From Pegea sp. RAD2-039 (lineage: Eukaryota; Chordata; Thaliacea; Salpida; Salpidae): a stretch of DNA of 64,000 nucleotides. Under the pieces are notes generated by a model that worked only from the letters and a program-made list of their open reading frames with translations, made no database searches and had not been told where the DNA came from. Positions 1 through 64,000 of the stretch are shown in pieces (the stretch's first letter is position 1; each line of letters starts with the position of its first letter). The stretch is from positions 2,046,001-2,110,000 of the forward strand of contig JAQGEQ010000071.1 in assembly GCA_034620365.1 (NCBI GenBank). The letters are read 5' to 3'. Made by a program: the position numbers and the translations under genes.

Positions 1-2070
1 TTTTGACCACTAGAAGCGGTAGAAAACAGTTTATCGAACAAACAAATCTTTTTGTTGTGATTTATCGAAGCGTTTTGATGACGTTTTTGTGTCTTGCTTG
101 CTGATTGAAACAGCTGATCAAAGCATTGAGATTTTGTTCTCTTAGATGAACTTGTTTTTTTGATTTTCTCGAGTTTTTGAGTCTTTTGTTTCGCTGCTGA
201 AAATAATGACGTCATTAAATTATCAAGCTGAAATCGAATCTTGAAAAGATAATAAGAGATCTTAACTCCCGACTACGAGATCCAAATCGTATTTGAATAT
301 TAAAATTCTTGATTGAGAAGTTTGACAATTTTATTTATATTAAATTATTATCATAGATATTTATTATCACTAAAATTTGAAAATCTTTAAATTAAAAGTT
401 AATTTTTGATAGAAACAATAAAAAGACATAAATCACCTGGTGTTGACTTTTTGCCAAATATTGGAACAAATTTATTCTGACTATTTTTCTGAAGTGATAA
501 GATAGAATTAGGAACTTTTTGATCTTGTTTAGCTACTTGAGAAGTTGTCGGTTGAGTTGACAAGATTACATCTTTGTTGGGAACTTTTTGATCTTTTAAT
601 TTATCAGGTAATTTGATCAAAGTTGTATTCATCAACTGATTTCCTTTTATCTACAAATTTCTCGAATTTTTTATTGAATTTAGATTTCATTTTAATTACT
701 TCTAAAGATGAAGAAAGATTATTATTGAAAATAGCTGCATTTGTAGTAAAGTTGATTTGAAATCCACAAATTTTAGTGAATTTTCTCCGCACTAAAGAAA
801 AGAAGTTCTATAGAAAAAATTGGTTAAAATTTGTTTGAAGTTATTTCAACTGACTTCAATTATGTTTGTTGAATCATATCTAGGAAAATATTGAAAAGGT
901 TTTGTTCGAATACAACATAGAGGATATGTAAATAACATATTTGGTATTCTGATAAAGTAAATGTTGCAATAGATCATATCCTCATTTGGTGGTAAGTTGT
1001 AAGCATACTGAAAGAAAAATAAAAAATAAATGATTAAAAAAAGGAAATTTACAAACATGAGTTCTCCAGTATTTGCTAATTCCTTCATAATCTTTTAAAG
1101 AAGACACAGATTTCGAAAGATCTCTAAAAATTGAAACAATTTGTCCTCTTTTCATACTTGGTAAAATATGACACCAATTAATGTTAATAGCTGTTTCAGG
1201 AATTATAAAATTTTTATTGGAATTAAATTTCTCGATAATCTGAAATACAAGAAGATATAAAAGAAGAAGAAAAATTGGAAAACTTACATCTGTAGAAACT
1301 CCAAAGTTCTCTAAATCTGGGATTAATGAGCGAACTACACAAGGTTTTAATTCAAACATTATTTCTTGATCAGAGACATTAATTTCAACAGCTAAAAAGC
1401 AATTTGATAAATTTTAAAATTAGATAAAGTAACAAACTCACATATGGCATCAACTTTATCTTTCCTATTGAGAAAATTCACATCAAAAATAAATAGATCT
1501 CCAACAAAACTGCAAGATTGACATATTCGAAACTGAAGTGTATATCTCAAACATCTTTCTAAAGCAAAGTTTTTCGCTACAGAAGCATTAAGTGGCTGAG
1601 AAAATGGAAAAATTATTGACTAGATCAAAAATATCTTAACTTAAAACACTAAAAATTCTAATTCAAAAAGTTCCTTAAAATAGTTTCAAACAAAATAAGT
1701 CTTCTTATCAAAGCTTTTACAAAACTCTTATTTAAGAGATAGTTTAGAATATAAAAAAATAAAACCTTTAATTGAAGTCTACTACACAAAGATGACATTG
1801 AACTTTTGTAAAAAGCAACGCTGACGATACAGTCGATCAGATTTCTATCATCTTTCCGAGGATTCGTCAAGGTTTCATTACTCAATATTAAAAGTTGTCG
1901 ACTTTTCAAAATCTATTAACAAGAAATTGTAAAAAGTTTGCAAATTTAATTGAACAATTTACTTGAAGCTGGCAACCTTCGATATTATCTGATGATGTTT
2001 GTAGTACTACATGACAAAGCTCATTTAATTGAGGTCTTTTTGAAAAAAATACAAATTTATTGCTGTTCAT
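1..2070 (-). CDS. C18orf63: C18orf63-like protein (DUF4708 family), 3' end cut by window edge
   Basis: Nine exons on the minus strand: 1963-2070, 1766-1912, 1442-1595, 1288-1391, 1057-1239, 851-1007, 700-791, 437-650 and 1-196 (open at the edge). All joins are GT-AG and phase-consistent. About 450 residues are visible. The protein matches my memory of human C18orf63 over its conserved N-terminal half: a block around NINWCHILPSMKRGQIVSIF, the stretch YCNIYF followed by FTYPLCCIR and FQYFPR, and the motif KICGF. The tail (last two exons) is Lys/Ser/Gln-rich and not conserved. The function of this family is not established, and I infer none. The start ATG at 2070 is preceded 8 nt upstream by an acceptor-like AG. 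The exon at 851-1007 uses a weak donor (GTTGAA), chosen because it restores frame. Confidence 0.87.
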
Positions 2071-2727
2071 TTTACAGCTAAAATTGTTTTTTTTAATAGA
2101 GATTTTTATTATTTTTTCTGTAACACAAATTAAATTGAAATAAATGATTTTATCAATTTCAATTTAGCTACAAACTATTTTAACATTAAGAATTGAAACA
2201 TAAAACTTTTAATGTGAACATGAAAATAATTCTTTAATTAATTTTTAACAATTTACAAAAAAATTCTTCAATTTAAAAACAATTTTTAAATAAATAAAAT
2301 CGCTTTGTAGAGAAGTATTACAGAAAAAGTAAAAATTATTTTATTAATTAAACATTATACTAAATTAAATTTTTCTAATATTTAAGCAATAGAAAGTGTA
2401 CATACAAGCATATAAAAGTTATATTTTAAATTTATAATCAAACCCGGATTATTATTAGAAATACAATTGAAGACATCAATAAAAATGGTTAATTTCGTTT
2501 ATTCCCCATCAATTAAAAACAAAATGTTATGTTCTAAAAATGTTATAAGTATCTAAAAGTAATTTTCTTAGTTATAGTATTTTCAAGTTTGTTACAACAA
2601 TGCATAAAATCTAATGCAAAGATTGTTTAAGCAATCAAGTCTTTAATATCTGTGATCATCTAGTACGAGACAAGTACATAAGTTCTAATAATTAATTTTT
2701 TCTTTAATATTACAATCTAAATGTCAA
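2071..2727. other. AT-rich intergenic spacer
   Basis: Low-complexity AT-rich sequence between the C18orf63-like start and the left inverted-repeat arm. I see no exon-like reading frame or structured repeat. It may hold the promoter of the upstream minus-strand gene and the 3' flank of IBTK. Confidence 0.5.
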
Positions 2728-3473
2728 AAATAAGATTATCTTAAGATAAATAGAAATAATTATTTGTTAAATAGAAGAATGTTTTATATTAAACCTTCAA
2801 CTTAAAATGTTATCATTTTTGTGACAATATTTTGGTTTGATTACAAATTTTGTATGCGTCACACTATCACGTATTATCAATATCATATTACAAGAAGTAT
2901 TATCAAATCAAGCAAAGATTATGTCTTTTTCAACTCAAATGAGATCCAAAATTTTAATAAAAAGATGAAATCTGTTTAATCAATCTCTCAGTTATAACAA
3001 ACTAACAGATTATTTTCAGTTTCTAAACTTAAAATAAAATTTTGGAAATTTTGTTTTTTCAAATCAGTTTTTATTTTTACTAAGAGCTTCAAGTAAAAAC
3101 TAATAAAAGCTTTTAGAAAAAAATTTCAAATGCTTTAATTGTTTCATTTTAAATGAAATCATCAAAAATTGGGATAAATTTTGAGGTCAAATAGAACTTG
3201 TTAACAAATTAATATTTTAAAATTTAACTTTTTTCTTCAATATAATGATTCATTCGAAAAAAAATAAAAGTTTTTAGAATATCTGCTGTAAACTTTTGAT
3301 TTTAATTTACAAGTTTTGTATGCGTCATAATTTCACGTATCCGATCTCGTGAAACTCTTTGTACAGTAATATCGCTTCTAGCAAGTTGTCGGTCGCTTCT
3401 AGTGACGTAGTGATGACGTAACTCATCCATGGCAAGTTCTTCGGTCTGTAAGAAGTGTTTTCGATTTGAAAAA
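2728..3473 (-). repeat. Left arm of a ~0.75 kb inverted repeat (partner 21709-22453)
   Basis: The reverse complement of this segment matches 21709-22453 at roughly 97-98% by eye, including long identical runs. Weaker similarity extends outward to about 3535 here and 21613 in the partner, where it is interrupted by a ~45-nt difference. The arm contains the last coding exon of IBTK (3302-3445), about 30 nt of the preceding intron, and ~570 nt of 3' flank. Inside the arm, 2838-2876 is a degenerate second copy of the end of that exon, so an older local duplication preceded the inverted one. Confidence 0.93.
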
Positions 3474-6400
3474 TAATGTAGTGTCACAGTGTAAGCGAGA
3501 AGCATTTATATAAATGAGTCTAGTCACGTGACATGAATTAGCCAATAGCAGATAGGAAATGTTAAAAATTCTAGTGGATAAGGCAGCAGGAGGTCTGATT
3601 CAAGAATAGCAATTGGGACTTTATATACCTTCTGATTTTGTTAAAAGCTTCAATTTATGACATTTTCAAATTTATCAAATAATCAAATCTGCACCTGAAT
3701 CGTTTGAAGACTTCTTTTGTTATTCCGGATTTGATCTTCGTCTTTAAGTTGTTCTTTTTTCATGATTTCACCAAATGAAGATTTAATTTGAAAATTTGAT
3801 TCGAATTTTTGTTGAGATAAATTCCAAACATTTTCATCTTTCAACTTTTTATTATTTAATTCGGAATTATTTTTAACCATTTTTGGCTCTTTTGAAATTG
3901 CTGCAATACTCCATGGAGATGGAATCGAAGTCGTTGTCATAGAAACACCCCAAGGATTTACTGATTTTGTTTCTTCTTCTTTTTCTTCTTTTTTTTCCAT
4001 TTTTTTTTTACTTTTTACAATTTTTAATTTAGTTTTTTTCTTTTTTTCTATTTCCATCGACAACGTCGGAAAGTGGTTATCATAAATCGTTTGATGCGGT
4101 GATGACGTCATTAATGACGAGGTTATCATAAATCGTTTGATGTGGTGATGACGTCATTAATGACGAGGTTTTTGGTGTTGACGTCACATTTGTAGAAATG
4201 GATTTCACTGGTGATGACATCATATTTGTAGAAATTAATTTCACTGGTGATGACGTCACATTTGTGGATATTGATTTCACTGGTGATGACGTCACACTTG
4301 TAGAAACTGATTTCAGTGATGATGACGTCACATTTGCTTTTGTGTGATTACAAACAGTAGTGACGTCATCGTTTGTAATGACATATTTTGCAGTGATTTG
4401 TTTTATGATGACGTCATCGTCGTCATCATCATCACTAAAAATGTCTGAAACAAGAAAACCTTTTTGATGTTTTTTATGATGAGATTTTTTTCTGATTCTT
4501 TTTCTGATCTTTGAATCCTGAATTTCAGAAAAGATTTGTTGATCCTCAAAAAGATCTTCCACCACTAGAGGGCAACAAACACAAGGACAAGGAGGTCTTC
4601 GAGGAATTTGAAGTGATTTACTGCATAAAAGATAAACGAATAAAAAAAGCAAATTATGCAAATTAGTTACTTGTATAAACTGGAAAGTTCTTCATATAAA
4701 TCATCTTCAGCTTCTAAGAAATCTTTTGTGTGAAGCAAATAAGTAAAATTGTGAAGAAAAAATTGCAATGAAGTTTCTAAAAGTTGCTTGGCTTGTAGAT
4801 GGTGACAAATACTGATGACGTCACAAATATTACGTATCGTCAATAAAGGTACAATCTGCAAATTATAAAAATGATGACGTCATCGAACTGTAGATGATGA
4901 CGTCACCAGTTGTTCCATTAGTTGTTTGCAACGTTCAAATAAAAGTAAATCTGCTCCAGCTAAAATTTCCACCAACTTTTCGATCGTGTTGATGACGTCA
5001 TCAAAACTTTCGCTTGAATCCGTATATGCAAATTTAAGAATCAAACAAAATACGTCACTTGTAAGAGGCACCTACGTCACAGATAATTACGTCACAGATT
5101 ATACGTCGCTGATTATAATTTCAAAATCGAACCTTAAAAACGACGTCATTAGATCGCGTTTTCCATGACGTCATCATTGGTACAAAATAAGGAATTCTTG
5201 CAGCCAGCACACATCGATGTGCTTCGATGATGATGTCATCATCACAAACGATTTTACAATCATACAACATTTTAAAGGTTGCTGGTGTTGATGACGTCAC
5301 AAAAGTGGGTTTAAATGATTCGAGAAGTTTGAAGTTTGATGATGTCATCAACTTTCGAGAAATTCCACCAAATTCGATGCAGGCTTCTTTGTTGGTTGTG
5401 ACGTCATCACCACTCACGTCATCACTTTGTGAGTTTCCATATAAAGCTGTGATGACGTCACGAATAGCTGGATATGAAACACCGCGAACTATTATGACGT
5501 CATCGTCGCTTTTGCAAAGGATTTCAGCAAAAAGTGATGACGTCATCATCAAAAAAAAGCGATGAAGTTGAATTTGACCGCATATGACGTCATTTCGATT
5601 GACAACTCGAAGCGTGACGTCACTAAGATTTTCAGCAAGTAGTTCATTGTTGCAAAAGTTGATGACGTCACGCATGAATCTCAAATTATCATCTACTTCT
5701 GGTATCTAAATGAAAACGGTTTGTTGGTTGCTGGGGTGACGATGCTGTTAGCTGGTTACCATGGTGATGAACATTGCTGGAATTGTTTGTAGAAGGATGA
5801 TGTTTCGACCTCGCGTTGATGACGTCACAGAATGTGTTCGCGACGAATTAAGAAGAATTTGAGGCGATTTGAAAAATTGAATCGAATCCTCAAAAAATTT
5901 GTTCTGATGACGTCATCAGTTATTATGACGTCAGCATCATTAACATTTTTACCTTTTTATTTTTTTTTGCCTGTTGTCTAGATGCATACGAGGTTATCAT
6001 AACACGACCCCATGATGACGTCATGACGACCAAATCACCACTTTCACTCATACTGACGTCACTAAGCAACGGCATCTAAATTGTGACGTCATTAACTTCA
6101 GACAAATACGAATTTTCGATTAAATTTGAAGTCATCACCTTTTCATCATGGAAACAACAAGCGTCAATTGATGACGTCACATCCGACCAAGAGTAGAGAT
6201 CTCCATTATTTTTCAGGATTAACATTCTTAAGGGATCAGATCTTCTTCTGATCTTCATCGTTTGTGGAATTTGATCAATTACATTTAAATCCAACGAACC
6301 ACCGCTAATAGCGAGTCTTTCAACGTCATTATGACGCAACAGGACGCGACGACAAACATATGATGTCAACACAAACACATTTCCCTATCATAGATATTAC

Positions 6401-8332
6401 GTCATCATAAGTTGTGACGTCATTAATTAATTACATCATCAGGGACTTACTCTTTGAGTTTGAAGAGCAATTGCAGCATTTGATGAAGAAATTTGAATAA
6501 TTTTATCATTTTTTAGATGAACTGATGAAACCTGGCGAGGTTGGATGACGTAATAATCACCTTTGACGTGTCCTACGTCATCAAATTTATCAACAACATT
6601 ATTGACGTCACATATACTGACCTAGTTGACCCGCATTACATCCAAAAGTAAACAATAAGTTCTGTTCTGTCCAAACGCAAGTGTGAAATCGACCCACAGA
6701 AACACCAATTGCAACTTGACCACGTGGTAAGTTTACTGGAGTTAATTTCAATTGCTGCTTTACGATTGGATAAACGCCTAAGACGCGCGCGTAATTTCGT
6801 CCACATGTCATCAACTATGACATTTTAACTTTGTATATTAGGTGGAAGTTTAAAGTTGAAGATTTTCAACAAAGTTTTTTTAAAGATTTAATTTTATGAG
6901 AAATTTTTGGTTTGAAATTTTATTCTTTTATAAAACAGTCAAATAATAAGATCAAATAATTTAAATTTTTGTTGATTTAACTTTACATAGTAAATAACAA
7001 ACAAAATTTTATAATTGTTATTATATAAACTTAAAATTAATTAATTTTATTTGAAAATATATAAATTAAAAATAATATATTTTTTAATTAACAAAATGTA
7101 TTTCATGATTACCTGTCCTTTACTTGTAACAATTGCTGAATGATCAAATGCTGCTGAAACCATTTCAACATCAGTTGCTACTAAACGAGGTTCAATTAGA
7201 TGATCTTCAAATCCAGTTCCTAAACGACCACCTTGTCCTTGCCCACAAGTGTACATATGACCATTTTGAGTCAAGTAGATACTGTGGTAGTCACTTAAAG
7301 CTACCTGAAATTAAAAAACTTTAATTTTTAAAGAGAAGTGATTTTTGGGTTACTTGTTTGATGTAAAGTTTCCTACTTGAGAAGAATTCAAAAATTTTTG
7401 GGGTTTGGGTCGATTTTGAGCTTTTTATTCCAATACTCATATTTTGATTATTTCCCCAGATATACATCTCAAATGGTCCAGAAGATTTAACCAAACAGCT
7501 GATGATGTAATTGAAGTTTAAAGTTTGCTCATAAAACTTCTTTATAACCTTTGAGATGAAATAGATGTCTTTAAAGGGTCATATACCCAAGGAGCCACAT
7601 CTGAGATCAAATAGTCAACAACATCTTTGTGATCTCTGTCTTTTATATAAAGATTTGCTCCATACTAAAATTTAATCTTTTGTTTAAACATATATTTATG
7701 AAAACTATTATAATTTTAAAGAATAAAAAAACAACTTTTATTAAATTGATTGGTTTGAAAATAGAAAATTAATAATTTATTTTTATTATTAGTTGTGAAA
7801 ATTTAAAAAGTTAAAATAAATGTTGATAGATAGAGTTAAAATAAATTGATTCAAGAAACCTTTAAACACTTCTTGGTTTTATTGGAATCATTTTAAAGTT
7901 GAAAATAAAAAACCTTTAAACACTTCTTGGTTTTATTGGAATCAAATGTTAGTTAACCTTTAGTAACAAAGCAACACAATTAAAATGTCCAAAATGAACA
8001 GCAGTGTGAAGAGCTGACATTCCTGATTCTCTATCTCTTGTATTTATATTTATTGGGTGGATATTATCTTTGACTTCTTTCAAAAACCACTCTAAAATCT
8101 GTTCTTTTCCATATTTAGCAGAAGCATGTAAAGGTGTAAAACCAAATTCGTCAAAACCGAAGAACCTGTTATGCTGGAAGCATTTTAAATAATCTGAAAA
8201 TATATTTTTTGATTTTAATGAATTTTGATCTAATTCAAAATCTAATTTACATTGAAATCCTCTAAAATCAGTTTTTGAGATGATACAGTTGATATCAGTT
8301 ATTAAGTCTTCTGGATGATAAGATGTTTCCAT
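3302..8332 (-). CDS. IBTK: IBTK-like ankyrin/RCC1/BTB protein
   Basis: Homologue of inhibitor of Bruton tyrosine kinase, a BTB adaptor of Cullin-3 ligases. Exons (minus): 7958-8332, 7549-7664, 7354-7498, 7113-7304, 6622-6814, 6451-6572, 6139-6384, 5953-6075, 5760-5903, 5133-5705, 4907-5071, 4671-4855, 3695-4620 and 3302-3445. In order they encode ankyrin repeats (GFTPLHASAKYG, MSALHTAVHFGHFNCVALLL), RCC1 repeats (MYTCGQGQGGRLG, VGRFHTCVWT), two BTB domains (5133-5705, ending in 4907-5071), a basic/acidic linker and a conserved C-terminus (SFGEIMKKEQ, then EELAMDELRHHY). About 1,200 residues. The penultimate exon holds a 46-bp tandem duplication (4076-4167) that breaks frame. Subtracting 46 nt makes the exon end exactly in the phase needed by the last exon. 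The last exon lies inside an inverted repeat. An acceptor-like AG lies 22 nt upstream of the ATG. Confidence 0.9.
4076..4167. repeat. 46-bp tandem duplication inside the IBTK penultimate exon
   Basis: Units 4076-4121 and 4122-4167 differ at one position (gcg versus gtg). The unit length is not a multiple of three. The minus-strand frame upstream (through SSPHQTIYDN) therefore stops shortly after, while the continuation with the conserved C-terminus lies in another frame. No GT-AG pair spans the unit, because the duplicated stretch contains no AG on the minus strand. Confidence 0.95.
4100..6620. repeat. Dense cluster of the palindrome TGACGTCA
   Basis: I count about 30 exact TGACGTCA octamers, many extended to TGATGACGTCATCA, spread over both exons and introns of IBTK. 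Near-misses such as TGACATCA and TGATGTCA are also common. Because the motif is palindromic it reads as DDV(I/T) or MTS(S) in the protein. Further copies lie in SERINC, the nucleotidase, the kinase and MRPL3. The sequence equals the CRE core bound by CREB/ATF proteins, but its presence inside coding exons argues against simple promoter function. Confidence 0.85.
4195..4335 (-). repeat. Four imperfect ~36-bp repeats coding (S)SPVKSISTNVT in IBTK
   Basis: Each unit combines a TGACGTCA-type palindrome with a stretch coding SPVK(S/L)(I/V)ST. The repeats fall in the non-conserved linker between the second BTB domain and the C-terminus. They are probably unstructured and fast evolving. Confidence 0.8.
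7857..7944. repeat. 34-bp direct repeat, period 54, in IBTK intron 1
   Basis: The stretch beginning aacctttaaacacttcttgg occurs at 7857 and again at 7911, nearly identical, just downstream of the first exon's donor. It looks like a local duplication with no coding effect. Confidence 0.85.
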
Positions 8333-9315
8333 TTTTAATTGAATTTAATTAAAACTGAGAAAATAACATAATAACCTAAATATCTAAAAAAAAACTTAGA
8401 TTCTTAAATGAAAAGAATTCAATCAATTAAAAGTAACTTTAAATCTAAAATCAATAAAAAGATAAAGATTGTAATTTTAGTTTCAAAATATTTGAGTGAA
8501 ACATTTACTAGACACAAAACTGAAGTGTTTAAAATAATAATTGTAAATTTTCTTAACAAATGCTTATTAATGAAATGTATCTAAATAAAATGTATCTGAA
8601 AGATAAATTTAATATCATCATAAATCATATTTATACAACAAATTTTTGGGAAAAAAAGTGTTCTTTGAAAAACGACAAATCAATTAATTCCCAGATTACA
8701 ACCAAATAATAACATTTTTATATTTTTATTTTCAACTAAAACGTGTTAACCTTATGTTGTCTAAAGCCAAATATAAAATTAGCCATTTTCAACTAAAAAT
8801 TTGTTGTTTAAAATCGGTAGATTTAGATTTTTCCGTATCTTGGCTTAGGTACTTTTACATAAACAAATAATTAATAATTTTATTTATCTTTAAAAAGATA
8901 TATTAAAAAATATATACAGAATCAGTTTTTAAATGAACTAATACCAAATTTTCTAAGACTTGATACAAATATGAAAGCTTAAAAGGCCTACTACTTTTTA
9001 AGTAAAATAAACCCAACACAAACTTAGCTGTAGTGTCTGTTCTGATTTGACTCATACTGTTGATGGTTTTTCTATGCTACAAATTAAAACAATTAAAAGC
9101 GTTGTAAACCCAGCTGTTTCAACAAGGATTTTACAGGATCTTTGTAACTCCTCTATTTCTGCAGCCAGGTGAAAGTTTGAGATTTAATATAATTTTAAAT
9201 AATCGGTTATATTTCATTCTAGAAATAGGATACGACAAAGTCTGTATTTACAGAAAGTGGTTTTAATGCTGGATAACTCATCTCTAATAAGTTCAGTGAC
9301 ATTACTAAGCTTATA
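8333..9315. other. Intergenic spacer upstream of IBTK
   Basis: AT-rich spacer with no supported exon. Its right part (about 9040-9315) may be further degraded LINE sequence, since it leads without a break into recognisable reverse-transcriptase C-terminal coding sequence. Confidence 0.4.
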
Positions 9316-9860
9316 GAAATCGTCTCAGCATCTTCAATTTAGATACTTTGGAAATTCGACGAATCAAATACGGCTTAATTCTTATTTTCAAAATTATCCA
9401 CAATTTAACTAACCTTGAATTCGATGATTTATTTTCCATTAGTCCTTCCCTCAAGTTATATCAACTCAGACAACACACATTACATCTTAAGGAGCCCATA
9501 TCATCTGGTACGTTAATCAGATTGAATTTTTTTTTCATACCGCACAATTAGTACTTGGAACCAGCTGCCATCAGACATTGTCATGTCAGAATCACTCGTG
9601 TTGTTCAAGCAGAAGTTGAACCGTCTTAATATTGCCACCACTGCCATTTCTAAACGAAGACGCTATTACACGCGATTAAATGTGAATAAGTTAGCGTGTT
9701 ACGAACAGTTATTCGAAACAGAAAAATATAAGAGATGGAAAATACTTCATGGCATCAAAGACTGGTTAGAGTTTGATGGATAGAATATACTAATAGTTAT
9801 ATATGATATTGTGTGTTAGCGAGAGGTGCTCTTTTCAAGAACTCTCCTTCGCATTTTTTG
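9316..9860 (+). mobile_element. LINE 3' fragment A (CR1/Jockey-like)
   Basis: The frame encodes the C-terminal end of a non-LTR reverse transcriptase: RLSIFNLDTLEIRRIKYG, then a block with FDDLFSISPS and the tail LPSDIVMSESLVLFKQKLNR, ending near 9783. The frame changes once near 9520-9550. A 3' UTR follows with a short hairpin (gagaggtgctctt) that also ends fragment B and the stub at 19687. The 5' end is truncated, as is usual for LINEs. This copy and fragment B belong to one family, about 85-90% alike by eye. Confidence 0.85.
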
Positions 9861-11089
9861 GAGGCAGTGTCAATGGAAACAATTCAGAAGTCGTAAGTGA
9901 TGATTAACCACATTATCATTAATCAAATTAACAACTTTAATAACACTTAAGGGACTTACAGCTTTTTTAATAGGGTAACCACAGTTTGGAATTTTCTTTC
10001 CGACTCCATCACTACATTAAATTTTTTCATCTCTTTTAAAGCAAACGGAATATGACTTGAGTGATTTTTGACAAACAATATATAATCTATTTTCGCCACT
10101 TATCTTGTTAAATTCCAAATTAAATCACACCTGAACACATTTGCTTTTGCAGTATTCTTAGTTTTTCTCAACTTATATTCAACTGGGGTACTTGTGACCT
10201 TTCATTTTCTTTATATTATTCTGTGTTCGCTGTAAGACTTTTAAAATTTGTTATTTGCAGCCATGCGTTACCTAAACGAATATTCATAAAGTAAGTTGTT
10301 AGAAAGATGATGAATTTTGTGTGAAAGAATCAACAAAATAATAATAATAGCATGAAATATTTTTTTGACTTAAAAATTATTCTGTCGATATTATCAAGTG
10401 ATCTACATCATAAACAACATCATAAAAAAAACTGTAAATTATATTTAATAAAGAAAATGAAATCAAAATTAGCAAATGAAAATTATCAAACTTTTTTAAT
10501 AACTTTTGAAAAGAATAACATCCTTAGAGTACATGTTTAACGATTGGCTATCTGCACACTTTTCCACGAAAACTTCGTCTAAATTCTGAACGATTTTATA
10601 CTTAGCTTTCTTCCATTCAAATCTTCTTATCCCAATCGTATTAAAACTCCACTTTACATTAAACACTTGCTGAATGAAAAGAATCTCATATACAAAAATC
10701 TAAAGTCGAAAACGCGTATAAAGAAGATTAACAGCTTAAGTGTAAAGAATATAAAATTGAAGGTAATAAGTGACACGTCGACATGTGATAGTTGACCTTT
10801 TTTAAAGAAGAAGTAATAAATAAGATCCAACTTCATAAGGTCTCATATGCTGATGTGTCAAAAAAATCTAAACTCAAACTGAACAAATTAATTAAACATT
10901 AATCAAATCTAACTTGAAAAAATTATCCTGAAATGATTTCTCAATAATGAAGTTTGCAGCGTTCTACAAAGAATCTCTCAACGGATATCTTCAATATCCC
11001 CCAAGATTAAAACAGAAATCAAAGCCTCAATACAAAGCAAAATTTTCAAACTTTTTTTTAAGTCGGTGGAGGACAAAGTTCCTCTAATG
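9861..11089. other. Spacer within the LINE graveyard
   Basis: Mixed AT-rich sequence. Short open frames at 10352-10540 (+) and 10654-10836 (-) resemble nothing I know. The text around 10560-10850 has a somewhat codon-like texture and could be decayed LINE ORF sequence, but I cannot show this. Confidence 0.35.
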
Positions 11090-11372
11090 ATCTCAAGACG
11101 TTCTACATCGGTTCAACATTTTCTAATAACAGACCAATTATCACGAAGCTCTCAGATCGATTAACCAGAAATAAACTGCTCAAACTCCGAAACATCAACA
11201 TCGATTACTCTGACCAAACCAACCATGTTTACATGCATCCAGACTGAACTAAAGAACAGCTTCACAAGAGACTGATAAAAGAATTACGTGAGAAACGGAA
11301 TGCTGCCCAAGTGAGTAAAAATGATGATATATTATCAATGACTCGGTTGTCAAACTTCATCCATCTGTAAAT
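11090..11372 (+). mobile_element. Decayed LINE ORF1-like fragment
   Basis: The plus-strand frame reads FYIGSTFSNNRPIITKLSDR, then RNKLLKLRNINIDYS, then TKEQLHKRLIKELREKRNAA. This pattern (RPI...KL, LL...R, LTxEQ, LREELRxKRxAA) is typical of the C-terminal part of CR1/L2-type ORF1 proteins. One internal stop lies before TKEQ. It is probably from the same family as fragments A and B. Confidence 0.65.
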
Positions 11373-11384
11373 CCCTCTAATGTA

Positions 11385-11645
11385 GATATTGGTGAGGGAA
11401 GTCAGGTAAACGACAACTCTTCTAGAAGATGCAAAACTCCGAATTTAAATCCGTAGTTCGAGCCTCGTAGACAGTTCGTCATTGTGTTTAGTATCGTTCT
11501 GGCAGCTTCTGCGACGCCAACTGCATCAGCTTGTCTGTTCCGCTGCATATCTTTTTGGCGTGGAGAGTGGAATCCTGCTTCATGGGCAGCAACTGGATAT
11601 CTATGACTACTGCCCTAGCATATAGATACATGGTCGTTTTGAGCT
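11385..11645 (+). repeat. Dispersed repeat R1, copy 1
   Basis: A GC-richer segment matching the reverse complement of 13375-13620 at roughly 75-80% by eye. Shared blocks include agaagatgcaaaactc, tgaa(or cgaa)tttaaatcc, and gtggagagtggaa. It lies directly behind the ORF1-like fragment and may be a non-coding part of the same LINE or an independent SINE-like repeat. Confidence 0.75.
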
Positions 11646-12384
11646 GAAGTACGCCCAAAAAAAGAAAAAAAAAGATACTAAACTTAAACTATCTTCTTCT
11701 CAAACTTTATAAGATAAATAATATGTTGCCCAAAAAAAAATTAAACTTCCATGTATATATTTTCAGGTTCTAGTTATTTTATTAGATTAGAAACGCAAAG
11801 TCTATCATTTTTGCTTTCAAATACATTTGCTGAAAATCACTATTTGTAGCTCGAAATTAAGTTTTTAAAGAAATCTCTTCAAATGTTAATACAAAAGCCT
11901 TGAGGAAACCATCACCAATCACTGTCTTTTCTCTACATTTATTTGAACTGTTTAATTAAAAAAAAATTCTTTGTGACAATTAGAAAAAGATGAACATCAG
12001 GAAAAGATGAGGATTAAGAAGTGGTGAGGATCAGAAAGTCATGAAGATCATAAAATTATGAGGATCATAAAATTATGAGGAACAAAAGGTTAGAAAATCA
12101 GATGATGAAGATAAAAAAATTGAAAGTAAAAAGATCAAAGTTCGGATCAGAACCCACAAATAGTAAATTGAAGGGTGTGGATATAAACAAGAAATGAACC
12201 TTTGAAATAAAGAATGTGAAAAACCTGTGGGTGGTTTTTCTGAAATTTTGAAGGCTACTTGTCTAGTAGCTGAAAATTAAGAAAATTTTTGAGACAAATC
12301 TTCAAAACGTGTTTTATGTTTCTGAGATTGTTGATGGATTTAATTTATGTGGTCACTTTTGGTGACGTCATTTATAACGATAAA
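11646..12384. other. AT-rich spacer with a short purine-rich simple repeat
   Basis: Nothing gene-like. Around 11990-12100 imperfect repeats of atgaggatca / aagatcataaaatt make a purine-rich microsatellite. Confidence 0.5.
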
Positions 12385-13370
12385 CGCGAAGGAGAGTTCA
12401 TAAAAAGAGCACCGCTCGCTAACACACAACCTTACGAATAAAATACTTTATAATTAAGATGGAAATATAGGAAGCAAAAGGTGTTACGCATGGCATTTTA
12501 GTAGTCCTCAACAGTGAGCAATTACATAGAATTTTGATGATATAAAAAGAGAAAAAAAAATCACAGTTTAGAACTGACAACTGTGGCAATATTAAAACGG
12601 TTCAAATTCTGCTTGAACAACGCGAGTGATTCTGACATGACAATGTCTGATGGCAGCTGGTTCTAAGTACTAATTGTGCGGTAAGATAATAAATTTAATC
12701 TGATTAATGTACCAGGTGATATAGGCTCATTAAGATGTAATGTGTGTCTTCTGAATTGGTATAACTTAAAGGAAGGATTAATGGAAAATAAACCATCGAA
12801 TTGAAGGTCAATCAAATTGTGGATAATTTTTAAAATAAGTACTAAAACTGTCAAATTTCCAAAGTATCTAAACTTAAGAAGCTGAGACGATGTTCATAAT
12901 ATAAATTATCTGCATACCTATCTAGTAAATGTTACTTGAACTGACTTGATTTTTCTAATATCACCAATTTGATATGGCATCTATGTACTAAAATTGTATT
13001 CAAGAATTGGACGTACGTACAATTTGAAGAGATTGATACAGAAGAATGGATCCTCAGAATTAAAGGGCTTTTTAATTAAGTAGACAAGGTTGATTGATTT
13101 TCCAAAGATTTTGGAAACACAATTGTGCCATTTAAAGTCAGATGACAGGGGAATGCCGAGGTATCGAATCGAAGATATTCGTTGAATAATAAATTCATTG
13201 ATGGAATATTGGTTCGAGGAATTTGCAGCTGGCTTAAGAGAAAAAGTTATAAGTTCAGACTTTTTGGGCTGGATTCTGAGCTACTAGAAATCTTCTGATG
13301 AGGTCTTCAATAAAAAGTAAAAAAGAAAAAGGCCTAGAACGGAGTCCTGTAAAACTCTACTGGTCTAGGA
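12385..13370 (-). mobile_element. LINE 3' fragment B (same family as A)
   Basis: On the minus strand, decayed reverse-transcriptase sequence is readable in pieces: SVLGxFLF (the QGSVLGP motif), then SIRYLGIPLSSDFKWHN, then NLFKLYVRPILEYN, then IIHNLIDLQFDGLFSINPS, and finally SDIVMSESLALFKQ. The 3' end carries the same tail and the element-end hairpin (12385-12430). Several stops and frame changes are present, and the copy is 5'-truncated. Confidence 0.87.
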
Positions 13371-13374
13371 ATTT

Positions 13375-13620
13375 TTTGCCCGCTTTAGCCATGCATGTTT
13401 ATGCGTAACCTTTATGCGTAACACAGAAGTTACGGATATCCGGTTGTTGCCCATGCAGCAAGGTTCCACTCTCCATGCCAGACAGGTTGTGACGGCTGAT
13501 GTCACATGACAAACTACCTACGAGGCTTCAACTCCGGATTTAAATTCAGAGTTTTGCATCTTCTAAAAGTGTTGTCGTTTTACCAGACTCACAAGGCCCT
13601 TCTACCCGGGCATTTATAGA
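13375..13620 (-). repeat. Dispersed repeat R1, copy 2 (inverted relative to 11385-11645)
   Basis: Reverse complement of copy 1 in shared blocks. It abuts the 5' side of LINE fragment B, while copy 1 abuts the 3' side of the ORF1-like fragment. That is consistent with R1 lying between ORF1 and ORF2 of one LINE family. Confidence 0.72.
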
Positions 13621-14202
13621 ATTTTCCTTGTTACTAATGTGTCCACTTGGGACCAAACCCCCAGCTTGGTAGGTATGATGACCACTTCGCCACAAAAGTG
13701 ACTAGACTAAGAGTAGATCAAAATATTTTAATATAAAGCTGTTGATTTTAAATAAGTTGGTTGCGCACTTTAGCAAAATCAAGATAGATGATGTCACAAG
13801 GAGTATTACTTTCATAAAAGGATGTAAGATCTTTAAAAAAATGAGATGTTGAGTCAGAAAAGATCTCGCTTTCATACAGCCATGCTTGATATCAGATGAT
13901 ACTCCATTAAATTTGATGACGTCATGGTCTGATTAATTTGCTGATGATCAAATTAAATAGCTGAAAGCTTCTGTATTTTAAAGTTTCTAAATTAGCTTCA
14001 AGTGAATAATTGAAGAACCTTTTTTATCTGAGAGATGTTCTTTGTGGTTAAGAAAAAGAGTTTCAAGTACATTTAGATATTTGAGAAGCTGAAACTTTTA
14101 TTACAACGAACAAATATTTACAAAAAAGAAAATTTAAAATTTACAAAATTGAAAGTTGAACACTGAAAGTTAAAAAAAACAATTTGCAACAAAATCGTGA
14201 AA
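13621..14202. other. Spacer downstream of SERINC
   Basis: No gene seen. The text around 13690-13950 has LINE-like texture but no clear protein match. The right end is the 3' flank of SERINC. Confidence 0.4.
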
Positions 14203-16232
14203 TTAGTCAAAATCTCGGTCCAAAATAACAGGAGCCCATAATGTCCACATGTAAAGCAACAAACAAACCCAACTAGATGAGATAGTAACCCACACAGATG
14301 GCCAAGTATTTTGTAAAGTTTTCAAATCTTCACTTGGTCTGAAAACATCAAAATAAGTTTTTTTTAAATCTAAATTTGCAACTGACTTGTTCCAATGAGT
14401 CAGAGTCATCATGACAAACAGAGAAGCTAGTAAAAGCATCACATGGTAGAAAGAGTAAGAATAAGAGACTCCGTCCTCTTCATCATCACTTTGTGCCTCC
14501 TCCTATACCAAACATAAAGATGAGATGATGATGAAAAATGAAAAAATGTCAATTACGTTTGATAACAGGTTAACCTTATCAACTTGTAGCTTCGTCAATC
14601 GGTTCACAGAGTCTTGAGAAGAAGATCGAACGCTGTAAAAAAGAAGGATTAAATAAAGATGAAGATCAGATGGGAAAAGAATTAAATGAAGATCAGATCA
14701 AGATGAGGTCTAGATGAAGATTTGAAGATCATATAAAGACACTAACCAGGAGTAAATGACGCAAAGTACTGTGATAAGAACACTGGTGATTGTGGATCCA
14801 TTCCAAGTATTTTGAGTTGTTGTCGTAGGTGTTGCTGAAGTAGTTTTGTTACTTGGTATAATATTCTACAAAATGTAAGTTGTTGATGACGTCATCACTT
14901 CGATTAGCGAACCTGCACAATACTCATGAGTCCAGGGTTGCATTCGGAGTTCGGCTCCCGATTCATAGCTGACCAAACCAAGTAGGTTGCATACATAGAA
15001 ACCACAGAAGCTTGTAGAAGACCGCTTCGAGGTTGAGCTGTTTGAATCAGTGATTGAAAGTGGATATAAATGTTAGAAAGCTGTTACCATTTTGGACTTT
15101 TGGTAAAATGGCCTGGACCGATATTGCGATGCACAAAACTAGGTTGAGACTGATGAAGAGCTTGTTGGCTCCACAAGAGTTTGACTGTAAACAGAATCAG
15201 GAAGTGATGAAGATCAGAAAGTGATGAAGATCAGAAAGTGATGAAGATCAGGAAGTGATGAAGATCAGAAAGTGATGAAGATCAGGACTCACTGTCGTGT
15301 AATAAACAAAAGATAAAATAGTTCCAACAATTGTAACTCCATAATTAATAACGAGGATGATAACAAGTGAAGCGGTCCAACACCTTGGTGACTCCGAATC
15401 TTCAATCTTAGTCAGAAATACTTCATTTGTATAATGCGCGAAGTCGACGAGCAACACGAGCTGTGACGTCATCAATAAAACTTCAAATCCAGTTAAAATT
15501 GATGAAAATTACTTGAATGAGAATGAAACAAAATCCACCAATTAAACCGAAGTAATACCAGACTCTACTAAATTCACCACGTGGTATATAAAAGGCTGCA
15601 ATTGATAGAGCAAACAAGATCAGAAGTTTGATGAACCAAAACCTGAACGCGATATGCAAATTTGATGATTTGATTGAAATCGCGACGGTATCTCTCACCC
15701 ATTGTGGAATTTGCCCCTTGGGTCTTTACTTGTCTTCACATAAATAGTTAGAACTGACATCAAAAAGAAGAACGCCGCCATCGCAAAGCACACTCTGTGA
15801 AACAATCAAATCACATCACTAGCGATGACGTCACAAGCGATGACGTACCTATAGACAGCGAGATAGCCGACCACAAGGTCACAATTTGCAAATCCTTTGA
15901 AGTAAGTGTCATCTTGCTTGCATAAGGCTGGAATCTGCAATTAAGTTGATGAAAAGAAGGATTTTTGTGGTTATTGGAGACCTTTTTTAAGGAGTCTTCA
16001 ACTTTTGGAATCAACATCACAAAAGACGTAAGAGATCCAAGTAAGAGGAAGATCGCATAACCAATTCTTGTGGATGTTGAAGTTTTGAAAGCTTTACAAC
16101 ATAGACCACAAGCTGCGGTGCCACAGCAACAAGCACACTGCAGAAGTTCAACATTATGATCAAAAAATGAAAATCAGAAGATGATAAAGAGGTTACCTCA
16201 GCAGCAAGTGATCCTAATATTCCAAGACACAT
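14203..16232 (-). CDS. SERINC: SERINC family multipass membrane protein
   Basis: Eleven exons on the minus strand: 16197-16232, 15982-16137, 15849-15934, 15699-15794, 15513-15642, 15293-15460, 15088-15184, 14913-15037, 14747-14865, 14575-14632 and 14203-14502, giving ~455 residues, the usual family length. Diagnostic features are the Cys-rich start after [12 protein letters not shown] (CACCCG, CGLCCK), a hydrophobic helix followed by [10 protein letters not shown], then [41 protein letters not shown] with EPNSECNP, and a C-terminal [19 protein letters not shown] block. SERINCs were named for serine incorporation into lipids and act as phospholipid scramblases; vertebrate SERINC5 restricts retroviruses. 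Here only family membership is supported. The short Cys-rich first exon is typical, and the ATG at 16232 is the only suitable start. Confidence 0.94.
15190..15290. repeat. 17-bp tandem repeat in a SERINC intron
   Basis: About five copies of a unit reading agaaagtgatgaagatc, with minor variation, directly upstream of the donor of the sixth exon (intron 15185-15292). Confidence 0.9.
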
Positions 16233-16923
16233 TTAAACAAACTTATGAGAAAATATAAAATCAAGTTATCTGTGTACAAATAAAATTTCATTACAAATCA
16301 TTTAATGTAAATAGAAAAAAGAAAATCAAAGAAACAAAATATTGGTAGAAATTTAGATTTAGATGAGATAATACTTTGTGTGAAGATTTCAAGAAAACAT
16401 AATCAAAGTTATTTACATTAAACCAAAAATTGCACAAAAATACTGACAACATTTTAAGAACTAATTTATTAAAGAAAAGTATAAATATATTTTTAGACAT
16501 AAATAAATTTTATGCTGAAAAATGTATTTATTTCAAGAAGAGAGTAAAGTACTGACAACAACCTTCTCCACAATCCAAACGAATCAAATTATGCAAATTT
16601 CTTGTTTAAATTGATATAATGTTAAAAGAAAAATTCAATTTTAGTAGAAGAAATTATCAATGAAATGAATTCAAGAATATCAAATTAATAAATAAAATGA
16701 TGACAAAAAAAAAACAGTTATAAAAATAAACAACTGCAAATGACTAAAATAGTAATTATTAATGATAATATATTGATGAAAATGGTGATGACGTCGATAT
16801 CTACAAACAATTATCAACTTATGAGAAATTAAATAACAAAAAGATGTGCAAAGAAATTCATAAACAGTTCTTTCACATTGAATAGATGGCAGTAAAAATT
16901 GTGATTTCGTTAAATCAACAGTT
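16233..16923. other. Intergenic spacer between SERINC start and PTPN 3' end
   Basis: AT-rich. It holds the SERINC upstream flank and the 3' flank of the phosphatase gene. One TGACGTCG-like site occurs near 16788. No coding signal. Confidence 0.5.
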
Positions 16924-19443
16924 TCATGTCGATTCTAATCCATTATTTTCATAAAACTTCGACGGTTTTACTAAACCCTCCTTGTAAACCCTTAAAATCG
17001 CTTCGCAAACAAATTTAAATTGTCCAGGAGTTTGTATCATCATTGCTCTTTGATCGCGCATAGAACGCGCGATTTGAACCGGATAAACTGGTTGGTTCTC
17101 TTCTATTAAACAAAGAGCTGTTTCCATGGTGATAAGAACACCGGTTCGACCAATACCAGCGCTACAATGAATAATACATGGTGACGTCATACTTTCGCGA
17201 TGGTGTCGAACTCTAAGAACAAAATCAAGAAAATCACTGGAGTCATCCGGGACTCCGTGATCAGGCCAAGCTATATATTGCATTTGTTTGATTCTTCGGG
17301 TCTCATAAGATGAATCATCATCTGTTATATAATGCAGATAAAAGTCCCGATATGCAAATGATTCATTTTGTTCCTCTGAAATTGATTCAACGACAAAATT
17401 CCCAAATCTTTCAATATTTTGATAATTTGGCCAATATTGAAAGCATTTAGAACGTCCTCTTTCCATTAAAGCTGTCAGCATCACTATAAAAGATGTATTT
17501 TGTTCCCAAACCATCAACCAAAAGTCCACTGCTGTATTCGATAAAGGACCTTGGCAAGCGATATAATGACTTGTTGACGATGAAATTTGCATATTGACGT
17601 AATTAGCGTTGATGTAATCATTATTAGAATCTTGTAGCTTGACCCTCGTGTCATCATAAGGTGATATATCTCTGTATCGATTCTTAGATAGGTTTTGGTT
17701 GAGTCTAGCGTTCTCGAAAGTTCCGTCTGGTTTTCGGCGATATAATTTTTCAAACATATGCAAAATATCATCAGTTTCTATCAAATTTTCCAACCACTCC
17801 ATAGACTTCATTAACTGATCCTCATCATCTGTTATTTGATCTTCATATAAATCCTCATCTTGATCATCAAGAAATTTCTCAAGGAGCAAAGTTAGATGCC
17901 CCGTATGACTTTCACGAGTTGATTGAATAAATCTGACGATTTGATCATGAGTATGATGAGATACATCTCTACCATTCACTTGCAGTAACCTATCTCCTAC
18001 TTGTATTGGAGGGGTGGATTTGGAAGCAGGCAGACCTTTAGCTACTTTGGAAATTGTAATTGGCATATCTTGATCAAAGCCACCTTTCACATTAAAACCA
18101 TATCTATCAGCTTCATCTGCCTCTAATTGGATTAAAACAACATTTGATGAAGTTCCATTTCCAACAGCAAACTGTTGAGGTTCAATTGTTGATATTTCAG
18201 TGGATTTATGAAGGTGTGAAGGTTCAGGAACATCAAATTTGTGATATTGGATTGGCAACATCACAGGAGTGGGCAGCCTTTCTGTACTACTTGACTTCTG
18301 ACTTTGTAGTGACTCTGACGATTGATGTAAGACATCTACATCATTTGAAATATTTTCACAATGATTCGAATTTATTAGAACTGAATTTTGAGAACTACAA
18401 AAATGGTCATTTTCATTTGTGGGATTTGAAATTTGGAATTTTGGATCAGAACTACCTTCAGCATTTTTCTCATCATTTTGCTGATGTGTACACAAATTAT
18501 TTAAACACTTAATTTGTCGATAGAATGAATGAAAATCAACACAACTTTTCCATAAACGTTTACAACAACGATAATTATCCATATGAAAAGTTGTAATTAG
18601 ATTAGTAGGTTCTGCTTGATCTAACGGAGACTTTAGGTGAATAAAAAATTGTTTCCTTTTAAAAGAAATCTTAATTATAGTTGACCACTTAAACTGTTTT
18701 GTTGTAACATCATTTCTTTTGATAATAATTCCATTTCCATCAACACCAATATCAATTTTATAATCTTCAGAATCATATCCAACATGAATTTCAATTCCAT
18801 ACATAGAGACTTTTTGAGCTGTTTCAATGTATTTAGTAGCAGCTTGTAGTGGAGACAACCCTAAATTTAACTTATGCATTTCTTTAACTTCATTTTTAAA
18901 CTTTTCGGTTTGCTCTGGGACAAATCTAAAAGCTGAAACATAATTTTCACAATGAGTATTTTTATCATAATCCCCAAGTTCAGACTGAAGAGCTAATCCT
19001 GATAATATAACAGCAACCTCAGAAGAACAGTGCAACCGTCTCTCCAACAAATCTAACTTTAATTGAAGATATAAATTAAATAAAGTCAAATCTTCTTTTA
19101 ACATTGAAATATCAGTTGCATAAAACTTGATTCTTAGAAATAAAATGAAAGGGTATCCACGCTTGAACTGTTTTCGAATAGATTTTGATGGATCTAACCA
19201 TTTTAAGGTATCAGGAATATTATTTGGAAACTGAAGTCCAAAAAACTTTATTTCTCCAATCTTGGCATGCTGAAAAACTAAATCCAAGAGAACTTGGCCC
19301 CTATCTCTTTTGCTGATTTTAAAAACAACTTCACTCTGATCCAACAGAACAACAGATACATTCACTGTTGAATGCTTTTTTTCATGCTCAAAACTTGAAA
19401 CATTAAATGAATCTTCATGAAAAACGTTTTTCACAGAACTCAT
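16924..19443 (-). CDS. PTPN4: FERM-PDZ protein tyrosine phosphatase, PTPN3/PTPN4 type, intronless
   Basis: One uninterrupted 839-residue frame. A FERM domain with its FA extension occupies about residues 30-310, a Ser/Gln-rich linker 320-420, a PDZ domain about 435-525 (GFNVKGG, PITISKVAKGLPAS, VGDRLLQVNG), and a PTP domain about 570-830. Catalytic elements look intact: the pTyr-loop region NRYRDISPYD, the WPD loop (AWPDHGVPDD) and the P-loop HCSAGIGRTG, with a Q-loop match (QTPGQFKFV). This order is specific to PTPN3/PTPN4, cytosolic phosphatases acting at membrane-cytoskeleton junctions; vertebrate proteins are ~910-930 residues. The absence of introns is striking, because comparable neighbours are cut every 100-200 nt. 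It could be a retrocopy that stayed functional or a lineage-specific intron loss. An acceptor-like AG lies 24 nt upstream of the ATG. PTPN3 versus PTPN4 cannot be decided. Confidence 0.95.
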   Translation of the reverse strand: MSSVKNVFHEDSFNVSSFEHEKKHSTVNVSVVLLDQSEVVFKISKRDRGQVLLDLVFQHAKIGEIKFFGLQFPNNIPDTLKWLDPSKSIRKQFKRGYPFILFLRIKFYATDISMLKEDLTLFNLYLQLKLDLLERRLHCSSEVAVILSGLALQSELGDYDKNTHCENYVSAFRFVPEQTEKFKNEVKEMHKLNLGLSPLQAATKYIETAQKVSMYGIEIHVGYDSEDYKIDIGVDGNGIIIKRNDVTTKQFKWSTIIKISFKRKQFFIHLKSPLDQAEPTNLITTFHMDNYRCCKRLWKSCVDFHSFYRQIKCLNNLCTHQQNDEKNAEGSSDPKFQISNPTNENDHFCSSQNSVLINSNHCENISNDVDVLHQSSESLQSQKSSSTERLPTPVMLPIQYHKFDVPEPSHLHKSTEISTIEPQQFAVGNGTSSNVVLIQLEADEADRYGFNVKGGFDQDMPITISKVAKGLPASKSTPPIQVGDRLLQVNGRDVSHHTHDQIVRFIQSTRESHTGHLTLLLEKFLDDQDEDLYEDQITDDEDQLMKSMEWLENLIETDDILHMFEKLYRRKPDGTFENARLNQNLSKNRYRDISPYDDTRVKLQDSNNDYINANYVNMQISSSTSHYIACQGPLSNTAVDFWLMVWEQNTSFIVMLTALMERGRSKCFQYWPNYQNIERFGNFVVESISEEQNESFAYRDFYLHYITDDDSSYETRRIKQMQYIAWPDHGVPDDSSDFLDFVLRVRHHRESMTSPCIIHCSAGIGRTGVLITMETALCLIEENQPVYPVQIARSMRDQRAMMIQTPGQFKFVCEAILRVYKEGLVKPSKFYENNGLEST

Positions 19444-21612
19444 TATGTTTAAACATTAAAACAAATCTAAAAAGATAAATATTTATAGTTGTATTCATAT
19501 TTAGTTTTATAATTCTTTACAAGTAAATTTGACAAATTTGTGGTTTTTAAATCAAAAGTAATAAAATATAGAAAATAAATTATTTAAGCAATACAAAAAA
19601 TAGTTTAAATGAAGATATGAATGAATTATTTAAAAAATTATAAAATAAATTTAGTAAATTTATAGTTCAAAGAATTGAGTGAGAAGGTGTGTTAGTGAGA
19701 GGTGCTCTCTTCAGCTACCCTCCTTCACATTTATTGAAATAAATAAATAAATAAAAAATTATTCTTTTAATATTATAAAAACTTCTGAAATAAAATTATA
19801 AATAGTGATAAAATTTCAAAACATAAAAAGTTAACAAAATCCAAAATTGAAAAGTTAAGTTTTTAAATTATAACTAACAATAGAATTATGAAATTGTAAA
19901 AAATAGAATTATGAAATTGTAAAAAATCACAATTACACCTTAGCACTAAAAACATCAAAAGTTAATTTTTTATACATTTAAAGAAAAGGCTGCAATAAAA
20001 AAAAAGAATTAAAGAAAAAAAACAAAAAACAAATATAGGTTTCATACATAATGTAAATAAATGAATAAATTCAAAGAATGTAAACGTAAACAAATAAAAA
20101 TAATTTTTTTATAATAATTCTTTTTTAATGTAAGAAGACTAGTTTTCAGATTACTAATAATTCAGATTAAAAAAACTTTAAAATACGATTTTGGTCAAAA
20201 AAGCAAAACAAAAACTTTAATCAAAACAATTTCAAAGTCAGTAAATGTCACAATCAGCTTATTGTAGAAAAACTACCTAAGTTGTTGATACCTATGAACA
20301 AAACACTTTATAGAACTAGAAATAAATATTTGAAGTTTGAAAAACACTAAAAGAATTTTAAGATAAATAAAAATAATATTTTTTTGTTGGCATTTGATTC
20401 AGCTGATATATTGTCGATGATTTTATGGTTTGTCAATTAGTCTCAAAGCAGTCAAGAAATTAGCTGGGCGTGTAAAAACGGCGCTGTCATTTTTTAACAA
20501 CTTTGCTTTTGTTTATTATTAATCATCAGAATTATAATTAATTATATCAAAATTTATCATCAAAACCAATTTTCATAATCATTAAATCTCAAAATATAAT
20601 TAATTACAAACTTAATTTAATATTATACATATTTCATAAATTTGTATTGATGGGGATAACATTCAAATTAATATTTATTTATTTTCTTATAAAATAAAAA
20701 CTTTAGGCAAAATCTTAAAAAAGAATTGTTTAGAAATTTCCCAAGGGTAAAGCTTTAAGAACTATGTTTTCTTCTTTTGAAATAATTTCCCCTTTGTGTA
20801 TAAAACGATTATCTAATTTTTAGTAATTTCTAAGTTTTATTTCATTTTGACATCTACTGATTAAAAAGAGTACTGCATAGAGTGAGTTTAAATAAAAGTG
20901 TATCTTTTATGGTCAAATATAGCCACAAGTAATACAAACATTAAATTATTTAGGTGAATTTTTTATTCTATTTTAGACTTAAATGCTTAACACTCATAAA
21001 AGTTTTTTTCTACAAATATATTTGTCTCATTTGTTTTTAATGAAAGGTTTAATTTCTAATATAAACAAAACTTGTTTCCAATAAATTTAAAGTTTCATTT
21101 AATTTTCCAATAATACTTTACCGAAAAGCTTTTAAGATTCAGAACTAAAGATTAATCTTTTTATGCAATCTCTTATAGTTTAAAGATATAATTATGTATT
21201 TTACAACCACAGCTAGTATTATTTATAGAAATTTAATACCAACAACTAAGTTTCCGTCTAGCAAAAAAAACATAAAGTTAAAACTTTGAATTGAAAGGTT
21301 GATTCCAAGATTTAGTAAAAGCCAGTCTGGGTAATTAAACTGTTTAAATTTGCATATCAACTATAAGAAAAACTAAATTTTAATTCATATTAGTTTTTAT
21401 ATAAATGCTATAATCGAAATATAAAGCAAACTTCAAGTTTATAACTATATAATATATATTTCTAAGAATTTAAACAAGCTTTTCGAACCCCATTGAATGG
21501 TCGATATTTGTTGTCAAAATTTGTTTGAAACTCATTTAAAACTTTCAATTGTATATAGTAAAACATACCGCTTGCTAAATTAGTCGAATTTATTCAATGA
21601 CTATTTCTTGTC
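19444..21612. other. AT-rich spacer upstream of PTPN
   Basis: Very AT-rich with poly-A/T runs and no supported exon. It contains the LINE stub at 19687-19758. Confidence 0.45.
19687..19758 (+). mobile_element. Solitary LINE 3'-end stub with (AAAT)n tail
   Basis: Matches the 3' UTR end of fragments A and B (gtgtgttag, hairpin gagaggtgctctc, then ctccttc) and runs into five or so aaat repeats, which look like the tail at insertion. It is probably an extremely 5'-truncated LINE insertion and shows where the family's transcript ends. Confidence 0.8.
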
Positions 21613-21708
21613 ATGTGACTAGACTCATTTACATAATTGCTTCTCGCGTACACTGACATCATCACTGATTACGTCAGAAGTTTAATTTGAAAATAACGAC
21701 ATTTAAAA

Positions 21709-22453
21709 TTTTTCAAATCGAAAACACTTCTTACAGACCGAAGAACTTGCCATGGATGAGTTACGTCATCACTACGTCACTAGAAGCGACCGACAACTTG
21801 CTAGAAGCGATATTACTGTACAAAGAGTTTCACGAGATCGGATACGTGAAATTATGACGCATACAAAACTTGTAAATTAAAATCAAAAGTTTACAGCGGA
21901 TATTCTAAAAACTTCTATTTTTTTTCGAATGAATCAAATATTGAAGAAAAAAGTTAAATTTTAAAATATTAATTTGTTAACAAGTTCTATTTGACCTCAA
22001 AATTTATCCCAATTTTTGATGATTTCATTTAAAATGAAACAATTAAAGCATTTGAAATTTTTTTCTAAAAGCTTTTATTAGTTTTTACTTGAAGCTCTTA
22101 GTAAAAATAAAAACTGATTTGAAAAAACAAAATTTCCAAAATTTTATTTTAAGTTTAGAAACTGAAAATAATCAGTTAGTTTGTTATAACTGAGAGATTG
22201 ATTAAACAGATTTCATCTTTTTATTAAAATTTTGGATCTCATTTGAGTTGAAAAAGACATAATCTTTGCTTGATTTGATAATACTTCTTGTAATATGATA
22301 TTGATAATACGTGATAGTGTGACGCATACAAAATTTGTAATCAAACCAAAATATTGTCACAAAAATGATAACATTTTAAGTTGAAGGTTTAATATAAAAC
22401 ATTCTTCTATTTAACAAATAATTATTTCTATTTATCTTAAGATAATCTTATTT
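21709..22453 (+). repeat. Right arm of the inverted repeat (partner 2728-3473)
   Basis: Inverted copy of the IBTK 3' end. Similarity stops sharply after 22453, where the left arm also diverges (2728). On the 5' side it thins out through 21613-21660. It includes the orphan exon described separately and the internal degenerate exon-end copy (22315-22350). Confidence 0.93.
21737..21880 (+). pseudogene. Orphan duplicate of the last IBTK exon
   Basis: The 144-nt segment encodes the same 47 residues plus stop as the true exon at 3302-3445 (starting TEELAMDELRHHY, ending MTHTKLVN) and keeps the acceptor ttcttacag. No other IBTK exon is near it and no donor upstream on this strand would feed it. It is therefore a stranded exon copy rather than a gene, unless it has been captured by an unseen transcript. 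Perfect conservation of the frame implies that the duplication or a later gene conversion is recent. Confidence 0.88.
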
Positions 22454-23177
22454 GACGTATTTTGTGTTTTATTTAAACTAATTTAAATTAGTATTAACAA
22501 AATTATGAATTTTGCTGTCACCGACCCTGGTTTGAATGTAACATAGTAAATAAATAAATAGACCACAAAAATCCCCGATTTGTAAAGCTCATCGACACAA
22601 AACATCAAGTTATTAAGTTGTTTAAGTTTTCAAACAAAACGTTTTCGTTTTAAAGTCTTTTGATAAAAATTTGTAACAAAAACAACCTTTTGAAATTGGA
22701 AAGAAAATAAAAAAAACTATAAGCCTTAATTAGATTTACAACCTTAACTTATAAAAACTCATCTATCAACAGCACCAACTAAACAATCACTTTTCTTACA
22801 AACAATTCGTTGCTTGGTGGTTGAAGATGCTGAGAACTCACCAGTTTCTGGCTGGTTGCAAGCTGCCTACAACTATATATTTTGATAACAAACTTTTAAA
22901 ATATGAATTTTACTTTAATCTTAGTAAATAACAGAATATTATATCTCAAATTTTTGCCACAAATTACTCTATACCTTTTTCTAGTTGTTAAAACACATCA
23001 AACAAAAAAGTTTTTTAGTAAACCAATTTATTTGAAACACTTTTAAATAATCTTCCATCAAAGCCCTTTAATGAAATTTATTTTTAGGGTTTAGATTTTA
23101 TTTAAAAAAAGATATTTTGTAAATATTGCATCTTCAACCACAAAAATACAAATAAAGTTGATGTTTATTGAATAAAG
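22454..23177. other. Spacer with a short repeat tail
   Basis: Around 22535-22560 a segment ends in (TAAA)n, which may be another LINE or SINE tail. The rest is AT-rich 3' flank of the nucleotidase gene. Confidence 0.4.
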
Positions 23178-26177
23178 TTAATGTATCGTATATATACGGC
23201 CTTCTATTAAAGGTTGAATCTGCCATTTCAATAGCTCGGATGTTTGTGATCTTTCTTTTAATAATTGTTCATTAATAAAATCGTTTCTATCACGAATAGG
23301 AAATTGATGCTGAGTAAAGTTTAATGGGGGAATAAAATTAGGAGTGTGGATAGGTTGGTTTTCATCTACTTCAATTGGTGATTTAGGTCTAGGTGTGCTT
23401 GTATCACCATTTCCATCATTTGGACTGATAATGCTTTTAACATCTCGTTGTACTATGTCCAATGGACCAGCAATTTCATTTATATCAGAAATTGTAAAAG
23501 CTTCATTTATATTTCGAATATTTGCAGAACTTGTAATATTTTTTCCATCTTGTGAAATGAAAACCTAAAAAAATAAACTGAATACTTAACTACTTCAATA
23601 ACTACATCATCAACTACTTCATCAACTACGTCATAAGCTACTTCATCAACTATATCATCAACTACATCATCAACTACGTCATTAACTATTTTATCAACTA
23701 CATCATCAGCTACATCATCAACTACTTCATCAACTACATCATCAACTACTTCGTCAGCTACATCATCAGCTACTTCATCAACTACATCATCAACTACTTC
23801 ATCAACTACATCATCAACTACTTCGTCAGCTACATCATCAGCTACGTCATCAATTACTTCATCAACTACTTCATCAACTACATCATCAACTACATCATCA
23901 ACTACATCATCAACTACATCATCATCTACACCATCAACTACTTCTTCAACTACTTCGTCAGCTACATCATCAACTATATCATCAACTACATCATCAACTA
24001 CTCCATCAACTACATCATCAACTACTTCGTCAGCTACATCATTAGCTACATCATTAACTATTTCATTAACTACATTATCAACTACTTCACTAACTACTTC
24101 TTCATCTACGTTATCATCTAACCTGACACGAGTGTTTTTCTTCAAATTTCAATAGCTTGTTAACATTCATGATATGATTACGAACAGCAGTTGATAATAA
24201 AGGGCCGGAATCTGGGTCTGTTAAAACTTTACAGTTTTTGAAACAGTTATATCCATCTTTTCCACGAGATACGTAAGACTTTGTTGCCAATCTATACTTT
24301 GCTTTCAAGTCAACTTTTTTTCCACTTATAAGAACACTTTCAACATTAACTCTTTCACCTTTTTCAGCATTTTCGTTAAATCCAAACGACAAGTGAGAAA
24401 CCTGCAAGCAATCAAATCACTGCCACTAATGAGCATATGACGTCACAAACCTGTGGATAGCGGCCATCTTCACTTGGCAACCGGCTGACACCATTTTCAA
24501 GACCTTCAACCAACTGTTGCCCAGTTACTTCAATTGTTACAATCGTGTCTTTAATTGGTAGAATTGTGAGAACATCACTTAATAAAAATTTCCCTTCTTC
24601 ATGTATTCGATCTGATCTAAACGTCCCCGAGTTGATGAGGACTGCGTCTGCCTGTGTGATCGTTGCCATGACATCAGCGACGAAATTTCCTAGTATTGTT
24701 TCGCGTGTTCGAACCATATGTGATCTGCCATCTAGTGGCGACTTTAAAGATGTTTTTTAGTTGATTACTTTCAGTAATGGGAAATTACCTTTATAAGCCC
24801 TATACTAATACTAAAACTTGCTTGTAAGGCTTTTTGATATTGTTCGATTAAATCCAACATTTCGATGTCAGGTTGTGACGTCATATCGATGCTGTGACGA
24901 GTCACTACGTGTTCGATCGACGAATCGTATTTGAGTGCGATTCGAAGCTCAGAAAAATCAAAAAAGTCTGTTCCCGATTTGATGACCAGAGAGTCTGAAA
25001 CAAATTGGTTGCAGATGGTTTCTAATGGTGCAGATGGTTGCAGATGGTTTTGAATAGTTCGAATAAATGGAAAACGCTTTTTTCAACTTACTTTTTCCTT
25101 CATAGAATCCATAGTCATGGTCATGACCTCCAAGAACCAAATCAATTTCTGAAACTTCATCACTTAATTTTTTATCATTTGGCCATCTCATATGTGTTAA
25201 GGCAATTACAATATCAACATCTGATATCTAGAAACAAATATATTTGAAATACAAAACATCTATAAAAATAAACTCAAAAAAACTCAAGAAGTGAAGAAGA
25301 TTCAAAAACATCAACAAACGAAACCAAACCTCTCGAAGCTCTCGAGCCAATTCTCTTCCCACTTTAACAAAATCGAAATATTCTAATTCATGTCTTTCAA
25401 TTGTCGTCAACGTTTCCAACCATTCCTCTTCGACTAAACCAATTAATCCAATCTAGAAGCGATGGCATCATCATGTACATCATCAAATATTCAAATTACC
25501 TTCAAGCCATTCTTCATTTGAACAATTTCGCTTCTTTTTCCTTCAGCTAGCAATCTACCTGTCAATTTATCTATCACATTGCTTAGCAACCAGCGCGAAT
25601 TCATTTGTTCGATGCAATTAACCGCATGTTTGACGCCGAAGTCGAATTCGTGGTTTCCAAACACGCAAACATCTACCTGAAACTCAACTTACTAAAATGG
25701 CTTTTTATGAAAATGGCCTGACTCACTCCAATCAAATTAAAGATTTTTATCATGTGACTTCCTAGAGTGGCGCAACTCAGTATCGAAGGGTTCAAGCAAT
25801 CGCCACTAAACAGCACTAGAGGTCGCTGTCCTGTTTGGGACTCAATCGTGTTTAATCGCGCTTTAAAAGCGGCTGTAAATCGTGCAACACCGCCCTGTTT
25901 ACCACCGATGACGTCATAGACATCATTAAAGTGAAGAATACTAAACTGGCCGATTGATTTCTGAATTTAACGATTTAGCGATATGCAAATCAGATGTAAA
26001 TGAGCTTACTTTTAGTTTTTTTTTTACTTCAGAAGTTTCAGGATCGATTTGAGGGAATTCGCATGAACTTTCCGGCCAAGAACTTTCACTATTCTCGAAA
26101 TCGGTGACGTCATCGTAATTTTGAAGTAAAGCAGTTTGGAATTGATGATCGAGTGATGATGACGCGCAGCCCATCAC
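23178..26177 (-). CDS. 5'-nucleotidase / metallophosphoesterase family protein
   Basis: Nine exons (minus): 26010-26177, 25727-25960, 25500-25676, 25330-25452, 25092-25227, 24789-24994, 24451-24741, 24123-24401 and 23178-23564, giving ~665 residues. The N-terminal metallophosphatase motifs are present: LHFNDVYD, FSGDCLNPS, FGNHEFDFG, ALTHMRW and GGHDHDYG (the dinuclear metal site). A C-terminal 5_nucleotid_C domain follows (DGRSHMVRTRETILGNF, INSGTFRSD, GKDGYNCF). The protein therefore likely hydrolyses nucleotides or related phosphate esters. Unlike CD73-type ectoenzymes it has no signal peptide. It starts MMGCASSS, or MGCASSS from the second ATG (26174), a pattern compatible with myristoylation plus palmitoylation. 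It also carries a ~130-residue non-conserved tail. The nearest family may be cytoplasmic UshA-like proteins of invertebrates; the substrate is unknown. A 12-bp minisatellite fills the last intron. Confidence 0.9.
23585..24118. repeat. 12-bp minisatellite in the last intron of the nucleotidase gene
   Basis: About 45 copies of variants of actacatcatca (plus strand), with cttcat and cgtcag substitutions in a higher-order pattern. On the minus strand the array is open for about 200 codons as VVDD/VVDE repeats, in a different frame from the flanking exons. It begins within a few bases of the donor of the penultimate exon and ends about 20 nt from the acceptor, so the 558-nt intron is almost all repeat, roughly ten times the usual intron length here. 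Confidence 0.95.
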
Positions 26178-29100
26178 AATTTGTCTCTTATTTATTAGTT
26201 TTAATTCTTAAAACATAATTACAAATTAAATCAAAAATTTTCATCAAAAGATTTAACTATTGTGATGATGACGTCATAATCGATTATTTTGTTGAGAGAA
26301 AATTATTGAATGTTTCCTAATTTATTTTTCAAAAAGCGCATAATCTGCTGTCAAAACAGGTGATAGAGATAAGTTAGTCTTCAACACCTTCAATCACCAA
26401 GCATAAAGTTCATTCTTCTGGTTTTTGTGTCATTACCCGAAAAGTTAGAAAAAGTCGGGTTACTAGATGAACTTAAATGGCTTCAAAACATTTTTCCTTA
26501 TTAGCGATGAAAACGAATTATTAAAACTTTTTATAAAGTATTTGTGAAAATTGTTATTAAAGATGATATAAGATATTTATCATTCTGCAATCTCAAAATA
26601 AGTTTATGATTATGGTTTATACTAAGAATGATGATTAATAAAAAGCTGTAATATCCTGCTGCGTTAATAGTCTGATAACTAAACAAACTTTTTTAATCTA
26701 AATTATTAGATTAATAACAATTTTTAGTAAAATCAAATTAGAAATTTCCTTTCATTTAAAACTAAATTTAACTTAAATTAAAATTTTATTTGAAAAAAAA
26801 AACTTTTATTTAAAATCAACTTTTGAAAACAGAAAATTCTCATTTTCAAATTAAAAAACAAAACTTAAAAATAAAAACTTTATTTTTTATTTAAATGTTT
26901 TTTACTAATCCCCTGACAAAAAAAAATAAACTTTTTCTCCTTCTATAGAGGAACAAACATAGGAAACTAACATATTTTACTTTAACATTTTTCCTTCTAA
27001 CTTTACAAAAACTGTTATAATTCATATTTTTTTATTTCAAATTTAGAAAACTTTTTAATTTACTTTCACTGTAGGAGCCCAGTAGCTTCTAGCAAACCAG
27101 CACCATTATTCATTTTATTGTCATCGACGTAAAATTTGTTTTATAATAAACGTCAACATTTGCACAAAACCAAAACAATGCTAATCAAATGTTATCTAAA
27201 AAAATTCTGTTAGAAAAATACTATTTCAAATCATCAACTTTTAATTTAATTGTCTAAAACTTTTGCAACAAATATTTGTTTATGAAAATTTAAATAAACT
27301 TTTTACAGTTTTAGAATAAAGAAGTTTGAAGTTTAATTAAAATACACACTGAAATTGTTTTTGTTTGTCATGTGGCCTCTGGCTGGGTTAACCAAAGGTG
27401 TCACTCGATCAGATGCAAGTTGAAACAATTAAAAGTTTTTATTTTAAAATCTCTTGCAGAAAAATCTTTTGTAAAAATGTTTTTTTTTAAATAAAGTTAA
27501 ATTTCAAAACCAAAATTAGTTAAGAAGTTACAAAACTAAAGTTTTGAAATTTAAAAAGATTTCAAAATGTTGAAGGTTTGTAATAGTAAGATTTTAAAAG
27601 ATCTAAAAGTTTAATAAATTGAAATATTCTTTTAATATACAAAAACAGATTTACATTTTCTTATAACAATTTCTTTTAAGAAAAATTTTATTGTAGTTAA
27701 CTTTCAATAATCGTTTTAATCTACAATTAAAAAATTTCAACAATTGTGTTTTGCTTCACTTTTAAATAATATTGAGGTTAGAATTATACAATCAAGTATT
27801 CAAACTATTTTTTTAATAACATTGATTATTTAATTCTATTTATAATTAATTTAACTTAAAAACTGCATTAAAACAGTCTTTTTTTTAACTTTAATAAACA
27901 AACTTTGATAAATAAAAATAAACAGCTTTTGATCAAAACTTAGAGTGAAAATAGGACAAAGGTCTAGTTATTGTATAATTTTTCTTTAAAGCAACCTTAT
28001 GTGAATGTTTCTAAAATCTAAATATATTCTTGAGACTATTAATTATTTTTTTAATACTTTTTTTAATAAGTTGAAGAAATTATTTTACACCTTCTTTTTT
28101 TATTGAAATTTATTTTAACTAAGTTTATCCTTGATTATTGAAATCTGTATAGCCTCAGTTTAATATTTTTTAACAACTATTATAATAACTATAGTTATTT
28201 AAATTCGTTTAGAACCAAATATAATATTAAAATTTTTATTTTATTTATATTTATCTAAAATTAAATATCGTATTATTATTTTTACTAGTATTAAAAGATT
28301 ATAACAATGTTTTAAAATACAGTAAAACTTATAAGATGAGATTTTTTATGGTTTTTGAGTTAGTTTTTATCAATCTATTAATTTCATTTTCTTGAAGTGA
28401 CTAATATGGGTTTATTACTAAACTTGTTTGAAAAATGTTCAATGTATCAATTAATTAAGCAATTTTTTTTACTAACTTAATAACTGTTGGATATATATAA
28501 ATTTGTAAAACTTTTTAGATTGCTATAATATTTTGTTCAATTCAAAATTTTTTGGTAAAAAGGTTTTCTAAGGTTTTACGACATTTTAATTTCTTAGATT
28601 TAATTTCTAGACTTTTAAAAGGTTATAATAGTTTATCATTTTAGATTTACTTGTTTTAAACCCCTACATTAAGTTGAGTAACTAACCTCCAAGTTTTAAG
28701 TCCTACGACCTCTAGCAAGCATCTTTAAATATAATGTCATCTTTGAAAATCGACAAATACATTTTTAGAATAATTTTTTTTACAAAACTTTTCTGTCGTA
28801 TAAAATTGACTTTGATAAAAATACTTTTCTTCAAATTAAATATTAATAAACATTTTCAATTAATTCCTTTTAAATAGATTGATAAAAGTAAGTTAGTAGT
28901 TGAAGAAAAATCTTGAATAACTTGAAGAAATCATTTCTTTTCTATTCACTTTTTTTAGTTTTATTTTTAGTTTATTCTTTGAAAATTGAGATATTTTGTT
29001 TTGTCGAGAAGCTTCTAACTTAAAAAAAATACACAACTTTCATTTGAAATGAATGTTTTTTTTTTTAATTTAAGCTTGGTTTGTTGTTTATAAACTTTAA

Positions 29101-30033
29101 GATATTTTTATTAGGATTATAAACGATTTTTTAAACTGGTTCTGTTACTGATGAGAATATATTTAGTTTTTTATTAACTCTAAAACTCATTGATTTAATA
29201 ATCTTCTGATTTTTTTAAATTTTCAAAATTTTTTGTATATTACTTATTAAAGAAAAACTATTTTAAGAAACTATAATTAGATAGAATTTAAGATTAGTAA
29301 GTTTTATTGAAAGTTTGAATTTTTTCACTCTTTTTTTATAAAATGATCATACCTTCACTTAAAAGTGTTTAACTTTTAACTAAAAGAAGTTTTTTTCAGT
29401 TTTCAATCATTACTAAGCCAGGTAATCAATTTTAGTTTATTTTATTTTCAAAACTATTTTTAATAAATTATATACAAATGACCAAAGAAAAATTTTTTGG
29501 AGCTTTTTTTAGAAAATTTGTTGTCACAAAATAAAGCCCAAAACAGAACTATTACAGAACTTAGAATCTGTGTTTCAGAATTATATTTTATAAATCTACA
29601 AAAAAAAATAAAATGAGTTTATTGAGTTTAATAAATTTTTCACCAGAATTTTATTAAAAAATAATTTAATATATGATTTATTTCTAAATATTATTAAGCT
29701 GAAAGGTTTTAACATGAACTTTAGAAACTTTTTTATTGTTAGTTTTTTGTTAATATTAGTTTTGAGAAAGAAAATATTTATAAAAATGGTGCTTTTGAAA
29801 ATTACTTGCTATCCCTGTATCTTATGTTTTATGAATTGGTTGATTTATTTTTATTTTGTTTATAATTTATCTAAGTATTTCTGTCTTTTTTCACAAACAT
29901 TTATACTTTTATTATCAAACATAAGATCTGATTTGAATGTAGATAATGCTGAAATAAATTTTTGTAGCATTTTTTAACTGTTAAAACTGCAAAAAAGGTT
30001 AAACTAGCTATTGGTAAAAACTGGAAGCTGAAA
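26178..30033. other. 3.9-kb AT-rich divergent intergenic region
   Basis: Lies between the divergent starts of the nucleotidase (minus) and the kinase (plus), so it should hold both promoters. One TGACGTCA lies about 90 nt upstream of the nucleotidase start (near 26270). The remainder is low-complexity AT. An 87-codon frame at 29714-29977 is Phe/Leu/Ile-rich, as expected by chance in such sequence. Confidence 0.5.
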
Positions 30034-35106
<5,073 letters not shown>

Positions 35107-38100
35107 ATCTACTAATCATCTTGCTTTGCATACGTCATCTAATCAAACTTCTTAAAAGTATTTTGAAATTTTTATAAATTGGGTTTTATTTAAAATTCAT
35201 TCCTTTGAATAAATTTGTTTAAAAATTTTGAAATTTTTTTTTACCAAATCAGAAAAAGCTTTAAAGAGTTTGAAATTTTTTCAGATTAAAGATTTCTATT
35301 TTTAAATCAAAACTTTTTTCTTAATTTGTATTATTAGAAGTAAAAATATTTTCTGTTTAAACTTTCTTTCGCTAGGTGGCGCCAAACATTAATTTTTCAG
35401 AAATAGCTTTTATTTAAACAAAATAGAATTTAATTTTTTATTTAGTTTTAATTTTTTGGTAAAATTAAATCAACAAAAATTTAAAATTGTTTTAAAATCG
35501 CTTTTAAAGTCAAAACAAACTTTTATTTATCTAACTGAAAAATAGTTCAAACTGTTTTATAAACATACTTTAAGCTATTTTTGTAAACTTTTCAAGTATT
35601 TTTCAATTTTCTGCTTGTTAAACATCATGACATCATAGCTTCAAAATGTTCTTGTCTTTTTACTATCCAGAAGAAAAACAAAATAATTAGGATAACAAAA
35701 GGATTGGAAGAAGTTTAAAAATTGGACTGTTTGAAGATAAAGTTTGTTCTGCTTCACTGACTTTCATGCTTCAATGATTTTCAGTTAAAATTGGAAATTT
35801 AAATATTTTCTTTTTTTCAAATTGTTCTATTTTAAGATTTTCAATGATTCTTAAAGAAAGTATTTTAACATTTTGTAGCCTTCAAAACATTTAAAATACT
35901 TCATATAAAATGAAACATCAAAAGATTTAAAATTGTTTGCTGAAGTTTTAATTTGATCATAAAACTATGATTGAAAAAAGATTCGTTTACAAAAAATGTC
36001 ATCTCAGTAAATCTCTTAGATCATATCTTAAAGATCTGTCGCTGATCTCAGCAAAAAAGCTTTAGAATCACTTAAGTAAGAATTTTTGATCTTATTTACG
36101 ATCTTATATATCCCTGGATAAACAAAATCATCAAAATGTTAAAAACAGAAAACTTTTGAGTCATCAGAAAAGGATTTGTAAATTTTCATCTTTTATCAGC
36201 TTGTAGAAAATGATTTTCAAATATTTGTTCTTCAGAAGTTTTTTTTTTTAACTTGTTTCATCTCATTCAATTAAGAAAAAGAAAAAAGACACAAAAATCG
36301 ATTCTAAGAATTTTTCTAATCATTTAACTTATTATCAAGAAATAATAATTTTTTATTTAAATAATATTTGATGAATAATGGAACTTTTCTCGGATAAACC
36401 TTTTAATTACAAAAACCATCGCCGAAAAATTCGTCAAATACTTAGAAAGATTTATTTCTATCAATTAAAATTTGAATTAAGATAAATATTTTGTAAAAAC
36501 TTCGGCTGTGGTGGTTTCTTTCATCAATGATGGTGACAATTAAGTGACTTCAAAATAGATTTAAAGTTTTTACAGATTTTTTTTGATTGATGAAACAAGT
36601 TTTGGGGTATTTAGTGAAAAAGTGTTTTTCTTTAATTACTTTTAAATTATTAATTTACAAATTTATTTTCATCATAAAAAATTTGAAGCAGAAATTTATA
36701 TGTTTGGTTTAGATGGTTAAAATTTGGTTTTTAAGTCAACGGAATGATTCAAAAATGAAAAGAAAACTACTTTTATAGTTTATTATCAAAACTAAGAAAT
36801 AATTTGCTACTTATTTTCTAATTTGAATAAAAATCTAACTTTTGTTCAATTAAAACTAATTCTTTAAGATTTCTTTAAATACTTCAAATATTTTACTAAA
36901 AAGCTGAAATTTCGTTAAAAATTTTTCAAAAAATCATTTTAAGAATTACTTATGAGAAAATTGTTTAGATAAAATTTAGTTTTATGAAATTAAAATGTTA
37001 TTCTACAAAATACAGACAAGTTCTTAGCTGAAATTAGTAAAGTTGATAAAAAATAATTTCAAAGTTTTCATTTAAGACATTTTTGTTGAAGATTTTCAGA
37101 GATAAAATTTGTTTCCAGATCTTATATGAAATAATTGGAATTTTTTTCAATTTGATCAAAAACTTTAATATCAAAAGTAATTGTTGATCAGTTTTTTATT
37201 TTTTATTTTAGTTTCATAAACGAAGGAATCTCTTAATTTTTTCAATAATATTTTCGAAGATTTTTTGAAAAATTGTAAACTAAAATATTTGCTGTTTAGA
37301 TTCAAGAAGTAGTGATGTGGTTAATTAGTAATTTAAAAAATTTGTAAATATTTTCATTTTAAAACTCAAAAACAGAATTAAACTAAAGATCCAACAAATT
37401 ATCTTCTAAATTAAAGGCTTTGATACCAAAATATTGTTTTTATTTTAGGTGATGAACTAAATTATTTATTTTATAAATTTTTAAAACAGATAAAAAACGA
37501 TCAACTTTATTTCCGTGAAAGTTTCAAACTTGACACAAACATTAACTTTGAAGGTAACGTTTCTCACGAATCCAAAACCATTTGAATAAATTAGAAATAC
37601 AAATTTGCTAAAAAAAGGTAATAGAAGTCCTCAGCACCTAGCTCACTATATACCAAAGCATTTGATTTTTTGGGAAATAATTTTACATTTGAAGTACTTT
37701 TAAAATGTTGTGTTCTTAGCAGATAGAAAAGCGCGTTATTTAAATTATCAAAAGTTAAAAACAAAATATTTGTTTGATTAAGAGAGATTAAAATTCTTTT
37801 CATAAAACGATTATTCAAACGATTATATAAGTTTAATTGATAAAATCTATTTTTGAAATTGATCTTGTTTACAAGGTTAGTTTTTGTGGATTTTTATGTA
37901 ACAGTTTAAATATTTAACATTAGATTTTCAAGGGTATCTTAAGGTCTAATATTGGATTAATAATGATAAAGTTTGAATAATTATAATTTAGACTGTTTCA
38001 ACTGCTTACTCTAAGCTAAAAGAGAGATGAGGTGTTAATTAAAACTTTTGATATCTAAACAAAAACTTATTTTGTACAAAACAGAGTAATTTCAAGTGAA

Positions 38101-39989
38101 ATATTTTTTACTATTGATAGTAAAATTATTCAAAACTTTCTTGAGTAAGATAATTCAAATAACAACCAGATGAAAATTATTGGCAACATTTTAATAATTG
38201 TTTTTAAAAAAATTTCAGTTTAAAAAAAAAACAAAATATCAAAATTTGAAAGATGTACTAAAAATCTTGATATTTATTTTCTTTTTTACTATAAATTATT
38301 CGAATCATAATTGCAACTGTTACTTTCAGTAATAACTCCTAATAATCATTTTATTCTTAAAATCATTCAAGAATTATCATTTTCTACAATCATTGCTTTT
38401 GAAAGTCAAAGTATAAATATGTTTACTTAAAGATTTTGACAAAGCCTTTAGGTTTAGAGTTTATCTTATTGTTAAACATCAAATTTTCTTGGTTTAAACT
38501 CAAATATAGATTAATAAAAATTTATATTTTGTTTTTACAGGTACAAAGAATACCAAAAAACTTTGTTTTTTATGAATCAGTTAAAATATAGAAACAGACT
38601 TTGATATTTTGGTTTTAGAAATCTATTTGTTTGCTTACATTTGGTTTTACCTCAGAAAATTCTTTCAAACGTTTTTACAGTTTGTTGACCACAACTTAAT
38701 TGATATTTTTCATCAAAAATTATTTCATAATTTTTTATACAACTAACTTATATAATAAAGATTAATTTATGTTAGAATTTTTAGACCGAATAAACATTGA
38801 ATAAAATAATAATCTAATAGTTTGAAATATTCAAATTTTCTTTTTCTGATATGAAAGAATCAATTTATTAACATTTTTCACATTTTTAAGCTGAAAAACA
38901 TTTTTGAAACTTCAGTGTTTATACTTGTCAAATTGAAAAATCTTTTAACTACTTTTAAGTAGATGACTAAATTAAAAAATTTAAATCAAAAATTGAATTA
39001 TTTATTTACAAATTTTACAAATTTACATTTTTATTTATTAGAACAACATCAATTCGATTTTTTCGGTTTAGCAATTTCATTTATTTTGAATTTTATTACA
39101 AACTTCATCTATAAAAACTTAATAACTTTACCAAAAAGTGTTTACAATTTACTTTTTTCAATTATATTCAAACTTACCATTTAGATTGATCAAATTTTGA
39201 TTTATTTTCATATTTACAGTTTCTTGTTTATTTTTTAAGATGTGTCATCTGAGAAACAAACAACTGACAACTTGATGCAAATTATTTCGGCTTCTTACAA
39301 TAGCCATTGGCTACCAGTGAATAACAATTTTCATCATTTCATAATCTTCAAATTTATGCAAATACTAACACGTAGCACTATATCATCACTTGCAGACGTC
39401 ATCATTATCACTTAGTTAGCTGTTTCGACAAATCAACATTATGACGTCAGCAGCTAGAAGCGATAGAACTAAACTGCACTTATTAAAAAAAGACCCAAAC
39501 TATTTTTGAGATAAATTTTCATTGATTTGAAAATATTTGAAATTTTTTTAGTCTTTAATTTTTTGAGATTTAAAATAATATTAAAATCAATTAGACCAAT
39601 TAAATGTTAAATTATTAAAACTTCTTTTTATAAAAGATTAGTGAGATTTATGTTGAAGTTCTAAAGTTTATGAATAGAGTTTATTTGAAATTGTAAAATT
39701 TTTGATTTAAAAAATCAAAGTCGAAATAAAAATGTTTGAGAGATGACTTGAAAAAAAGTTGAAGAAAAAGTTGAAAAGTGTTAAGAAAAAGGTTTAGGGT
39801 TATAAAAAGAAGTAATCTTCTGCTGATGTCGTCATATCGGCCTATTCAGGTAAGATTAAGTTTCATATCTGAAAATCAAATAAAAAAAACTTTATTAAAA
39901 ATGAAATTTTTTTTTAGTCGTAGAATTTATTGCGGCATTTGAAGAAAGAAGTTTTTTAAAGAAAAATTCTTTAATCAAAAATCTATAAA
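35107..39989. other. 4.9-kb AT-rich desert
   Basis: No supported exon. Frames at 37591-37818 (-) and 38963-39184 (+) are Phe/Leu/Asn-rich and lack any homologue or splice context. Around 39240-39460 the base composition is less extreme and a TGACGTCA lies at about 39442; this may be regulatory sequence for ILP1. An exon-like 5' UTR and intron may lie at 39840-39920, where an acceptor (poly-T then AG) ends at about 39918. Confidence 0.45.
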
Positions 39990-40370
39990 ATGAAATCTAT
40001 AATCTTTACTCTACTGATCGTCATCATTGGATGCTCTCTAAAGGTTGCCTCATCAGAAAAAGTCTGGGCATGCGGAATCGAGCTCACTAGAAGATGGAGA
40101 GATGCTTGTAAAGAAAGTCATTATCATAACAGTTTAGTGGCTTTAATGCAAAGAATTTTACTAAAATATAGAAGGTCTACAAAGGAGTTAAACCATCATA
40201 CGTAAGCTAATTTCTTATCTTTTGTTTCAATTAATTATAATTTTGATTTTTATAGAAAAAGAAGTGCTAGACGAAGAATAAAAAAGCGTTCCTTAAGTCA
40301 AGATTGCTGTGCCAAGGCTTGCACATATGAACATATTCAACGAAATTATTGTCACCGTTTTCGTAACTAG
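39990..40370 (+). CDS. Insulin/relaxin-like peptide ILP1
   Basis: Two exons, 39990-40201 and 40256-40370 (phase-2 intron), encode 108 residues. A hydrophobic signal peptide (residues 1-22) is followed by a B chain with C-x11-C (VWACGIELTRRWRDAC), which retains the CG start of insulins. A C-peptide rich in basic pairs ends KKR, and the A chain reads QDCCAKACTYEHIQRNYC. Dibasic sites (KR, RRR, KKR) support processing to a two-chain secreted hormone. The A chain follows the family CC-x3-C pattern, but the last spacing is nine residues instead of the canonical eight. Six cysteines in all. A polyadenylation signal AATAAA lies at 40550. The receptor (insulin/IGF RTK or relaxin GPCR) cannot be told from sequence. 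Confidence 0.9.
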
Positions 40371-43300
40371 ATTCTTTTAACTAAAAAGTTTCTAAAATTT
40401 TGCTTGGTAGAAAATTTCTTTGATGTTTAGAAAAGAACTTTTTTACGTTTTCATCATTCATTTGATGTTTAAAAACTATTTGAAATGATGACCAGTTTAA
40501 AGACTTCTTAACTTTTTTCAGTTTTTGTAAAGATTGTCTCTAAGTCGCAAATAAAGACAATGATACATTTGAATAATTACTTTGTGTTGATGACTGAATT
40601 TGTCGATTCAGTAAATTTGATTTGAACAGTTTTCAAATTGTAAAAAAAAGTTTAAACTTGAATTTAATCAAGTTAATATATTCATGTGAAAATTATTTTT
40701 CATTAATTTCTTCCAATTCCAACTTTAAAATAAATTTTATTTCATTTCGATATTAGAATTTCAATTTAGAAAACATTCATTCAAAATTTGATTCAGGTTT
40801 GTCAAAACTGTTAGCAAAATTGGAATGAGTCATTATCTGATCTTCATCTGATCTCTAACTGAGTCATAACCAAGCCTGAGTCATATACTGAACTTGAAAA
40901 TATCTGAAATTTTAACCATAAACTCCTTAAACTTTATTTCGAAAATCAAATTGTTATTATGAAACAAATCATTAAAAGATAAGAAATAATTTAATTCTTA
41001 AAGCTACTAAAAATATACTTAGAAATTGAAGATGAAATATTTATGTTTTTGAAATTCAACAAACTTTATTCTTATTTATACAAAACCAGATAATTTTACT
41101 TTGACGATTTTTGCAAATATTTTTGTAAAAATTTGTTGCACAATTTTCAAATATTCAACGATTAACTTGAAATATTGTAGATTTAATAGACAAAAGATTT
41201 AGAATAAAAATTGAAAACTTGAAATAAATGAAAATTTGAATGACAATTCGTAAATTAATTTACCAAATTATATTTTTTAACTGTAACTTTCGAATTTTTA
41301 TGTTCTCTTATCAAATTTATAAAATTCTTATCTCAATTGAATCGTTGAAAACCATTTTAGATTATGAATAAGTTAAAAGATTGAATCTGAATAAATTAAA
41401 GACTTAATATCTACTAATTTGTCTACTGAAAAAAATAACCTTAAAAAAGTGAAATTTAGTTTTGAAATATTCATTAAAAACTTAGAAATTTCAAAACGAA
41501 CAACAAGTTAAGAAATATTTTTTTATTATAATTACTTCTATTAAATCTAAACAAAATAACTGGAAATCAATTTTTTGTTTTTACTAAAATAAATATCAAG
41601 TTTATTTTCAATTAAAATTTTTTTATTTTTTACTTTTACAAATGTATTATAGGTTGCTTTAACAAAAAACTTTCTGAAAATAACAAATTTTTCCAATTCA
41701 TTTTAAATAATATTTAAACTAATAACTAGAAGAAGTAAAAAATAAGTTTGCTGTTAAACTTTTAAAGTTGACTTTTTTTGGTTTAACTCTATTTGTTGTC
41801 ATAATCTGATTTTGAATCAATTCAATTTTCCCATCAGTTTAAGTTCTTTTCTGACACAAAACCTAAATATTTTGCAGTTTTGCAATAAATCAAGTTTGCT
41901 AACTTGTGGTCTGCAATTGAATTGTCAAAATAAAAGTTTCTAATTTACAAAGATGATAGGAATTGACAATTTTGAGTTAAAAATTTAACATTTTTTGAAA
42001 GTTGTTAACATTTTTCAATTCTAAATTTTTTTTTATTTCAAAGTCTGTTTTTATTTTGTACAAATAATTAAACTAGGTTCATAGTTGCAAGATCTGTTTA
42101 TAATTTACAACAAGTTTACTGTTCAAAGCATCAACTAGTTCAACAGTTGAATAAACTTCAAAACATTTTTTAAACTTTTAGTTTTTTGAATCAAATCTTT
42201 CATCATCACGACTTTGATGACTTTACAAACGACATGGTCGTCATGTTGTGATGCTGCGTCAACTAAGACCTTTACAGCAAATCATGTTTTTTTTATTTTT
42301 CTGTCTTTCTGGGAAGCATTTTCATCACGTGATCAACTCACAATGGATTTGTTATTTTTAATCCAAAACTTTCAGAAATTTTTGTCAGCAATTTTTATCA
42401 AACAAAGACAAAGACACAGTTTGTAGCTCACGTGTTCATGACGCTGTTGAGGCTTGAACAACAGCAAAGTAAGATTCAACAATTTTCGTAAATATTTTGC
42501 AAAAGTGAAATTTTTTAGATGATTTATCAAAATTGTTTTTCTGAGTCATTCTAATCTGATTTAAGAGATGATTCATTTATTGAAGGAACAACAAAACATA
42601 GAAAACCGAAAAGTAGATTGTTGTTAAAGCAATCACTTAGACGAATATTTTGAGTTTGATGTTAAGATGGATAATTTTTAGTTTTGTTGTTTCTATTTTT
42701 ATCTTTTTTGACTGATTTTTTCAAGCAGTAGCTAATCTGTATGTTATCAGTTTTTAATCTTATTATTTTGGTTTAATCGTTCATCTATTCTAAGAAATGT
42801 TTTTCTTATTTTACACAGAATTAAATTCAGCAGCCGTCGAAATGTTTAAACAATTTCTTTATTGTTCGTTATTCAACACGTACAATATTTCGTAATTCAT
42901 TGAAGTTATTTCTAAATAAAAATTATTTGTTAATTATTTACAAGTATGTATTCAAAAATGGTTTTTTGATTTATATAAAATTTATTGATAAAAAGTTTAT
43001 TTATGGAATATATTAACTTGTTCAAACTCAGGATTGTAATTAGAAAACAGCTTGTCAATGTTAAATATTTTCTGTTTCATTCGAAGTTATCACAAGAACT
43101 TCATAGAGTGATTGCAGCAACTTGAACATTGCAGCTTAATTTCTACTTTTTTATACATATGGTGAAAGTTGTTTCAAAATCTTCCAAAAAGTTAAACCAA
43201 AGGTCATTGTCTGGAGTTCTGTTATTTTAACTTTGCTTTTTGCTTAAATTCTGAAATTTTTTGGATGTTTATTAACAAACTATTTAATGTAATTAACTTT

Positions 43301-46300
43301 ATTATTTGTTATTTATCAAAATACTTTGAACTTTCAAATATTTTTCAACCTTAGATAAAATGATGACGTCATTAAAGCATGAAGATCAGATGAAGATGTC
43401 ATCAAAATAATTTTTGACTTTTTTTCTATCTAGTTTTTGTAAATTTCCGAAATTCTTATAGAAAATTCAGATTTGTTTGTAAAATTATTCCATAAAAGCT
43501 GAAAGTTGTTATTACACAAAAATAAATAACATAATTTTTACTTTTTAAATATTTATTTATCAGTTAAATTCCTACTCATGTAAGGATATCGTTTTTTTTT
43601 CTGTTTTTTTCTGTGGTTTTCTAAATCGTTGCATTTTCACAACTGGAAAAGTGTTCCAAATTAGAAATGTTGTTATTGAGGTTATTCACATCAATCTATA
43701 GAAAATGAACAAAATTTTTTATGATTAACGAATTAAAAAGATCAAAATATCCATCTTCAAATAGTTGATAAATCCCTTTCATAAGTCCCCTTTGAAATGA
43801 AACAACTTCAATAAAATAGAAAAGCAAACAAAAGGGTTAATTAGAAAAGTTTATAAACTTCGTTTTGTTTTTAACTTTTGATTTTTAGGAAATTTTATCT
43901 TAATTTTGTTTTTTAATTTTCCACTTTTACATAAAGATTTAGCCACAAAAATTTTTATCAAATTTTTATCATAAATCTTCAGACATTTTCTTATAACAGG
44001 GTATCTCTTTATCTTTTAGATATTTGATGAAAGATATTTTTTGGTATGTTATTGTCAATTCAAATATCTTAAAAATTTCCAAACTTGTTCAAAAAATATA
44101 TTTTAAAAATTATCTTATCTAATCATTTCCTTATTTGTTTCTAACAATCCTAATTCAATTGTTCAAATCTTTATTTAACTTTTTAACATTTTGCTTTTTA
44201 TTAAAATCAAAGATTTTGAAATTTAAAAATCAAATATTTTTTTGAACAAGTTTTGATAATTTATGTAACAAATTTTGAAGATTTGAACTTAATATGTTTG
44301 TGTGTGAGCAAAATGATAAATGTTTTAAATTCTGATATCAATATATGGGTTTATCTAATCAGAGATGAATGTATAAAAATGTAGCTGTTTTCTATGGAGG
44401 GAATTATTGTTCATTTTTGTTCAAATTTTGGTTTCCACATGTGATTAGAAATTCAAATTAAAAATGAAACAAAACAACACCAAAAATATAATTTCTTTCA
44501 AAACATCAAAACAATTCTGTAGATGGAATATTCAAAAATTCAAATTTTTTTTCAAAACAGAGTTACTGATGACATCTTTTGAAAGATGATCGAAGCTTTT
44601 CTTCTTGTTGTTTTGAAGTTTAAACAAACAGTTTAAGTACATCTTTAATCAGAAAATAATTTCCTGCCAGCTCTTCCAAAAACAAGTAAAACTTTAGGAA
44701 TATTTTGATGGGATAATGTAATAGATATTTTTATTACTTCATACATTCAAAAGTTATGTTTTATGTTTATGTCAAAAGCTAAAAATATGTTTTATGAATT
44801 TAACTGTGCTTGAATTAAAAAAACATTTTTATGTACAAGTTTTGTAAGCAACAAATTTCATTTTTTAATTTGATTAAAAAAAGTAGAAATACATGAAAGT
44901 AAAAATATTTTTTTGATGTAAAATACTTGTTTATAAAGTGTAGCAAGTTGCCCCAAAAATTGTAAAATAAAGTTAAATTTTGAAGACAAAAAGAAACTTT
45001 TTACTTTTTTAATCTTTTAATCTAGTTTATTGTTATTTAAAACTAAACTGAAATATTCTTCATAAAATTATATTCTCTTTTAAACATTAAAATTTCTTAA
45101 TGATAAACATTAAAATAAATATTTTTACTCTTTTTTTATTTAAACGCTAGATGGCAAAAAAAAGATTAAAGTTATTTTTCCAGAAACTATAAAATATTAG
45201 AAACTTTTTGTTAATTTATCTTTTTAGTGAATCTTTTTAGTTGCATATATTTAGTATTGACCAAAATAATTCGTCTTCTAATAGACGTGCTACCATCCAA
45301 GAAGGCTCTTTGCTGCGCGCAATTGCCTTTTTTAAGCACCTTTGACCACTAAGCTTTGGTTTTATGAACATTTTTTACTGATATTTTTCCTCAAGAGTTA
45401 TATAGGTCGAACTTTGTTAAATTACAAATCTGTTTTTTTAATAAGAAAGTATTTGGTATTTTCATTATTTGATTTCAATATTAGATTATCTATAAAAGTA
45501 AAATAATTATGTTTTTTTTTAATTAAGATAAGTTAATTATGTTGATTTGCTTTTTGCAGAAATTGTTGATGAATATTTTTCTGTAATAAATAAGTTTCAA
45601 AGTTTTTGAAATGAAATTTATAAATGTGGAAAAGTTTTAAAATAATAAGTTTAAAAGCTCCAACAGCTGTTCCACATTTGAATATAGGTTGAAATAATAA
45701 ATTCTTATACAAAGTCTGGAAAACTTTTAGAAATTCAGAGTATATTATGCAATAAACAGTAGAAGTAAAAACCAAAAATTTGGGAAAATTCCTTTTGTAT
45801 GACTCAGTTTTACAGTTTTCAAAACTTTAATTCAATTTTAAACTGTGTTTGTAAATTTCTAAAATCTTTTAAATAATTGAAAAAGCTTACTGGAATTTTT
45901 TTAAATAATAAAATATTTTTAGATTATTTGTTAATAAAGATAATTTTTGAATAATTTGTTTTTTTAAATATAGAACTTTTGTAATGATGACATCACTTAA
46001 ATTAGATTTTCAAAATGTTCAAAATCAAATTTTAAATAACAAATCTTAACAACAAAAATTTACACAAAGAAATTGTAAAAGAAATTATTTGTATAAAATA
46101 GATGTAAGAACATTGTGATATAACATCTAATGAAAAATATTTTTGTTCAATTGAAGTATTACAATTATCAGATTTACAGTTTTTAAATCTGAAACAAGAT
46201 GAACCTTAAACTCAAGTGTAATGAGACATTCTAATTTATTATATGAGGTCACACATAAAAACGCGGTGAATCATCCGTTGAGTGATTCAGTTGACTTCAG

Positions 46301-47835
46301 ATGATGGCATCATAGGTGTTCTACCTTTGAGTTTACAATTTTTGAAATAATAATTTTAAAGTTTTGGTTTTCTGTGAACTATTTTCTTTTTGTTTGTTTT
46401 GTTGTTAAGTTTAGAGACTTTTTCAATTTTTACCAACAATTTTAAGTCAAATATTTCAATATTCAAAAGTTTAATGATGTAGAAAATATTATCAGTTAAA
46501 AAGCTTGAAATTATAAAACTTGGAAATTTCCTTAAGTGATATTTAATGAAGTTTTTATCAAAACAAGTCTTAATTGAAACGTAATTAAGTTTCAAACTGA
46601 AGTTTTTTAGGTGAAAATTTCTCTAATCGTTTTTAACTTTCACCCACTTTTTAATTAAGAACAAAAAACAAATATAAACTTTTTTATTTTAAGGTTTAAG
46701 TCTGCTTCTTTTAAAACTGATTAACCATTTAAATAAGCTAACATCGATTTAGTTTTTTTTAAATCAAAATAATTCTATTTCGTAATTTTTTAAGATCTAT
46801 CTTTCAAAGAATCCAAACTATAAAAGATTTGTAAAAAAAATCAAAATTTCCAATTTATACTGAATTGGAAATATAAACTTCTAAAATTTGAAAATTTGAA
46901 GAAATTTTGCAGTTTAGATGTCAGTAAAATTTTAAATTAAATCTCTTAAACTTTTGATTGGATTTTATTACTTTTCTTCACTCAAAGAAATTTTTTAAAG
47001 CTTAATGTTCAAATTTTACAACACCTTATCTCTGACCTCATACATTTATTAACGGTTTTTCTTTCCTAGCTTTAATGAGCTTTTCAAAGATCACTAATCG
47101 AGTCCTCAGAGGTCCATAGTTCAAAATTAACCAAATTAGTAATTCTAATAAAAACCTTTCTTGACAAACAGCTTTCTTGATAATCGCGGCTTCTTTCTAA
47201 CTTCATCACTGTAGCAGATTCTGTCACATCTTTTAACATTAAATTTAAAAAGTAAGCTAGGAGTAATTTTGTTGACAACTTATTTATTTTCATCTCATTT
47301 TCTTCATTTATTTGGATTTTTCTCTGTTCTTAACTGTGTAATTCGCTATTTTCTGATTTTTTATCTTAAATTGTTGAAATAGAAATTTTTTCTTTTCTTT
47401 CTCTGCATTTATTTTATGTCATCTTCTCAATAAGAGCTGTAGGACTTGTTATCTGCAGATAAACATTATTCTTTGAAAAAATAAATTATAAAAAATCAAC
47501 AAAAGATGTATTCTAAAATGCAAACTTCAAATATATGAAAGTTGAAACATTTGAACAAAGTCTAAAAATATTTTTGTTGTTTAATTTCAATTTTGATTAC
47601 TAAATGCAATTTGATATTTAGAAATATTTTATTATTGTTTGTAGATAAATAGTTTATTAGAAACTTCAAAAGAAGATTTATTCATAAAAATCTATAAATT
47701 AAAAAAGACATGGTCTGCTTTGTCTGCTTTCTTATCTTAGTTTGAAAGAGATTTTTTTACTTTCTTATAACTTTTTCTTCTTAATTCTCCGCTATAAAAG
47801 TTTTGATAAGGATTTCTTCATCATAAATCTTCATC
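40371..47835. other. 7.5-kb AT-rich desert between ILP1 and ILP2
   Basis: No convincing gene. Checked candidates: 42214-42426 (+), which has CC but no B/A pattern; 45533-45775 (-), which has a lone KCG; and 47084-47293 (-), which starts with a signal-like stretch then an isolated Cys and might be a decayed peptide gene. A short GC-richer island at 45285-45350 is unexplained. Confidence 0.4.
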
Positions 47836-48336
47836 ATGAACAAAAGGTTGTTCATATTTTTATTTCTTATCTCACTTTGCAGTTTTATAGAAAGTCAAAA
47901 TTCAACTTTCTTCAGTAGAAACCGAAGATCTATTCCTCAAATGTTCTGTAGTAAAGGTTTCAATCAAAATATCAAAAAGTTTTGTGTCAAAAAACAACAA
48001 ATCCAACTAAAAAAGATTTTTATAACCTCCAGGATTAGACGACTCTTATGCAAATATAGTAAGTCAGTTGTTAAGTTTTTGACAAGATTCCTTTTCAGAT
48101 TGTTTTTTAGGTAATTCAGTCTTGACAAACAGATTTTTGACTTCTATTGGTATTTCTTATAGAGATTTATGCTTGAGAAGAAGAAGTAGGTACGTTTGTT
48201 TATATTTACTCCTGAAATTGTATAAAAAAAGTGTTGTCTTTTAGTGTTGTTTTTACTGATTTTTAGGACTGCAATCAGAAACAAATGTTGTTATCATGGA
48301 TGTACCCTACGAGAGTTTAAGAGGAAAGCATGTTGA
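47836..48336 (+). CDS. Relaxin-like peptide ILP2 with two extra cysteines
   Basis: Three exons, 47836-48058, a 25-nt micro-exon 48165-48189, and 48267-48336, with intron phases 1 and 2. The product (~105 residues) has a signal peptide (MNKRLFIFLFLISLCSF), an N-terminal RNRR site, a B domain C-x11-C (FCSKGFNQNIKKFC), then LLCKYNLCLRRRSR, and an A domain IRNKCCYHGCTLREFKRKAC ending at the stop. RIRR and RRRSR are likely furin sites. The A chain is relaxin-like (CCxxGCT), with nine residues before the last Cys. The middle Cys pair occupies the place of the four-Cys module of ILP3/ILP4 and has the same intron phases. An alternative acceptor/donor pair (donor near 48111, acceptor at 48162) is also phase-consistent, so the middle exon is less certain. 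Confidence 0.82.
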
Positions 48337-49831
48337 AGACTAACTTGTATATTTTCATCTTAACTTCATTTAAACTGCTTTTTAAATAGAGAATTATATT
48401 AGAAGCTTTTAAAAATAAATTCGTGTTTATTGATTGTCAGTAGATGTTTGTAAAAATCGGATAAATCTGATGATAATAAATGTAAAAAAATATTAAAATT
48501 TCAATTCTTTTTATGATTTAATTTAAAGTTTTTGATTGAATGGAAAAGATTCAATTAAACAACAATTTTTGATGAATTTTAGTTTAAACTTTAAGTCGAT
48601 TTTCTTTAAATGTTTTTTAGACTTAAACTTTTTAGAATTTTACTAAAGAAAAACTTAAGAAAAAGTTTAAATATACGAATATATCTATTTATTCATCTTT
48701 TCAACGCATGGCTGCAGATAACAAATTATACAGCTGTTACAGCGAGCACAAAAGAATATGACTACAGAAAGTTCATGGAAAGTTTTCTTGCTTAGTACAC
48801 ATAAGTTATAAATCAAAATTACAAAATAAGTGGAGAAGATAAAGAAACTGGCAGTTTTATATACCACTTGTTAACAAACTTACCTATACATTATTTTTTT
48901 ACAATAATAATAATTTTCTTTCAAATAAAAATTCATAATTTTGTGCCAACGAGTCTAGTTCAAATCTTAGATAGAGAAATTGCATAATGAAAAATTAATT
49001 AAGCACCTTGATTTGCAAAAACTCCACGATCATCAACAACCATTTTCATAGTATATTATCAAACAAATCTTGTGTTTGATGGTTAAAGGTGCTCGCCTGC
49101 TTCTAGCACTTTGATTTATATTAACTTCTCGACCAACACACTAACTTAATAATAAGTTTTCTTGCAATCAAGTTAAGTGCGTGGTGATAGAAGCTGCTAA
49201 AGACTCGTCTACTCTTTATTAGCAGAAAAAAACTTTTGGTTTGATGATAGAGTTACTTGCTCTCTAGAATAATCGAAGAAACAAATTATTTTCAGTAATT
49301 TTTTAACAGATAATTTTCGTGTAATCAACCAATAAAATTTATCTTTAAATTAAGAAAATAATTAAAAAGAAAATAATTAATTTTTGATGTTCTTCTAATA
49401 TCCAATATATCTTATTAATGATTCACAATAATGATTCTAATTTACATTTTTATGCTGATGTTTTGTTTTTACTTTTTTTGACCAATTCTTTTTACGAGTT
49501 TTAAGCATCAAACATTATATTTCAAATATAAGATTCACATTTAAAAGAAATAGTTTCAATCTTCTTCTTTACAACTTATAATCTGTCAATTCTAATCAAT
49601 TGGTATTTTCAATTAAACTTTTTGAACAAAATAATAAATCAAATTTTATTAAAATAAACTTTTAACTTAAGAATGTTTTTCACAGAAGTATGAGTTTGTT
49701 CAAGTTCATCAATATGTTTTAGTTCCTGGAATATTTTTACTATTTGCTGATTTATATTTCATTTTAAAGTGAAATTAAGCGAAAAAAATGACAAAATTTA
49801 CATTTTTAAGTGAGAGAGCAATATTTGAGAG
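48337..49831. other. Spacer between ILP2 and ILP3 (convergent 3' ends)
   Basis: Contains an AATAAA near 48413 for ILP2 and the dispersed repeat R2 copy 1 (48680-49090). Otherwise AT-rich. The segment 49090-49230 is less AT-rich and unexplained. Confidence 0.45.
48680..49090 (+). repeat. Dispersed repeat R2, copy 1
   Basis: Shares ordered blocks with 62520-63055: ttcaacgc(a/g)tggctg, gaaactggcagt followed by cacttgtt, and caccttgatttgca(a)aaactcc. Between the blocks the copies differ in length, so this is an old, decayed family. The 61-codon frame at 48610-48795 overlaps its left edge. Confidence 0.6.
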
Positions 49832-51022
49832 TTAAATGCCGAGTTGGTCCTCTTGGTGACTTCTACAAGCTTTTAGTAATGCCAATATCGAGCAACCTTC
49901 AGAACAGCAGCGTTCAGCGACTCTACAGTTTCAGAAAAATCATTCTTAAACAATTTGAATCACAAAATATTGTAAAATTATTTAAAAAATAAAATTTATA
50001 TTTTATTTAAATAATATTTATACAATTCGTAATATTGAAAAGATTTTATATTTTAATAGTTTGATTTTTTAGATTTTTTTAATTTATTATTATATTTAAA
50101 CTTATGAAATTTGTCAGATAAAATATAATAAAAATATATTAGTTATTTATCAGATAATACAAGATATTATTATGAAAGGTTAAAAAGATGTCCTAATAAA
50201 AAGTAATTTATGTTTAAGATATTAATCAAATTACAAAATAATTATTTATAATTTAAAATTGATAACTTACGAAGTATAAGAAAGATTTTCACAAATATAA
50301 AACCAACCCTCTTTTGGTTCAACTTCTTTACAAAGAGGAGAATTTTCTGAAATAAAATTGAAAATGTTAAAATCTTCTAAGAAATGAAATTTAAGTATCA
50401 TTTTGAGGGTTCTAGACTTGATTCAAACTTGGAGATATTTGATTAACTTTATATTAAATTGATTTTTATATAAAAAATTTAGATAATTTTAAATCTAGAA
50501 AAACTAATTAATAATAAAAATTTTAAAAGAACTAAAAAATAATTTCAATTTGAGTAAAATCATTTTAGAAAGTCATTGAAAGATGAAGAAGCTCAGGAGT
50601 TATCAGAAGATGAAGATTTTAATGTGAAGAGTTTTTATTTATTGTTGATCTTTAAAGATATTTATATTTTAAGACTTTAGTTGATTTTTGATGACATCAA
50701 ATTTTGGGTTCTTTGTAAATTTATAGAAACCAAGAATTCAAAATATGAAATCAAGAACTTCAAACTGAGATCTTTTGTTTAAAAGTAATTAATAAATTAT
50801 TGTGATCTATTTCTAAATAAAATTTAAACAAAAAGAACTTCTTTTACCATATTTACAACAAACTTTTAAAACATTTAGAGCTTCAAGATTTTTAGAGCAT
50901 TGTTGACTAAGTATCTCATCAAATTCATTTCCACAGATTTTCTTGGTTAGTTGACTTGGATTTTTATCAACAGTTAAAGATTGAACAATAAAGAAAAGGG
51001 CAAAAAATAAAAGAAATTTCAT
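49832..51022 (-). CDS. Ten-cysteine insulin-like peptide ILP3
   Basis: Three exons (minus): 50848-51022, 50271-50346 and 49832-49922, with intron phases 1 and 2. The product has ~113 residues. A signal peptide (MKFLLFFALFFIVQSL) precedes KK and the B domain, C-x11-C (ICGNEFDEILSQQC). An additional module follows (CCKY at the end of exon 1, the rest on the 76-nt exon 2), spaced CC-x7-C-x12-C and ending WFYIC. The A domain on exon 3 is ERCCSEGCSILALLKAC, a full match to the classical insulin A-chain pattern, with a short tail. No dibasic site lies between B and A, so the product may stay single-chain, like IGF. Retaining intron 2 would give a stop right at the donor and a protein lacking the A domain. 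Gene orientation and exon plan match ILP4. Confidence 0.85.
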
Positions 51023-52442
51023 TTTTAAATCATAAGTTTAAGGCAAAAATTCCTTAAACAAAATAAATTTATGACAACTGAATTTTGAAACAAATAATCA
51101 AATATTTTATATTTGTTTTAAAGAAAAATAAAAATGATAATTCAAGTATTTTAAAATCTAGATTAATATTTATATTAGATTTAAAATCTACAAATCAAAA
51201 TAAAAATCATTGATTTATCATTATAGAAATTAAAAAAATAAATAAAAATAAGAAAAAATGATTAAAACTTTATTGATCTTTTTGACTTTTCAAAATTTTC
51301 AAACAAAAATCAAATCAAAATATTATTGACATTTGCCTCAACAGATGAAGATTAAACATCTTTAACTTTGTTTCATTTATATAAAAGTCAATTACAAGAT
51401 TTCAGATTAACTGAAGCATGACGACAAAAATGTTTGTCTTCGAAAACAAAATGGCTTTTCTCCTGAAAGCTCTAAGCAAACGCTGCAAAAACAAAACAAT
51501 GAATTTTCCTTGTTTTAAAAGTGGAGTTTCGTAAATTTTCAAAATTGATGCCTATTTTTATATGGTTAAGGTTTTAATTATTAATTATAATTTCATATAT
51601 CTCTTTGTGTTGATAGCAGGTGACTTTTTTTCCAATTTTGTAAAAGCTTTAAAACTTTAAAGTTCTTGAATTTATCATAATTATTATAAATCTCTACTTT
51701 TAATTTTCTTTACCATAATTAAAATTTCTAAGACTTGTTTTGAAACAAATAATTGCCTTTTAACTTAAATAACTCTCAAATCACTAATTTTTTCATTATT
51801 ATCGATCTGAATTCAAACTAAATTCAAAATGTTAAAATAAGTTTTTTCCTAAATTCTATTTTCATTTTTTTTATATTTATTATTATAAGTTTTTAAATTA
51901 AATCTCCTTAACAATCGATTATAATTATATATTTAGGATTATTCATATTTGCTTGATAAAAACTGTAGTTTTACCATTACTTTCTTTTATCTTCATCACA
52001 TCATCATGTGATATGTTAAAAACTACTTTTAACTCTTTAGCGACACCTTCAGGATGAAAACTTTTTTTTCAACTTTCTTTAGTTACTTTAAAACAGTCAA
52101 CTAATTAACAAACTAATCATTCATAAGATTAATTTTAATGAAGTATCAATTTAAACACAGACTTTAATTTTCTTTTTTCAAAACAGATTTGGAAACATAT
52201 AAATTTTTCAAAATATTTTATTCACATCAAATATAAAAGAAATAAAAGAATTTTTTACATTTTCTAAAAGATATTTTGTAAACTCCGCTATTGATTTGAA
52301 TCTATATATTTTATTCAATTTTTACATTTCAGTATAATTTCTAAAATAGTTTAAATCATTAACAACAACAAAAACAGTTTAATAAACAACTTGATAAAAT
52401 TATTTACATTTAAAAATCATTTACATCAATTAAATGAAAAGA
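51023..52442. other. Spacer between ILP4 and ILP3
   Basis: AT-rich. A small exon-like island at 51410-51540 is open on both strands (minus: acceptor tttttgcag then RLLRAFRRKAILFSKT) but has no insulin-type cysteines. It is unassigned. Confidence 0.4.
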
Positions 52443-52869
52443 TCAAATCCTGAAACATGCAGCAGAAGCTTCGATCAAAGAACACTTTTCTTCGCAGCAT
52501 TTGTTTCTGATATCCCTAAAGCAAACAAAATTAGAAAGTATCTAATAAAAATGAAGCAACAAACTCGATGGTCGTTGAAGAAGAACAAACAAATCTCCAC
52601 TGAGCTGGTGAAAGGTGGCTGGTGCAATATTGTGACTTTTCTAAATGTTTAAACCAATTAAAAAGAGTATTTAAAAGTTTAATCTTACCATATTTGCAAC
52701 AAATACTGTAAAACAGGCGGACTTTCTGTCTATATTCTACACAATTTTCTAAGAAATTAGCAAACTTGGATCCACATACATATTCAAAAACTGACTGATT
52801 TTGTTCTTTACTTTGTATCAAATCAAAATGTTGAACAACGAATAACAAAAGAATTATTTTGAAAAACAT
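52443..52869 (-). CDS. Ten-cysteine insulin-like peptide ILP4
   Basis: Three exons (minus): 52689-52869, 52565-52640 and 52443-52515, with phases 1 and 2 as in ILP3 and an identical 76-nt middle exon. I take the ATG at 52869 because a signal peptide (MFFKIILLLFVVQHFDLIQS) starts there; the frame is open upstream. The B domain is CGSKFANFLENC (ten residues between cysteines, one fewer than usual). The extra module is CC-x7-C-x12-C with SICCKY and WRFVC. The A domain is IRNKCCEEKCSLIEASAAC, with canonical CC-x3-C-x8-C spacing. No dibasic site lies between B and A. The second intron relies on a weak donor (GA|GTTTGT), though phase, exon length and homology to ILP3 all support it. The IRNKCC start of the A exon is shared with ILP2. 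Confidence 0.8.
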
Positions 52870-55800
52870 TTTGACAACTCTATAAAGTAAAATTGAAGGA
52901 AAATTTTTTCGATTTCGATTGGTTGATTCTGACTTGGAACTTCTCATTTTATACTTATCAATTTTGTTTTTTTCAACATTTCTCTCCTACGATGGCTGAC
53001 TAAAGCAGGAAGCATAAAAGTCAAATTGAGTGCGTTAAGAAATGAATTGATTTGGAATTTCTATGGTTGATATAAACTGTTCATAATTTATAAAAAATCC
53101 GAAAATTGATATAAAAAAAATAACAAACTTTTTTTCAAAATTTAACATCAAGCCAATTTTTTTTCTCTTATTTTAGTTCATCTTTGACAAACGAAAAAAA
53201 TATCTCAAATAAAATAATATAAAATTAGAAATATTAATTTATCAAAAAAGTATTCTAAATGATTCCAAATAGGGGTTTTGTAAAATTGGCTTCAATCTGA
53301 ACAAATTTTGCTGTAAACCAATTTGGCTTAATTTCAAAGTAGCCCAAAGTTCTCACAAACTTTTATTAACTCAGAATAAGATTAGCTCTGAATAGTTTTA
53401 CATCGGAGACGCTTTGAAAATGTTTGAAAATAAGCCAAAAAAGTCAGTTCAATTATTCAAACTGTTTAGCAAATAGTTAAATTAAAAGTTTTGGAAGTAA
53501 TAGTAACCTGATTTTGGTTTAAAACTAAGTTAATCACAAACTATTTTCTGAAGAAAATCTTCTTCTAATTTAATTTTTAAAATGAACTCAAAATATAATC
53601 AAATAAATCTTCTCTAATTTAATTTTAAAAATCAAAACTAGTATTTGATTAAATTGTAAAAATTCTGTTTTATTTGAACTTATTTTTAAAACATTGAAGA
53701 TCCTTTTTTTCACCAAAATCGATTCTTTTTTTATTTAGATTTTTTCGTGTTAGATCAAAGACTCAGAAATCTTTTAACAACTTCTTAAAAGTTTCTTTCA
53801 ACAATTTTAAGTTTTCGGCCTTTTACTTGTGATCTATTAGGAGTTTTAAAATGTTAAAACTATTTTCATTAAAATTCCATAAATTTAAATCAGTTTGAGA
53901 CACAAAGCTTGAATAAAAAACTTTCACTGAAAATAATTTATAATCCATCGAAATAAATAATTGTTTTTTTAATGTTTTCTTAAAAACAAAATTTTTATCA
54001 AATGTAGTAACTTGAAACAAATTGTTATTTTTACAAATTTCTCTCAACTAAAGATAATTTTATCTGAGGAAGATAAACCCAACGAACTCAAATTGAATTT
54101 CAATTTTTAGTAAACAGCTAAATAAACTTTGCATTTAGAAATTGAAGATAAATGTTGAATGATTTTGTGAGTTTCTTTAATCAATTGCTTTTTTTACTAA
54201 ACTAATAATTGAACAAAACTATATAAAATAAATTTAAACTTGAAAACAATTTGAAGATGAAAATTTACTTTCTCAATAACTTCAGTCACTTCTATGAGTT
54301 TCTATCTAGTTTTTATCACTCAAAACTAAAGTTTGTTTTTGATCTCAAAATCTCTAATCAATCAATGTTTAAAACAACTTTACAAGTTTTTTCAAGAAGA
54401 TAAGATTGATTACTTAATCTCCAATTTCATTTGATAAAAACTGTTTGTTTAAATTATCAGCTTTAGTTTTTATCTTTCATAGAAATTAATGAATTGGAAA
54501 CATTATCTTTTGTAGTGTTTTAAATTAACGAGTTGCTTTGAACTTTTTTTTCGCTATTTGAACCATAAAGTTTGCAATTTTTAAAATTACTAAATAGTTT
54601 TTTAAACATGTGATTTAAGTTGTTGGAATAACTTTATCATATGATCGCATGCTTAAATTATTTGATTTGAAATCTACAGAATTTTGAGCTTAGCTAATAA
54701 TTAATTTATAAATTTTTGTTAATTTTCGAATTGAATTCAAAGACACAGAAAAAAATTGAAGATGAAAAGATTAAAAGTAAAATCTTTTAATCAGATAAAA
54801 AAGTATTTGGTTTAAAGAGATCCGAAGAAAATGATATCGAAACAAGCAAACTGAAAACTAAAGATAAAAGATTCTTTTACAACTTAAACTATTGAGATTC
54901 AACTTCATGATTCTACTTTTTAACAATTTGGACTTTTGTGTCAAACACAGACAAACACAGGAGTCTTTTTTTGCTTTTGAATTTTGTTCATTTAAATAAA
55001 AAAATAATAATTTTTATTTTTATTCAAATTTTATCAAATGATTGCTAATCAAGTATCTACAATCGACATTTTTAACATTTTTCAGTTAAACTTAATAAGA
55101 ATCTATTTGTTGAAATTTAATAATTCTTATTTAATGTGAAAACTTCTTATCAATAATTTAAACATCAAAATTTGAGAAATTTTAAGAAAATTTGTCAAAA
55201 TTTCTTAGTTATTTTAAAATCTGATAATATTTTAACTTTTTATTTATCAAAATATCTGTTGGGTAACCTAAAAACTTATTTTAGATACATTTTAACCAAA
55301 TAGTTCAACTGAATATTCAAATATAAATTGCAAATCATTTGAAGTAAATAGTTACTAAATAAAAAACCTTCTAATGAATTTTATGCTTTTTTGAAAATAC
55401 ATTTTATCCTCTAAATAATTCAATGAAGACCACAAAACCCCGGTTTCTTTTCAATAAAGTATTTCAATTCAAGGTGCTGAATTGACCTATCTACTTTTTA
55501 TTTAAATTTCTTTAATCAATTTTTAATATAAAATCTTTGCAAAAAATAAAAGTATTCACCTCACTGCTAGACTAAAACATATTATTATCACTTTTGTAAC
55601 TGTTTGTTGTAATTAAAGAAGATTTAGAAGATTGTTTAAAGAAATTCTTATTAAAGAAAGTTTTTAACAATTGTTATTTTTTAATGGAGAATATTAGAAG
55701 TATTTTTATTGGTTTAAATCAGTTTGTAAATTGTTTCGATTTTAATCATAAAAATTTGTATCTGTACAAATTTTGCAAATTTAAATTTTGTTTTTAAAGC

Positions 55801-58800
55801 ATAAAAGTTTGAAGAAACTTTTCGTCGGCGGCGACACTAATAGAGAAGAAAGCAGTAAATTCAATGAACCTCGAGAATGATGACTGAACCGACATTGTTT
55901 GAAGTGTGATTTGTTTCCTCATGATTTTAGAAGATGTTGAGACGGATTAAGTAAGTGTTTCAAATGCAGAAAAGGGTGATATTATGTCCCGGCATCTTTA
56001 GAAAGTCTTTTTCATACTACAGTCTGATCGACAAAGAAATCAAAAAATTGCAATGACTAGCCAAGTACCTGAAGTGAAGAAAATTAAACCATGTCCTAGG
56101 TGGATGTCCTAGTAGAGGGTAAAGTCTTTAGGGGCACTTATTAATACCCCAAATTATTATTATATGTTGTGAAATAAGTAAACTTTGTACAGTTAGCCTG
56201 CAGCTGTTGAATAAACAGTGCAAGATTACTTGTAATAAATATGCAGAGGTGTTGCCAGGAAAGAATTTCATCAAAAGTCAAAATAAGGTGTTTGAATCAG
56301 GAGGTTGAATCAGGAGGTTCACAAGAAGACTTAGTGGTAAGCACTGAAAATGTAACAAAGAAGCAAGCGCAAAATTTTCGTGTCAAACTTGGTACATGTT
56401 TCAGATGTGAACGGAAAAGAAATTATGATCTCTCATGTGGTCTTCATGTGGCATGTTGCTACTAAAAGAATTGCAGATATCGGCTAGCACTGATCTATTT
56501 TGGGTCTTTGAAAGAGAAAATTAGTTTTATTAATAATAAATATGATTTCAGAAAAATAATAAAAAGGTCCCAACTACCTTAACATGATTTACAAATATAT
56601 TTTCAACTGGTCATCAGAAATAAAAAAAATTTCATCACAAATAGATTTAAAAGTTTCGATGAGTTGCATTTAAAGTTGTTTAATTCTGACTAACATTTGG
56701 TCAACTCAATAACTTTCTTGAAACAAATTATCTTTAATAAAAGTAAGCTTATACTACAATGCTTTCCAATTAATATCTATTGATGCAACCAACTGTTTGT
56801 TTTCATATTTATCTAGTTTTTTCGTATGAACAGATTTTGTTTGGCCTAGGTTGTCGGAGATTAAGATCTCTGATTATGATTATTTGTCGTCAACAAAACA
56901 AAATGTAAATATTAGTAGACATTTTCTGGTGTTATTTAACTTTTTGATATATTATATTATAACAAAACTTGTTTGTTATTCTTAAATAATGTAATAAATA
57001 AGCTTGGTATGTCAAATTATAGCAGACTACTTTAATTAATAGGTACATAATATCAAGAAAAAGAATGAAAGTTACTACTCTTTTGCTATTACCGGCTCCA
57101 TATTTACATGTAAAAGAAAGCTTCTGATTTTGCGCTGTAAGAAAATTTATAAGATTAAAACTATTTTGTGATAGTAGTAAAACTTAACTTCTAAAATTAT
57201 TTAAAACACTCAAAAAAGCTGCCACCCAAAAGTATGTAATCAATAAAAATACCTAATAGAAATAAGTTAGAAACTTCTTGAAAGAAATAATTCTAAATAA
57301 TCTTTTTTTTGCAAAAATTTATTCGTAGAATTGTTTACAAAACCAAATTAAATTTTACAACTTTTAAGTTCCAATGCACCAAAAATAAAGTTGACAAAAA
57401 ATCAAAATTCAAAATATATTTTTGTTACATTTTTAAGTAGAATAGTTTGTAAAGCAACTATCATCAGTATTTTGTATCAATTTTCTTTACTTTCGATTTA
57501 AAACTTTATTTTTATTACTTTTTCGGCTGAATTTCAAAAAAATAGCCTTTTTAAAACAATAATTGTAAAATATTCGAAAAAAATATATTTTTTGATTCCT
57601 ATTTTTTTAATGAAATTATTGCTACATTTAAGTATTATTTATTATTTTCGTTGGTAAATTACATCATAAATTTGGTTTTTGTAGACTTGTTCCAAAATTT
57701 GTTAAAAGATAGATTTGCTAATAACAATAAGTATCTCAATTTCTAGTTATTTTCATAATATTTAGATTCATCATGCTAATTTGTATTTTACATTATATCA
57801 CTATCTTCTTAATTTAAAACTTAAGCTAAATACTAATTTAACAGACAGCTTGAACAATGAATGAAGCTATGAATAAAAAAAGTATTAAATTGTTTTATTT
57901 TTTCAGGTACTTTCTTCAAAGACTATATTTATTAACTCATAAGTTTTTTTTTGTAATTGCCTTTGGCAAGTAATTAGCGTTTTGAGGATTATATAAAAAT
58001 AGCCATAATGTATCACCGGTAGTAAATATTTGCAAATGATATTGAAATTTTGTTTTAAGATTTATAACTAATATATAATTAGTTAAATTATTATAAAAAT
58101 AGTTGTTTTATACTTTAAGTATTTTCTTTATTGTTTTTTATCACTCACTGATGTTTTTGGGTCAAAAAATATATACAAATTATATTTTTTAAACTCTAGT
58201 AACAAAAAGATTTTTATTTATGTTTGAATTGCTTTATTATTAAAAAAATTCGTTGTATATTTATTCACAAATTATCTTTCTATGTCTTATGAAGATTTCT
58301 TGTTTGTTTTTTAACTTGACAATATTGTTAATATATAAACCTTTTTTGTTATGAGTCTATAATTATTTTTTTAAACTAGTTATGCAGCACCTTTTCACAC
58401 AAACTTTTTTTATATTCCTTTTTGTGAAGCTTGTGTCAAAATGAAAAACTTAATTATTATATATCAACTAATATTCAAAAGTTTTTTTTTCAAAAATATA
58501 ATTTGATGAAAAATAAATTCTTCTGAAAAAAATTATTTAAAAATCTTAAATCCTAAAAATTTAATAACTTCTTCTTTGACTTTCCAAAAATCTAGAAAAA
58601 AGCTCATCAGTAAAGAAATTATTAAAAGAGATCTTTTTTCAAAGTTAATATCTACTAATATAATATCTAAATTAAATGGAAATATATTTGGTATCAACTT
58701 TAGTTTAGTAAAAAGTGACCATATTTATAAATTGTAATAATGATATTTATAAATGTTTTTATATTCCAAAATATAATAATGTAAAATATAAATGTAATAA

Positions 58801-59293
58801 TATACTAGTTTGCTATCTAATTTAAAGACTAAAGTTTTAAAAGTTGATTTGATGAATATTATTTCAAAAACAACTCAGTCCACTACAGATTTAAGAAAGG
58901 AATAGAGTTTTGCTTAATGGAAAACAAAAATAGAAAATATTTTTAAAGATCTTTTTGGTTTGGAACAAGATTTCAAATTGAACTGCCCAAAATTGTTAAT
59001 ACCTGAAAGCAATTGTTATATATTTGTAATGACTTCTAACCTAAAGTATAGCCAGTATTGTAGCTATCTAGATCCATTTTTTATTAAGTTTAAAAACTTG
59101 AAAGGATAAAAACTTTAATATTTTCGTGTTTTGTAGAAAAGTTATTTGATTTGTTGTTAACTTTTAATTGTTTGTTTGATAACATTTAAAATTCTTTCAT
59201 ATCTGTAAATTTTTGTTTTATATATTTGTCAAATGAAGACTAAATTCAAATTTGTAAAAAGTTTATTAGTAAAAGATTTATCTAAATAAAAAA
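52870..59293. other. 6.4-kb AT-rich desert
   Basis: Apart from the degraded element at 55820-56500 I see no gene. The frame at 53823-54047 (-) has no homologue or splice context. Long A/T tracts dominate 57-59 kb. Confidence 0.45.
55820..56500 (+). mobile_element. Probable fossil of an LTR-type retroelement gag region (BEL/Pao-like)
   Basis: A less AT-rich island in the desert. Short Cys/His-rich stretches of zinc-knuckle style (HCLKCDLFPHDFRRC, then KCFKCRKG; further on CFRC) resemble gag nucleocapsid segments of BEL/Pao elements. No terminal repeats, polymerase or integrase are visible, and the piece is heavily broken and old. The family assignment is tentative; it could also be a decayed host zinc-finger gene. 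Confidence 0.4.
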
Positions 59294-59986
59294 ATGGAAA
59301 ACAAAAGTTCCACTTATAAATCAAATGGAGTAAAAAAAAATGGCAAAATTTGTAAAACACCAAAAAAAAAACCTTTAATCAAATGTGAAGACCTCAAAAA
59401 ACCTTTGAAAAGATTTAATGGGTTAAGTTTGGAAGAAGTGATGAAGATGAAGTTGTCTGATCGATTGAAAGAAGATCTTGATATTTTGTTTATTGGAATA
59501 AACCCAAGTCCTCTAGCAGCTTTTAAAAATCATCATTATGTAGGAAATAATCACATGTGGTCTTGTTTGAGTTTATCAGGGTTAGTAGATGAAGGTACAA
59601 CAGCTGAAGATGATATTATTTTACCAGATAAATATCAAATTGGTTTTACTACTATGGTGAAGAGATCAACAAAATGTCAAAATGATTTAAATCAAGAAGA
59701 GTTTTTAGAAGGTGGAAAAAATTTGCTGTTAAAAATTCAGAAATTTAAACCAAAAGTTTCGGTTTTTAATGGAAAAAAAATTTATGAAATTTTTCTAAAA
59801 AAAGTTTTAAAAATGAAAAAAATGAAAGTTGAGTTTGGAAAACAGGAAGTTGTGATTCCCGGATGTGATACAAAGATTTATATGATGCCTTCAACAAGTG
59901 CTTTGTGTGCCACTTACCCAACAGCTAATCATAAATTACCTTTTTTTAAAGAAATAAAATTATTAAAAGAGGAATTAAATAAATAA
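59294..59986 (+). CDS. TDG: G/T mismatch-specific thymine-DNA glycosylase
   Basis: Single-exon frame of 230 residues; vertebrate TDG is ~410 with long flanking regions, so this is close to a bare catalytic core behind a ~40-residue Lys-rich start. The match runs from RFNGLSLEEV through DILFIGINPSPLAAFKNHHY and the GNNHMWSCLSLSGL block to IGFTTMVKRST, EEFLEGGKNLL, VSVFNGKKIYEIF, and MPSTSALCATYP near the end. The catalytic Asn in GINP and the MPSxSA insertion loop are kept. The usual HHYPGPGNHFW is shortened by about two residues to HHYVGNNHMW. The expected role is nuclear base excision repair of G:T and G:U mismatches. The gene is intronless, unlike most neighbours. The ATG at 59294 is the first in frame. 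Confidence 0.93.
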   Translation: MENKSSTYKSNGVKKNGKICKTPKKKPLIKCEDLKKPLKRFNGLSLEEVMKMKLSDRLKEDLDILFIGINPSPLAAFKNHHYVGNNHMWSCLSLSGLVDEGTTAEDDIILPDKYQIGFTTMVKRSTKCQNDLNQEEFLEGGKNLLLKIQKFKPKVSVFNGKKIYEIFLKKVLKMKKMKVEFGKQEVVIPGCDTKIYMMPSTSALCATYPTANHKLPFFKEIKLLKEELNK

Positions 59987-60378
59987 AACTTTGTAATCTG
60001 CACTTTATATATATTTTATATTTAGTTCAAAATGATTTTTCTTGTTATGTATTTTTGTACCTCTAAATTTTGTTACAACTGTGTGTCACGTGTTCCTGTC
60101 ACGTGTTCCTGTCACGTGTTTCTGTCACTAAACCTTGTAGTTTGAATAATTCGTTTTCAAATGTCAAAATCATTTTTTTATTTTTATCAAACAAATTCAA
60201 ACTTGTTCTGCACTTTATGTAATTTGATGTATCTATATCTAGATCTGTAAATTTTTGTGAAATGTTTGTCTTTAATTTTGTTTAGATCTTCAAATTACTT
60301 TCAATTATGTTTCATTCATCGAGCTTTTTGAACTTTGTCTAATTTGATGTAATTTCTTTTTCAGATTTAAACTAAAAG
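59987..60378. other. Intergenic spacer TDG-MRPL3
   Basis: Contains three copies of a 14-bp repeat (gtcacgtgttcctg or ...tctg) at about 60085-60126 that includes the E-box CACGTG. It ends in a strong acceptor-like site (ctttttcag) at 60356-60364, 14 nt before the MRPL3 ATG. Confidence 0.7.
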
Positions 60379-62010
60379 ATGTTTTCAAATTTCCTGCATC
60401 AAACAATTCAAACTTGTTTTTCGCGAAGTTTCCATGGCAATAACAAATACCTCGCAAGCCGAGTTCGTAGAAAAACCAAACGAGTATTTACGCCAATGGA
60501 AACACTTCACTCGTTAAGACAAGGTCGTAGATGGAACGTTAGATACACAGATAAATTTGGAATTAGATCTTCAAAATTTGTTCCTGTCTCTAAGCTTGAA
60601 GCACCGAGATGGAATTGGGATTATGATCTCACAGATAGTAATCGCGATTTCCTTAATCAACTATCACGTGATCAACAGAAAGAGATTGCTGCTGAAAGTG
60701 ACAAAGGACCTTTGAACGATGATCAGTGGCCGTTGTTACCATGGCAACCAGGTTAGAGATGCTTGATTAACTTCTAAATGACGTCATCGTGTCGGCAGGT
60801 TCGATTCGTGTTGGAGTTGTTGGAGTGAAAATTGGAACTCATCCAATTTGGTTTAAGGATGGAAGCTGGGCGACAACAACGTTAATACAAGTTAGTTGGT
60901 TGCTATGACAACGTTAATACAAGTTAGTTGGTTGCTATGACAACGTTAATACAAGTTAGTTAGTTGCTATGACAACGTTAATACAAGTTTTTTTCCTTTT
61001 TCACCAGCTACAAGATTGCCACGTGGTTCATCACATGACAAGCGAAGAGTATAATGGTCGCGACGCCGCCACGATAGTTGGTTGTAAAAACGCCAGTCCT
61101 TTCTACGTCAGTACCATGTGATTCGATGATGTCATCAGTGACGTAGTTGTTTACAGCGAAACGAGAAATACGCAGAATATTGTAATCGTGCGGGAGTTCC
61201 CCTGAAAACCAAATGTTTTCGTTTCATTGTGACTGACAATGCTGCTGTGAAGCCTGGAACTAGATTAGATGTGACTCACTTTCGCCCAGGGCAATATGTG
61301 GACTGTTTGGCTAAGACGTAAGTGGTCGTGGTCTAGTGAAAATATTTATTTTCAAACTGAAAAAATTTGAATTTAAATTAAAAGAAATTTTAATAAATCA
61401 ATTTGTTTAGTGTTGGATACGGATTTCAAGGAGTTATACAAAGATTTCATCATGCGGGGGGTCCTAGTGATGCTCGTGGGTCACATGGTTGGCATCGACG
61501 GACTGGTTCGATTGGATCGCGGACAGGAAAAGTTGTGAAAGGTAAAAAGATGCCTGGACAGCTGGGTGGGACTTATGAGTCGGCAAGAGGATTGAAAGTG
61601 AGTCTTGAATTATAAGATATTTAAAGAGTTTGAAGGATCGATTGAAAATTCTATTTTATCATTTACAAATCAAATTTGAATTTTTCAAATTTTTAAACTA
61701 ATTTTTTGACAGGTTTTACGATTAAATACGAAATATAATGTGATGTACATCAAAGGAAGAATACCTGGACATATAAACCAATTTGTAAAGATCCAAGACT
61801 CGTCATTTCACAAATATCGCCCTAAGAGTATAGAAGAAGCTAAAATATTATCAGGTTTGTAAAGATTTAATCATTTTATATAAAGATATCTTATCGTTTT
61901 TATTAGGACCTTTTCCAAGATATCTCCCAAAAATTGACGAAGAAATACCTGAAGAGGTTTATGACGACTCCGTTTACCCTTTAGATGAAAATTCTATAAT
62001 TTTTGAATAA
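60379..62010 (+). CDS. MRPL3: Mitochondrial ribosomal protein L3 (uL3m)
   Basis: Seven exons: 60379-60751, 60799-60890, 61008-61106, 61157-61317, 61411-61597, 61713-61854 and 61907-62010, all phase-consistent; ~385 residues. An N-terminal basic/aromatic stretch (FLHQTIQTCFSRSFHGNNKY) fits a mitochondrial import sequence. The core is recognisable from GVVGVKIGTHPIWFKDG through GYGFQGVIQRFHHAGG, then RRTGSIGSRTGKVVKGKKMP, QLGG, and IPGHINQFVKIQDS. The C-terminus EEEIPEEVYD-like matches animal MRPL3. uL3m is a core protein of the large mitoribosomal subunit near the peptidyl-transferase centre. The second exon ends in a 32-bp tandem repeat that multiplies the splice donor (see repeat entry). Confidence 0.95.
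60876..60989 (+). repeat. 32-bp tandem repeat spanning the exon 2/intron 2 junction of MRPL3
   Basis: Units at 60876-60907, 60908-60939, 60940-60971 and a partial fourth at 60972-60989. Each full unit contains the exon end acgttaatacaa followed by gttag, so the donor is present three times and again, weaker (gttttt), in the fourth. Only the first keeps frame: the second and third add 32 or 64 nt, not multiples of three, while the fourth would add 96 nt (32 codons). Confidence 0.95.
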
Positions 62011-63354
62011 ATTTTGTTTAGTAAATGAAGTTGAATTTCCTTTTCAGTTTTATTATTTTTTGATGTTTCTGAAAAAATATTTAAAGTAGAAAAATTTAGA
62101 TAATCTAAAGTTGTCATCTATCTAAAAAGAAACAAAGCCAAATTCAGATAAAAATAAAATGAATAGAAAATAGGTAGAAATAACTTGATTAGTTTCAACC
62201 TAATAATTAAATGAGTATAATCACGTGACAAGCATAACTTCTCGTTAATTAAACATGAAGTAGAAATGCAATCAAAGCTTACACCGGTGATTATCTATTA
62301 ACCTGCAATTCCGATAAAAGCTATTTGTATATTACCTTCCACTTTAAACTTCTCAATTTTCTTCAGCAAAGTTAGAACATTACAATTGTCATCAAAACAA
62401 TCCAAAGATAACAAATTTTTCTTTATCAAAATTTTTTTTTAATAATACTTAACTTTTTTAGGCACTTTGCAAAAAGTATCAGATTAGAGTAGGCATCAAA
62501 TAATTACAAAATCTTTAATTTATTAATTCAACGCGTGGCTGTGGGTTACAAATTCAGCTTTCATAGTAAAGAAGAACCAAGCATTAAGAGATAATTGACA
62601 GGTCTTAGGTGTTACAATTTAAAATTAATATAGAAAGAATAAGAAGACTGTAGATACATTTGTAGTAGGAAATAGAATTTAACAAAATGGAATAAGAAAG
62701 TGAGGAAACTGGCAGTGTTACGAATCACTTGTTGGCGAAAGTAACTCTTGTCTTTTAAAGAAAATTGTAAAATAAGCGATAGAATTGAGAAGGGGACTCC
62801 AAACCTTAGTTAAAAAAGCAGTTGCTCCATTGGCTGTTATTAAAGTTGTTAGTTTTAAATGAAGAGCCTCTGAGGACGTGTTTGAGATTGCGATTTATAA
62901 AAAGTATTTCATAAAAATAAGATCGTAAAAACTATCAACTTAAAATGTGCTCGTCTATGATGAAAACTTAATTTGTAAAACAAGCGACCTTTAATTAGGT
63001 TGATTCAGCACCTTAATCTGCAGAAACTCCTCAACCAAAACATCAAGTCATATAAATAAATATTGTATATTATAAGAGTGATTTTTTATATCTAAAAAAG
63101 ATTCTTTCAAATAAAAAAGGGAAAAATTTTTGTAATTTTTAATCAAATGCTTTAAAGTTTAATTTTTTGAAAAGTAAAAAACTAATGGAGTCAGAATGAA
63201 AAAAATTAAAACTCTTGACATATAATTTAATAAATAAATATATTTAGACCGTGTGCAAAAAAATAAATATTTTGAACAAACAGTAGCTGATATAAGCTGT
63301 GAAAATCTGATGTGGCTTTATTGATTGAAAAGTTGAAATTAAACAACTGAAGAA
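62011..63354. other. Spacer between MRPL3 and the ADH gene
   Basis: Mostly occupied by dispersed repeat R2 copy 2 (62520-63055). The rest is AT-rich, and no exon is supported. Confidence 0.5.
62520..63055 (+). repeat. Dispersed repeat R2, copy 2
   Basis: Longer copy of the family seen at 48680-49090. Ordered shared blocks lie at the beginning (caacgcgtggctg), middle (gaaactggcagtgtta, cacttgtt) and end (caccttaatctgcagaaactcc). No coding capacity was recognised, so a non-autonomous element is likely. Confidence 0.6.
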
Positions 63355-64000
63355 ATGTTACAGATGTGTATAGTGGGTGATGAGAAACCTTTAAAAGAGT
63401 TTGAAAAAATTCTTCCTGAAACTCCAAATAAAGGACTTATAGTGAAGGTCAGATGTTAGATTTTCTAAGTTCAAAATTAATTTGATTTTTCTAGACTGAA
63501 TTTGCCGGAGTTTGTCATTCAGATGTCAATCAATGGCACAACTCAATAGATACAGGAAAAGGAATCAGGAAGTTTACAGATAATCCATTTTACAACTTCC
63601 CAATATGCCCAGGACATGAAATTTCAGGGATAGTTCACAGTCTCGGAAAAGATGTTGATAAAAGTGAGAGCACCTGAAAATTTAAACTCCTAAAACGTTC
63701 TTCATCTAGCAATATGCAAATTGAAAACTGGGGATCGAGTCATTGTATATCCTTGGATTGGATGCGATGATTGTTGCTATTGTGAAAGTGATGAAAGACA
63801 TCTTTGTTCAAATCGTCATCATGGACTTGGTATTGGTACACCTGGCGGGTTTGTAATCTTCTACATCCTTCAAAATGACTAATTTGTATATTTGATTAGA
63901 TACTCAACTCATGTGGTTGTCAATAATTCTAAATATGCTCTGAAAGTTCCTGAAAACGTCCCTCTAGACGTCGCTTGTATGTTACCTTGTTCTGGTCTCA
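63355..64000 (+). CDS. Zinc-containing alcohol dehydrogenase (MDR family), 3' end outside window
   Basis: Exons 63355-63447, 63495-63663, 63710-63848 and 63900 onward to the edge. The N-terminal GroES-like catalytic domain is visible. CHSD supplies the catalytic-zinc Cys and GHEISG the His/Glu of the zinc site. GCDDCCYCESDERHLC carries the four cysteines of the structural zinc, and DRVIVYPWIGC precedes them. The Rossmann NAD(P)-binding half lies beyond the window. The pattern suits the cinnamyl/secondary-alcohol or sorbitol-type branches of medium-chain dehydrogenases; the substrate cannot be inferred. Two ATGs (63355 and 63364) precede the domain; I use the first. Confidence 0.92.

Follow-up and report, generated by a model that had tools for sequence, protein, structure and literature searches.

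Six cysteines are the defining feature of the insulin superfamily. Two genes (ILP3 and ILP4) in the window, by which we mean the whole 64-kb stretch of contig C1 analysed here, appear to encode insulin-like precursors with ten, the additional four forming a CC-C-C module between the B and A segments. The locus raises the question of whether the module is truly part of these genes and, if so, what it would become in the hormone. We rebuilt the splice borders and translations of the four insulin-like genes in the window (ILP1 to ILP4) from the DNA (Table 1).

Table 1. Exons of the four insulin-like genes, in window coordinates.
Feature	Position	Strand	Content
ILP1 exon 1	39990..40201	+	Putative signal peptide and B segment CGIELTRRWRDAC; LLKY in place of the LLCKY of ILP2; neither module nor phase-1 intron
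ILP1 exon 2	40256..40370	+	Entered in phase 2; holds multibasic sites along with A segment CCAKACTYEHIQRNYC
ILP2 exon 1	47836..48058	+	Putative signal peptide, B segment CSKGFNQNIKKFC and LLCKY, with one cysteine where CCKY of ILP3 and ILP4 has two
ILP2 middle exon, 79 nt	48111..48189	+	One module cysteine, then RRRSR
ILP2 exon 3	48267..48336	+	A segment CCYHGCTLREFKRKAC and stop
ILP3 exon 1	50848..51022	-	Putative signal peptide and B segment CGNEFDEILSQQC; ends in the module CC (CCKY, phase 1)
ILP3 middle exon, 76 nt	50271..50346	-	Module cysteines 3 and 4
ILP3 exon 3	49832..49922	-	A segment CCSEGCSILALLKAC and stop
ILP4 exon 1	52689..52869	-	Putative signal peptide, B segment CGSKFANFLENC and module CC
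ILP4 middle exon, 76 nt	52565..52640	-	Module cysteines 3 and 4
ILP4 exon 3	52443..52515	-	A segment CCEEKCSLIEASAAC and stop

All four introns of ILP3 and ILP4 run from GT to AG, with phases 1 and then 2 in each gene. ILP3 has introns of 348 and 501 nt; those of ILP1, ILP2 and ILP4 measure 48 to 77 nt. The ten cysteines fall at residues 30, 42, 55, 56, 64, 77, 89, 90, 94 and 103 of ILP3 and at residues 32, 43, 57, 58, 66, 79, 92, 93, 97 and 106 of ILP4. Spacing between the B cysteines is x11 in ILP3 and x10 in ILP4, and both genes have the module CC-x7-C-x12-C and the A segment CC-x3-C-x8-C. Their N-termini are strongly hydrophobic (maximum 10-residue Kyte-Doolittle means of 3.31 for ILP3 and 3.05 for ILP4), and the putative signal peptides are assigned by hydropathy. 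The rebuilt models agree with the original prediction of two ten-cysteine precursors with an extra CC-C-C module, and the arrangement it described, a module spanning the end of exon 1 and a 76-nt middle exon with phases 1 then 2, is the same in both genes. At the level of sequence, ILP3 and ILP4 are confirmed as real three-exon, ten-cysteine insulin-like genes with the extra module.

As a chance control, we listed all candidate exons between exon 1 and the A exon that are bordered by AG and GT and open in the right phases, using dinucleotide shuffles for comparison. The real sequence holds three open candidates for ILP3 and two for ILP4, with the reported exon among each set. A candidate with CC-x7-C-x12/13-C arose in 1 of 2000 shuffles of the ILP3 stretch and in 4 of 10000 shuffles of the ILP4 stretch; the spacing was chosen post hoc, so these counts are a guide and no test. 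Independent and stronger support for the predicted module than the shuffles is provided by six paralogues outside the window.

The genome comprises 105.7 Mb in 387 contigs, and the window is AT-rich, with a GC content of 22 to 35% in 4-kb steps. Connexins (PF00029) are abundant, with 54 exon-level matches (best 2.4e-36), and L051 looks by eye like the N-terminal part of a connexin. COX1, innexin (PF00876), arthropod cuticle protein (PF00379) and nematode cuticle collagen (PF01484) had no match; the last three negatives are weak, as the control genomes gave no signal with these profiles. Connexins are not known outside vertebrates and tunicates, and the size of the genome, its AT content and the short introns of ILP1, ILP2 and ILP4 fit a tunicate, although ILP3 and L006 have longer introns; the animal is probably a tunicate. 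Xenoturbella was considered as a source and rejected, its published GC content being 43% (PMC11521371). A genome search for CCKY followed by a donor site, tolerating one mismatch, gave ten places. Besides ILP3 and ILP4, these were four further insulin-like genes (L004 to L007) and four places that are not insulin-like (L008 to L011). Using the L006 protein as query, we found two more genes, L029 and L036; L006 had no match in viral contigs. The pattern matches rejected as not insulin-like were L008, L009, L021, L022, L023 and L024, with L010 being the place of L021 and L011 that of L024. Because the control for one pattern matched 20 places compared with 9 for the pattern itself, that pattern alone proves nothing; genes were accepted on full B, module and A segments, not on a pattern match.

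In all six paralogues (L004 to L007, L029 and L036), the module lies at the same place, with introns in phases 1 and 2. L004 and L036 are located near 3.13 Mb of contig C1, and L005, L006, L007 and L029 near 4.20-4.22 Mb, so that the ten insulin-like genes found are all on this contig, at about 2.09-2.10, 3.13 and 4.20-4.22 Mb. The full module is present in eight of the ten, ILP2 having half of it and ILP1 none. What had been presented as a peculiarity of two genes is thus a feature of most of the family members found, and whereas the original prediction had named absence of the module from close homologues as evidence against it, six further genes within this genome have it. The last spacing of the module is x12 in ILP3 and ILP4, x13 in L004 to L007 and L029, and x14 in L036. 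The introns of L006 measure 406 and 125 nt. A phase-1 intron between B and A is found in ILP2, ILP3, ILP4 and the six paralogues and is absent from ILP1. When used as a query, ILP3 found itself alone; such searches therefore miss distant members, and ten genes is a lower bound. ILP4 is 18 to 28% identical to its seven aligned rows. A tree splits ILP2, ILP3 and ILP4 from the rest (support 85/96); with no starred branch and a long-branch warning, it is too weak to order gain and loss of the module.

One further candidate, L041 (contig C15, 451606-451674), is a lone A-like motif, CCLIRCKLRQLRVFC, near a stop. It scored 19.1 bits with PF00049, which is below the cut-off, and scanning roughly 10 kb of its surroundings and upstream sequence for motifs revealed no B exon with a signal region; it was left uncounted. 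At about 4199830-4201690 of contig C1, minus strand (loci L029, L032 and L038), the B segment of an insulin-like gene is preceded in exon 1 by a long repeat of the TTTLPTTTEG type. The reading frame shifts within this repeat, so that either the assembly is wrong at this point or the gene is broken. The window itself also holds, on the minus strand, a gene for a FERM-PDZ-tyrosine phosphatase (16924-19455; best PDB match PTPN3) in one intronless open frame of more than 800 residues and, on the plus strand, a single-frame gene of the Uracil-DNA-glycosylase superfamily (59294-59986; PF03167). A 12-base tandem repeat with some 44 copies occupies 23588-24120 and forms open frames on both strands. 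Scanning the window with Rfam and for tRNAs gave no hits.

ILP1 and ILP2 show what the family looks like with less of the module. ILP2 has the three-exon layout and phases 1 and 2 of ILP3 and ILP4, with two module cysteines instead of four; the first and third are missing, and the six canonical cysteines are kept. ILP1 consists of two exons separated by a phase-2 intron. It has several multibasic sites and, with all four module cysteines missing, the ordinary set of six; its whole protein matches the Pfam Insulin profile (PF00049, E=1.4e-06). The signal regions of ILP1 and ILP2 contain one additional cysteine each. The lack of a phase-1 intron in ILP1, together with its LLKY in comparison with LLCKY in ILP2, looks like the remnant of a loss.

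No match to PF00049 at E<=1 was obtained for any of the six module genes scanned (ILP3, ILP4 and L004 to L007, that is, all but L029 and L036). A profile built from the family alignment matched PDB insulins with E values of 0.15 and worse; the top four rows of this search were insulins, an insulin-like A chain and IGF-II, and an unrelated nuclease followed with a similar E. The insulin identity of ILP3 and ILP4 is therefore owed to cysteine layout, gene structure and paralogy, not to the Pfam profile. Filed by paralogy and layout, the two predicted precursors are a divergent variant of the insulin superfamily. Like the insulin/IGF/relaxin superfamily (PF00049), they have a hydrophobic signal region, a B segment of the form C-x10/11-C, an A segment of the form CC-x2/3-C-x8/9-C and a phase-1 intron in the connecting region, reported as a typical trait of insulin-like genes (PMC8286064). 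Unlike other members of the superfamily, eight genes here have an extra four-cysteine module between B and A. The relaxin subfamily is described as having RxxxRxxI/V in the B chain (PMC551602), and there is no arginine between the two B-segment cysteines of ILP3 or ILP4.

Extra cysteines are known elsewhere in the superfamily. Nematode beta-type insulins have an extra disulfide in the insulin frame, and in nematode and mollusc forms alike the known extra bridge is a single one that lies within the B and A chains rather than in an intervening module, whereas two bridges are predicted in the module here. Against the nematode beta-type profile PF03488, ILP3 scored 11 bits with a cut-off of 21 (E=0.46), and ILP4 had no match. 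Mollusc insulin-related peptides are reported with extra disulfides in the insulin frame (PMC12343078). The original prediction cited eight-cysteine forms from nematodes and molluscs; to these should be added the octinsulins and multinsulins of ambulacrarians, which it did not name and which are described as insulin-related precursors with eight cysteines (PMC8286064). As judged from that description, they resemble ILP3 and ILP4 in having extra cysteines but have eight in total and one extra bridge. An octinsulin-like pattern is in print for Xenoturbella, and the known exceptions to the six insulin cysteines, as portrayed in the available text, add one bridge. Among tunicates, three insulin-like genes are reported in Ciona and two in Chelyosoma; the available description, on which alone this comparison draws, mentions no extra module (PMC4361685). 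In the available text of the open-access literature searched, we did not find a four-cysteine module between B and A of an insulin-like precursor (searched papers include PMC9545775, PMC8286064, PMC10972341, PMC11521371, PMC6586643, PMC8557429, PMC12343078, PMC8398477, PMC4361685 and PMC551602).

The predicted processing of the precursors differs across the family. As the original prediction had it, ILP3 and ILP4 have no dibasic site between B and A: a residue scan found no two consecutive basic residues anywhere in this stretch in ILP3, ILP4 or L036. The stretch is 46, 48 and 73 residues long in these three genes, and 10, 3 and 8 residues, respectively, follow the last cysteine. IGF is a single chain in which the C domain is retained, and it is the nearest functional comparison for the module. 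Like IGF, the three precursors are predicted to form a single chain; unlike in IGF, their B-A stretch would hold two disulfides. The remaining five paralogues have a multibasic run downstream of the last module cysteine, namely RKKR in L005, L006 and L007, RKRRKR in L029 and RR in L004. A cut at these sites, between module and A, would leave the module on the B chain. The proposal that the module is kept in a single-chain hormone thus fits ILP3, ILP4 and L036 only, and the other five would yield a two-chain hormone with the module on B.

ILP2 is also informative about disulfide pairing, as it lacks exactly cysteines 1 and 3 of the module. Cysteines that are lost together were probably bonded together, and this one gene suggests C1-C3 and C2-C4 pairing. 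Since the canonical six are intact in both of the genes that lack module cysteines, ILP1 and ILP2, the module probably forms a closed unit next to a normal insulin core.

Conservation of the module is seen at long range. Distant genes keep the module cysteines, so selection is visible there only and not in close pairs. Between L006 and L007, exon 2 (the module exon) is 79% identical and the introns are 91% and 98% identical, and among L005, L006 and L007 the module exon is conserved no better than the introns. Neither codon-position counts nor the exon-intron comparison among close paralogues indicated that the module exon is under purifying selection. L006 and L007 are 95 to 100% identical in intron 2, exon 3 and the 3' untranslated stretch. 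The L006/L007 contrast may reflect either gene conversion at the 3' end or rapid change of the module exon.

Several other readings of the module have to be weighed against these data. It could be an artefact of the gene models, with the middle exons not spliced in or intron 1 of ILP4 retained. That intron is 48 nt long and in frame, without an in-frame stop, so its retention would leave the frame intact, and the intron 2 donor of ILP4, GTTTGT, is a weak point of the model. The equivalent intron contains in-frame stops in ILP3, L004 to L007, L029 and L036, however, and cysteine pattern, phases and borders are alike in eight genes, in addition to the shuffled controls; we regard an artefact as extremely unlikely. 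A different possibility is that the module cysteines bond with B or A cysteines in a rearranged fold, CC-C-C being a second, competing A domain. The claim that the module imitates an A chain is borne out by the order of its cysteines. When we scored each module against its own A segment and against 500 composition-matched shuffles per gene, the number of shuffles scoring at least as high as the real module was 4 for L005, 23 for L006, 14 for L007 and 21 for L029, a weak likeness within one close clade, whose members are not independent. For ILP3 (451 of 500), ILP4 (304), L004 (431) and L036 (91), in contrast, there was no likeness to the A chain beyond cysteine order. Moreover, the canonical six persist where module cysteines have been lost, and the phase-1 intron interrupts the module two codons past CC, whereas the A segment is whole within its exon. 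Such a position favours an origin of the module by growth out of the connecting region to either side of the intron over copying of the A exon. A competing A domain is thus improbable in our estimation.

The module might instead be cut at both ends and freed as a separate two-disulfide peptide beside a canonical insulin-like hormone. ILP2 has RIRR just ahead of LLCKY and its RRRSR behind the last module cysteine, and each of L004 to L007 and L029 combines the multibasic run past the module with a QR that lies one or two residues ahead of CC; L004 has RR within the module as well. With such sites the module might be released or cut, and the QR could mark a monobasic cut that frees it. Convertases act poorly on a lone R, however, and ILP3, ILP4 and L036 lack any two-basic run between B and A, making release rather unlikely as a general explanation. 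Finally, the module may have no role in the mature hormone and be kept only as an aid to precursor folding. Its absence from ILP1 and halving in ILP2 would fit such a dispensable part, as would a module exon that diverges among close paralogues as fast as or faster than introns. We consider this very unlikely, since the four cysteines are kept in eight of ten genes despite the low identity of ILP4 to its aligned rows.

We favour a reading in which the module is a domain of the hormone itself. The sequence shows that the connecting region between B and A carries the four-cysteine module CC-x7-C-x12 to 14-C, with a phase-2 intron ahead of the A domain. The module would fold as a compact unit with the two internal disulfides C1-C3 and C2-C4, leaving the three canonical insulin disulfides untouched and giving five disulfides in the hormone. 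It may act like the retained C domain of IGF, providing extra contacts or selectivity at a receptor of the insulin-receptor type. A candidate insulin-receptor-like gene (L012) has two Recep_L_domain stretches and a Furin-like stretch. More Recep_L_domain genes, perhaps EGF-receptor-like, lie on contig C13 at 249956-250434 and 285735-286013 (L013-L015). Judged from gene models and domain matches, we give about even credence to the view that ILP3 and ILP4 belong to an expanded family, in a probable tunicate, with a two-disulfide module in the connecting region that has an IGF C-domain-like role at the candidate receptor. More tentatively, and with somewhat less than even confidence, we suggest that in this probable tunicate lineage the connecting region evolved into a self-contained domain with two disulfides that is retained in the mature hormone, yielding a five-disulfide insulin with a second folded, receptor-contacting unit on the B chain, and that ILP1 reverted to six cysteines by loss.

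A gene family whose members have two predicted extra bridges at a new site, in what is probably a close relative of vertebrates, would demonstrate that a folded domain can evolve from the connecting region of an insulin-like precursor. The genes also form a natural series, with no, half or full module and one or two chains, for probing the function of the IGF C domain and the proinsulin C-peptide.
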